NCBI RefSeq assembly: GCF_001005315.1
Contig: NZ_LBMG01000051.1
Span: 1 to 41,179, forward strand
Length of the DNA stretch: 41,179 nt
Reading direction: 5' to 3'
Origin: Kordia jejudonensis
GTDB taxonomy: Bacteria; Bacteroidota; Bacteroidia; Flavobacteriales; Flavobacteriaceae
Numbering within the stretch: position 1 is the stretch's first letter; each line of letters opens with the position of its first letter. A program made the translations under genes and the position numbers. Positions 1 to 41,179 of this stretch are shown here, piece after piece. The notes below the pieces were generated by a model. The model worked only from the letters and a program-made list of their open reading frames with translations. It was not told where the DNA came from and made no database searches.

Positions 1-540
1 TTCGCCAATTCCATATACTTTTCTGAGTTCTGCAACTGTTGCCAGATTGATGTCTATTTTTTTAACGGCTACTGCTTCTTTTTTAGAATATCCAGTTGAA
101 GTATTTGGATACTTTTTCTTCTTTTTAGTGACCCATTCGGGGAATTTAAAATACGGTTGTAGTTTGTTGAGTAATGAATCTGAAACCTTCGTTACGCCTT
201 GAAATTCTTTCGCAGAGTTAACATATTTATTGGTTTCCCGAAACTTGTGTAATCGGTCAATTTCTGCCGTAGACATTCCCAACGTAAAACCCTTATAATC
301 GGAAATAAAGTTTGGATTGAACGGATAAATTTTAGGTTGCTTCTCTAACAATGCAATTGCCTTTAACGAATCAATATGTTCTTGATAAGCTATAAGTTGA
401 TGGTCTGTAAAAGGTACTGTCGTCGTCGTGGGATTTGTGTAAAAGTAGATTCCTTGTGCAATAAAAATTAGGAATAATATACACAAAATCCCACTCCGTT
501 CTGCTGTTGCAAATTTGAAGTGAGATTTGATATTTTTCAT
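1..540 (-). CDS. Helix-hairpin-helix domain protein, 3' end cut by the window
   Basis: The reading frame is open from an ATG at 540 to the window edge, giving 180 residues with no stop, so the C-terminus is missing. The N-terminus is basic, followed by one hydrophobic segment (about residues 18-32, rich in I, L and F), suggesting a membrane-anchored protein. The last visible residues, DINLATVAELRKVYGIGE, match the start of a ComEA-type helix-hairpin-helix DNA-binding motif (xINxAxxxEL...GIG). Proteins of this build, with one membrane anchor and C-terminal HhH repeats, are common in Flavobacteriaceae and are usually annotated only by domain. A role in DNA binding at the membrane is inferred from the motif. 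The rest of the HhH repeats should lie beyond the left edge. Confidence 0.8.
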   Translation of the reverse strand, partial: MKNIKSHFKFATAERSGILCILFLIFIAQGIYFYTNPTTTTVPFTDHQLIAYQEHIDSLKAIALLEKQPKIYPFNPNFISDYKGFTLGMSTAEIDRLHKFRETNKYVNSAKEFQGVTKVSDSLLNKLQPYFKFPEWVTKKKKKYPNTSTGYSKKEAVAVKKIDINLATVAELRKVYGIGE

Positions 541-618
541 GTTTCGATTGTTTTAGATGAATCGTTACATGAGTATTTTTGGGTTTATTATTCTATAATC
601 AAAAAGTGATTTTTATGA

Positions 619-2208
619 TTATTTTCCTTTGATAGCGTTCATATATCGTGTGAGTTCTTCTTTTACTTTTGGCGCTAATAATACCAATCCAATCATGTTT
701 GGAACCATCATCGCAAATATCATGGCATCTGAGAATCCAATTACAGATCCTAAACTTGCCGCTGCACCAACAATTACGAACAAACAGAATACAATTTTAT
801 ACGTATACTCTGCTCTTTTACTTCTTCCAAAAAGGTATGCCCAACCTTGGAAACCGTAATACGACCATGAAATCATTGTACTAAATGCAAATAATACTAC
901 GGCAACTGTTAATACATATGGGAACCAACTGATAACACTACCAAATGCTCCTGAAGTCATTAAAATAGCTTCTGCATCATTTGAAGGTCCACCACCAGCA
1001 GCTAAAGCTCCTGTAATGATTAATACGAGTGCTGTCATTGTACATACAACTACAGTATCAATAAATGGTTCTAATAAAGCCACCATTCCTTCACTTGCTG
1101 CATATTTTGTTTTTACTGCTGAATGCGCAATTGATGACGATCCAATACCTGCTTCATTAGAAAATGCTGCACGTCTAAATCCTTGAATTAACACACCAAT
1201 AGCACCACCGGCAATTCCTTCAGGGCTAAATGCTCCATTGAATATTTGTGCAAATGCATCGCCTACCATTCCAATATTTGCAAAGATTACAAATAAAGAA
1301 GCAGCAACGTAAATAACCACCATAAATGGTACAATTTTGTCTGTTACTTTGGCAATTTTCTTAATTCCACCAATAATTACAATACCTACTAAAATAGACA
1401 TTACTAAACCGAACAACCATCCTTTTCCGTGTAGAATCGATGCATCTCCTCCAGTAATATTTTCAACTAATTGAAAAGCTTGATTTACTTGGAACATGTT
1501 TCCACCACCAAATGAACCTCCAATTACGAAGATGGCAAATAATACTGCCAATACTTTTCCTAAGCCTTCTAAACCTTTAGACTTTAATCCTTTTGTAAGG
1601 TAGTACATTGGTCCACCATATACAGTTCCATCTTCTCCAATATCTCTGTATTTTACACCAAGTGTACATTCTACAAATTTAGATGCCATTCCTAATAATC
1701 CTGCAATGATCATCCAAAACGTTGCTCCTGCACCACCAATAGATACAGCAATAGCAACACCTGCAATGTTTCCTAAACCAACTGTTGCCGATAAGGCAGC
1801 CGTTAAAGCTTGGAAATGCGAAACTTCTCCTTCATGACCTTCAATAGCAATAGTTTCGATAGCATCGCCACCAGGCGTAGCATCTCCTGCTCCTACCATA
1901 GATTCATGATGATCAATATCGTCATATTTTCCTCTTACAATATTTACAGATGTAAAGAAACCTCTAAAGTTGATAAACTTAAAGTAAAATGTAAAGTACA
2001 AGGCTCCAAGAATTAATGGAAATAATACCCAAAATACTTTAATGTCATCTGTAAATGGAATTTGATAAAAGATAAAACTCACAAACCAGCCTGTCGCCCA
2101 GCCAAACCATGCATCGATTTGTTGATCGAGTCCTTTTTCGGCGACTTCTTGTCCAAAAGTTAGTATGGGTAATAAGATTGTAAATAATGATAGAAGATAT
2201 TTCTTCAT
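619..2208 (-). CDS. Sodium:alanine/amino acid symporter, AGCS family
   Basis: This 529-residue protein has an N-terminal hydrophobic stretch that may be a signal peptide (residues 1-20, ending FGQ) and about ten further membrane segments. The AGCS signatures are present: GLGNIAGVA at residues 144-152, and a later stretch RRAAFSNEAGIGSSSIAH. Family members import alanine or glycine together with sodium through the inner membrane. The residue 90-130 loop, rich in D, E and H, is longer than in the E. coli family members I know and is typical of Bacteroidota copies. The start at 2208 is the only ATG before the hydrophobic N-terminus. It is separated by 78 bases from the upstream partial gene's start and is probably transcribed alone. 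Substrate is inferred from the family only. Confidence 0.92.
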   Translation of the reverse strand: MKKYLLSLFTILLPILTFGQEVAEKGLDQQIDAWFGWATGWFVSFIFYQIPFTDDIKVFWVLFPLILGALYFTFYFKFINFRGFFTSVNIVRGKYDDIDHHESMVGAGDATPGGDAIETIAIEGHEGEVSHFQALTAALSATVGLGNIAGVAIAVSIGGAGATFWMIIAGLLGMASKFVECTLGVKYRDIGEDGTVYGGPMYYLTKGLKSKGLEGLGKVLAVLFAIFVIGGSFGGGNMFQVNQAFQLVENITGGDASILHGKGWLFGLVMSILVGIVIIGGIKKIAKVTDKIVPFMVVIYVAASLFVIFANIGMVGDAFAQIFNGAFSPEGIAGGAIGVLIQGFRRAAFSNEAGIGSSSIAHSAVKTKYAASEGMVALLEPFIDTVVVCTMTALVLIITGALAAGGGPSNDAEAILMTSGAFGSVISWFPYVLTVAVVLFAFSTMISWSYYGFQGWAYLFGRSKRAEYTYKIVFCLFVIVGAAASLGSVIGFSDAMIFAMMVPNMIGLVLLAPKVKEELTRYMNAIKGK

Positions 2209-2323
2209 GATATAGTCTCAGTTAGTTAATATTTATTGTGTCCAATTTTATAAGCTAGCAAGATGCTAAAAAAAAATTGCTTAATCAAGTTTTAGCGCGT
2301 TAAATAAGATTTTTCGACACTTT

Positions 2324-3331
2324 CTATAAGTCGTATTTTTCTTTTAGTAATTCTATTTGTTCAGGACGACCTAACACAATTATTTTAGATTCTTTGGCGA
2401 GTTTTAGTTCTGCTTCAGGATTGATAATATATTCGCCATCAGGTGTTTTGTAACCAATTACAGTACAACCTGTTTCTCTTCGAAGATCCAATTCTTTGAG
2501 CGTGATTTCTTTTCCAGAAGTTGCCAAATCTTCCATTTTTATTTCCTCTACATTCGTAGTGTTATCGCCACTTATGGAAAGATTATCTATAAATTCTACC
2601 AAATCAGGAACTACTACTAAAGACGCCATATGTTCGCCGCCTATTTTGTCAGGCATAATCACATTGTCTGCTCCTGCAAGTTTTAGTTTTTTGTATGATG
2701 TTTCTTCCGAAGCTCTGCTGATAATCAGTAATTTTTCATTGATCTGACGTGCTGACAATACCACAAATAAATTATCTGCATCACTCGGAAGTGCGGTAAT
2801 TAAACATTTTGCCTGTTCTATTCCAGCTCTCATTAACACTTCATCTTCACTGGCATTTCCTTCTACAAAGTATCCATCAAAATCCTCATAACGCTCAATG
2901 ATGTCTCTATCCATTTCAATGATTACGAATTCTTGATTGTGTACAATTAATTTTTCAGCGGCTTGCTTTCCATTTCGTCCAAATCCACAAATAATGATAT
3001 GATTTTCCATGCGCTTAATTTTTTTTAGAGTCGTACGTTTTATGATATTTTTTAAAGAACTTCTACTGAGTATGTACTCGGTTATAACCGAAATAGCATA
3101 TGCAAATACAAAAACACTGATAATGATTAAGAATATAGTGAATATCTTTCCATTGTCATCCAAAGAAACTGTTTCTTCAAATCCAACGGTAGTGATCGTG
3201 ATGATCGTCATGTACAAAGAATCTATCCAACTTGCATTGGACACCAATCTAAAACCTAGGGTTCCGACAACCAATACGAAGATGAGAAGAAATAAAGCTA
3301 GGTAAAATTTCGACTTGAAAAATCTATACAT
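2324..3331 (-). CDS. Potassium channel with TrkA-N/RCK regulatory domain
   Basis: This 335-residue protein has two membrane helices (about residues 9-28 and 62-85) flanking a pore loop with the selectivity filter TTVGF at residues 47-51. The cytoplasmic part is a Rossmann-type RCK (TrkA-N) domain starting near residue 110, with the nucleotide-binding motif GFGRNG and an acidic residue ending the second strand (VIEMDRD). A TrkA-C-like domain lies at about 260-335. This is the standard two-TM plus RCK layout of MthK-type potassium channels, which assemble as tetramers in the inner membrane. Only 7 bases separate it from the PspC-domain gene upstream on the same strand, so the two are probably one transcript. 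Potassium selectivity is inferred from the filter; VGF in place of VGY or VGD is a tolerated variant. Confidence 0.92.
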   Translation of the reverse strand: MYRFFKSKFYLALFLLIFVLVVGTLGFRLVSNASWIDSLYMTIITITTVGFEETVSLDDNGKIFTIFLIIISVFVFAYAISVITEYILSRSSLKNIIKRTTLKKIKRMENHIIICGFGRNGKQAAEKLIVHNQEFVIIEMDRDIIERYEDFDGYFVEGNASEDEVLMRAGIEQAKCLITALPSDADNLFVVLSARQINEKLLIISRASEETSYKKLKLAGADNVIMPDKIGGEHMASLVVVPDLVEFIDNLSISGDNTTNVEEIKMEDLATSGKEITLKELDLRRETGCTVIGYKTPDGEYIINPEAELKLAKESKIIVLGRPEQIELLKEKYDL

Positions 3332-3338
3332 AATTCAA

Positions 3339-3566
3339 TTATAAGTCAAATACTGAAGTTCGTTTGGTGTAAATTAAGTCTTTTAATCGCAATATAAATG
3401 CCAACGTAAGGTACAAGCCAAAACTCACACCCAAAGTAGCGAAGGTTACATAGACAAAAAATAAGCGTACGTTTTTTGCGCGCATTCCTAAACGTTCTGC
3501 CAATCGCGACAGGACACCAAAACCGTGTTTCTCAAAAAAGTATCGTAATTTATAGATGAATTTCAT
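3339..3566 (-). CDS. Small PspC-domain membrane protein
   Basis: This 75-residue protein carries a PspC-like core: an N-terminal amphipathic stretch, RLAERLGMRAKNVRLFFVY, then a hydrophobic helix through about residue 60. PspC domains in proteobacteria act in the membrane-stress phage-shock response. Stand-alone short copies in Flavobacteriaceae have no defined function. The gene lies just upstream of the potassium channel gene and is likely co-transcribed with it, so a link to membrane-potential or envelope stress is possible, but this is inference from position. The ATG at 3566 directly precedes the conserved core. Confidence 0.8.
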   Translation of the reverse strand: MKFIYKLRYFFEKHGFGVLSRLAERLGMRAKNVRLFFVYVTFATLGVSFGLYLTLAFILRLKDLIYTKRTSVFDL

Positions 3567-3643
3567 TTGTATTGCGTGTTTTACACATGTACTGCAAGAT
3601 AAAGTTTTTTACAGAAACACTTCTTATCTTTTTTAAAAAGATA

Positions 3644-4924
3644 TTACGATTGTAGCAATGCATTTCCAGTAACACATTGCAAACATTTCTGAATATCACA
3701 GTAGTTTTTCTTTAATTCTAACAATGCTTGTGTTTGCAACGCATTTTCGATGGAAATTTCTGTTGCTGCAAATTTTTGAATGATCGTATTTTTTTCAGGT
3801 TGAATCATTGTTAGCAACTCCAAAATAGACTCAATAGGCGATTTTCCAAGGTATTTTTCATAACAATATTTTAAAGGCAATATGGTATTAATCAACAACA
3901 CATCTATAAAGTTTTTTGAAACTACTTTTTTTCGTTTGGGCGAACTTTTGTCAAACGTGTAATGCGTTTCCCAAAAAGTGGATGTTGGCACTTGCAATAA
4001 AGAATATATTTCAGTTAATGAAATGGACGCTATTAACTTTGAAAATAAAGCAGCTTCACGATGGTATAAAGTTGCCAATTGTGAAACGCGAATCGTTGGA
4101 AAATTTGCAGGTCGTGTTCTAAAAAATTGTATCGAAATGTGCGGATTTTTTTGATACTTAAATTTGTTTGCAATGTATTGAAATTCACGCTGTAAGTTTT
4201 CATGATAAACTTCCTGAGTATCTTCTTGCAGCAGCAATCCAAAACTACCAAATAGAAATGCTTCGAGCGAAATTTGATGGCTACGAAGCTTCCGAATGAT
4301 TGAAAAATCAATGGTTTTTGAAGCGTTTAGGAATGCTTCACTATTCAATTTCAATCCGAAACCTTTTGCCAATAATTGAAACAAAACAGCTTCCCAATCG
4401 TAGTTTGTTTCTTTAACCAGTGTTTCTATTTCTGAGGCTTTTCGCGCCAAGCGTTCTATATATAAACGTTCGATCCAATTGCTAAATTGAAATTCTGATA
4501 CCGCAGGAAAATCAGTTTCACAGTTAATCCACTTTTTTGGCGAATTGAGCAATTGTAGATATGCATGTGTTTGTGACAATTCCGTATATTTTTTTAGTTC
4601 TAATGTGGGCACAACAGAATTATCTTTGCGGTAAATGTCCATATCGTAATTCCAAACAACATGCAAAATGACGCTGTCATAATTTTTATCTTTTTCGTGA
4701 TGATGTACAAACCAATCGGAAGCATTTACGTGCATTTCTACGTTTCCTGCCCAAAGTTGATTTCCTATGTGAATTTTCGCATTAAAAAAATCTGGACCTG
4801 CATACATATTTCGGGTTCCCAAACTTAAAATTTGAATGGTTTCGCCTTGTGCTGTTTCTAATTTTTGAAGTTGAAGTTTACTAAATTCCCAGAGGTAGTA
4901 TAAAAAATCTTCGCGTACTTTCAT
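3644..4924 (-). CDS. DUF2851 family protein
   Basis: This is a 426-residue soluble protein without signal peptide or membrane segment. The N-terminal part, with FLYYLWEFSKLQ, LGTRNMYAGPDFFNAKI and GNVEMHVNASDW, is the signature of DUF2851, a family found mostly in Bacteroidota. The function is unknown. The conserved N-terminal block (G-PDF--A-I, W-GNVE-H---SDW, H--D--Y--VILHVV) has the look of a nuclease-fold core with conserved D, E and H residues, but I cannot assign activity. It stands apart from the PspC gene by 77 bases and may be transcribed separately. The start at 4924 fits the usual MKxxEDFLxYLW beginning. Confidence 0.88.
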   Translation of the reverse strand: MKVREDFLYYLWEFSKLQLQKLETAQGETIQILSLGTRNMYAGPDFFNAKIHIGNQLWAGNVEMHVNASDWFVHHHEKDKNYDSVILHVVWNYDMDIYRKDNSVVPTLELKKYTELSQTHAYLQLLNSPKKWINCETDFPAVSEFQFSNWIERLYIERLARKASEIETLVKETNYDWEAVLFQLLAKGFGLKLNSEAFLNASKTIDFSIIRKLRSHQISLEAFLFGSFGLLLQEDTQEVYHENLQREFQYIANKFKYQKNPHISIQFFRTRPANFPTIRVSQLATLYHREAALFSKLIASISLTEIYSLLQVPTSTFWETHYTFDKSSPKRKKVVSKNFIDVLLINTILPLKYCYEKYLGKSPIESILELLTMIQPEKNTIIQKFAATEISIENALQTQALLELKKNYCDIQKCLQCVTGNALLQS

Positions 4925-5076
4925 ATTGACAATTATTAATGATTAATAATTTCAATGAGGAGAGAGATTTAGTATTCTTTTGTAAGATTATTAATGTAAA
5001 AATACACTTTTTTATATTTTTTTCATACATTGTATCTAACATTTTTGAAAACCTACTTTAGTCTCGAATTTTTTTA

Positions 5077-5937
5077 ATGAACTTCCCTAGCAAGTCTATT
5101 TTTATAGTTATTTTCCCAATCATGGCATTGATAGCTTTGGCAGATGGTATGATACATCTGTTTAAAGGTGCATTTTCAATACAACATTTTGGACATTTTA
5201 TTACTGCGGGAAGTATTGTTTTTTTCTTCGCTAAAATTTTTATAAAACCAATTCCGCGAACAGATACGGTTTTAAAAAGCTACACATTTTTGGTATTTTT
5301 GGGCTGTATTTCCAGTTTTATATCGGGAAATTTGATTGGAGAAATTCATCTAACGTGCACAATTTTAAATTTCACACTTGTATTGGGCTGGGTTACCTAT
5401 TTGGTTTGGTATTCGTATTTTCAGCATAGAAATGAAGAAGAAAATCACCTCCTAAATATTGGAAATAAGCTTCCATTATTAACGTTTGAAAATGCGCAAG
5501 GTGCTGTAGTTACAAGCGATCGTTTTGCGGGCACGCCCAGTATTTTTATGTTTTACAGAGGGAATTGGTGTCCGTTTTGCATGGCACAAATTCAAGAAAT
5601 GGTCGACAATCATAAAGAACTTAGTGATAGAAATATCAATACCATTTTTATAAGTTCGCAACCACATAATTTTAGCAAAAAACTAACGGAAAAGCATTCT
5701 TTAGACTTTCAATTTTTAGTTGATGTTGAACATAAAGTTTCAAAGCAATTGCATATTTTCGATGAAAATGGATTGCCATTTGGATTCCAAATTTTTGGAT
5801 TTTCATCTGACACAACACTGCCAACCGTAATTATTACCGATGCTGAAGAAAAGATTATTTACACCAATCAAACAGATCATTACAGAACTAGGCCAACGCC
5901 TTCTGAATTGCTCAAAGTGATTGATGTAAATAGTTAA
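5077..5937 (+). CDS. Membrane-anchored peroxiredoxin-like (AhpC/TSA) protein
   Basis: The protein has 286 residues. Residues 1-115 contain about four hydrophobic segments (near 8-24, 40-56, 70-86 and 95-114), so it is anchored in the inner membrane. From about residue 127 a redoxin domain follows, with GNKLPLLTFENAQG and the active site FYRGNWCPFC (Cys165 and Cys168). The WCPFC sequence is typical of the AhpC/TSA-like group that reduces peroxides or protein thiols. Fusion of this domain to a membrane module is seen in some Bacteroidota; whether the domain faces cytoplasm or periplasm is not clear from the sequence. The gene is convergent with the rhodanese gene ending 4 bases downstream. Its neighbours, two rhodaneses and two thioredoxins, suggest thiol or sulfur metabolism. 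Confidence 0.82.
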   Translation: MNFPSKSIFIVIFPIMALIALADGMIHLFKGAFSIQHFGHFITAGSIVFFFAKIFIKPIPRTDTVLKSYTFLVFLGCISSFISGNLIGEIHLTCTILNFTLVLGWVTYLVWYSYFQHRNEEENHLLNIGNKLPLLTFENAQGAVVTSDRFAGTPSIFMFYRGNWCPFCMAQIQEMVDNHKELSDRNINTIFISSQPHNFSKKLTEKHSLDFQFLVDVEHKVSKQLHIFDENGLPFGFQIFGFSSDTTLPTVIITDAEEKIIYTNQTDHYRTRPTPSELLKVIDVNS

Positions 5938-5941
5938 AAAG

Positions 5942-6337
5942 TTATTCTACTGTGTAATTTTCTGCTTTCCAAGCTTTGATTCCGCCTTCCACATTGTAGC
6001 ATTTTGTATATCCCAACTCGCGAAGTTTCACAACGGCTTTTGCACTTCTGCCGCCGCCTTTGCAATACACATAAACAGTTTCATCTTTTGAAATTTTTGA
6101 CGTAGCTTTTGCTATAAAATCATCTTCAAAAAAATCAGCTTCCAATGCGTTTTCTGTTATTTTTCCCTGCGCAATTTCTTTAGGTGTTCGCACGTCTAAA
6201 ACGGTAATTTGTTCGTTTTCCAATAACTCGTGAAGTTGTGCAACCGACACGTTATTTTCTTTAGGTCCATTGGAACATCCAAAAAATGACAATATAGAAG
6301 CTAAAAAGACTGAAAACATAAGCTTTGAAAGTTTCAT
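5942..6337 (-). CDS. Rhodanese-like lipoprotein
   Basis: This is a 131-residue protein with a lipoprotein signal (residues 1-20, Cys21 in SFFGCS), so it is probably exported and lipid-anchored. The remainder is a single rhodanese domain with the active-site loop YCKGGGRSAKA, catalytic Cys92. The CxGGxR loop resembles thiosulfate:cyanide sulfurtransferase-like single-domain proteins. It lies 10 bases downstream of the second rhodanese gene on the same strand, so the pair is most likely co-transcribed: one copy outside the cytoplasmic membrane, one inside. Sulfur carrier or detoxification roles are inferred from the family. Confidence 0.88.
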   Translation of the reverse strand: MKLSKLMFSVFLASILSFFGCSNGPKENNVSVAQLHELLENEQITVLDVRTPKEIAQGKITENALEADFFEDDFIAKATSKISKDETVYVYCKGGGRSAKAVVKLRELGYTKCYNVEGGIKAWKAENYTVE

Positions 6338-6347
6338 AAAAGTAGTT

Positions 6348-6659
6348 TTAGTTTGTAGTATCGCCTTCCCATTCTGAAAATCCGCCCATTAAGTTGTACG
6401 TGTTTTCAAAACCTAAACTGTTCATCACAGCACATGCTTGTCCGCTTCGTCCGCCTGAACGACAGTATATATAGAAGTTTTTAGACTTGTCTAGTTTTTG
6501 AACTTCATCCATAAAACCTTGTCCTAAAAAGATATCAATATGTTTTGCATTTGGAATGTATCCTTCGTCTACTTCGTCTTGTGTACGAACATCAAGGATT
6601 ACTGCATTTGTATCATTTGCAAGTTGTTCTTGCCATTCTTGCTGTGTTAAATCTGCCAT
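6348..6659 (-). CDS. Cytoplasmic rhodanese-like protein
   Basis: This 103-residue single rhodanese domain lacks a signal peptide. The substrate-side motif ILDVRTQDEVDEGYIPNA is at residues 21-38 and the catalytic loop YCRSGGRSGQA has Cys66. Single-domain rhodaneses transfer sulfane sulfur between small thiols and proteins. It is the first gene of a two-gene unit with the lipoprotein rhodanese downstream. Its upstream side is the 1.3 kb block of heptanucleotide repeats, so its promoter must lie in or next to that block. Confidence 0.9.
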   Translation of the reverse strand: MADLTQQEWQEQLANDTNAVILDVRTQDEVDEGYIPNAKHIDIFLGQGFMDEVQKLDKSKNFYIYCRSGGRSGQACAVMNSLGFENTYNLMGGFSEWEGDTTN

Positions 6660-7950
6660 AGCTTTTGTAAATAGTTGTTTATTGTTTGTTATTCGTTATT
6701 CGTTATTCGAAAATACTACTTGGTTCTTGGGTCTTGGTTCAAAGTTCAAGGTTCAAGGTTCAAAGTTAAAGGTTCAAGGTTCAAGGTTCAAGGTTCAAGG
6801 TTCAAGGTTCAAATTTAGATGATTTTAAACTTCGATATTTATTGTTTGTTATTCGATATTCGTTATTTGTTGAGTTGTTGAATGAAACACTTTTACATTT
6901 AGCATTTAGTGTTTAACATTTTTAATTTCTTTATTCGTTATTCGAAAATACTAATTGGGTCTTGGGTCTTGGGTCTTTGGTCTAGGTTCAAGGTTCAAGG
7001 TTCAAGATTCAAGGTTCAAGGTTCAAGGTTCAAGGTTCAAGGTTCAAGGTTCAAGGTTCAAAATTTAGATGATTTTAAACTTCAATATTCATTGTTTGTT
7101 ATTCGATATTCGTTATTTGTTGATTTGTTGAATGAAACACTTTTACATTTTACATTTAGTGTTTTACATTTTTGATTTCGTTGTTTGTTGTTCGTTATTC
7201 GTTATTCGTTATTCGTTATTCGAAAATACTAATTGGTCTTGGGTCTTTGGTCTTTGGTCTTGGGTCTTGGGTCTTGGTTCAAGGTTCAAATTTAGATGAT
7301 TTTAAACTTCGATATTCATTATTTGTTATTCGATATTAGCTATTTGTTGATTTGTTGATTTGTTGATTTGTTGAATGAAACACTTTTACATTTTACATTT
7401 AGTGTTTTACGTTTTTGATTTCTTTGTTCGTTATTCTAAAATACTAATTGGTCTTGGGTCTTGGGTCTTGGGTCTTGGGTCAAAGTTCAAAGTTCAAAGT
7501 TCAAAATTTAGATGATTTTAAACTTCGATATTTATTGTTTGTTATTCGATATTCGTTATTTGTTGAGTTGTTGAATTGTTGAATTGTTGAATTGTTGAAT
7601 GAAAGAAACACTTTTACATTTTACATTTAGTGTTTTACATTTTTAATTTCTTTGTTCGTTGTTTGTTATTCATCATTCGTTATTCATCATTCGTTATTCG
7701 AAAATACTAATTGGTCTTGGGTCTTTGGTCTTGGTTCAAGGTTCAAGGTTCAAGGTTCAAAGTTCAAAGTTCAAAGTTCAAATTTAGATGATTTTAAACT
7801 TCGATATTTATTGTTTGTTATTCGATATTCGTTATTTGTTGAGTTGTTGAATGAAAGAAATACTTTTACATTTTACATTTTGTGTTTTACATTTTTAATT
7901 TCTTTATTCGTTGTTTTATTTTCAAAGTTAAACTTTTTCAGAATATTTCT
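6660..7950. repeat. Five-unit composite array of heptanucleotide tandem repeats
   Basis: This 1.3 kb intergenic block has no credible gene. It is built of about five units of 215-280 bases, each marked by AAAATACT (near 6711, 6945, 7223, 7438 and 7701). Each unit has the same order: copies of TTATTCG, then AAAATACT, copies of GGGTCTT, copies of GGTTCAA or AGTTCAA, a constant block around GATGATTTTAAACTTC, more TTATTCG/TTGTTGA-type copies, and a block with TACATTT copies. By eye the GGTTCAA-type copy numbers in the units are about 11, 11, 2, 3 and 7. The heptamer period gives open frames with a 7-residue peptide period, which I treat as artefacts. The layout resembles the heptameric STRR repeats of cyanobacteria. 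Confidence 0.9.
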
Positions 7951-7955
7951 TCCAT

Positions 7956-7988
7956 AAAAAAACCGAAGTTGAACACTTCGGTTTTTTT
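7956..7988 (-). terminator. Rho-independent terminator, bidirectional
   Basis: A 7-bp stem CCGAAGT/ACTTCGG with a 5-base loop is flanked by seven A on the left and seven T on the right, so it can act in both directions. On the minus strand it lies 87 bases after the stop of the thioredoxin lipoprotein gene and should end that transcript before the repeat block. Confidence 0.85.
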
Positions 7989-8074
7989 GTAGGCAAAAGT
8001 TATGCCTTTGTTATTTTTAAGACAATACATTCAATTTTCAAATTATCAAATTGAATCATTCTCAAATTAAGTAC

Positions 8075-8749
8075 TTATACTTTAATGGAGCAACCAATTG
8101 CTTTCGTCGTTTTTACCTCAACTTCTTTTCCTGCCAATAATGCATCAACTGCATCTTCTACATAACGTTTTGTGACTGCAGCAGCATCTTTATGATTGTT
8201 GTCAATAGCGCCAATATATTTTACTTGATTTCCTTTTGGTGTTTTTGCAATTACATACATGTGTGGCGTACGTGTTGCGCCAAATACTGGATATACTTTT
8301 TGTCCATCATCAAAAATATATGGAAATGTAAATCCTTTTTCTTTTGCACGTACTTGCATTGCTTCAAAACTATCATCTGGTCGTGCTTCTGGACTATTTG
8401 GATTGATCGCAATTACAGGATATCCTTGACTTGCATACTTCTTGTCGAGTTCAATTAATCTGTCTTCATACGCTACAGAATACGGACACGTGTTGCAAGT
8501 AAATGTGATAATAAATCCTTTAGCGTCTTTGTAATCGGCCATAGAAACCATTTTTCCATCTACATTTTTCAGAGAGAAATCTTTTACGATATCTCCAACT
8601 TGGTAACCGTTTGCTACTTCTTTTTTCGGTGTTGAAACGTTTTCAGCAACCGTTTGTGTTTTTGCGTCTGTAGTATCTTCTTTCTTTTTATCCTTACATG
8701 AAAAGGTCATAAAAAGTATGGCTACTACTGCTAATTTTAGTGTTTTCAT
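8075..8749 (-). CDS. Thioredoxin-family lipoprotein (AhpC/TSA-type redoxin)
   Basis: This 224-residue protein has a lipoprotein signal with Cys18 (MTFSCKD), a charged and T-rich linker to about residue 47, then a redoxin domain. The active site reads FTCNTCPYS, with Cys85 and Cys88, and further down come a YVIAKTPKGNQVKYIGAIDNN block and a C-terminal acidic region. The CxxCPYS type belongs to a Bacteroidota group of extracytoplasmic thioredoxin-like proteins. It lies 9 bases downstream of the TlpA-like gene, so the two form an operon ended by the hairpin at 7956-7988. A role in periplasmic thiol redox balance is inferred. Confidence 0.88.
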   Translation of the reverse strand: MKTLKLAVVAILFMTFSCKDKKKEDTTDAKTQTVAENVSTPKKEVANGYQVGDIVKDFSLKNVDGKMVSMADYKDAKGFIITFTCNTCPYSVAYEDRLIELDKKYASQGYPVIAINPNSPEARPDDSFEAMQVRAKEKGFTFPYIFDDGQKVYPVFGATRTPHMYVIAKTPKGNQVKYIGAIDNNHKDAAAVTKRYVEDAVDALLAGKEVEVKTTKAIGCSIKV

Positions 8750-8758
8750 TTTGCGGGT

Positions 8759-9310
8759 TTATTGGTTTATAAAATTTCTAAGTTCACTTTCTAATTCTGC
8801 TTTTGTAAAGGAATGTTCATAAAATTTACGCTTCCCTTTTCCATAAATTACCGTTGCCGGAATTGCGCCAGACCAGTCTTTGGACACTTTCGGAATCCAA
8901 GCATTTTGATCAGGATCATCTAACAAAACTTTTTCAGATTTTAATTCGTTTTTTGCCAAAAATGTATTCAATTTCTTGAGATTGAAATCTAAACTAACTA
9001 ACAATACTTTGACGTTTTTGTCTTTGTATTCTTCGTTTACCGCTTCAAAATATGGCAATTCTTTCACGCAAGGCGCACACCACGTTGCCCAAAAGTTGAC
9101 TACATGAATGTTATCATCTTCTATTTGAAGATACTTTTCAAACTCTTCAAAATTTAAAACTGGAATTTCTGACGTTGAAGTTTCAGGTTGTGTGGTTGCG
9201 TTGGTTTCTTTGTCAACACTTGTATCAGCTATAACAGCTGGTGATTTTGTTTCGTTTTTGCACGAAAAAATTACGAGACAAAGAATGATAAAAATACTTT
9301 TTTGTAGCAT
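8759..9310 (-). CDS. TlpA-like thiol:disulfide oxidoreductase lipoprotein
   Basis: This 183-residue protein has a lipoprotein signal (Cys17 in IFSCKN), a low-complexity T/S/E linker to about residue 50, and a compact thioredoxin fold. The active site FWATWCAPCVKELP contains Cys78 and Cys81, the classic WCxPC signature of TlpA/ResA-type proteins that reduce or isomerise periplasmic disulfides. A cis-proline region (GAIPATVIYGKG) follows. It is the first gene of a two-gene unit with the thioredoxin lipoprotein downstream. The substrate is not visible from the sequence. Confidence 0.92.
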   Translation of the reverse strand: MLQKSIFIILCLVIFSCKNETKSPAVIADTSVDKETNATTQPETSTSEIPVLNFEEFEKYLQIEDDNIHVVNFWATWCAPCVKELPYFEAVNEEYKDKNVKVLLVSLDFNLKKLNTFLAKNELKSEKVLLDDPDQNAWIPKVSKDWSGAIPATVIYGKGKRKFYEHSFTKAELESELRNFINQ

Positions 9311-9372
9311 GGTTATAGTTTTCAGTATAAAAATACGAAAAGTAGCTTTGATGAACCTTTCTTTAACATAAT

Positions 9373-10563
9373 TTAAACAATATTCAATCCTGAAAATGAC
9401 TTGTTAATTACCTTTTTAGCATCAATGTCTAGCCAATTGTTTAATACGGATGCGTAAATTTTTCTGAAATCTACATCGTATATCAAATCGCCATTGGCGT
9501 CTAAGTTTGTCAAATTGGGCATCGGATTGTAAAAACCTTGTTTCTTCAATTGACTTCCAATGAGAAATACTTGATTTGCCGTTCCATGATCGGTTCCATT
9601 GGCTGCATTTTGTTGCACACGACGTCCAAATTCTGAAAAGGTTAAAATTAAGGTGTCTTTAAACGAATCTTGTTGTTTCAAATCTTTTATAAACGCTGCC
9701 ATGGCTTCATCGTACACTTTTAGCAATCGCTTTTGTTTGTTGGCTTGATTGGCATGTGTGTCAAATCCGCCAAGCGATGTATAATATACTTTTGTTTGCA
9801 ATCCTGAATTGATAAATTGTGCAACTTGCTTGAGTTGTTTTGAAAATTTATTATTCGGATAGGTCGTTTTTGAAGTGTACGTTTTTGAGGTTTCGTAAAT
9901 GTACTTTGCAGAAGAAGAAGCGGTAACCATGGTTTTGTACAAATAACCCAAATTATGCTCGCTCAAATGCGCATCATCATGATGTGAAACTACTTTTTTG
10001 AAATATGGCGCTTGCGTTGTTTTGTAAAAGATATTGGGATCTTTTGTGGCAATTCCGTCTGTTAGTTCTCCTTTTAAAGCCAATGATAACGTATCATCAA
10101 CTTCAATGGCGTCTAACGATTTACTTTTGGAAACATCTAAGTAACGACCAATCCAACCCGATTGTAAATATTCGTCTGCATCGCTTGCGGTTTGCCAAAT
10201 ATCCGTTGCTCTAAAATGTGAACGATTTGGATTTGGATAACCAACATTGTTGATGACACACAATTCTCCGTTGTTGTATAAATTACTGTGCGCAACGAGA
10301 CTTTCATGAAACGCGATTTCATCTGTAATTCCGATCAAGTTACTTTTTTGATGTGCTAAAGATGGACGTTTTTTATAATAAATATCATTTCGAAACGGCA
10401 CAATTGTATTTAAACCATCATTTCCACCCGAAAGTTGAATGATCACTAACTTTTTTCCAGTCGCAACGGCTTCATCAAGCAAGTTAAAGCCTGATAAAAA
10501 TTTTGGCAACAATAACGCTGTACTTGCCAAAGATGTCCGTTTTAAAAAATCTCTTCTCTTCAT
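9373..10563 (-). CDS. DUF1501 family protein with Tat-like signal
   Basis: The frame stays open to 10602, but I choose the ATG at 10563 because the protein then starts MKRRDFLKRTSLASTALLLP, a twin-arginine-type export signal, and the 13 residues before it translate repeat-rich intergenic sequence. The mature part (396 residues in total) has the DUF1501 pattern of a sulfatase/alkaline-phosphatase-like fold: IIQLSGGNDGLNTIVP near the start, and FSEFGRRVQQNAANGTDHGTAN near residue 310. Function is unknown. DUF1501 genes are very often paired with DUF1800 genes, as here, with the DUF1800 gene 214 bases upstream. The gap between the two holds three hairpin repeats. Confidence 0.9.
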   Translation of the reverse strand: MKRRDFLKRTSLASTALLLPKFLSGFNLLDEAVATGKKLVIIQLSGGNDGLNTIVPFRNDIYYKKRPSLAHQKSNLIGITDEIAFHESLVAHSNLYNNGELCVINNVGYPNPNRSHFRATDIWQTASDADEYLQSGWIGRYLDVSKSKSLDAIEVDDTLSLALKGELTDGIATKDPNIFYKTTQAPYFKKVVSHHDDAHLSEHNLGYLYKTMVTASSSAKYIYETSKTYTSKTTYPNNKFSKQLKQVAQFINSGLQTKVYYTSLGGFDTHANQANKQKRLLKVYDEAMAAFIKDLKQQDSFKDTLILTFSEFGRRVQQNAANGTDHGTANQVFLIGSQLKKQGFYNPMPNLTNLDANGDLIYDVDFRKIYASVLNNWLDIDAKKVINKSFSGLNIV

Positions 10564-10577
10564 ACTATTTATTTTGT

Positions 10578-10597
10578 ATTCCCGTGTAGACGGGAAT
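10578..10597 (+). repeat. Family B hairpin repeat (copy B1)
   Basis: Arms ATTCCCGT and ACGGGAAT enclose a GTAG loop; this is a perfect 8-bp stem. It is the same loop and stem frame as the copies that bracket the third GIY-YIG gene (B5 and B6), but with CCCGT in the arm instead of CCTGC and matching changes in the other arm. Confidence 0.8.
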
Positions 10598-10662
10598 CTC
10601 ACTTAAACACTCTTTTTATCCAAAAACTTATTTTGTGAGATTATCTGGAAAGTTTAAAAAGT

Positions 10663-10690
10663 CGTCATTCTGAACTTGATTCAGAATCTC
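10663..10690 (+). repeat. Family A hairpin repeat (copy A1), nuclease-free pair, left
   Basis: The repeat has the head CGTC, then arm ATTCTGAA, loop CTTGA, arm TTCAGAAT and a trailing CTC. With A2 it forms an inverted pair about 25 bases apart, the same orientation as the pairs around the GIY-YIG genes but with no gene inside. Confidence 0.82.
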
Positions 10691-10714
10691 ATTATATTAA
10701 TTTACAATGATGAT

Positions 10715-10744
10715 GAGAAACCGAATCAAGTTCGGTTTGATGAG
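10715..10744 (-). repeat. Family A hairpin repeat (copy A2), nuclease-free pair, right
   Basis: This is an inverted copy with arms AAACCGAA and TTCGGTTT around loop TCAAG. Its stem differs from A1 at several positions, but both arms changed together so pairing is kept. It lies between the DUF1800 stop and A1. Confidence 0.78.
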
Positions 10745-10777
10745 ACTTTGACTTTTCAAATACCTACTATTATTCAC

Positions 10778-12151
10778 TTAACACAATTGATATTCAGGCA
10801 ACGACATTAGTTGAATGCAATATTCTTTAATGTCTTCTTTTTCTAATTTCTCTAAATATTCCTGTGTTCCTTTATTTATAGGACTTACCAATAGTGTTTT
10901 TTGTAATTGTTGCAACGATACAGTTTTATTTGCAGCCGTAAATGTTTGCCAATCGGCTTTCACTTTTAGTCTTCGTTGTCGATTTTGTCGTGCGTTGAGT
11001 CGTTGAAAATCGTCTTCAAATTCTCCTTTTTCATCCAACGAAATGACACCATTTGCTAACAAAACAGAAGGCAATCGAAGTCGTAACATCATGGTATTCG
11101 GATTGATCCAATTGCGTCCGCCTTTCCAACCTGCTACATTTGGCGGAAACAGTAAATGCTGTCCTAATAATTTTTGTAGATAAATTAATTCACGCTTTTT
11201 TTCAAACTGCATCGGAACTACTTTATGCACACCAACTAAGAATTCCATTGGCGATTTTATCTTTGTTCCAATGTTTTTTTTATCGTAAAACCAATCTGAT
11301 AGTAATACGAAACGCATCAAGTTTTCAATATCGTACTCTTTGTAAAATAGTTCAGTCATTTCACGTACGTGAGCATCGTTAATTTGATCATTTACAAAGT
11401 ATGTATATATTTTTTCACAGATAAATTGCGCACATTGTTTTTGTTTTAGGATGATTTCAATAATGTCTGAACCATCAAAATTTCCTGTTTCTCCAAAAAA
11501 GGTTTTATTTCCAGTATCATGCTGAAATCTGCGGAAGCGAAAATTTCCTTTCAAATCATGATTCCATCCCGTAAAAGCACGTGCCGCTTCTTTGATATCT
11601 TTTTCAGAATACTGATCGCGTCCAAGCGTAAACAATTCCATCAACTCACGCGCAAAATTTTCATTCGGTTTTTGCTTGCGATTTTGTTTTGTGTTTAAAT
11701 ATTTTATCATGGAAGCTTCTTTGGAAATGGCAATAACAAAATCTTTAAAATTGCCAAGCGCATGTTTGCGAAGCGTATTATTGTATTGTTGAATATGAAG
11801 AATATTTTTATCGTGACACACAAAATGATTTGCCCAAAAAAGCGTCATTTTTTCACGTAATAATTGGTTTGAAGTGCCTAAGCGAGCTATCCAAGCGCTG
11901 TTGAGCTCGTGTACTTTTTTAGCACTTTCTTTTATGAGTGAACGCACTTTTTTACGATCACGCATTTTTATAACTTCTAATGTTGACAACAACTCAGAAA
12001 TGTCAATCGTTAATGACGTAAACGTATCTGAATCACTGAAAATTTTATTGACAATCGCTTCCCTAGATTTGTTTTCCAACGCAGTAGCTTCCGCATAAGA
12101 AATTCCAAATCCTACTCTATGATACAAATGCACAATTTCTTGTAAAGTCAT
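10778..12151 (-). CDS. DUF1800 family protein
   Basis: This 457-residue protein lacks an obvious signal peptide. It shows the DUF1800 landmarks: LYHRVGFGISYAEA at the start, LREKMTLFWANHFVC near residue 90, NENFARELMELFTLG near 165, and AARAFTGWNHD soon after. The C-terminal section has PPNVAGWKGGRNWINP. The family is widespread in Bacteroidota and Planctomycetes, its function is not established, and it regularly neighbours DUF1501 genes. It is upstream of the DUF1501 gene here and probably expressed with it, with the hairpin repeats in the 214-base gap. It is divergent from the MarR gene. Confidence 0.9.
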   Translation of the reverse strand: MTLQEIVHLYHRVGFGISYAEATALENKSREAIVNKIFSDSDTFTSLTIDISELLSTLEVIKMRDRKKVRSLIKESAKKVHELNSAWIARLGTSNQLLREKMTLFWANHFVCHDKNILHIQQYNNTLRKHALGNFKDFVIAISKEASMIKYLNTKQNRKQKPNENFARELMELFTLGRDQYSEKDIKEAARAFTGWNHDLKGNFRFRRFQHDTGNKTFFGETGNFDGSDIIEIILKQKQCAQFICEKIYTYFVNDQINDAHVREMTELFYKEYDIENLMRFVLLSDWFYDKKNIGTKIKSPMEFLVGVHKVVPMQFEKKRELIYLQKLLGQHLLFPPNVAGWKGGRNWINPNTMMLRLRLPSVLLANGVISLDEKGEFEDDFQRLNARQNRQRRLKVKADWQTFTAANKTVSLQQLQKTLLVSPINKGTQEYLEKLEKEDIKEYCIQLMSLPEYQLC

Positions 12152-12317
12152 GACAAACTGTTTGTAAGTATGACTGTTAAACGTGTAAAAAGTTTAATTT
12201 GGTATGTGAAGTAGTATTGAATTGTTAGTATTGAGTAGTGAGATGAGTTCTAATATTCCAAAATATCTTTTAATGAAATTTTAACACTTCTCTACTTTTC
12301 TGTTTGCAAAATAACAT

Positions 12318-12325
12318 TACATTTG
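12318..12325 (+). promoter_or_regulatory. Likely -7 promoter element of the marR-yceI unit
   Basis: TACATTTG matches the Bacteroidota -7 consensus TAnnTTTG and ends 26 bases before the marR start. I do not see a clean TTG at the expected -33 distance. It overlaps the left half of the palindromic operator, so binding there should block transcription. Confidence 0.55.
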
Positions 12326-12350
12326 TATATACAAATATTGTACATACAAT
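12321..12350. promoter_or_regulatory. Double palindromic operator, probable MarR binding site
   Basis: A perfect 16-base palindrome at 12321-12336 (core TTGTATATACAA) is followed 15 bases on by a near copy, TTGTACATACAA (12338-12349), ending just before the marR ATG at 12352. Two similar palindromes over the promoter of a MarR gene are the usual sign of autoregulation. Binding itself is inferred. Confidence 0.65.
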
Positions 12351-12351
12351 T

Positions 12352-12804
12352 ATGAAATTACAAGATGTTTTAAAAAGTGATGTTGCCTTGCCATTGGCAA
12401 AACGAACAGCGTTGAATTTTATGATTACGAATACTTCGTTTTCTGAAAAATTCTTAGACTTTTTTAAACAGTACGATATTTCTACACAGCAATTTAATGT
12501 GTTGCGAATTTTGAGAGGTCAAAAAGGGAAACCTGCAAACTTAGCTACAATTCAAGAACGCATGATTCACAAGAACAGTAATACGACACGATTGATTGAT
12601 AAGTTGCTTGTAAAAGGTTTTGTAAAACGTACTATTTGTCCTGAAAACAGAAGAAAAGTAGAAATTGTAATTACCGAAAGTGGATTGTATTTGTTAGAAA
12701 CCATTGATCCGAAACTAAACGAATTAGAAGAAAAAGCGATTCAGCCACTTACCACAGCAGAAGCCGAAACACTCAATATATTATTAGAAAAATTAAGAGG
12801 TTAG
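12352..12804 (+). CDS. MarR-family transcriptional regulator
   Basis: The start is placed at the ATG at 12352 (150 residues). The longer frame from TTG at 12304 would run through the operator. The protein has a winged helix-turn-helix core: a first helix region (TNTSFSEKFLDFFKQYDISTQQFNVLRIL), the recognition part IHKNSNTTRLIDKLLVKGFVKR, and a wing CPENRRKVEIVITESG. MarR proteins are dimers that release DNA on binding small ligands or on thiol oxidation; no conserved Cys sensor is obvious apart from one Cys in the wing (KRTICPENRR). The yceI gene follows after 57 bases and is probably the co-regulated target, a pairing often seen in Flavobacteriaceae. Confidence 0.9.
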   Translation: MKLQDVLKSDVALPLAKRTALNFMITNTSFSEKFLDFFKQYDISTQQFNVLRILRGQKGKPANLATIQERMIHKNSNTTRLIDKLLVKGFVKRTICPENRRKVEIVITESGLYLLETIDPKLNELEEKAIQPLTTAEAETLNILLEKLRG

Positions 12805-12861
12805 CAATCCTTGTAAAATTGTGAAACAAAACAAAATCGACATAAATTAAACAACAAGAAA

Positions 12862-13428
12862 ATGAAAACACGTATTTTAACATTAGTAGTCTTATTTATA
12901 GTTGCAACGGTTACCACAGCGTTTGCACAAGACAAAAAAATTAATGTAGAAAAAAGCTCCATCAACTGGACAGGTTACAAAGTTACAGGACAACACGAAG
13001 GAACAATTGATTTTAAAGAAGGAACATTAAACTTCAAAAATGGAAAATTAGTGGGCGGAACATTTATTATTGACATGACCACAATTAATACCATAGATTT
13101 GTCAGGAGATAGCAAAAAAAGTCTTGATGGACACTTAAAATCTGATGATTTCTTTGATACAACAAAATATCCAGAAGCTGTTTTGAAATTTAGAAAAGTA
13201 GTTGAAACGGACGATAATCTATACAGAGTTGCAGCAAACTTAACCATTAAAGGAAATACTTCGCCAATAACATTTGACATTGAGTTGGAAGAAGATATCG
13301 CTGAAGCTGGATTGAAAATAGATCGTACAAAATTTGGAATCAAATACAAATCAGCTTCATTTATTGATGGATTAAAAGACAAAGCCATCAAGGATGAATT
13401 TGATTTAAATGTTACATTAAAATTCTAA
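12862..13428 (+). CDS. YceI-family periplasmic protein
   Basis: This 188-residue protein has a signal peptide (about 1-22, ending TTAFAQ). The mature domain has the YceI lipocalin-like pattern: NVEKSSINWTGYKVTGQHEGTI, then DGHLKSDDFFDTTKYPEAVLKF, then ANLTIKGNTSPITFDIELE. YceI proteins bind isoprenoid-like or amphiphilic molecules in the periplasm, and some copies are stress-induced. The gene lies 57 bases after marR in the same direction and likely answers to the same operator. The ligand cannot be read from the sequence. Confidence 0.93.
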   Translation: MKTRILTLVVLFIVATVTTAFAQDKKINVEKSSINWTGYKVTGQHEGTIDFKEGTLNFKNGKLVGGTFIIDMTTINTIDLSGDSKKSLDGHLKSDDFFDTTKYPEAVLKFRKVVETDDNLYRVAANLTIKGNTSPITFDIELEEDIAEAGLKIDRTKFGIKYKSASFIDGLKDKAIKDEFDLNVTLKF

Positions 13429-13458
13429 AAAAACTTTTTATTTTCAGAATGCATTCTT

Positions 13459-13466
13459 TATATTTG
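13459..13466 (+). promoter_or_regulatory. Likely -7 element of the trp operon promoter
   Basis: TATATTTG is a full match to TAnnTTTG and lies 14 bases before the leader peptide ATG, so the untranslated leader would be only some 8-10 bases long. The yceI stop is 30 bases upstream. Confidence 0.65.
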
Positions 13467-13480
13467 TTGAAACAATAAAA

Positions 13481-13543
13481 ATGAACACAAATTTAGTAAA
13501 TACTTGGTGGTGGAACTTACGAACTTCAACAATCGTGAGCTAA
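13481..13543 (+). CDS. trpL: trp operon leader peptide, 20 residues
   Basis: This short ATG-TAA frame encodes MNTNLVNTWWWNLRTSTIVS, with three consecutive Trp codons at residues 9-11. It lies between a promoter-like element and a terminator hairpin directly in front of trpE, the classic layout of a translation-coupled attenuator. When charged Trp-tRNA is scarce the ribosome should stall on the TGG codons and change the downstream RNA fold. It is too short for usual gene callers. I infer the role from codon content and position; the gene symbol follows use for leader peptides in other bacteria. Confidence 0.85.
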   Translation: MNTNLVNTWWWNLRTSTIVS

Positions 13544-13591
13544 GTCCCTATTTACTATTAATAGATATATAAAAAGACTTGTCAATCACGA
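13494..13591 (+). promoter_or_regulatory. Attenuator RNA pairing region of the trp leader
   Basis: By eye, TAGTAAATA (13494-13502, just before the Trp codons) can pair perfectly with TATTTACTA (13549-13557). ACTTA (13515-13519) can pair with TAAGT (13541-13545). TCGTGA (13533-13538, at the end of the leader frame) is complementary to TCACGA (13586-13591) in the loop and 3' arm of the terminator. A ribosome held at the Trp codons would break the first helices and could free TCGTGA to oppose the terminator. The switch is a model, not a computed fold. Confidence 0.6.
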
Positions 13592-13608
13592 CAAGTCTTT
13601 TTTTTTGA
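13571..13608 (+). terminator. trp attenuator terminator hairpin
   Basis: Stem AAAAAGACTTGTC/GACAAGTCTTTTT (13 bp) with a 6-base loop AATCAC, followed by a T tract to 13606. It lies 14 bases before the trpE start, so read-through is required for expression of the operon. Confidence 0.9.
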
Positions 13609-13621
13609 AACAAACTGAACT

Positions 13622-15016
13622 ATGTATTCTTTAAAAACAACCTACAAAAAAATTCTGGCAGATACCATTACGCCAGTAAGCGTATATCTCAAAATCCGAG
13701 ATAAATATCCAAATAGCTTATTGCTCGAAAGTAGTGATTATCACGCGAGTGGAAACAGTTTCTCCTATGTATGTTGCAATCCTATTGCGAGTATTAAAGT
13801 AGAAAATGAAACGCTTACGCGCGAATTTCCAAATGGAGAAAAAAATCAGCTTGCCATTGATGCTACAACTGATGTTCCTGCCTTAATCCATGAATTTTCA
13901 CAACAGTTTGAAACGGATAAAAACGATTTCAAATTTATCAACAATGGTTTGTTTGGTTACATTGCGTACGACGCTGTTCGGTATTTTGAAGATGTAGAAA
14001 TTGCTAAAAAAGAACAAACACTTGATATTCCAGATATTTATTATGCCGTTTATCAAAATATCATTGCGTTCAATCATTTTAAAAATGAAGCGTATATATT
14101 TTCACATTGTTATGAAAAAGATGATAATATTGCTACAATTGAACATTTACTAAGTTCTAAAAACTTTACGACATATAATTTCAAAATTGATGGCGAACGC
14201 ACGTCAAATTTAGATGACGAGCAGTTCAAACAAAATGTGGCTTTAGCCAAAAAACATTGTTACCGTGGCGACGTATTTCAGTTGGTGTTATCAAGAAGAT
14301 TCATTCAAAAATTCAAAGGAGATGAATTCAATGTATATCGTGCATTACGAAGCATCAATCCTTCTCCTTATTTATTCTATTTCGACTATGGCGATTTCAA
14401 AATTTTTGGATCTTCGCCAGAAGCACAATTGGTTGTTCAAGACAATCACACCGAAATTCATCCAATTGCTGGAACTTTCAAACGTACTGGAAATGATGAA
14501 GAAGATGCCGCTTCCGCGAAAAAACTATTTGACGATCCAAAGGAAAATGCAGAACATGTCATGTTGGTCGATTTAGCGCGAAACGATTTAAGCAGAAACG
14601 GAAATCAAGTAAAAGTAGAAACCTACAAAGAGTTGCAATTCTTTTCGCATGTCATTCATTTAGTATCCAAAGTAACGGCGCAAAAACATAAAAACGCCTT
14701 AACCATGCAGGTTGTAGCTGATACATTTCCAGCAGGAACACTAAGTGGCGCACCAAAACACAAAGCCATGCAACTCATTGAAAAATATGAAACATCAAAC
14801 CGTGACTTTTATGGTGGCGCTATCGGTTTTATGGACTTTGACGGAAACTTCAATCACGCGATTATGATCAGAACATTTCTAAGTAAAAACCATAAATTAC
14901 ATTACCAAGCTGGCGCAGGAATTGTAGCAAAATCATCCGAAGAAAACGAAAATCAGGAAGTGTATAATAAGTTAAGAGCATTGAATACAGCGTTGGAAAT
15001 AGCAGAAACAATATAA
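13622..15016 (+). CDS. trpE: Anthranilate synthase component I
   Basis: TrpE makes anthranilate from chorismate using ammonia from TrpG, the first committed step of tryptophan synthesis. The 464-residue protein has the tryptophan feedback-site motif LLES (34-37), the chorismate-enzyme core with NPSPYLFYFDYG, PIAGTFKRTGND and VDLARNDLSRNG, then FPAGTLSGAPKHKAM and a C-terminal AGAGIVAKSSEENENQEVYNKL. The GTLSGAPK block and Asn-Asp-Leu block separate it from isochorismate synthases. It is the first structural gene after the attenuator. The 92-base gap to trpG holds an inverted repeat instead of tight coupling. Confidence 0.96.
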   Translation: MYSLKTTYKKILADTITPVSVYLKIRDKYPNSLLLESSDYHASGNSFSYVCCNPIASIKVENETLTREFPNGEKNQLAIDATTDVPALIHEFSQQFETDKNDFKFINNGLFGYIAYDAVRYFEDVEIAKKEQTLDIPDIYYAVYQNIIAFNHFKNEAYIFSHCYEKDDNIATIEHLLSSKNFTTYNFKIDGERTSNLDDEQFKQNVALAKKHCYRGDVFQLVLSRRFIQKFKGDEFNVYRALRSINPSPYLFYFDYGDFKIFGSSPEAQLVVQDNHTEIHPIAGTFKRTGNDEEDAASAKKLFDDPKENAEHVMLVDLARNDLSRNGNQVKVETYKELQFFSHVIHLVSKVTAQKHKNALTMQVVADTFPAGTLSGAPKHKAMQLIEKYETSNRDFYGGAIGFMDFDGNFNHAIMIRTFLSKNHKLHYQAGAGIVAKSSEENENQEVYNKLRALNTALEIAETI

Positions 15017-15021
15017 GAAGA

Positions 15022-15096
15022 AGTGAGATATGAGAATTGAGTAGTGAGATTTAAAATAAAACGCGTCTCAATTCTCAATACTAACATCTCAATACT
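15022..15096. repeat. Family D inverted repeat at the trpE/trpG junction
   Basis: Left arm around GAGAATTGAGTAGTGAG (15031-15049) and right arm around CTCAATTCTCAATACT (15066-15081) are inverted versions of the same ATTGAGTA motif, with the centre AAATAAAACG between. Similar ATTGAG/CTCAAT words recur at 12220-12245 and 27815-27845. Confidence 0.65.
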
Positions 15097-15108
15097 AAAT
15101 AAAAAGAA

Positions 15109-15675
15109 ATGAAAAAAATACTAGTCATAGATAATTACGACAGTTTCACCTACAATCTTGTACACTATTTAGAAGATTTAGACTGTGATGTTACCGTAAA
15201 ACGAAACGACCAACTTACACTTGAAGAAGTTGACGATTATGAAAAAATCATTCTTTCGCCAGGACCAGGAATTCCTGATGAAGCAGGTTTGCTAAAAGCA
15301 ATTATTGCCGAATATGCACCAACGAAAAGCATCTTAGGTGTGTGTTTGGGACAACAAGCTATCGGAGAAGTATTTGGCGGTTCGTTATCAAATCTATCGG
15401 AAGTCTATCATGGAGTTGCCACGAAAGTGGAAGTTTCTGTGGAAGATGAATCCTTATTCAATGGTTTGCCAAAATCTTTTGATGTCGGACGTTATCATTC
15501 TTGGATTGTTGCCAGTCCATTACCCGAAAGTTTGGAAGCAACTTCTTTTGATGAAAACGGACAAATCATGTCGCTTCGTCACAAAGAATTCGATGTTCGC
15601 GGTGTGCAATATCATCCAGAATCTGTGTTAACACCACATGGAAAGCAAATTTTAGAAAATTGGGTTGGTAAATAG
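15109..15675 (+). CDS. trpG: Anthranilate synthase component II (glutamine amidotransferase)
   Basis: TrpG hydrolyses glutamine and channels ammonia to TrpE. The 188-residue protein has the class I amidotransferase triad: nucleophile Cys79 in GVCLGQQAIGE and His169/Glu171 in VQYHPESVL. The N-terminal IDNYDSFTYNLVHYLE and the oxyanion stretch SPGPGIPDEAG are typical of TrpG/PabA. The position between trpE and trpD makes TrpG more likely than PabA, although such subunits can serve both pathways. The ATG at 15109 follows a short A-rich stretch. Confidence 0.95.
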   Translation: MKKILVIDNYDSFTYNLVHYLEDLDCDVTVKRNDQLTLEEVDDYEKIILSPGPGIPDEAGLLKAIIAEYAPTKSILGVCLGQQAIGEVFGGSLSNLSEVYHGVATKVEVSVEDESLFNGLPKSFDVGRYHSWIVASPLPESLEATSFDENGQIMSLRHKEFDVRGVQYHPESVLTPHGKQILENWVGK

Positions 15676-15680
15676 ACATT

Positions 15681-15795
15681 AGATGTGAGAATTGAGTAAT
15701 GAGACTTCAAATAAAACGTCATTGCGAGGTAACAGCAGAAGCAATCTGTTTCTTAAAAAACTATCTCAATACTCAAGACTAAAACCTCAATACTT
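15681..15795. repeat. Family D inverted repeat split by a family E repeat
   Basis: The left arm (TGAGAATTGAGTAATGAG, 15685-15702) and the right arm (CTCAATACTC at 15765-15774 and CTCAATACTT at 15786-15795) match the D element at the trpE/trpG junction. Here the centre AAATAAAACG is followed by an extra insertion, the family E repeat listed separately. The two junctions therefore look like an empty and a filled site. Confidence 0.65.
15717..15747 (+). repeat. Family E hairpin repeat
   Basis: Head CGTC, then ATTGCGAGG, a centre AACAGCAGAA and GCAATCT. ATTGC and GCAAT form the short stem. It shares the CGTCAT head with family A. Repeats of the CGTCATTGCGAGG...GAAGCAATC type are familiar to me from many bacterial genomes. 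Confidence 0.7.
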
Positions 15796-15805
15796 TATAA
15801 AAAAC

Positions 15806-16798
15806 ATGAAAAAACTATTAAATAGACTCATCAATCACGAAAGCATCTCGGAAGCAGAAGCTAAACAGGTAATTGTCAATATGTCAAAAGACATGTACAA
15901 TCCGAGTCAAATTGCTTCTTTCCTAACGGTTTTCATGATGCGAAGCGTAACCATTGAAGAACTCAAAGGTTTCCGCGATGCATTACTCGAACTCTGTATT
16001 CCTGTAGATTTATCTGCTTATAACGCTATAGATTTATGTGGAACTGGCGGCGATGGAAAAGACACATTCAACATTTCAACCTTAGCTTCGTTCATTACGG
16101 CTGGCGCCGATGTAAAAGTTGCCAAACACGGAAACTACGGAGTTTCGTCGGTAAGTGGTTCATCCAATGTCATGGAACATTTAGGCATAAAATTTACAAA
16201 CGATACAGACTTTCTAGAAAAATGTATTGACAAAGCAGGAATCTGTGTATTGCATGCGCCTTTATTTCATCCAGCTATGAAAAATGTAGCGCCAATTCGT
16301 AGAGAACTCGGTGTAAAAACATTCTTCAACATGTTGGGTCCGATGGTAAATCCGTCGTTTCCGAAAAATCAAATGGTTGGTGTTTTCAACTTAGAATTGG
16401 CAAGAATGTATGGCTATTTATATCAAAATACAGATAAAAACTATACCATTTTACACGCATTAGATGGTTACGATGAAATATCCTTAACAGGACCAACAAA
16501 AGCAATCAGAAACAACTCAGAAGAAATGTTAACTCCTGAAGATTTTGGCGTTCCGCAACACACACAAGCTTCTATTTATGGTGGAGATTCTGTCGCTTCG
16601 GCTGCTGAAATCTTCACAAACATCTTAGCAGGAAAAGGAACAGATCCACAAAACAATGTAGTTTGTGCCAATGCAGGAATGGCAATTGCTACCGTAAAAG
16701 GTTTAGAAGCCAAAGAAGGTTTCGAAATTGCCAAAGAATCCTTGCAATCTGGAAAAGCGTTGGAAGTATTGAAGAAGTTGCAGGAATTGAGTAAATAA
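15806..16798 (+). CDS. trpD: Anthranilate phosphoribosyltransferase
   Basis: TrpD joins anthranilate to phosphoribosyl pyrophosphate. The start is set at the ATG at 15806 (330 residues, the family's normal length); the open frame back to 15692 translates the D and E repeats. Motifs are CGTGGDGKDTFNIST for the PRPP site, VAKHGNYGVSSVSGSSNVME for the glycine-rich loop, NMLGPMVNP near residue 173, and a C-terminal small helical domain. The 130-base gap to trpG is filled by repeats. Next comes trpC after 43 bases. Confidence 0.96.
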   Translation: MKKLLNRLINHESISEAEAKQVIVNMSKDMYNPSQIASFLTVFMMRSVTIEELKGFRDALLELCIPVDLSAYNAIDLCGTGGDGKDTFNISTLASFITAGADVKVAKHGNYGVSSVSGSSNVMEHLGIKFTNDTDFLEKCIDKAGICVLHAPLFHPAMKNVAPIRRELGVKTFFNMLGPMVNPSFPKNQMVGVFNLELARMYGYLYQNTDKNYTILHALDGYDEISLTGPTKAIRNNSEEMLTPEDFGVPQHTQASIYGGDSVASAAEIFTNILAGKGTDPQNNVVCANAGMAIATVKGLEAKEGFEIAKESLQSGKALEVLKKLQELSK

Positions 16799-16805
16799 TA
16801 AGAGG

Positions 16806-16823
16806 TTCCCGATTTCTCGGGAA
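16806..16823 (+). repeat. Short hairpin at the trpD/trpC junction
   Basis: Arms TTCCCGA and TCGGGAA enclose a TTTC loop. The TTCCCG arm resembles family B, but the loop is different, so membership is uncertain. No T tract follows, so it is not a terminator. Confidence 0.5.
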
Positions 16824-16841
16824 TAAAAATTGAAAATTTTT

Positions 16842-17624
16842 ATGACCATTTTAGATAAAATCATAGCAGACAAATACAAAGAAGTTGCACTTAAAAAAAG
16901 TATCATTCCGATTTCGCAATTGGAAGCTTCTGTGCTATTTGAGCGTGAAACTGTTTCATTAGCAAACGCTTTACGCAAAAGTAATACAGGAATTATTGCC
17001 GAATTTAAAAGACGCTCGCCTTCCAAAAGTGTCATCAATCAAAATGCAAGTGTGGAAGATGTTGCCAAAGGATACGAACATGCTGGTGTTTGCGGAATGT
17101 CTGTCTTAACCGATGGAAAATACTTTGGCGGATCATTAGACGATGTGTTACTAGCAAGAGCGAGTGCGCAATTGCCAATTCTTAGAAAAGAATTCATCAT
17201 TGACGAATATCAAATTCTAGAAGCAAAAGCACATGGCACAGATGTCATTTTATTAATTGCAGCAGTATTGACACGAGAAGAAATTAAAACACTTTCAGAA
17301 ACAGCAAAAAGTTTAGACTTAGATGTTCTGTTGGAAGTTCACAATTTGGAAGAATTGCAAAAATCCATCATGCCATCATTAGACATGTTAGGTGTAAATA
17401 ACAGAAACTTAAAAACCTTTGAAGTCAGCACGGATATCAGTAAAGAATTATCAACGCATATTCCTGATGACTTTGTAAAAGTTTCAGAAAGTGGTATTAG
17501 TTCTGTTGAAGCGATCAACGAGTTGAAACCTTTTGGGTATCAAGGTTTTTTAATTGGAGAAAACTTTATGAAAACTGAAAATCCAGGTAAAAGTGCGTTG
17601 GAGTTTATTAGAGAATTGAGTTGA
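16842..17624 (+). CDS. trpC: Indole-3-glycerol-phosphate synthase
   Basis: TrpC closes the indole ring. The ATG at 16842 is preferred over a TTG four codons earlier and gives 260 residues. The TIM-barrel landmarks are IIAEFKRRSPSKS (catalytic Lys), SVLTDGKYFGGSLDDV, LRKEFIIDEYQI, VILLIAAVL, GVNNRNLKTFEV and SESGISS, with GFLIGENFMK near the end. It is a stand-alone enzyme, not fused to TrpF as in enteric bacteria. The next trp gene is 510 bases away because a GIY-YIG module lies between. Confidence 0.96.
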   Translation: MTILDKIIADKYKEVALKKSIIPISQLEASVLFERETVSLANALRKSNTGIIAEFKRRSPSKSVINQNASVEDVAKGYEHAGVCGMSVLTDGKYFGGSLDDVLLARASAQLPILRKEFIIDEYQILEAKAHGTDVILLIAAVLTREEIKTLSETAKSLDLDVLLEVHNLEELQKSIMPSLDMLGVNNRNLKTFEVSTDISKELSTHIPDDFVKVSESGISSVEAINELKPFGYQGFLIGENFMKTENPGKSALEFIRELS

Positions 17625-17640
17625 AAGTTAATCAAAACGT

Positions 17641-17677
17641 CGTCATGCTGAACTCGATTCAGTATTGATTCAGCATC
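17641..17677 (+). repeat. Family A hairpin repeat (copy A3), left flank of nuclease 1
   Basis: Head CGTC, arm ATGCTGAA, loop CTCGA, then ATTCAGT and a partial duplication (ATTGATTCAGCAT) that extends the element to about 37 bases. It is followed nine bases later by the ATG of the first GIY-YIG gene. Confidence 0.8.
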
Positions 17678-17686
17678 GCATATGAA

Positions 17687-17965
17687 ATGAAAAAAAGTTA
17701 TATATACATACTCACGAATACATATAGAACTACTTTCTACATTGGCATTACGGCAGATTTAAAAAATAGAATAATTTCTCATGCAGATGGAAAAGGTTCT
17801 GAATTCACAAAAAAATATAACGTAACTGATTTAGTGTATTACGAAGAATTTTTAGATATAAATCAAGCGATTGCTAGAGAAAAACAATTAAAAAACTGGA
17901 AAAGAGATTGGAAAATCGAATTAATAAAGAAATTGAATCCATCATTGGAAACAATTAATCTATAA
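17687..17965 (+). CDS. GIY-YIG nuclease-domain protein (copy 1) inside the trp operon
   Basis: The 92-residue protein is one GIY-YIG domain of the UPF0213 type. It has YIYILTN (5-11) and FYIG (17-20) for the GIY and YIG strands, Arg28, His32, Glu65 in AIAREKQLKNWKRDWK, and Asn84 in KLNPS, so all expected active-site positions are present. No DNA-binding extension is seen. GIY-YIG enzymes cut one DNA strand through a metal-dependent Tyr/Arg/Glu site; the small stand-alone group is of unknown role. It lies between trpC and trpF on the operon strand and is bracketed by inverted hairpin repeats A3 and A4. It has no tryptophan-related function that I know of. It differs from copy 2 at about 16 residues. 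Confidence 0.9.
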   Translation: MKKSYIYILTNTYRTTFYIGITADLKNRIISHADGKGSEFTKKYNVTDLVYYEEFLDINQAIAREKQLKNWKRDWKIELIKKLNPSLETINL

Positions 17966-17979
17966 AACAAAGGCTATGA

Positions 17980-18005
17980 GATCCTGAATCAAGTTCAGGA
18001 TGACG
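17980..18005 (-). repeat. Family A hairpin repeat (copy A4), right flank of nuclease 1
   Basis: This inverted copy has arms ATCCTGAA and TTCAGGAT around TCAAG and ends in GACG, the complement of the CGTC head. It starts 15 bases after the nuclease stop. Relative to A3, the stem changed on both sides (GC to CC, GC to GG). Confidence 0.85.
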
Positions 18006-18020
18006 CAAATTAGCGCAGAA

Positions 18021-18069
18021 CGTCATGCTGAACCATGTACTGAACTAGATTGAGTATTGATTCAGCATC
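18021..18069 (+). repeat. Family A repeat (copy A5), expanded, before trpF
   Basis: Head CGTCATGCTGAA, then an insertion-like centre with a nested GTACTGAACTAGATTGAGTA, then ATTGATTCAGCATC. It is followed by ACACAAGAAATGAAAAAAA, the same junction that follows A7 at the start of nuclease 2, but the nuclease frame is missing. I read it as the left end of a decayed module. Confidence 0.7.
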
Positions 18070-18094
18070 ACACAAGAAATGAAAAAAATAAACA

Positions 18095-18114
18095 GATTCC
18101 TGCCTACACAGGAA
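18095..18114 (-). repeat. Family B repeat (copy B3), before trpF
   Basis: On the minus strand the arms are ATTCCTGT and GCAGGAAT around GTAG; one pair of the stem is a G-T wobble. It lies 20 bases before the trpF start and follows the remnant at A5. Confidence 0.75.
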
Positions 18115-18134
18115 TAATAAATAAGTACCAAACT

Positions 18135-18833
18135 ATGAAACTCAAAATATGTGGAATGAAATACGAAGACAATATGACGGCTGTAAGCAACTTACAACCT
18201 GATTATTTGGGCTTTATATTCTACAAAAAATCATCACGTTATTTTGATACGGTTATTCCTGAAATTCCCAAAGAGATCAAAAAAACTGGTGTTTTTGTAA
18301 ATGCTTCTGTTGAAGAAATCGTAAACAAGATAAAATTACACGATTTACAAGCCATACAATTACATGGAAGTGAAAATCCTGAGTTTTGTAAAGAGTTAAA
18401 GGAAAAGTGTCACATCGAGCGCAGTCGAGATGCAACTGATGAAATGCTGAATCAAGTAAAGCATGATAATTTCAACGAACGAAACTCGTCTGTGGAAATC
18501 ATCAAAGTATTCTCTATAAAAGATGAATTTGATTTTTCTGTGTTAAAAGAATACGAAGAAGTTGTTGACTATTTCTTATTTGATACGAAAGGAAAATTAC
18601 CTGGCGGAAACGGTGTTACGTTCGATTGGAAAGTATTGGAAAACTATCCATCTACAAAACCATTCTTTTTAAGTGGCGGAATTGGTTTGGAAACTATCAC
18701 AAAATTGAATGATTTTATGAAAAGTAACGCGTCAAAATACTGTTATGCTTTAGATGTAAATAGTAAATTTGAAATTGTTCCAGGATTGAAGAATATTGAA
18801 CTACTAAAAGAGTTTAAACAAAAAAATATATAG
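18135..18833 (+). CDS. trpF: Phosphoribosylanthranilate isomerase with in-frame repeat insertion
   Basis: TrpF isomerises phosphoribosylanthranilate. The start is at the ATG at 18135 because MKLKICGMKYEDN is the family N-terminus; the frame upstream reads through repeats A5 and B3. Other landmarks are YLGFIFYKKSSRYF, GVFVNASVEEI, IQLHGSENPEFC, FLFDTKGKLPGGNGVTFDW, FFLSGGIG and ALDVNSKFE. The protein has 232 residues against a usual 200-210. The excess is an insertion at about residues 92-118, starting CHIERSRDA and continuing MLNQVKHDN, encoded by a family C repeat and a degenerate family A repeat. It sits between the helix after IQLHGSE and the strand VEIIKVF, at the edge of the barrel. All conserved catalytic parts are intact, so the enzyme is probably active. 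Confidence 0.93.
   Translation: MKLKICGMKYEDNMTAVSNLQPDYLGFIFYKKSSRYFDTVIPEIPKEIKKTGVFVNASVEEIVNKIKLHDLQAIQLHGSENPEFCKELKEKCHIERSRDATDEMLNQVKHDNFNERNSSVEIIKVFSIKDEFDFSVLKEYEEVVDYFLFDTKGKLPGGNGVTFDWKVLENYPSTKPFFLSGGIGLETITKLNDFMKSNASKYCYALDVNSKFEIVPGLKNIELLKEFKQKNI
18408..18485 (+). repeat. Family C and degenerate family A repeats inserted in trpF
   Basis: The family C element spans 18408-18433, with core ATCGAGCGCAGTCGAGAT, encoding CHIERSRDA. A decayed family A copy (A6, minus orientation) follows at 18444-18466: ATGCTGAA, TCAAG, then TAAAGCAT with two changes in the arm. The reading frame is kept through both. Right boundary estimated from where family similarity resumes (VEIIKVF). Confidence 0.8.
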
Positions 18834-18842
18834 AAAATAATT

Positions 18843-18868
18843 CGTCATGCTGAACTTGATTCAGCATC
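18843..18868 (+). repeat. Family A hairpin repeat (copy A7), left flank of nuclease 2
   Basis: This is the clearest copy: CGTC head, arm ATGCTGAA, loop CTTGA, arm TTCAGCAT, then C. The nuclease ATG is nine bases later. The trpF stop is nine bases upstream. Confidence 0.88.
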
Positions 18869-18877
18869 ACACAAGAA

Positions 18878-19156
18878 ATGAAAAAAAGTTATATATACAT
18901 ACTCACGAATACATATAGAACTACATTTTATATTGGCGTAACAACTGATTTAAAAAAAAGAATAAATGATCATGCAGCTGGAGTAGGTTCTAAGTTTACA
19001 AAAAAGTATAATGTAATCGATTTGATATATTATGAAGAGTTTTTAGACGTTAACCAAGCAATTTCAAGAGAAAAACAATTGAAGAGTTGGAAAAGAGATT
19101 GGAAAATTGATTTAATAAAAAAATTAAACCCAACTCTAGAAACAATTCTATACTAA
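18878..19156 (+). CDS. GIY-YIG nuclease-domain protein (copy 2) inside the trp operon
   Basis: This is a 92-residue GIY-YIG domain, near twin of copy 1: YIYILTN and FYIG strands, Arg28, His32, Glu65 in [16 protein letters not shown], and Asn84. The first 47 bases of the gene are identical to those of copy 1, while the rest differs at many positions. The conserved 5' end may mean recent exchange, or that this part belongs to the element's recognised end. It is bracketed by inverted repeats A7 and A8 and lies between trpF and trpB on the operon strand. Active-site residues are complete. Function beyond DNA cleavage is inference. Confidence 0.9.
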
Positions 19157-19172
19157 AAGAAAAAGATTATGA

Positions 19173-19198
19173 GAGCCTGAATCAAGTTCAGGCTGACG
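19173..19198 (-). repeat. Family A hairpin repeat (copy A8), right flank of nuclease 2
   Basis: Inverted copy with arms AGCCTGAA and TTCAGGCT around TCAAG, ending in GACG. It starts 17 bases after the nuclease stop. Compared with A4 one further base pair changed from A-T to G-C on both sides. Confidence 0.87.
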
Positions 19199-19222
19199 TA
19201 AGTAACAATATTTTATACAGTA

Positions 19223-19252
19223 CGTCAGTCATGCTGAACTCGATTCAGCATC
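19223..19252 (+). repeat. Family A repeat (copy A9), before trpB
   Basis: The head is partly doubled (CGTCAGTCATGC), followed by the arm, CTCGA loop and TTCAGCAT. After it comes ACACTAGAAATAAAGGAAAT, a decayed version of the nuclease start region, then a degenerate family B copy. I read this as another module remnant. Confidence 0.75.
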
Positions 19253-19288
19253 ACACTAGAAATAAAGGAAATGAAATAATTAAAATAG

Positions 19289-19305
19289 ATTCCCGCATAC
19301 GCGAA
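19289..19305 (-). repeat. Degenerate family B repeat (copy B4), before trpB
   Basis: GATTCCCGCATACGCG keeps one full arm and a 4-base loop, but the second arm is lost after GCG. It ends 12 bases before the trpB start. Confidence 0.5.
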
Positions 19306-19317
19306 AAAACAAAGACT

Positions 19318-20505
19318 ATGAAAAAGACTTATCACGTTAACGAAAAAGGATATTACGGCACATTTGGCGGCGCGTACATTCCTGAAATGTTATATCCGAA
19401 TGTAGAAGAATTACGCCAAAAATATTTGGAAATTATGTATGAAGATTCTTTTCAAAAAGAATTCAAACAATTACTGAAAGACTATGTTGGTCGTCCTTCT
19501 CCTCTATTTTATGCCAAACGTTTATCTGAAAAATACAATACAAAAATTTACCTAAAACGTGAAGATTTAAACCATACAGGCGCGCACAAAGTAAACAACA
19601 CGATTGGGCAAATTTTGATGGCAAAACGTTTGGGTAAAACGAGAATTATTGCTGAAACGGGCGCTGGACAACACGGCGTAGCCACCGCAACCGTTTGTGC
19701 CTTAATGGGCATGGAATGTATTGTGTATATGGGCGAAATTGACATTGCACGACAAGCACCAAATGTAGCACGTATGAAAATGTTAGGCGCAGAAGTTCGT
19801 GCGGCACTATCTGGAAGTAGAACCTTGAAAGATGCTACAAACGAAGCCATTCGCGATTGGATTAGCAATCCTGTAGATACGCATTATATCATTGGTTCTG
19901 TGGTTGGACCACATCCGTATCCAGATATGGTCGCACGTTTTCAAGCTGTAATTTCTGAGGAAATGGAATGGCAATTACAAGAAAAAGAAGGTCGTTCGTA
20001 TCCAGATCATGTCATTGCATGTGTTGGTGGCGGAAGCAATGCAGCTGGCGCTTTTTATCAATATTTAGATGACGAACGCGTCAATTTGATTGCTGTTGAA
20101 GCGGCTGGAAAAGGAATCCATTCTGGCGAAAGTGCTGCAACTTCGGTATTAGGCGAAGACGGCATTATTCACGGAAGTAGAACCTTATTAATGCAAACCA
20201 AAGACGGACAAATTACAGAGCCGTATTCTATTTCGGCTGGTTTAGATTATCCTGGTGTCGGACCCATGCACGCACATTTATATGATAGTAAACGTGCCGA
20301 ATTCATCTCTATTACAGATGACGAAGCCATGACCGCTGGTTTAGAGTTATCACAATTAGAAGGCATTATTCCTGCCATTGAAACGTCGCATGCATTAGCT
20401 GTTTTTGAACAACGAAAATTCAAAGCAGACGAAATTGTAATCTTGAATTTATCAGGTCGTGGCGACAAGGATTTGAATACGTATATTGATTATTTTAAAT
20501 TATAA
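19318..20505 (+). CDS. trpB: Tryptophan synthase beta chain
   Basis: TrpB joins indole and serine with pyridoxal phosphate. The ATG at 19318 gives 395 residues, normal for the family; the frame upstream to 19231 runs through repeats A9 and B4. Motifs include [15 protein letters not shown] at the N-terminus, the PLP lysine Lys91 in [26 protein letters not shown], the phosphate-binding [10 protein letters not shown], and the C-terminal LSGRGDKDL. It would work with TrpA encoded downstream, although a nuclease module of 389 bases lies between trpB and trpA, so translational coupling of the two subunits is lost. Confidence 0.97.
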
Positions 20506-20519
20506 CTGAATCATTTTGT

Positions 20520-20540
20520 ATTCCTGCGTAGGCAGGAATC
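20520..20540 (+). repeat. Family B hairpin repeat (copy B5), left flank of nuclease 3
   Basis: Arms ATTCCTGC and GCAGGAAT enclose GTAG, followed by C. The nuclease ATG is 11 bases later and the trpB stop 14 bases before. Confidence 0.88.
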
Positions 20541-20551
20541 TTATAAAAAAC

Positions 20552-20836
20552 ATGGATACGCATTACGTTTACATACTAACAAACAAAAGTCATACAGTTT
20601 TATATATTGGTAGAACAAATCAATTAAAGAGAAGATTATATCAACATAAGAATAATGGAATACGGACTTTTACAGGAAAATATAATGTACACAAGCTTGT
20701 ATATTTTGAAACTACCAAATATGTAAACAATGCTATCCAAAGAGAACGACAATTGAAGAAATGGAAACGTGAATGGAAAATTAATTTAATTAATGGATTA
20801 AATCCTGATTGGAAAGATCTTTCAGAATATGTCTAG
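20552..20836 (+). CDS. GIY-YIG nuclease-domain protein (copy 3, divergent) inside the trp operon
   Basis: The start is at the ATG at 20552 (94 residues); the open frame before it reads through repeat B5. The domain has YVYILTN (5-11), LYIG (17-20), Arg28, His32, Glu65 in AIQRERQLKKWKREWK and Asn84 in LNPDW, in exactly the same positions as copies 1 and 2. The rest is clearly different, roughly half identical by eye. It is bracketed by inverted family B repeats (B5 and B6) and not by family A, which suggests each nuclease type belongs to its own repeat family. It lies between trpB and trpA on the operon strand. Confidence 0.9.
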   Translation: MDTHYVYILTNKSHTVLYIGRTNQLKRRLYQHKNNGIRTFTGKYNVHKLVYFETTKYVNNAIQRERQLKKWKREWKINLINGLNPDWKDLSEYV

Positions 20837-20864
20837 ATGTACGTTTTTATGAAATGAAAAAGAA

Positions 20865-20885
20865 GATTCCTGCCTTCGCAGGAAT
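20865..20885 (-). repeat. Family B hairpin repeat (copy B6), right flank of nuclease 3
   Basis: On the minus strand the arms are ATTCCTGC and GCAGGAAT around GAAG. It starts 28 bases after the nuclease stop and ends 9 bases before trpA. Confidence 0.88.
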
Positions 20886-20894
20886 GCAAAAAAT

Positions 20895-21665
20895 ATGAAT
20901 ACCATGAATAGAATAAACCAAAAATTACAAGAAGATAAAAAGTTACTTTCCATATATTTCACAGCAGGTTATCCAAGTTTGAATGATACGGTTGGCGTGA
21001 TTGAAGAATTGGAAAAAAATGGTGTCGATATGATCGAAATTGGCTTACCATTTAGCGATCCGTTAGCAGATGGACCAACGATTCAAGCGAGTTCTACCCA
21101 AGCATTGGAAAACGGAATGACGAGTCAAATTTTATTTGATCAGCTAAAAGATATTCGTAAAACCGTTTCTATTCCATTGATAATAATGGGGTATTTAAAT
21201 CCAATGATGCAATATGGAATTGAAGCGTTTTGTAAAAAATGTCAAGAAGTCGGAATTGACGGATTAATTATTCCAAATATGCCCGTTGCCGTGTATCATG
21301 AGCAGTTTCAAGCTATTTTTGAAAAATATGGATTGATCAATGTGTTTCTAATTACACCGCAAACGTCTGAGGAACGCATCCGATTTATCGATAGCATTTC
21401 TAACGGATTTATTTACATGGTGAGTTCGGCAGGAACCACAGGAGCAAAAAGTAGTTTTGGTACTACACAAGCCGATTATTTCGATAGAATTGGCACCATG
21501 AATTTAAAAAATCCGCAAATTGTCGGTTTCGGAATTTCCAACCGAGAAACCTTCAATCAGGCAACAAAAAAAGCAAAAGGCGCTATTATAGGAAGTGCTT
21601 TCATCAAACATTTGACTAAAAACGGAACAAAAACAATTGCCGATTTCGTTTCACAAATTCTGTAA
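20895..21665 (+). CDS. trpA: Tryptophan synthase alpha chain
   Basis: TrpA cleaves indole-3-glycerol phosphate and passes indole to TrpB. The 256-residue TIM barrel has YFTAGYPSL at the start, the catalytic Glu48 in MIEIGLPFSDPLADGP with Asp59, then IIMGYLNPMMQYG, GLIIPNMPV and the phosphate-binding region MVSSAGTTGAKSS and GFGISNRETF. A second ATG at 20904 is possible. It is the last trp gene. No clear terminator follows in the 45-base gap to the DUF885 gene, which may be co-transcribed. Confidence 0.96.
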   Translation: MNTMNRINQKLQEDKKLLSIYFTAGYPSLNDTVGVIEELEKNGVDMIEIGLPFSDPLADGPTIQASSTQALENGMTSQILFDQLKDIRKTVSIPLIIMGYLNPMMQYGIEAFCKKCQEVGIDGLIIPNMPVAVYHEQFQAIFEKYGLINVFLITPQTSEERIRFIDSISNGFIYMVSSAGTTGAKSSFGTTQADYFDRIGTMNLKNPQIVGFGISNRETFNQATKKAKGAIIGSAFIKHLTKNGTKTIADFVSQIL

Positions 21666-21710
21666 GCTAAAAAGTAGTACTTTTAAACATTCATTAATCA
21701 AACTCACCAA

Positions 21711-23510
21711 ATGAAGAAATACATTTATATTTTCTCAATCTTTCTAGTAGCGTTCATTTCTTGTGAAGACGAGAAGAAAAATAACGAAACGGAAACTGCA
21801 AAATCAACACAAAATTTTGCTGAATTTTTAGATAGTTATTATCAAAAAGGACTTGAATTGAATCCGTTGAATGCAACCTTTGCAGGAATAAACACGTACA
21901 ACGATCAGTTTCCGAATTTCTTATCTGACGAACATCATGAAAAGATGAAAGCGCATTATGCATCATTTAAAGAAGAACTTACAAACTTTGAAGATGCTTC
22001 GCTTTCTGAAAGTGAACAATTGAGTAAAGAAATTTTACGTTGGGATTGTGACATGAATTTAAGACAACTGAGTTTTAAAAATGATCGCTTATTGCCATTA
22101 AATCAAATGTGGACATTGAATTTAGTGGTGGGACAATTGGCAAGTGGCGCAAGTGCACAACCGTTTAAAACTGTTGCAGATTACAACAATTGGCTGCAAC
22201 GTTTGGAAGGATATAACATTTGGTTACAAACGGCGAAAGAACGCATGCAAGAAGGAATTCAAGAAGAATTTGTATTGCCAAAATCGTTGATAAAAAAAGT
22301 AATTCCACAATTTGAAGTATTAGCTTCAAAAGATGTTGAAAACCATTTATTTTATTCGCCAATCAAAAACTTTCCGACAGATTTTTCAGATGACGATAAA
22401 AAACAATTGACAGCTTCGTATACAAAAATGCTAACGGAAAAATTGATTCCTTCTTTTAATGACGTGTATCAATTTTTAAAAGGCGATTATTTAAAAGCTG
22501 GTCGTGAAAGTAGCGGAATTGCAGCACTTCCACATGGAGAAGCCTATTACAATCATTCCATAAAAAATTACACAACTACAAACATGACTGCGGATGAAAT
22601 TCACGAGCTAGGTTTGAAAGAAGTAGCACGAATTTTAGCAGAAATGGAAAAAGTAAAAACACAAGTTGGTTTTAAAGGAGATATCAAAGCATTTTTCAAT
22701 TTTGTGCGAGAAAATAAAGAATTGATGCCTTATACAGAACCGCAACAGATTATTGACAATTTCAATGCGATTCATGATAAAATGAAGCCTCAAATAGAAA
22801 AACTGTTTGATGTAAAACCAAAAACACCTTTTGAAGTTCGTCGTACGGAAGCGTTTAGAGAAGCTTCTGCAAGTGCTGAATACAATCCAGGTTCGTTAGA
22901 CGGAACACGTCCGGGAATTTTCTACACACCAATTCCTAACGCTTCAACATACAATGTATTTTCAGATGAAGCCTTATTTTTACACGAAGCAATTCCAGGA
23001 CATCATTATCAAATTTCCTTAACACAAGAAAACGAGGATTTACCTGCGTTTCGAAAAACACTTTGGTACAGCGCATACGGCGAAGGTTGGGCATTGTACA
23101 CAGAATCCTTAGGAAAAGAATTAGGTTTATACACAGATCCGTATCAATATTTTGGAATGTTGGGCATGGAAATGCACCGTGCGATTCGTTTGGTAGTTGA
23201 CACAGGATTGCACGCAAAAGGTTGGACGCGCGAAGAAGCCATAGCATATTCGTTGAATAATGAAGCAGAAAGTGAAGCAAGCATTATTTCTGAAATCGAA
23301 CGTTATATGGCAATGCCGGGACAAGCATTATCTTATAAAATTGGACAATTAAAAATTCGTGAGTTGCGTGCTAAAGCGGAGCAGGAATTAGGCGATAAAT
23401 TTGACATTAGAGCATTTCACAATCAAGTATTGAGTACAGGTTGTATTCCATTACAATTGCTTGAAGATAAAATCAACGCATGGATTCAAAACGTAAAAAG
23501 CGCTCAGTAG
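21711..23510 (+). CDS. DUF885 family lipoprotein, probable zinc peptidase
   Basis: This 599-residue protein has a lipoprotein signal (FISC, Cys19). DUF885 proteins are predicted metallopeptidases; the expected zinc motif is present as FLHEAIPGHHYQ near residues 423-434 (HExxxGHH type), and a downstream Glu in EGWALYTESLG fits the third ligand. The N-terminal region is mostly helical. It probably acts on the outer side of a membrane. The gene follows trpA by 45 bases and overlaps the rlmF start by 31 bases. Substrate is unknown. Confidence 0.9.
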   Translation: MKKYIYIFSIFLVAFISCEDEKKNNETETAKSTQNFAEFLDSYYQKGLELNPLNATFAGINTYNDQFPNFLSDEHHEKMKAHYASFKEELTNFEDASLSESEQLSKEILRWDCDMNLRQLSFKNDRLLPLNQMWTLNLVVGQLASGASAQPFKTVADYNNWLQRLEGYNIWLQTAKERMQEGIQEEFVLPKSLIKKVIPQFEVLASKDVENHLFYSPIKNFPTDFSDDDKKQLTASYTKMLTEKLIPSFNDVYQFLKGDYLKAGRESSGIAALPHGEAYYNHSIKNYTTTNMTADEIHELGLKEVARILAEMEKVKTQVGFKGDIKAFFNFVRENKELMPYTEPQQIIDNFNAIHDKMKPQIEKLFDVKPKTPFEVRRTEAFREASASAEYNPGSLDGTRPGIFYTPIPNASTYNVFSDEALFLHEAIPGHHYQISLTQENEDLPAFRKTLWYSAYGEGWALYTESLGKELGLYTDPYQYFGMLGMEMHRAIRLVVDTGLHAKGWTREEAIAYSLNNEAESEASIISEIERYMAMPGQALSYKIGQLKIRELRAKAEQELGDKFDIRAFHNQVLSTGCIPLQLLEDKINAWIQNVKSAQ

Positions 23511-24403
23511 CAACTTCAAAATTACATCCGCTTAACAAACATCAAGGACGTTATGATTTTGATCAATTGACAAAAATATGTCCTGAATTGAAACCATTTG
23601 TTGCATTTAACAAATTTGGCGATGAATCTATCAACTTTTTTGATCCGAAAGCTGTTAAAATGCTCAATAAAGCATTGTTGAAGCAGTATTATCAAATTGA
23701 ATTTTGGGACATTCCTGATGGCTATTTGTGTCCGCCAATTCCTGGCAGAGCAGATTACATTCATCATTTGGCAACTTTATTATCTGAATCTAATCAGAAT
23801 GAAATCCCGAAAGGAAAACATATTACGTGTTTAGATATTGGAACTGGTGCAAATTTGGTGTATCCCATTATTGGAACACAGGAATACGGTTGGACATTTA
23901 TTGCTTCTGATATTGATAAAGTTTCCATTGAAAATACACAGCACATTATTTCAAAAAATGAAGTTTTAAAAGATCGCATTGAAATTCGACAACAGGAAAA
24001 TCCGAATCAAATATTTAAAGGAATTATTCAGCAAGACGATCAAATAACTGTGACACTTTGCAATCCGCCATTTCATCGATCTGCCAAACAAGCACAAGAA
24101 GGCACATTGCGTAAATTACAGAATTTAAAAGGTACTACAAATGTAACAACTGAACTTAATTTTGGTGGACAAGCAAATGAATTGTGGTGTAAAGGTGGCG
24201 AAAAGAAGTTTATTAAAAATATGATTCAGGAAAGTAAACAGTTTGCCAAACAATGTACGTGGTTTACAACCTTAGTTTCTAAAAAAGACAATCTTCCAGC
24301 AATGTATGATGCGCTAAAACGTGTCAACGCCACAACGGTAAAAACTATCCCGATGGGACAAGGAAATAAAGTGAGTCGGATTTTGGCTTGGCGTTTTTCG
24401 TAA
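23480..24403 (+). CDS. rlmF: 23S rRNA (adenine-N6)-methyltransferase, RlmF type
   Basis: RlmF methylates A1618 (E. coli numbering) of 23S rRNA. The 307-residue protein has the family N-terminus LHPLNKHQGRYDFDQL, the SAM-binding LDIGTGANLVYP (about 116-127) and the catalytic CNPPFHRSAKQAQ (about 194-206, NPPF type). The start at 23480 overlaps the end of the DUF885 gene by 31 bases in another frame, so translation may be coupled. An alternative start further in would cut the conserved HPxNxHQG block less well. Confidence 0.93.
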   Translation: MDSKRKKRSVATSKLHPLNKHQGRYDFDQLTKICPELKPFVAFNKFGDESINFFDPKAVKMLNKALLKQYYQIEFWDIPDGYLCPPIPGRADYIHHLATLLSESNQNEIPKGKHITCLDIGTGANLVYPIIGTQEYGWTFIASDIDKVSIENTQHIISKNEVLKDRIEIRQQENPNQIFKGIIQQDDQITVTLCNPPFHRSAKQAQEGTLRKLQNLKGTTNVTTELNFGGQANELWCKGGEKKFIKNMIQESKQFAKQCTWFTTLVSKKDNLPAMYDALKRVNATTVKTIPMGQGNKVSRILAWRFS

Positions 24404-24524
24404 AGAAAAGATAAAAGATCGCTACGCTGTTAAATTATAGAATAGAGACGAAATAGTAACTTGTTGAAAATGTACTTTTAATCGCTACAAATTCGTCTTG
24501 CTGACTTCTCAAAATGGAGTTTCA

Positions 24525-25280
24525 CTAAAAAAATTCCCGATACTGCATCACGCGAAAATCAAACGTAGTAAACTTTGGGTTTTCGCGTTTTAGTCTTCGG
24601 TATAATGGAATGCTTCCGACTGCTCTGTTTGCTGCGCCAGAAGCTGAAGTGAGTGAAACGGTTTTTATTATTCTTGATTGTATTTCAATAGCATCTCGAC
24701 TGCGCTCGATGTGACACGCTCGATGTGACATTTTTTTTGTCGATATTGAATACGTTGTGTCTGAGTTTTTTTCAGCTCGACTGAGATCAAATTTATGAAT
24801 TCTAGGAACAACATCAGATACAACTTCTAATTTTAAATTGTAATTTTTCAGGTGTTTTCGGAAGAAATATTCAGGACCATTTTTAGAGTTTCCACCAGTA
24901 AATAGAATCGTGTGAATGCTTGGAAATTTCTGCAAATATCCAACTACATCACGCAATTGAATGTGTTGCATTCCCAAATCGGAAGCATCTATTTTTTCAC
25001 GTTTGCAACTATCTACAATGTCACAAACTCCTATTTTATGATTGATTAGGAATTGCTTACGTTCGTCAATCGCTTCTTGTGAATTGTCATAACGCAAGTT
25101 CAAATTGTGAATTTTATCAATAAACAACCACAACGAATTGTAATAACTCCCATAACAGAAATCAACATCTTTTTCGAGTAAATCGCCTGTGGAAAATCGT
25201 GGTGGTGGCAACGTTCCGACAATGAGTTTTTCAGTATCCGATTGAAGGAAAGGTTCGTAAGGATGTTTGTGGTGGAACAT
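24525..25280 (-). CDS. Uracil-DNA glycosylase-superfamily protein with in-frame repeat insertion
   Basis: This 251-residue protein has the first UDG-superfamily motif as VGTLPPPRFSTGD (21-33), a GVCDIVDSCKR block near 115, a central ILFTGGNSKNG strand and, near the C-terminus, TSASGAANRAVGS (about 211-223), which corresponds to the second catalytic motif. The end FDFRVMQYREFF is typical of the Bacteroidota group. Between HKFDL and the second motif lies an unusual stretch (about residues 170-203) including CHIERSRDA from Cys189, which is encoded by a family C repeat. The family function would be removal of damaged or mismatched bases, but the exact substrate is unknown and the insertion might affect activity. 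Confidence 0.78.
   Translation of the reverse strand: MFHHKHPYEPFLQSDTEKLIVGTLPPPRFSTGDLLEKDVDFCYGSYYNSLWLFIDKIHNLNLRYDNSQEAIDERKQFLINHKIGVCDIVDSCKREKIDASDLGMQHIQLRDVVGYLQKFPSIHTILFTGGNSKNGPEYFFRKHLKNYNLKLEVVSDVVPRIHKFDLSRAEKNSDTTYSISTKKMSHRACHIERSRDAIEIQSRIIKTVSLTSASGAANRAVGSIPLYRRLKRENPKFTTFDFRVMQYREFF
24691..24730 (-). repeat. Family C repeat inside the UDG-like gene
   Basis: Read on the minus strand, 24716 down to 24691 is the same 26 bases as at 18408-18433 in trpF, encoding CHIERSRDA in the same frame. The first 14 bases (TGTCACATCGAGCG) are repeated just before it at 24717-24730. A related word, CTCAGTCGAGCTGA, occurs near 24773-24786. Confidence 0.85.
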
Positions 25281-25289
25281 TGGTGTAAA

Positions 25290-25324
25290 TTGAAAGATTG
25301 AAAGATTGAAAGATTGAAAGATTA
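25290..25324. repeat. Octamer tandem repeat (TTGAAAGA)
   Basis: About four copies of an 8-base unit (TTGAAAGA) lie directly upstream of the UDG-like gene's ATG. Slippage here could alter the spacing of its promoter, which is inference. Confidence 0.75.
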
Positions 25325-25401
25325 GAAGATTGGAAATTATTATGTTGAATTTACACGAATTGTATTATCAACTTAACACATTTTCAAATCTTCAAATTAC
25401 T

Positions 25402-26130
25402 TTAAAGTTCTGCACGATATTTTCGAACATTCGCAATTACCTGACGATGTGTTTTTTTATTGAGTTTCGTCATGTGTTCAGATTCTGTAATGATTTCATC
25501 CAAAATTTCTTTGGCTTCCTCACGTTTCCCGTTTCGAACATAAAACTCTGCCAACACTAAACGTTCTTGATAGTTTGAATACCGTTGGTCAATTGGTTTT
25601 AGATTTTTTTCTGCTTCTTCTATTCGTCCCAATTTATCCAATGCCAAACCGTAAATAAACTGTGCATTTGATTTTTCAAATTCGTAATTGTCTTTGATTT
25701 TTTCGGCTAACCGAATTACCTCAGTATAGTTTTGCGATTGATTCATAGCGCCCATCATTTGCTTTATGACGTAGAAATCTTTTTGAAAATTCCCTTTTAA
25801 TGCCGCTTCATAATGAATGCTTGCGTTTTCATAATCAGCATTTTCAAAATGTGCATCTGCCAGCGCTACTCTATTCTGAAATGTATCAGCAAATGCCAAC
25901 TGTTTTTCAGCATCTTTTACTTTTTTGGAAGGTACGATTGCCGTTACGATTTCTTCAGAGATTTTTTCCAAGTCTTTTTTGTTAAAAACTTGCGTAAATA
26001 TATACAACAAAGCTCCAATTACGGGCAGCATCAATATCATGAGATACCAAAAGTAATCTTTGCGGTTTTTGTATGCATGATACAAGCAAAAGATTTGAAA
26101 GATGAGAATTGGCGTAAAAAAGCGAAACAT
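25402..26130 (-). CDS. Membrane-anchored TPR-like protein
   Basis: This 242-residue protein has two N-terminal hydrophobic helices (about 4-18 and 27-47) and then a helical region with tetratricopeptide-like repeats: ALADAHFENADYENASIHYEAALKG, then YGLALDKLGRIEEAEKNLKPI and LVLAEFYVRNGKREEAKEILDEI. The short N-terminus with two helices and basic linker resembles PLD-nuclease N-terminal membrane modules. It is likely a scaffold at the inner membrane. The gene lies only 4 bases after the YaaA gene's stop, so the two may be one transcript. No specific function can be named. Confidence 0.8.
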   Translation of the reverse strand: MFRFFTPILIFQIFCLYHAYKNRKDYFWYLMILMLPVIGALLYIFTQVFNKKDLEKISEEIVTAIVPSKKVKDAEKQLAFADTFQNRVALADAHFENADYENASIHYEAALKGNFQKDFYVIKQMMGAMNQSQNYTEVIRLAEKIKDNYEFEKSNAQFIYGLALDKLGRIEEAEKNLKPIDQRYSNYQERLVLAEFYVRNGKREEAKEILDEIITESEHMTKLNKKTHRQVIANVRKYRAEL

Positions 26131-26134
26131 ATGT

Positions 26135-26893
26135 TTATCGTGTAAAGACTAATTCATTTTCGTTAGACATTTCTTCACTAAAGCCATAACCCTCGTAGTT
26201 GAAACCTTTTAAATCATCAATCGTTTTTGCCTCTTTTTCTACAATGTAACGCGTCATGTAACCTCTTGCCAATTTTGCGTAGGTCATAATGGTTTTGTAT
26301 TCGCCATTCTTTAAATCTTTGAAAACGGGCGTAATTACGGGAACTTTTAAAGCTTTTGCGTCTACCGCTTTGTAATATTCGTTACTTGCTAAGTTTACAA
26401 ATAACTCATCATCTTCAAGTTCATCATTTAATTGTGTGGTAATTTTCTTTTTCCAGAATTCGTATAGATTTTTATTTTTTCCGACTGGCAATTTTGTGCC
26501 CATTTCCAAACGATATGGTTGCATTAAATCTAGCGGTTTTAGCAATCCATATTGTCCTGAAAGAATTCGCAATGTATTTTGTAAAACGTCTATTTTTTCT
26601 TCTGGTAACGAATACGCATCTAATCCTTGAAAAACCTGTCCGCTAAACGTGTAAATACTCGGACGCGCATTTTCTGTGTTAAATGGTAAACTCCAATCTT
26701 GATTACGTTGCCAGTTCAATTCGGCTAACGAATCTGAAATATGCATCAATTTCCCTAAACTTTTAGGAGATTTCTTTTTTAATACGTTGCTCAGGCGTTC
26801 GGCTTCTTTTAAGAAACAAGCTTCTGTATATTTTTGTGTTGGAATTTTGCTATCTAAATCTAACGATTTTGCTGGTGATATGACAATCTTCAT
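26135..26893 (-). CDS. yaaA: Peroxide stress protein YaaA family (DUF328)
   Basis: This 252-residue protein starts MKIVISPAKSLDLDSKIP, the family signature (ISPAKxLD). It continues with FSGQVFQGLDAYSL, GQYGLLKPLDLMQPYRLEMGTKL, LVNLASNEYYKAVD and YAKLARGYMTRYIV, all typical of the DUF328/YaaA group. In E. coli YaaA lowers free iron and limits damage under peroxide stress. It has no signal peptide and is cytoplasmic. The TPR gene follows closely. Confidence 0.95.
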   Translation of the reverse strand: MKIVISPAKSLDLDSKIPTQKYTEACFLKEAERLSNVLKKKSPKSLGKLMHISDSLAELNWQRNQDWSLPFNTENARPSIYTFSGQVFQGLDAYSLPEEKIDVLQNTLRILSGQYGLLKPLDLMQPYRLEMGTKLPVGKNKNLYEFWKKKITTQLNDELEDDELFVNLASNEYYKAVDAKALKVPVITPVFKDLKNGEYKTIMTYAKLARGYMTRYIVEKEAKTIDDLKGFNYEGYGFSEEMSNENELVFTR

Positions 26894-26918
26894 TTTTTCT
26901 TTTTCGTTTTTTATGTTG

Positions 26919-27581
26919 TTAAATGTACTCTTTTTCTGTGATTATTTGACCATTTGTAAATGCAAAATTATAGTCGCCTTTCACTTGAAAATCGGCTATC
27001 AATGCTTCTTCTTGTGTTGGAAACCACTTCTTCTTTGTGTTGTTGACCAAAATGAACAAACCTTCCGCATTTCCCAACGCGCAGAAGCGGTCTAAACTTC
27101 CATCATAGATTGAAATCGGACGCATGGCGTGAAGTTTCTCGTATATGGTTTTGTGATCATTTGAAACAATTCCGATTTCGCTAATATTTATTAAATCGGT
27201 TGCAGAAAACGGATGTGAATTAATGATATTTAAGTCTTTCCTAGCAATAAATTCCACAATATTTCCATCTGCATCATAAAAATACAACGCTTCTGCATTC
27301 CAATTGGAAAAATCGGCAATTTGTTCGCCTTCACAAAGTAAAATTGCTGTTCGTTTTTGAATCCAATACAACGCTTCTTCAATTTTATACGAAGAAATAT
27401 TGATGGCAAAATGCGCAGGATTTGACTTTTTTGCTTTTACAAATGTCAATGAAGAAACACCAATTTTTACGATAAATTTTTCTGTGTCAGCATACACCAA
27501 AGGCAACTCTAACACTGTTGTGTAAAACTGTTTCTGATCTTCTAAATTGTTGGTAAAAAGCGTTAATTCACTAATCTTCAT
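26919..27581 (-). CDS. VOC (glyoxalase/bleomycin-resistance) superfamily protein
   Basis: I start the protein at the ATG at 27581 (MKISELTLFTNNLEDQ), since the five residues upstream add nothing conserved; it then has 220 residues. The N-terminal half is a clear VOC module (FYTTVLELPLVY, then LYFYDADGNIVEFIARKDL near residue 95). The C-terminal half is a second, more diverged part ending in YNFAFTNGQIITEKEYI. Such proteins bind metal and act as dioxygenases, lyases or resistance proteins. The substrate is unknown. Confidence 0.88.
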   Translation of the reverse strand: MKISELTLFTNNLEDQKQFYTTVLELPLVYADTEKFIVKIGVSSLTFVKAKKSNPAHFAINISSYKIEEALYWIQKRTAILLCEGEQIADFSNWNAEALYFYDADGNIVEFIARKDLNIINSHPFSATDLINISEIGIVSNDHKTIYEKLHAMRPISIYDGSLDRFCALGNAEGLFILVNNTKKKWFPTQEEALIADFQVKGDYNFAFTNGQIITEKEYI

Positions 27582-27599
27582 AGGATAAAAATACAATTT

Positions 27600-28020
27600 T
27601 TGTAAAAATTCGAATCGTCTTTCAAAGAGTTATCTTTTATATGGAAATAAGAATTGTTTATGGATTGGTTGCTGGTTGTTTGTTGGTTGCTGGTTGATGG
27701 TTGCTTGTTGCTTGTTGCTTGTTGCTTGTTGCTTGTTAAAAGTATTCTTTTCAATTCAAAATTCAACATGTAGCATTCAACATTTTAACTTCGTTATTAG
27801 TTGTTTGAATTTAATTCTCAATACTCAATATTCACATCTCAATACTAGTTTCTTTTGGTCTTGGGTCTTGGGTCTTGGGTCTTTGTTCTTTGTTCTTTGT
27901 TCTTTGTTCTTTGTTCTTTGTTCTTTGTTCGAAAATACTTTTACATTTAACATTTATAATTTCAATATTCGTTGTTCTTTATTCTTTATTCTTTATTCGA
28001 TATTCGATATTTTATAGTTG
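27600..28020. repeat. Heptanucleotide and related tandem repeats, second block
   Basis: No gene is visible in this roughly 420-base intergenic stretch. In order it has TTGCTTG copies (about 27700-27737), AATTCAAAATTCAACAT, a CTCAATACTCAATA segment of family D, GGGTCTT copies (about 27859-27880), TTTGTTC copies (about 27882-27930), AAAATACTTTTACATTTA, and ATTCTTT/ATTCGAT copies. The order and units resemble the array at 6660-7950. The last 85 bases before the next gene hold TATCTTTA at 28070-28077, a possible -7 element. Confidence 0.8.
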
Positions 28021-28105
28021 ACATTTAAAATTTAGTACTTCATTGGCACAAGTAACCTATAACAATCCGTATCTTTAAGAAACTTATAGTACAAATCTTC
28101 TTTCT

Positions 28106-28660
28106 ATGAAAATAAAATCCAATGCATTGCCACATGAGCAAGATTCTCCTTTTTACGAAGCAAACAAGAAATTTTGTCAAGTATTTGAACGTTTTATTGC
28201 GAGCAAAAAAGGAAGTGTCAAAGGTACGTACAACACTGTTGGCTATATTATTTATGGAAATATTCCCTCTAATTACACATGGGATTTAAAATATAAAAAA
28301 GCAATCTTCACTAGTGCTGGAAAGTTATTGCGTTCTTCAAAGCGTGAAAATTTTTTGATTTTGGTCGAATGGACATGTCAAAATGTATCACAAGAAAAGG
28401 TTTCTTATTTTATTCGGAAACGAAAATTTTCAGATCGCATCAAACCACTTTACAACAGATTGGAAGCGTATCCAACCTATGTGATAAAATCAAAAGGCAA
28501 ACAATCTGACTTTTTTCTAACAATTTTAGAGATTTTAACACCGCTTTTTGAAGCTGAAAAAATATATAGAATTACACTTAAAAGAAATAAACTGACGATA
28601 GAATTGCGAAGCGAAGCTCATCATTTTGATATTTTTGAGCAATTGACACATCTTTCCTAG
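28106..28660 (+). CDS. Hypothetical protein, 184 residues
   Basis: I do not recognise this family. The protein is soluble and rich in K, F and I, with no signal peptide or membrane helix. It has several aromatic stretches (SNYTWDLKYKKAIFTSAGK and NRLEAYPTYVIKSKG). It has an ATG with good spacing from a possible -7 element, consistent codon use with the surroundings, and a second small gene 35 bases downstream. I consider it a real gene of unknown function, possibly restricted to a few related genera. Confidence 0.7.
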   Translation: MKIKSNALPHEQDSPFYEANKKFCQVFERFIASKKGSVKGTYNTVGYIIYGNIPSNYTWDLKYKKAIFTSAGKLLRSSKRENFLILVEWTCQNVSQEKVSYFIRKRKFSDRIKPLYNRLEAYPTYVIKSKGKQSDFFLTILEILTPLFEAEKIYRITLKRNKLTIELRSEAHHFDIFEQLTHLS

Positions 28661-28695
28661 AATAATTATATCTTGCAGCCCTTAAAAAAAGGTTC

Positions 28696-29139
28696 ATGAA
28701 ATTATTTAAAGCAATTGATAAAGTGTTGGCGCGTATGGGAAATATTCGTGCTATGGAACGTACGCATGTGGATACGTATACAGAAAACAAAATAGAAAAT
28801 ATTCCTGGTGATCAAATTGCAATTTCTGAACATGGTGGTATTTGGGCTGGCATTCAAGAACTGAATGGATATCTCTTTTTAGATACTTTTATTTTAGGTA
28901 CTACAAAAATTAAAACGTTGAAAGGTGCTACGTTGACTTTTTTAGCGGAAGAAGAACTCACGGTAAAGTCTGATAATTACGAAATTGATTCTGATTATTC
29001 AAATGTTTCCAATCGCTGGATTACGCAAATTAGTTTTGAAATTACTAAGAAAGATTTGAACTTCATCAAAAAGAGAACGTATAACCAAATACGACTTGAT
29101 TTTAAAAAGAAATCATTGTTGTTTGATGTGAAGAAATAG
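28696..29139 (+). CDS. Hypothetical protein, 147 residues
   Basis: I do not recognise this family. It is soluble, and has alternating hydrophobic residues suggesting beta strands (IKTLKGATLTFLAEEELTVKSDNYEI), then NRWITQISFEITKKDLNF. The upstream TATATCTTG (28668-28676) is close to the -7 consensus, so it may have its own promoter. Downstream lies the third repeat block. No function can be offered. Confidence 0.7.
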   Translation: MKLFKAIDKVLARMGNIRAMERTHVDTYTENKIENIPGDQIAISEHGGIWAGIQELNGYLFLDTFILGTTKIKTLKGATLTFLAEEELTVKSDNYEIDSDYSNVSNRWITQISFEITKKDLNFIKKRTYNQIRLDFKKKSLLFDVKK

Positions 29140-29630
29140 TTTTTAGGTCTTGGGTCTTGGGTCTTGGGTCTTGGGTCTTAAAAATACTTTTTTACGTTTG
29201 AAATATCGGTTTCTTTGATACTTCTCGATACTAAATTTCTTGGGAAATTTCACTCGAAGTGACGCTGTTAATTACTAGAAAGACTTGTACATTTAAAATT
29301 CAACATTTAGCATTTATAATTTAATATTTTTTTGGTCACGAATTCACGAATGATGGTCTTTGTTCTTTATTTGATATTCGAAAATACTTCTCAATACTAA
29401 TTGGTTTTGGGTCTTGGGTTTTGGGTCTTGGGTCTTGGGTCTTGGGTCTTGGGTCTTGGGTCTTAAAAATACTTTTTTACGTTTGAAATATCGGTTCCTT
29501 TGATACTTCTCGATACTAAATTTCTTGGGAAATTTCACTCGAAGTGACGCTGTTGATTGCTAGAAAGACTTTTACATTTAAAATTCAACATTTAGCATTT
29601 AAAATTTATAATTTTTTTAATTTCAAATAA
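29140..29630. repeat. Two direct copies of a 150-base element with heptamer tracts
   Basis: No gene is seen here. Each unit has a GGGTCTT tract (29146-29179 and about 29408-29463) followed by a nearly identical block of about 150 bases (29180-29331 and 29464-29619). The block contains a hairpin with arms AAATTTC and GAAATTT around TTGG and outer arms ACTTCTCGA and TCGAAGT (family F), ending GACG, the complement of the CGTC head. The two copies differ at only a few positions by eye. Confidence 0.85.
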
Positions 29631-29702
29631 ACAAATGGACAAATAAACAATCTAAAAGCGTAAAAATAACTTTTGAGTACAAAATACCAAACACCCAAAA
29701 AA

Positions 29703-30743
29703 CTACATTTCCGTATGCTTCGCGTAGTTACGCCACTTTTCAACGCATTCAGCAATATCATTTGGAACTTCTGAGTTAAAACTCATCTTCTCGCCCGTTC
29801 TTGGATGAATGAATCCTAAAGTTTTTGCATGTAACGCTTGTCGTGGTAAAATTTTAAAACAGTTGTCTACAAATTGCTTGTATTTTGTAAAGGTTGTTCC
29901 TTTTAAAATCCGTTCGCCACCATAACGTTCATCATTGAATAATGTATGACCAATATGCTTCATGTGCACACGAATTTGATGTGTACGACCAGTTTCTAGC
30001 TGACAAGAAACTAAGGTTACATATCCCAAACGTTCCAACACTTTGTAATGCGTAACGGCAGGTTTTCCTTTGTCAGCATCTTCGCCAAAAAATACCGTAT
30101 TTTGCAACCTGTTTTTAGGATGTCGTCCAATATTACCTTCTACAGTGCCTTCATCTTCTTCTACATTTCCCCAAACTAATGCGTAATAAATTCGCTCTGA
30201 AGTTTTATCGAAAAATTGCTTTGCCAAGTGTGTCATGGCTTCTTCCGTTTTGGCAACTACCAACAAACCGCTGGTATCTTTATCAATTCTATGTACCAAT
30301 CCTGGACGTTCGTTTGAGTTTTTTGGAAGATTATCAATATGATAAATCAGCGCATTAATCAAAGTTCCTGAGTAGTTTCCATGTCCTGGATGCACAACCA
30401 TTCCCGCAGGTTTGTTGACTACCAACAAATCGTCATCTTCATATACAATATCAATAGGAATATCTTCTCCAACTAATAAGTTTTCATAAGGTGGATGCGC
30501 AAATAATACTTTGATGACATCATTGCCTTTGACTTTGTAATTGGATTTTACAGGCTTGTCATTTACATAGATATTTCCATCTTTGGCAGCTTGCTGAATT
30601 TTGTTTCGCGTAGCACCTTCAATGAAATTCATTAAGTATTTATCGACACGTAACGGTTGTTGTCCTTTTTCGGCAGTAAACGAATAATGTTCGTATAATT
30701 CGTCTGATTCCTCTTGTGGTTGTGGAAAGTTATATTCCTCCAT
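29703..30743 (-). CDS. RluA/RluD-family rRNA pseudouridine synthase
   Basis: This 346-residue protein has an N-terminal S4 RNA-binding domain (about 30-90, LRVDKYLMNF and GNIYVNDKPVKSNYKVKGND) and a pseudouridine synthase catalytic domain with the conserved HRIDKDTSGLLVVAK, catalytic Asp154. Other motifs are VVNKPAGMVVHPG and LETGRTHQIRVHMKHIGH. The best match is RluD, which modifies helix 69 of 23S rRNA, but family members are similar and I do not assign the symbol. The start overlaps the PASTA gene's stop by one base (TAATG), so translation is coupled. Confidence 0.94.
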   Translation of the reverse strand: MEEYNFPQPQEESDELYEHYSFTAEKGQQPLRVDKYLMNFIEGATRNKIQQAAKDGNIYVNDKPVKSNYKVKGNDVIKVLFAHPPYENLLVGEDIPIDIVYEDDDLLVVNKPAGMVVHPGHGNYSGTLINALIYHIDNLPKNSNERPGLVHRIDKDTSGLLVVAKTEEAMTHLAKQFFDKTSERIYYALVWGNVEEDEGTVEGNIGRHPKNRLQNTVFFGEDADKGKPAVTHYKVLERLGYVTLVSCQLETGRTHQIRVHMKHIGHTLFNDERYGGERILKGTTFTKYKQFVDNCFKILPRQALHAKTLGFIHPRTGEKMSFNSEVPNDIAECVEKWRNYAKHTEM

Positions 30744-31327
30744 TATTCTTCGTTTTCATCATTAGAACTTCCGCCTGGACGATTTCCATTTCCTAAAATC
30801 AATTCAATTTTTGACGTTTTTGGCAGCGTTTGCCCAGGTTTTATCGGCTTTCCTTTGTATTGCAATCCTAATACCATGTCTTTTCCAATATTGTCTTTGT
30901 ACGTCACTTTTTCAACTCCAAAACCAACTGCATTTAAAGTTGATTCTGCGGTTCTTCTCGTAATTTGGATCACGTGTGGAATTGTAATTTCACGGTATTT
31001 GGAAGGATTTATTTTTAGGTATATTTTTCTATTTTCTTTTACTTTTTCTCCTGCAATCGGACTTTGCTCAATGACTGAGAATGCTGGATAATCAGGATTG
31101 TAGTTAGAAGTATCTTGTAATTTGTATTTTAAATCATTCTCCGCTAATTTGGCTTTTGCCTCTTCAAACGACAGTTTACTTACGTCAGGAACCGTTTTGA
31201 AATCTCCTTGATTTGTTGAAAAGCTCAACCATTGCATCGTAAGAAAAATAATAACAATCAATATTCCAACAGCAAATCCAAGCTGTTTTAAAAATACTTT
31301 TGATATGAGAAACTTTAAAAAATTCAT
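30743..31327 (-). CDS. PASTA-domain membrane protein
   Basis: The start is taken at the ATG at 31327 (194 residues), because MNFLKFLISKVFLKQ leads into the only membrane helix (about 15-35). After it are about two to three PASTA domains: VPDVSKLSFEEAKAKLAENDLKYKL, IPHVIQITRRTAESTLNAVGFGVEKV and QTLPKTSKIELILGNG. PASTA domains bind peptidoglycan fragments, and in other bacteria are found on penicillin-binding proteins and Ser/Thr kinases. Here no catalytic domain is attached. Directly upstream on the opposite strand is ddl, another peptidoglycan gene. It overlaps the pseudouridine synthase gene by one base. Confidence 0.9.
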   Translation of the reverse strand: MNFLKFLISKVFLKQLGFAVGILIVIIFLTMQWLSFSTNQGDFKTVPDVSKLSFEEAKAKLAENDLKYKLQDTSNYNPDYPAFSVIEQSPIAGEKVKENRKIYLKINPSKYREITIPHVIQITRRTAESTLNAVGFGVEKVTYKDNIGKDMVLGLQYKGKPIKPGQTLPKTSKIELILGNGNRPGGSSNDENEE

Positions 31328-31449
31328 GTCTACAAACGATTTTATGGGACAAATATACATACTATTATTCCTAATTTTCTACTTTGATTTGTCCACAATA
31401 AGATTTACTTTCGTTTGCATAACGTTTATTTGAGTTATTTCTTATCCGA

Positions 31450-32430
31450 ATGAAGAAAAATATTGCCATCATAATGGGCGGATATTCTAGTGAATACGCC
31501 ATCTCACTGAAAACTGGAAATGTTGTGTATACACATTTAAATACAGAAATTTATAATCCGTATAAAGTTCATATTTTTAAAGATAAGTGGGTTTGTGTCA
31601 CTACAGATGACAACGAATTTCCCATTGACAGAAATGATTTTTCAGTAGTTATTGACGATGTAAAGATTACGTTTGATTGTGTGTTTAATGCTATTCACGG
31701 AACGCCAGGCGAAGACGGTTATATGCAAGGCTATTTGGAGCTTTTGGGTATTCCACATACGAGTTGTAGCATGTATCAAGCTGCATTGACGTTTAATAAG
31801 CGTGATTTATTGTCTACCCTAAAACCTTACGGAATTCAATGTGCAACTTCCTATTATGTAAATGCGGGCGACGATATTGACGAACAAGCCATTATAGAAA
31901 AAGTTGGTTTGCCATGTTTTGTGAAAGCCAATAAAGCAGGAAGTAGTTTCGGAATTTCGAAAGTACATAAGATTTCTGAGCTACAAAATGCCGTTGATGT
32001 TGCATTAAAAGAAGATGATGAAGTGATTATTGAGTCGTTTTTGGATGGTGTAGAAGTTTCTGTCGGTGTTATTAATTATAAAGGAAAAACAACCGTTTTG
32101 CCAATTACGGAAATTGTTTCGGAGAATGATTTTTTTGATTATGAAGCAAAGTATTTAGGCAAATCACAAGAAATTACGCCTGCTCGAATTTCTCCAGAAA
32201 TGGAAGCGAATGTTAGAAAAGTTGCCAAATACATTTACGAAGTGTTAAAATTGGAAGGATTTTCAAGAAGTGAATTCATTTTTAAAGACAATGAACCTTA
32301 TTTGCTGGAAGTAAACACGATTCCTGGCATGACCGAAGAAAGCATTTTACCACAACAAGCAAAAGTTGCTGGAATTTCTTTACCAGAATTGTTTGGAAAT
32401 GCTATTGAATTGGCTTTATCTAAAAAGTAG
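31450..32430 (+). CDS. ddl: D-alanine--D-alanine ligase
   Basis: Ddl joins two D-alanines for peptidoglycan precursors. The 326-residue ATP-grasp enzyme starts MKKNIAIIMGGYSSEYAIS (GGxSxE), then FNAIHGTPGEDGYMQGYLELLGIPHT (HGxxGEDG), FVKANKAGSSFGISKV and, at the end, FKDNEPYLLEVNTIPGMTEES, the Mg/D-Ala site. The product length is normal. It is divergent from the PASTA gene and followed by coaD after 36 bases. Confidence 0.95.
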   Translation: MKKNIAIIMGGYSSEYAISLKTGNVVYTHLNTEIYNPYKVHIFKDKWVCVTTDDNEFPIDRNDFSVVIDDVKITFDCVFNAIHGTPGEDGYMQGYLELLGIPHTSCSMYQAALTFNKRDLLSTLKPYGIQCATSYYVNAGDDIDEQAIIEKVGLPCFVKANKAGSSFGISKVHKISELQNAVDVALKEDDEVIIESFLDGVEVSVGVINYKGKTTVLPITEIVSENDFFDYEAKYLGKSQEITPARISPEMEANVRKVAKYIYEVLKLEGFSRSEFIFKDNEPYLLEVNTIPGMTEESILPQQAKVAGISLPELFGNAIELALSKK

Positions 32431-32466
32431 TACCTTGCTACAACTTATTTCAAAATTTTTATAGAA

Positions 32467-32931
32467 ATGAAAAAAGCTATTTTCCCAGGATCATTTGATC
32501 CTATTACGTTAGGACATTATGATATTATCAAACGCGGCGTAAAATTATTTGATGAAATCATCGTGGCAATTGGTGTTAATTCTGCTAAGAAATACATGTT
32601 TAGTTTGGAACAGCGCAAACAGTTTATTGAAGATGCTTTTAAAGATGAACCAAAAGTAAAAGTGGTTACTTATGAAGGTTTAACGGTGCATTTTTGTGAA
32701 AAACATAATGTAGATTTTATTTTACGTGGACTACGAAATCCTGCTGATTTTGAGTTTGAAAAAGCCATTGCACATACCAATCGTGATTTGGCGCCTGTGG
32801 AAACTATCTTTTTATTAACGGCCGCAAGTACTTCTTATATTTCATCTTCTATTGTGCGTGAAGTTATTCGTAACAACGGAGATTATACGTTATTAGTTCC
32901 TGAAAGTGTGAGAGTTGAATCAGGGAATTAG
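32467..32931 (+). CDS. coaD: Phosphopantetheine adenylyltransferase
   Basis: CoaD makes dephospho-CoA from 4'-phosphopantetheine and ATP. This 154-residue nucleotidyltransferase has AIFPGSFDPITLGHYDII (TxGH motif), FILRGLRNPADFEFE, and STSYISSSIVREVIRNNGD near the C-terminus (the ISSS/T-x-V-R-E motif). It follows ddl by 36 bases in the same direction and is likely one transcript. Confidence 0.96.
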   Translation: MKKAIFPGSFDPITLGHYDIIKRGVKLFDEIIVAIGVNSAKKYMFSLEQRKQFIEDAFKDEPKVKVVTYEGLTVHFCEKHNVDFILRGLRNPADFEFEKAIAHTNRDLAPVETIFLLTAASTSYISSSIVREVIRNNGDYTLLVPESVRVESGN

Positions 32932-33040
32932 GTTTTGGGTGTTGGGTGTTGGGGAAGATACTTTTACATTTAGTATTTAACATTTATAATTCATAATTCG
33001 ATATTTGTCAATTCGTTGTTCGTTGTTTGTTGATTTAACT
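32932..33040. repeat. Short repeat block between coaD and the kinase genes
   Basis: TTGGGTGTTGGGTG (heptamer-type), then GATACTTTTACATTTAG, TATTTAACATTTATAATT and ATTCGTTGTTCGTTGTTTG. This is a short version of the arrays at 6660-7950 and 27600-28020, and lies between convergent genes. Confidence 0.7.
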
Positions 33041-33072
33041 GAATTTATAAACCTTCTTACGAAAGTATTGAA

Positions 33073-35253
33073 CTATTTCATATGTTTATGAATAAGGTTG
33101 AATAGTTGTGAAGCCACAAATGGTTTTAAAATCATGTCGTTCATTCCTGAGTTATGAATTTTGTGAAAACTATCATCCAAAGAAACCGCTGTAAAAGCTA
33201 TTATCGGCACTTCTTTATTAAATTGACGAATGGCTTTCGTCGCTTGATAACCGTCCATTTCTGGCATATGAATGTCCATCAAGATCACATCATACGTGTT
33301 TTGTTTTACAATTTCAATAGCTGCTGCTCCACTCGCCACAATATCTGTCGTAATGTTTTTTGTAGATAATATTTTCTTTGTCAACATTTGATTGATGCGA
33401 TTGTCATCAACTACCAACATTTTTAGATGACTAAAATCAACGCCATCAATGTCAAACTCTCTAATGGTTGTAACCGCTTCCTGAGTTTTCGGAAAACGAA
33501 TATCAAACGTAAACGTTGTGCCTTTGTCCACTTCGCTTTCAAGTTTAATATCACTATTGTAGACTTCTAAAAGTTTTTTTACGATGGATAAACCCAATCC
33601 TGAACCTTGATATTCTTCATTGATAGCATCGTAATTTTGCGAAAACATTTCAAAAACTTTTTCTTGCTTTTCTTTCGGAATTCCTATTCCTGTATCTTGT
33701 ACGCAGAAATGTAGCAAAACATCTTCTAAACTTTCATCTACTTTTTCAACACTCAAACGAATTGTTCCGCCTTTGGTAAACTTTATCGCATTGCTAATGA
33801 GGTTGATTAGAATTTGAGATATCTTTAAACTATCGCCAACTAACAATTCAGGAATGTCCTTATCGTACGCAATGTGCAATTCGTTTTCACGCTCTTTTAT
33901 GAGTAAATCAAACGATTTTATAATGTTATCAATATTTGTTTTCAGGTTGAATGTTGATGCACCAATTGTAATTGTATTATCTTCTAACTTATTGGCTTGC
34001 AGAATATTGTTTACTAACGACAATAAATGATCTCCTGAAAATTTTAACGATTTTAAGTATTGTTTTTGCGATGGTTTCGGATTTTCTTCTAAGAGCAAAT
34101 GTGTAATTCCTGTAACAGCATACAATGGTGTTCGCAATTCGTGACTCATTATGGAGAAAAAGTTCGATCTTGTTTTAGAGGTAATTTCCGCCTTCAATTT
34201 TGCTTCTTCTAATAAATTGTGTTTGATACGCAATAACTTGTTACTTTTTATCTTTTTGTAAATGGCTCTGATAAGTAAACCGCCTAAAAATATACAACCC
34301 AAAAGTAAAATAATGATAATGATTACTATGATTCGCGAACGATTTACAATTGCTGTTTGTCGCTGATTTTTTTCTTCTAATATGTCTAATTTGAGCTGAT
34401 CTTTACTCAAACTATAATTCATTAACAATTCATCTTTGAGCAATTCATGATCTGTATCTAAATCTTTTTTTAAGTTTTCTTGATATTTTATTTGTGCTTC
34501 TTTGTATTTTTTTATGTCTCCTTTCGATTTATAAATATCAGCCAATTGCTTATATGAAACGGCTAAATCTCTACTATGAACATATTCATCTTTTACATGT
34601 TTTTCTAAATATTTTTGCGCCTTATCATATTCTTTTAAATGATAATAGGTATCTCCAAGTATGAACCCTAAGTAATTTTTTCGCGCTTCGTAAAATGCTG
34701 TATTTGAAGCAATTTTGATGCGTTCTTCCATGGTTTCCACATAGGCAATTACTTTTCTGTACTCGCCATTTAGTTGGTATAGTTGAATCAAAATCCAATC
34801 TAATACCAGAATATTTTCTGGGTCGCCAGTTGCGTTTGCAACACTATATCCAAGGTCGATATACTTTTTAGCATCTTCATATTCTTCTTGATCTATAGAA
34901 ATTTTTGCCAAATAATAATACAACAAGGTAATTTGTTGTTTGTTGTCAAATGATGTGTGAATTTCTAAAGATTTCTCATAGTATTTTTGCGCCTTTTTAA
35001 AATAGTTCATGCGCGTATACGTAATTCCTAATATATTGTACGAACTTGCCAATGACTCATAATCGTTATTATTTGTGGAATGCTGAATTGCCAAATAACT
35101 GTATGAAAGTGATTTTCCAAAACTAAATTGACGCGTTAGATTAAAAGCTTCATCATTTAGTTTTTTGATGCTGTCTTTACTCACTTCCTGCGCAAACGTA
35201 TTTGCGAAAGCAAAAAAGAAAAGGATGATATGTAATTTCCAGTTATTCTTCAT
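33073..35253 (-). CDS. TPR hybrid sensor histidine kinase with receiver domain
   Basis: This 726-residue protein has a signal peptide (1-21, ending TFAQ), a large TPR-like extracytoplasmic region to about 305 (for example YEKSLEIHTSFDNKQQITLLYYYLAK), a membrane helix (about 308-328), a dimerisation domain with the phosphoacceptor in FFSIMSHELRTPLYA (His near 370), and an ATPase domain with NLISNAIKFTKG, DTGIGIPKEKQ and GSGLGLSIV. A receiver domain follows with VVDDNRINQ and VILMDIHMPEMDGY (phosphate Asp near 660). It overlaps the upstream paralogous kinase gene by 11 bases. No DNA-binding output domain is present, so phosphate must pass to another protein. Confidence 0.94.
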   Translation of the reverse strand: MKNNWKLHIILFFFAFANTFAQEVSKDSIKKLNDEAFNLTRQFSFGKSLSYSYLAIQHSTNNNDYESLASSYNILGITYTRMNYFKKAQKYYEKSLEIHTSFDNKQQITLLYYYLAKISIDQEEYEDAKKYIDLGYSVANATGDPENILVLDWILIQLYQLNGEYRKVIAYVETMEERIKIASNTAFYEARKNYLGFILGDTYYHLKEYDKAQKYLEKHVKDEYVHSRDLAVSYKQLADIYKSKGDIKKYKEAQIKYQENLKKDLDTDHELLKDELLMNYSLSKDQLKLDILEEKNQRQTAIVNRSRIIVIIIIILLLGCIFLGGLLIRAIYKKIKSNKLLRIKHNLLEEAKLKAEITSKTRSNFFSIMSHELRTPLYAVTGITHLLLEENPKPSQKQYLKSLKFSGDHLLSLVNNILQANKLEDNTITIGASTFNLKTNIDNIIKSFDLLIKERENELHIAYDKDIPELLVGDSLKISQILINLISNAIKFTKGGTIRLSVEKVDESLEDVLLHFCVQDTGIGIPKEKQEKVFEMFSQNYDAINEEYQGSGLGLSIVKKLLEVYNSDIKLESEVDKGTTFTFDIRFPKTQEAVTTIREFDIDGVDFSHLKMLVVDDNRINQMLTKKILSTKNITTDIVASGAAAIEIVKQNTYDVILMDIHMPEMDGYQATKAIRQFNKEVPIIAFTAVSLDDSFHKIHNSGMNDMILKPFVASQLFNLIHKHMK

Positions 35254-37456
35254 TTATAGCCTTAATTACAGTATCAATTTTATCGTATAACATTTCGGGT
35301 TCAAACGGCTTACTAATAACGCCACTTATTTGTGCATCAACTACTTTTGCGTAGGCATCAGAAATTTCCATTGCTGTTAATAATATAATCGGAATGTTAT
35401 TGTTGTTTTCACGAATTTTCTCAATAGTTTCAACACCATTTAGTTTTGGCATAAACATGTCCATCAAAATCAAATCAAATTCTTGCTCGTCCAAAATATC
35501 CAATGCTGAAAAACCACTGTGTACCACTTTAGTTTCTATCTGTTTTCGTTCGAGTATTTTTTGTGTTAATAAACCATTTACCGCATTGTCGTCTACAATT
35601 AAAACGGTTAATCCTGAAAAGTTATATACTTTCGATTCAAACACCGTAGTTGTTTCTTCTTCTGTTTCGGTTTTAAGAAGTTCTAACTGAAAGTAAAATT
35701 CTGAACCTTCATTTAATACACTTTTTAAATGTAGTTTCGATTTTAATACTCTTAGTAGATTATTTACGGTAGTCAAACCAAGTCCTAAATCCAAATATCC
35801 ATTGTCCTCACTTAACACGACACCTTTTTCTAGGTTTTCAAAAATGATGTGTTTTTTCTGTTGTGGAATGCCTAAACCGTCATCTTTTATTAAAAATTTC
35901 AACGTTATATGTTCGTTGGTTTCACTAACTTTTGAAATTGCTAGTGTAATATTTCCATCATACGTGTAGCGCACTGCATTGTCAAGTAAATTGAAAAGTA
36001 TTTGTGATATTTTTAAACTATCGCCCAACAATTGATCAGGAATTCCCTCATCATATTTTATAGTAATAGTATTTTTATTTTCTTTGACAAGAAAGCTTAC
36101 AGACGTAATGACATTTTGAATACTTTTCTTTAAATCAACAATTTCTTCAACGGTATTCATCTTACTCGCTTCAATTTTATTCATTTGCAGAATATTATTG
36201 ATGATTGCCAGCAAGTGTTCGCCTGAAAATTTTAATGATTTCAGATATTTTTCTTGATATTCCGCAGGTTTTTCAAGCAATAATAAATTTGTCATTCCTA
36301 TAATTGCATATAAAGGTGTTCGCAATTCGTGACTGATTAATGAAAAGAAATTTGACCGTATTTTAGAAACATTTTCAATCTGTTTTTTAGCTTCAAACAG
36401 TTGTCTATTTTGCTTACTTAACAATGCATTTGTCCGAACTCGCCAACGTTGATTTAAATAGAAAAAACCTGTAAACAACAATAAAATAATCAAGCTTACA
36501 ATTAATACGTAGATCAATTTTTCATACCAATTAATGTAATCTTCTTTCAATTTTCGATCTTCTTCTATAATTTCCAAACGACTTTCATATGCGTCGATTC
36601 CGTACTTTAGAAGAATTTCTTCGAAGGTTTTATCTTTTTGTTTTTTCTTGTGTAATTCGTAAAATTGAATATGCTTTTCTAACGCATTTAATTCGCCAGA
36701 TTCATTTTTTTGCAAGCTGTACACTTCAATCAATTGTTCATAAGTCAACGCCAACAACTCGTAATAATTTGGATCATTTTCATCAGATAACGCTATAACT
36801 TGTTGATAGGCTTCCGTTGCTTTTTTTATTTTTTGTTGCCCAAGTAATGCTTGACCATTAAAATAATAGGAAGTTGGTAATAACTTTGAAGTTGCCGAAT
36901 ATGCTTCACTTGTATCGCAATATGTAATTACTTTTTGAAAACAATCAGAAGCTTTTGAATATTCTTTTTTATCTAAAAATAACTGTCCAATATTATATTT
37001 TGGATAGATTGAACTTAGGTCTGTACTGAAATTTTCGGAAAGCGCTAAACTTTTGCGTAACTGTTCTTCTGCTTCTTCGTACTTTTTTTGTTTAAATAAA
37101 TAATAACCGATGTTATTATAGATTTTCATTAACCCTTTCTGATTGTTTGATCGTTCATAATATGAAATGGAATTTCGGTAGTTTTCAATGGCAAGCTTAT
37201 TATATTCCATTCGGATATATACAATTCCTAAAGTGCGATAACTTTCAGCAATAAGGCTGTCATTCTCTATGAAATTCGAACTTGCCAAAGCTTTTTGACC
37301 AACAGAAAGTGCTTCATTAAATTTTCGCTGTGTTGATAGTTCTTTGGCAATAGAATGCAAGTGTATAATACTATCTTTATCTACCGTACGGTTTATTTGT
37401 CCATGTGATATAGAAACAAAGACAAAAAATACTAATAAAACACGTATGATACTCAT
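35243..37456 (-). CDS. TPR hybrid sensor histidine kinase with receiver domain, first of a pair
   Basis: This 737-residue protein has the same build as its downstream neighbour: a signal peptide (1-19, ending SHGQ), TPR-like repeats (NNIGYYLFKQKKYEEAEEQLRKSLA), a membrane helix near 315-335, FFSLISHELRTPLYA (His near 376), an N box NLLDNAVRYTYDG, DDGLGIPQQ, and a receiver with LTVLIVDDNAVNG and LILMDMFMPKLNGV (Asp near 665). The G2 box reads LDLGLGLTTV instead of the usual GTGLGL, and the F box is altered (FENLEKGVVL), so ATP binding may be weaker. It is probably a tandem duplicate that has started to diverge. The gene is first in its operon. Confidence 0.93.
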   Translation of the reverse strand: MSIIRVLLVFFVFVSISHGQINRTVDKDSIIHLHSIAKELSTQRKFNEALSVGQKALASSNFIENDSLIAESYRTLGIVYIRMEYNKLAIENYRNSISYYERSNNQKGLMKIYNNIGYYLFKQKKYEEAEEQLRKSLALSENFSTDLSSIYPKYNIGQLFLDKKEYSKASDCFQKVITYCDTSEAYSATSKLLPTSYYFNGQALLGQQKIKKATEAYQQVIALSDENDPNYYELLALTYEQLIEVYSLQKNESGELNALEKHIQFYELHKKKQKDKTFEEILLKYGIDAYESRLEIIEEDRKLKEDYINWYEKLIYVLIVSLIILLLFTGFFYLNQRWRVRTNALLSKQNRQLFEAKKQIENVSKIRSNFFSLISHELRTPLYAIIGMTNLLLLEKPAEYQEKYLKSLKFSGEHLLAIINNILQMNKIEASKMNTVEEIVDLKKSIQNVITSVSFLVKENKNTITIKYDEGIPDQLLGDSLKISQILFNLLDNAVRYTYDGNITLAISKVSETNEHITLKFLIKDDGLGIPQQKKHIIFENLEKGVVLSEDNGYLDLGLGLTTVNNLLRVLKSKLHLKSVLNEGSEFYFQLELLKTETEEETTTVFESKVYNFSGLTVLIVDDNAVNGLLTQKILERKQIETKVVHSGFSALDILDEQEFDLILMDMFMPKLNGVETIEKIRENNNNIPIILLTAMEISDAYAKVVDAQISGVISKPFEPEMLYDKIDTVIKAINEE

Positions 37457-37543
37457 GGGTTGGAGTAAGCTAAAAATCTGTGGAAAAGGTACAAAAATTA
37501 GTGTACTTATCTAACTTTTTTTCACCCTTAACAACCTAAACGA

Positions 37544-39184
37544 CTAATTCTCAGGATCCATAACGACATAATATCTCGGATCATCGATAGCATCTTCAAT
37601 TACATTGGCCAATTTAGGAGAAGCTTTAACCATTAAAGCCTTACAATCTTCGCTTAAATGTTTCACGCGCAATTGTTTTCCAGCCTTTTCGTACTTCTCA
37701 ATAAGATTAAAAATTGCTTCCAAGGCAGAATGATCGGAAACTCTCGATTCCATAAAGTCAATCACAACTTTGTCAGGATCATTTTTTATATCGAACTTAC
37801 TATTAAATGCCTGAACACTTCCGAAAAATAACGGTCCAAAAATCTCATATACTTTTGTGCCGTCTGCCAATTCTTTCTTTCGTGCACGAATACGTTTTGC
37901 ATTTTCCCATGAAAATACCAATGCAGAAATAATAACACCTGCAATAACAGCAACAGCTAAATCTTGCCAAACGGTAATTAATGAAACCGCGATTAATACG
38001 ATAGCATCACTTACGGGAATTTTTCTTAAAATTCTAAAACTACTCCAGGCAAATGTTCCGATAACGACCATAAACATTACTCCGACTAAGGCTGCAATTG
38101 GCACTTGTTCTATTAAGCCTGACGCAAATAATATAAAGCATAATAAAGCCAAAGCGGCAACAATACCAGACAATCGTCCGCGTCCGCCACCTTTTATATT
38201 AATAATTGATTGTCCAATCATGGCACAACCGCCCATTCCACCAAAAAGTCCGTTTAAAAAGTTTGCGCCACCTTGTGCCAAACATTCACGGTTACTATTT
38301 CCACGTGTTTCGGTTAATTCGTCAATTAAATTTAACGTCATTAACGATTCTATCAATCCGATAGCCGCTAAAATAAACGCATATGGCGCCATAATCAACA
38401 ACGCTTCCATGCTCCATAATTTTCCTGTAAAAATATCCGATTGAAATACTGGCAATCCACCTTTCAATCCGTCAGCAGTACCATTACTTCCTTCTACTAT
38501 AAACGATTTTACTGTGGCAACATCTACATTTCCAAAAATAACAATAGCAGAAACTACAATGATAGCAATTAACGCTTCTGGTAATTTCTTTGTCAATTTT
38601 GGCAATCCCCACATAATCAACATCGTCAATCCAACCAATCCGAACATTAACCAAAAGGATGCATTGCTAAATAATGCTGAAAACCAAGCACCAGCATCTG
38701 ACCAAAAAGAAACGCCATCAGGCGCAATTTGTGGAAACATCGCCAATTGCGACATAAATATTACAATTGCCAAACCGTTTACAAATCCCATCATTACAGG
38801 ATGCGGAATCAGTCTTACAAATTTTCCAAGTTTAAAAACACCCGCCAATGCTTGAATAACGCCAACCATTAATAAGGTGATGAACAAAAATTGCAATCCT
38901 TGTTCGCCCATATCGTTTTCTAAACCAAACGCATGTCCTTTTTTTACCAAAGCCACCATTACAACTGCCATCGCGCCAGTAGCTCCAGAAATCATTCCTG
39001 GACGTCCACCAAAAATCGCCGTAATCAATCCCATCATAAATGCTCCATACAATCCTACCATTGGTGGCACATCTGCGACAAAGGCAAATGCAACAGCTTC
39101 TGGCACTAATGCTAAAGCCACTGTTAAACCACTCAAAATATCATTTTTGGCATTCGCCGCACGCTTTCTAATAAACTCAGTCAT
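37544..39184 (-). CDS. SulP-family anion transporter with STAS domain
   Basis: This 546-residue protein has about 12-14 hydrophobic segments and the SulP signature GLTVALALVPEAVAFAFVADVPPMVGLYGA near residue 20-50. The C-terminal region (about 440-546) is a STAS domain (VVIDFMESRVSDHSALEAI). The family moves sulfate, bicarbonate or other anions in exchange with or coupled to sodium or protons. The motif GGMGGCAMIGQSIINIKGGGRGRLSG is typical of BicA-like or SulP-like Bacteroidota members. Substrate is not decided by sequence alone; no carbonic anhydrase gene is adjacent. A well-formed promoter lies upstream. Confidence 0.93.
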   Translation of the reverse strand: MTEFIRKRAANAKNDILSGLTVALALVPEAVAFAFVADVPPMVGLYGAFMMGLITAIFGGRPGMISGATGAMAVVMVALVKKGHAFGLENDMGEQGLQFLFITLLMVGVIQALAGVFKLGKFVRLIPHPVMMGFVNGLAIVIFMSQLAMFPQIAPDGVSFWSDAGAWFSALFSNASFWLMFGLVGLTMLIMWGLPKLTKKLPEALIAIIVVSAIVIFGNVDVATVKSFIVEGSNGTADGLKGGLPVFQSDIFTGKLWSMEALLIMAPYAFILAAIGLIESLMTLNLIDELTETRGNSNRECLAQGGANFLNGLFGGMGGCAMIGQSIINIKGGGRGRLSGIVAALALLCFILFASGLIEQVPIAALVGVMFMVVIGTFAWSSFRILRKIPVSDAIVLIAVSLITVWQDLAVAVIAGVIISALVFSWENAKRIRARKKELADGTKVYEIFGPLFFGSVQAFNSKFDIKNDPDKVVIDFMESRVSDHSALEAIFNLIEKYEKAGKQLRVKHLSEDCKALMVKASPKLANVIEDAIDDPRYYVVMDPEN

Positions 39185-39222
39185 AATTCTTTGCTCTAAT
39201 ATTTCTTAAAATTAAGAAGCCG

Positions 39223-39252
39223 CAAAAATACAGTTATTATTTCTTCTGGCAA
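39223..39252 (-). promoter_or_regulatory. Promoter of the SulP gene
   Basis: On the minus strand TATTTTTG (39230-39223) matches TAnnTTTG, with TTG (39252-39250) 19 bases upstream as the -33 element. The start codon is 38 bases downstream. Spacing fits the Bacteroidota consensus. Confidence 0.65.
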
Positions 39253-39339
39253 GTTTTTTCGGAATATGAAACTAGAATGCTTTTGCATGTTGTAAAATAT
39301 CTACGCAATGAGCGCACTATTTTTTCTATTTTTTTTGAT

Positions 39340-39347
39340 TAAGTTTG
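39340..39347 (+). promoter_or_regulatory. Likely -7 element of the M14 peptidase gene
   Basis: TAAGTTTG matches TAnnTTTG and lies 20 bases before the start codon; a clear -33 TTG is not visible in the T-rich upstream stretch. Confidence 0.5.
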
Positions 39348-39367
39348 AAAAGCCAAAATAAAGCTTC

Positions 39368-41119
39368 ATGAAAAAACTGCTTCTACTCTTAGCATTCTCA
39401 TTATTTTTTGCCTGTTCTTCTGAACAAAAAGATTCAAAAACTAATTCAGATTTTATTACAATTTTTGAAACGTCAAACGGAACGGAAACGCCAACATATC
39501 CGCAAGTAATCCGTTTTTATGAAGATTTAGCAGAAACTTACAACGAAATTCACTTAGAAACGATCGGAAAAACGGATTCGGGCAAACCGTTGCATTTGGT
39601 AACGTATAATCCTGACGGAAATTTTGATTTTGATGAAATCCGTAACGAAAAAACCATTTTATTAGTTAATAACGGAATTCATCCTGGCGAAAGCGACGGA
39701 ATTGATGCGACCATGTTATTGCTTCGCGATTTGGCAAATGGTACAAAAAAAGCGCCTGCTAATGTAGTTATTGCGGCGATTCCTGTATACAATGTTGGTG
39801 GAAGTTTGAATCGAAATTCAGGCACAAGAGCCAATCAAAACGGTCCAAAAGCCTATGGTTTTCGTGGAAATGCTAGAAATTATGACTTGAATCGTGATTT
39901 TATCAAATCTGACACAAAAAATGCCAAAGCATTTTCTGAAATATTTCATAAAGTTCAACCTGATGTTTTTGTGGACAATCATGTGAGTAATGGTGCAGAT
40001 TATCAATATACATTGACACATTTATTTACACAACATAACAAATTGGGTCATGAAGCTGGACAATTTTTACATGAAACCATGATGCCCGATTTGGAAGTTA
40101 CTTTGCAAAAAAATAATTGGGACATTACGCCGTATGTAAATGTTTTTGGAAGAACACCTGAAGCTGGATTTTCACAATTTATGGATTCGCCAAGATATTC
40201 TACAGGATATACAACATTGTTTAATACGCTAGGTTTAATGGTCGAAACGCACATGCTAAAACCCTACAAACAACGTGTGGAAGGAACGTATGCATTAATG
40301 GACGCGTTGATTGAAAACATAGAAACGAGACATCATTCTGAAATAAAATCTATCCGCGAAAAGACGCATGCCTCTTTTGTAGCTGCAGAAACCTATCCAG
40401 TTCAATGGGAATTAGATAAAAATAATAAGTCTATCTTAAGGTTTAAAGGGTATGAAGGTAATTTTATTACAAGTGACCTTACTGGACAGAAACGTTTACA
40501 ATATAATCCTTCAAAACCATTTACAAAAGACGTAGAATATGCAAACTTTTTTAAATCGAAAAAAGAAGTTGTGGTTCCAAAAGCCTATGTAATTCCAAAA
40601 GGTTGGCATACGGTTGTTGAACTTTTGGAGTTGAATAATGTTGCAATGAAACCTATTGAAAATGATACTATTATTAACGTAGAAACCTATCATATTAAAA
40701 ATTATAAAACGTATTCAAATCCGTTTGAAGGTCATTATACACATTACAATACTGAAGTGACAAAAACACCGCAAAAAATTAATTTCAGTGAAGGAGATTT
40801 GATTGTATATACAGATCAAGCAGCATTTCGTTATCTATTGGAAACCTTGGAACCAGAAGCTGTAGATTCGTTTTTTAACTGGAACTTTTTCGACACTATT
40901 TTACAACAAAAAGAAGGATTTTCGGCATATGTTTTTGAAGATGAAGCCAAAGATATGTTGGCTAGTAATCAACGCTTACGCGAAGAATTTACCCAGAAAA
41001 AAGCAACAGACACCACTTTTTCCAACAGTGCTTCTCAACAATTACGCTGGATTTACAAACAGTCCAATCATTATGAAAAAGCACATTTGCGTTATCCTAT
41101 TTTTAGAATTCTCAGATAA
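39368..41119 (+). CDS. M14-family zinc carboxypeptidase-like lipoprotein
   Basis: This 583-residue protein has a lipoprotein signal (FFACSS, Cys16). The M14 zinc motif is NNGIHPGESDG with His105 and Glu108, and the third ligand is His in DVFVDNHVSNGADYQ near 204. The catalytic Glu probably lies in LMVETHMLKP near residue 294. The region 330-583 is an extra C-terminal part. This group of large M14 lipoproteins is common in marine Flavobacteriaceae and is thought to trim peptides outside the cytoplasm. The gene is complete, ending 60 bases before the window edge. The last 60 bases hold nothing I can identify. Confidence 0.92.
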   Translation: MKKLLLLLAFSLFFACSSEQKDSKTNSDFITIFETSNGTETPTYPQVIRFYEDLAETYNEIHLETIGKTDSGKPLHLVTYNPDGNFDFDEIRNEKTILLVNNGIHPGESDGIDATMLLLRDLANGTKKAPANVVIAAIPVYNVGGSLNRNSGTRANQNGPKAYGFRGNARNYDLNRDFIKSDTKNAKAFSEIFHKVQPDVFVDNHVSNGADYQYTLTHLFTQHNKLGHEAGQFLHETMMPDLEVTLQKNNWDITPYVNVFGRTPEAGFSQFMDSPRYSTGYTTLFNTLGLMVETHMLKPYKQRVEGTYALMDALIENIETRHHSEIKSIREKTHASFVAAETYPVQWELDKNNKSILRFKGYEGNFITSDLTGQKRLQYNPSKPFTKDVEYANFFKSKKEVVVPKAYVIPKGWHTVVELLELNNVAMKPIENDTIINVETYHIKNYKTYSNPFEGHYTHYNTEVTKTPQKINFSEGDLIVYTDQAAFRYLLETLEPEAVDSFFNWNFFDTILQQKEGFSAYVFEDEAKDMLASNQRLREEFTQKKATDTTFSNSASQQLRWIYKQSNHYEKAHLRYPIFRILR

Positions 41120-41179
41120 TTTTCAGCTTTTTTATTGTAAAAATCTGTGTCATTTCTGTAAAGGTTAAGTAATTCGTTG

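Follow-up and report, generated by a model that had tools for sequence, protein, structure and literature searches.

GIY-YIG Genes and Hairpins of the trp Locus

The window analyzed here, a stretch of 41,179 nucleotides from Kordia jejudonensis (contig NZ_LBMG01000051.1), contains small GIY-YIG genes inserted between genes of the trp operon, together with hairpins that flank them (Table 1). The initial annotation had described two 92-residue GIY-YIG genes with flanking hairpins, and the coordinates, the Pfam GIY-YIG matches (E-values 6e-16 for gene 1 and 3e-18 for gene 2) and the hairpins located on both sides bear this out.

Table 1. GIY-YIG genes and hairpins located in the window.
Feature	Position	Strand	Remarks
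Solitary CGTC hairpin	10663..10691	+	Family of genes 1 and 2, away from GIY-YIG genes
Gene 1 upstream CGTC hairpin	17641..17677	+	Degraded, short internal duplication, head outward
GIY-YIG gene 1	17687..17965	+	92 aa, between trpC and trpF, Pfam GIY-YIG match
Gene 1 downstream CGTC hairpin	17981..18005	-	Inverted, perfect 8-bp stem, head outward
CGTC hairpin	18021..18072	+	Degraded, upstream orientation, head to head with the 17981-18005 copy
REP-like hairpin	18444..18466	-	Inside the reading frame of trpF; belongs to an in-frame insertion
Gene 2 upstream CGTC hairpin	18843..18871	+	Perfect, head outward
GIY-YIG gene 2	18878..19156	+	92 aa, between trpF and trpB, Pfam GIY-YIG match
Gene 2 downstream CGTC hairpin	19174..19198	-	Perfect, inverted, head outward
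CGTC-type hairpin before trpB	19228..19255	+	Perfect stem, upstream orientation, head to head with the 19174-19198 copy
Gene 3 upstream hairpin	20520..20539	+	Other family, ATTCCTGC-GTAG-GCAGGAAT, without GTC head
GIY-YIG gene 3	20552..20836	+	Between trpB and trpA
Gene 3 downstream hairpin	20866..20885	-	Same family as the gene 3 upstream copy

The upstream hairpin of gene 2 reads CGTC-ATGCTGAA-CTTGA-TTCAGCAT, and the downstream one reads AGCCTGAA-TCAAG-TTCAGGCT-GACG. An 8-bp stem had been ascribed to all four hairpins of genes 1 and 2; this holds strictly for three, while the copy upstream of gene 1 is degraded, with a CTCGA loop, an 8-bp stem with one G.T pair and a duplicated 11-nt piece of the hairpin. 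By the criteria of a GTC head, a perfect 8-bp stem and a 4-5 nt loop, the window holds five hairpins, four of them adjoining genes 1 and 2, as compared with a mean of 0.025 and a maximum of 1 in 40 dinucleotide shuffles. A chance origin of the flanking was rejected on the basis of these shuffles and of the control ORFs described below. In the genome, the hairpin of genes 1 and 2 is dispersed, with 49 pattern matches at no more than one mismatch versus none for the reversed pattern; a CGTC hairpin model gave 37 matches at E 0.001. The insertion in trpF was found in 5 of 11 Kordia trpF genes.

Gene 3 is also bracketed by inverted copies of a hairpin, with a 4-nt loop; their family differs from that of genes 1 and 2, and the GTC head is absent. 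Elsewhere, the genome contains three additional small genes that strongly match GIY-YIG. The palindromes of several Kordia nuclease clades are headless, long, or inward-headed.

Conservation and Fold of the Proteins

The proteins carry the features of the GIY-YIG superfamily: its two GIY..YIG motifs are present, and so are the R, H, E, and N residues that have a catalytic role in the family. In an alignment of 51 proteins Y18, H32, E65, and N84 were invariant, and R28 and G20 nearly so. They match PF01541 (GIY-YIG); at E values of up to 1, Pfam gave no match to Y1_Tnp. The ratio pN/pS was 0.03-0.32 within genus clades, indicating that the nuclease is under purifying selection within a genus. 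A phage origin was rejected, as the 14 phage records matching gene 2 were all below 60% identity.

The fold model (pLDDT 93.4) had a single structural match at E < 0.001, the UPF0213 protein 1zg2, followed by Slx1 branched-DNA nucleases at E 0.06 and above. UPF0213 proteins (YhbQ-like; PDB 1zg2, 1ywl) are likewise single-domain, about 95 residues long, and were the top PDB match by both structure and sequence; however, their sequences are remote, with a profile E of 2e-7 and 30% identity for the structural match. The nuclease fold is also shared with homing GIY-YIG endonucleases of the I-TevI type, and there is a weak match to TIGR01453 over the first 40 residues. This match is below the family cut-off, and the family covers 215 positions, whereas the window proteins have 92-95 residues and no further domain.

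Flanking Hairpins in Homologous Loci

The best 80 of at least 318 confirmed candidate homologues, representing many phyla, were selected by similarity to the query, with hairpins not considered. Under a strict test, outward GTC-headed hairpins within 150 bp were present on both sides in 31 of these 80 loci versus 1 of 484 control ORFs, the controls being other ORFs of the same loci after exclusion of 116 ORFs within 400 bp of the nuclease gene. Inward GTC-headed hairpins on both sides were found in 6/80 loci and 2/484 controls, and TAG-headed ones in 1/80 loci. When all 64 trinucleotides were scanned as heads in the same loci, GTC and its one-base shift TCA alone scored 31, the next best scoring 3. 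With loops of up to 45 nt allowed, both sides carried a hairpin in 45/80 loci (2/469 controls). A relaxed search, the control of which was run at the strict setting, yielded at least one side in 62/80 and both in 41/80, so that most of the homologues examined do have a flanking hairpin, contrary to an outcome that would have counted against the initial annotation; in the remaining 18 a short-loop GTC hairpin was found on neither side by this search. These comparisons strongly support the recurrence of the gene-plus-hairpin pairing in many bacterial phyla.

In a set of 49 hairpins from the 80 loci, chosen for head and pairing, the first pair was A-T in 48 and the second T-A in 43. Among adjacent REP pairs in the same loci the gene-less head-out type was the commonest (23/46, median gap 34 bp). 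In a plain comparison of the flanks, inverted similarity exceeded the 99th percentile of the controls in 18 of the 80 loci and direct similarity in 39. This score is blind to orientation, because the hairpins are palindromes and the flanks hold direct copies; it was therefore rejected as evidence of orientation, which is demonstrated by the head test only.

Secondary GIY-YIG copies in genomes with REP-flanked nucleases had an outward hairpin upstream in 6/20 cases, downstream in 3/20 and on both sides in 3/20; the 20 come from 22 copies listed without a locus, in a listing that took in 21 of the 22 genomes with hits, and two of them (L264 and L275) are broken by early stops, which invalidates the downstream test there. 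The many secondary copies without the canonical hairpin are a point against reading gene and hairpins as a module, as are the 18 homologues with none and the deviating palindromes of the Kordia clades.

Hairpin Type and Protein Clade

Upstream and downstream hairpins resembled each other more within a locus (similarity 0.78) than across loci (0.54; 0/5000 permutations) in a mixed set of the 80 named and 30 Kordia loci, in which L114 and L028 are one gene. Protein similarity predicted hairpin similarity, with Mantel r of 0.41 and 0.42 (0/2000; kinship ignored), and the loop type underwent 9 changes on the protein tree versus 17.8 after shuffling (0/500). Hairpin type thus follows the protein phylogeny in part. 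Recognition of the hairpins by the protein, as proposed at the outset, gains from this match between hairpin type and clade, which supports it indirectly.

Co-occurrence of Hairpins and Nuclease

In 100 genomes of the family, a close nuclease was encoded in 24 of the 30 genomes with hairpins and in 17 of the 70 without (odds ratio 12-33, kinship ignored), a co-occurrence that arises partly by construction because the 49 hairpins underlying hairpin model R1, selected by hand out of 85, all lie beside GIY-YIG genes. The expectation that hairpins track the nuclease across genomes was borne out, for hairpin presence, by this set; the close nuclease was present in 15 of 16 genomes holding five or more hairpins. 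Low counts per genome may represent the nuclease gene's own flanks, and all counts are lower bounds, given stricter filters and at most 74 candidates scored per genome. Exceptions occur in both directions: hairpins without a close nuclease in 6/30 genomes, one of which (G080) has five hairpins, and a nuclease without detected hairpins in 17/41. Among 21 nuclease loci of this set (30 minus 9 without a clean ORF), a hairpin was found upstream in 11, downstream in 10 and on both sides in 8.

RAYT genes were distributed differently, being present in 13/30 genomes with hairpins and 27/70 without (odds ratio 1.2, p 0.66). The outward CGTC hairpin was absent at 9 Kordia Y1 genes, two of which (L141 and L146) have broken or short frames with uncertain borders, and at 20 Y1 genes that are a chosen part of those listed for named genomes with REP-flanked nucleases. 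Several of the Kordia Y1 genes carry other palindromes.

Filled and Empty Sites

In Kordia, the GIY-YIG gene is absent from the trpC-trpF site in 9 of 11 genomes, and is found at the trpF-trpB site in two and at the trpB-trpA site (gene 3) in five of the 11. The comparison of strains suggested in the initial annotation thus yielded both filled and empty sites, which were found in Kordia (trp), Azospirillum (suf) and on Sphingobium plasmids. The loci taken from the plasmid collection were 12 of its 33 records. The Azospirillum nuclease gene lies between two head-out REP pairs. Among four Sphingobium sites without the gene, a single double-headed hairpin occupied the aligned position in two, and the other two carried no hairpin there; the double-headed hairpin may be a deletion scar, and some "empty" sites may accordingly be losses. 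Such sites indicate that the gene unit comes and goes, and do not tell which enzyme moved it.

Possible Role of the Nuclease

Several explanations of the association were considered. That REPs merely gather in gaps and at operon ends, small genes there becoming flanked by chance, is extremely improbable: REPs do favour the 3' ends of genes, according to the available text of Di Nocera et al. (2013; PMC3733652), but the simple form of this explanation is contradicted by the strict comparison of the 80 loci with control ORFs; the absence of an outward hairpin at the 29 Y1 genes and the agreement between hairpin type and clade also speak against it. It is only slightly less improbable that CGTC REPs are moved in trans by RAYT/Y1 transposases, the nuclease being incidental. 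Y1 genes are present in 21 of the 30 named genomes with REP-flanked nucleases (genomes of 30 of the 31 loci with strict hairpins on both sides), which leaves no ground for claiming that RAYT is generally missing; however, seven genomes holding at least six hairpin model matches gave no Y1 match at E 0.001, the 100 genomes showed no RAYT association, and the palindromes of several Kordia Y1 genes are of other kinds. We rejected RAYT as the main answer because of the odds ratio in the 100 genomes and the Y1 genes lacking the outward hairpin.

Two further explanations assign a role to the nuclease itself. In homing-type use, it would cut REPs and its gene would copy itself between REP pairs by break repair, the REPs being spread by something else. 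GIY-YIG is a classic homing-endonuclease fold, the gene is located inside a REP pair, gene-less head-out pairs are the commonest adjacent type, and in Azospirillum the gene has a head-out pair on either side. Homing into unrelated repeats would not, however, require the hairpins to follow the nuclease and not RAYT, nor the hairpin type to follow the nuclease clade, and we regard it as unlikely. A host function has somewhat better prospects, although it too is less probable than the preferred reading: the nuclease may cut repeats in incoming or lagging-strand single-stranded DNA and thereby tune recombination or natural transformation, the flanking repeats being the nearest of many sites. It is consistent with the low pN/pS within genus clades and with a gonococcal relative (46% identity to gene 2 over 79 residues) that has CGTCATTCCCGC...GCGGGAAT repeats on both sides. 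Moreover, GIY-YIG single-strand nucleases, one of them from Neisseria, reportedly act on repeats and, in Neisseria, modulate transformation (the Ssn report of 2025). Yet a host gene is expected at a fixed place, whereas the head-out flanking relative to controls and the filled and empty trp and suf sites look like a mobile unit. Host function and a REPtron-like module are not mutually exclusive.

The association is probably best explained by a REPtron-like module in which a GIY-YIG enzyme, instead of RAYT, recognizes and cuts its own hairpins, and the cutting would drive their spread. In this unit, two CGTC REPs with outward heads would enclose a small gene for the GIY-YIG nuclease, and gene-less head-out REP pairs would be its miniature form. 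Most likely, the nuclease recognizes its own family of hairpins, present as folds in single-stranded or extruded DNA, and cuts at the GTC head or close to it. Other hairpin copies would serve as homology when the break is repaired, so that the unit is copied or deleted and the REPs are shuffled. We infer the binding, the cutting and its position, and the spread driven by it. Unlike HUH transposases, GIY-YIG enzymes are not known to pass through a covalent DNA intermediate; therefore, a direct transposase role is not expected.

The GIY-YIG enzyme appears to be the most promising candidate so far as partner of the CGTC hairpin repeats, and, as it co-occurs with CGTC REPs, has them on its flanks and varies along with them, it is a directly testable one. 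More tentatively, CGTC REPs across many phyla, including small Patescibacteria genomes, could be non-autonomous miniatures of an ancient GIY-YIG-only mobile element, providing a second, non-HUH route to REP mobility in parallel to RAYT/GTAG. If true, this would answer the question left in 2013, namely which enzyme serves CGTC REPs. If the nuclease drives the spread, two unrelated catalytic folds have given rise to the mobility of hairpin repeats. The sets of matched nucleases and hairpins from the different phyla would also amount to a natural catalogue of DNA cutters specific for structure and sequence.

Comparison with Known Repeat Systems

The initial annotation knew of no description of such a pairing. 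Small GIY-YIG single-strand nucleases, each matched to a genomic repeat, are said to be widespread in the Ssn report (Nature Communications, 2025); if it covers the protein family of the window, the pairing would be partly known already. That report is not known to treat CGTC REPs and the gene they flank as a mobile unit, or to describe filled and empty sites. Among the literature matches listed, GIY-YIG and REP occurred together in PMC9465073 only, as a coincidental co-mention, and the REP papers contained no occurrence of GIY-YIG.

The statement was too strong also with respect to the hairpins, which fit the CGTC REPs (Di Nocera et al., 2013; PMC3733652), one of a pair of REP superfamilies that received their names in that year. 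The hairpins of genes 1 and 2 have an unpaired head, a stem and a loop, and belong to a dispersed multicopy family; as in the available text of that paper, the head is CGTC or TGTC, the 8-9 bp stem opens with A-T pairs, the loop is of 4-5 nt, and the repeats are often paired in inverted orientation. Hosts listed there include Bacteroidetes and alpha-Proteobacteria, and dRS3 of Neisseria is a member. CGTC REPs appear in that text without an enzyme and "seem lacking a dedicated transposase", whereas in the present loci they repeatedly flank a GIY-YIG gene.

A further parallel is the REPtron (RAYT/TnpA-REP), which, in the available text of PMC8266576, likewise comprises inverted tetranucleotide-headed REPs around a gene, co-variation of enzyme and repeat, and gene-less pairs. 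Its enzyme is Y1 (HUH, PF01797) and its head GTAG, features that the present loci do not share; here a gene flanked by inverted, dispersed REPs is combined with a GIY-YIG enzyme and a CGTC head.

GIY-YIG genes and hairpins in the trp operon

The window spans an entire contig (C165; genome size 5.36 Mb) and carries a trp operon with three small GIY-YIG genes in its intergenic gaps. Genes 1 and 2 have on both sides a hairpin of the type CGTC-ATGCTGAA-CTTGA-TTCAGCAT, its tetranucleotide head facing away from the gene. The bracketing by inverted CGTC hairpins described in the initial annotation holds for both genes, including the outward heads, except that the upstream copy of gene 1 is degraded. 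Gene 3 is flanked by another hairpin, ATTCCTGC-4 nt-GCAGGAAT, without a GTC head. Five strict GTC-headed hairpins are present in the window vs 0.025 in dinucleotide shuffles; genome-wide, the pattern has 49 copies with at most one mismatch, and the reversed pattern has none.

Features of the trp region and of the repeat arrays in the window
Feature	Position	Remarks
Bacteroid-trp leader RNA	13461-13583	RF01692; precedes the trp operon
GIY-YIG gene 1	17687-17965	trpC/trpF gap; 92 aa
Insertion in trpF	~18404-18495	in frame; bears two palindromes (tcacatcgagcgcagtcgagatg; REP-like hairpin); palindrome-bearing insertion in 5/11 Kordia genomes, shorter insertions in some others
GIY-YIG gene 2	18878-19156	trpF/trpB gap; 92 aa
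GIY-YIG gene 3	20552-20836	trpB/trpA gap
Dense 7-bp tandem-repeat arrays	6736-7840, 27666-28011, 29146-29464	GGTTCAA, AGGTTCA, GGTCTTG, TTTGTTC and others; period-21 arrays interspersed

Four residues (Y18, H32, E65, N84) do not vary in an alignment of 51 proteins, and three more (Y7, G20, R28) hardly do. Within-genus pN/pS is 0.03-0.32, so persisting copies look selected. The predicted fold (pLDDT 93.4) is closest to UPF0213 (1zg2; E 5e-5, rmsd 7.3), followed by Slx1 (E 0.06 and above), with titles referring to branched-DNA processing.

Gene-hairpin pairing across phyla

Homologues were examined at 80 loci, the best 80 of 318, from Bacteroidetes, Ignavibacteriae, Proteobacteria, Chloroflexi, Nitrospirae, Cloacimonetes, several Patescibacteria and others; phyla were read from record titles and, since many records are MAGs, some assignments may be wrong. 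A strict hairpin, defined as a GTC head immediately preceding a perfect stem of 7 bp or more, with a loop of 3-6 nt and no more than 150 bp from the gene, occurred in outward orientation upstream of 40 genes, downstream of 42, on both sides of 31 and on at least one side of 51, so most homologues carry one; for 484 other ORFs of the same loci the counts were 13, 12, 1 and 24. The excess of flanking hairpins for which the initial annotation proposed a test was seen. Inward hairpins on both sides were found at 6/80 loci vs 2/484 control ORFs. When all 64 head trinucleotides were compared by the both-sides score, GTC and its one-base shift TCA reached 31, the next best 3. A relaxed search, run on the homologues alone (one mismatch or G.T, 250 bp), gave 53/80 upstream, 50/80 downstream and 41/80 on both sides. 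With loops of up to 45 nt the figures were 60, 58 and 45 of 80 vs 35, 44 and 2 of 469 controls, and four other heads gave both-sides counts of 0, 0, 3 and 0 among the 80 loci. Among 12 of 33 plasmid-collection records inspected by eye, six (Rhizobium, Shinella, Neorhizobium, Sphingobium, Novosphingobium, Azospirillum) had clear outward hairpins on both sides; within 150 bp the remaining six had inward, partial or no such hairpins. Judged from sequence, the pairing of nuclease and hairpin is general.

The type of hairpin also partly follows the type of protein. Hairpin similarity was 0.78 within loci vs 0.54 across loci (47 loci, 0/5000 permutations), a likeness to which kinship of loci and a common genome background contribute. 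Protein and hairpin identities were correlated (Mantel r 0.41 upstream, n=53; 0.42 downstream, n=50; 0/2000 permutations each). On the protein tree, loop type (4 or 5) required 9 changes vs 17.8 when shuffled (0/500; 55 labelled loci), and coarse stem class 21 vs 27.9 (2/500; 59 loci). Kordia clade A/B and the clade of locus L004 keep different hairpins, also within the window's genome. Beside five other GIY-YIG proteins of that genome, which are larger or more distantly related, there were no such hairpins.

There are exceptions. Among 20 secondary GIY-YIG copies, two of them broken genes, from genomes that have REP-flanked nucleases, an outward hairpin with a short loop stood upstream in 6, downstream in 3 and on both sides in 3; several others had, by eye, longer GTCA-headed palindromes. 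At 30 tabulated Kordia loci the canonical hairpin was upstream in 8 and on both sides in 6, the palindromes of other Kordia clades being headless (gene 3), long or inward-headed. The pattern is therefore one in which clades tend towards a palindrome of their own, in many cases a CGTC REP, rather than one in which every copy has the canonical REP. A divergent Kordia GIY-YIG clade (loci L126, L128, L134, L135) showed, by eye, GTCAGTTCGAGCGCAGTCGAGAAC-type palindromes with heads inward beside the gene, a reversal of the usual orientation.

Co-occurrence across genomes

In 100 genomes of Flavobacteriaceae, one per genus, a covariance model of the hairpin matched 30. A close nuclease (E <=1e-25) was present in 24/30 of these vs 17/70 of the rest (odds ratio 12.5, p 3e-7), and in 15/16 genomes with at least five matches vs 26/84 (odds ratio 33); these statistics ignore kinship, and the matches include hairpins adjoining the nuclease. 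Hairpin presence thus tracks the nuclease gene, as proposed earlier. RAYT genes (PF01797) were not tied to hairpin presence in the same genomes (13/30 vs 27/70, odds ratio 1.2, p 0.66).

In a set of 30 named genomes whose nucleases are REP-flanked, 22 had matches to the model and 21 had Y1 genes; seven with at least six matches (G110, G112, G114, G115, G119, G127, G139) had no Y1 match. Three REP-dense patescibacterial genomes (G126, G129, G134; 106 matches/1.2 Mb, 57/0.6 Mb and 55/0.8 Mb) have one or two REP-type GIY-YIG genes each. None of 9 Kordia Y1 genes and none of 20 from the named genomes had an outward CGTC hairpin; beside one of the 20, a hairpin stood in the wrong orientation. Several Kordia RAYT-like genes (among L138-L146) adjoin separate palindromes, e.g., gctagcgcgagtttgcaactcgtgc; because of this, two repeat-enzyme systems may coexist in the same Kordia genomes.

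Filled and empty sites

Both filled and empty sites, the comparison suggested in the initial annotation, were seen in Kordia, Azospirillum and Sphingobium. Across 11 Kordia genomes the trp gaps were occupied at trpC-trpF in 2, trpF-trpB in 2, trpD-trpC in 1 and trpB-trpA in 5, with no site filled in five genomes. The trpC-trpF copy of G009 is frameshifted; at trpF-trpB, G004 lacks a gene but retains a clear hairpin with a degraded partner, and in G002 there are degraded hairpin traces. The trpF-trpB gap of G003 and G009 (L180, L183; 563-569 bp) holds other coding-looking sequence and no GIY-YIG gene. In Azospirillum lipoferum 4B, the copy in the sufB/sufC gap has a head-out REP pair on either side, with a mismatch in one arm; at this site, gene and hairpins are both absent in 4/4 aligned relatives.

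On Sphingobium plasmids the gene is present in seven records (frameshifted in TomTYG73) and absent in four spanning both flanks. In the alignment of four filled and four gene-less records, TomTYG64 has at the unit's position a single hairpin with heads at both ends, CGTC-ACCCCGGG-TCAAG-CCCGGGGT-GACG, TomTYG74 a variant with mismatched arms, and the other two gene-less records no repeat. The TomTYG64 form is the expected leftover of a deletion between two ACCCCGGG arms; such a hairpin could be this leftover or, alternatively, a minimal target. Away from the GIY-YIG genes, hairpin neighbours within 200 bp were most commonly head-out and tail-in (23/46; median gap 34 bp), which is the arrangement of the gene unit minus the gene.

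Proposed mechanism and comparison with known systems

The protein would be a nuclease specific for structure or strand, which knows its own hairpin and is flanked by it, and the gene unit, with miniature hairpin pairs around it, would work in a REPtron-like manner. Recognition of its own hairpin by the nuclease is highly probable on this sequence evidence, and a contribution of its cutting to hairpin spread is somewhat favoured. Two further readings do not exclude this one: a role of the nuclease in the host's transformation or recombination, which we consider rather unlikely, and a homing variant of the nuclease-REP system, which seems more doubtful still.

A 2025 Nature Communications paper reportedly describes "Ssn" GIY-YIG nucleases, single-strand DNA cutters that target repeated sequences and include a member in Neisseria. 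In a gonococcal relative (46% identity with gene 2 across 79 residues), CGTCATTCCCGC...GCGGGAAT repeats are present on either side. If the Ssn work covers the GIY-YIG family considered here, the biochemistry of the enzyme-repeat pairing is already known in part, and the present analysis contributes the CGTC REP identity, the anatomy of a flanked mobile unit, the sites with and without the gene, and a contrast to RAYT.

UPF0213, the nearest match in structure, is also the best PDB match by sequence (E 2e-7). According to Di Nocera et al. (2013; PMC3733652), most REPs fall into the GTAG and CGTC superfamilies, the latter with a CGTC, TGTC or CCTC head, a stem of 8-9 bp almost always starting with A-T pairs, and a loop of 4-5 nt; the authors add that CGTC elements "seem" to have no dedicated transposase and that, in CGTC species, transposase genes of the RAYT or any other IS200 type are never flanked by CGTC units. 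The GTC-headed hairpins described here share the head, stem and loop build of these published elements. The GIY-YIG proteins of the window are not RAYT members; the likeness to a REPtron lies in an enzyme gene flanked by its own hairpins and accompanied by miniature pairs.
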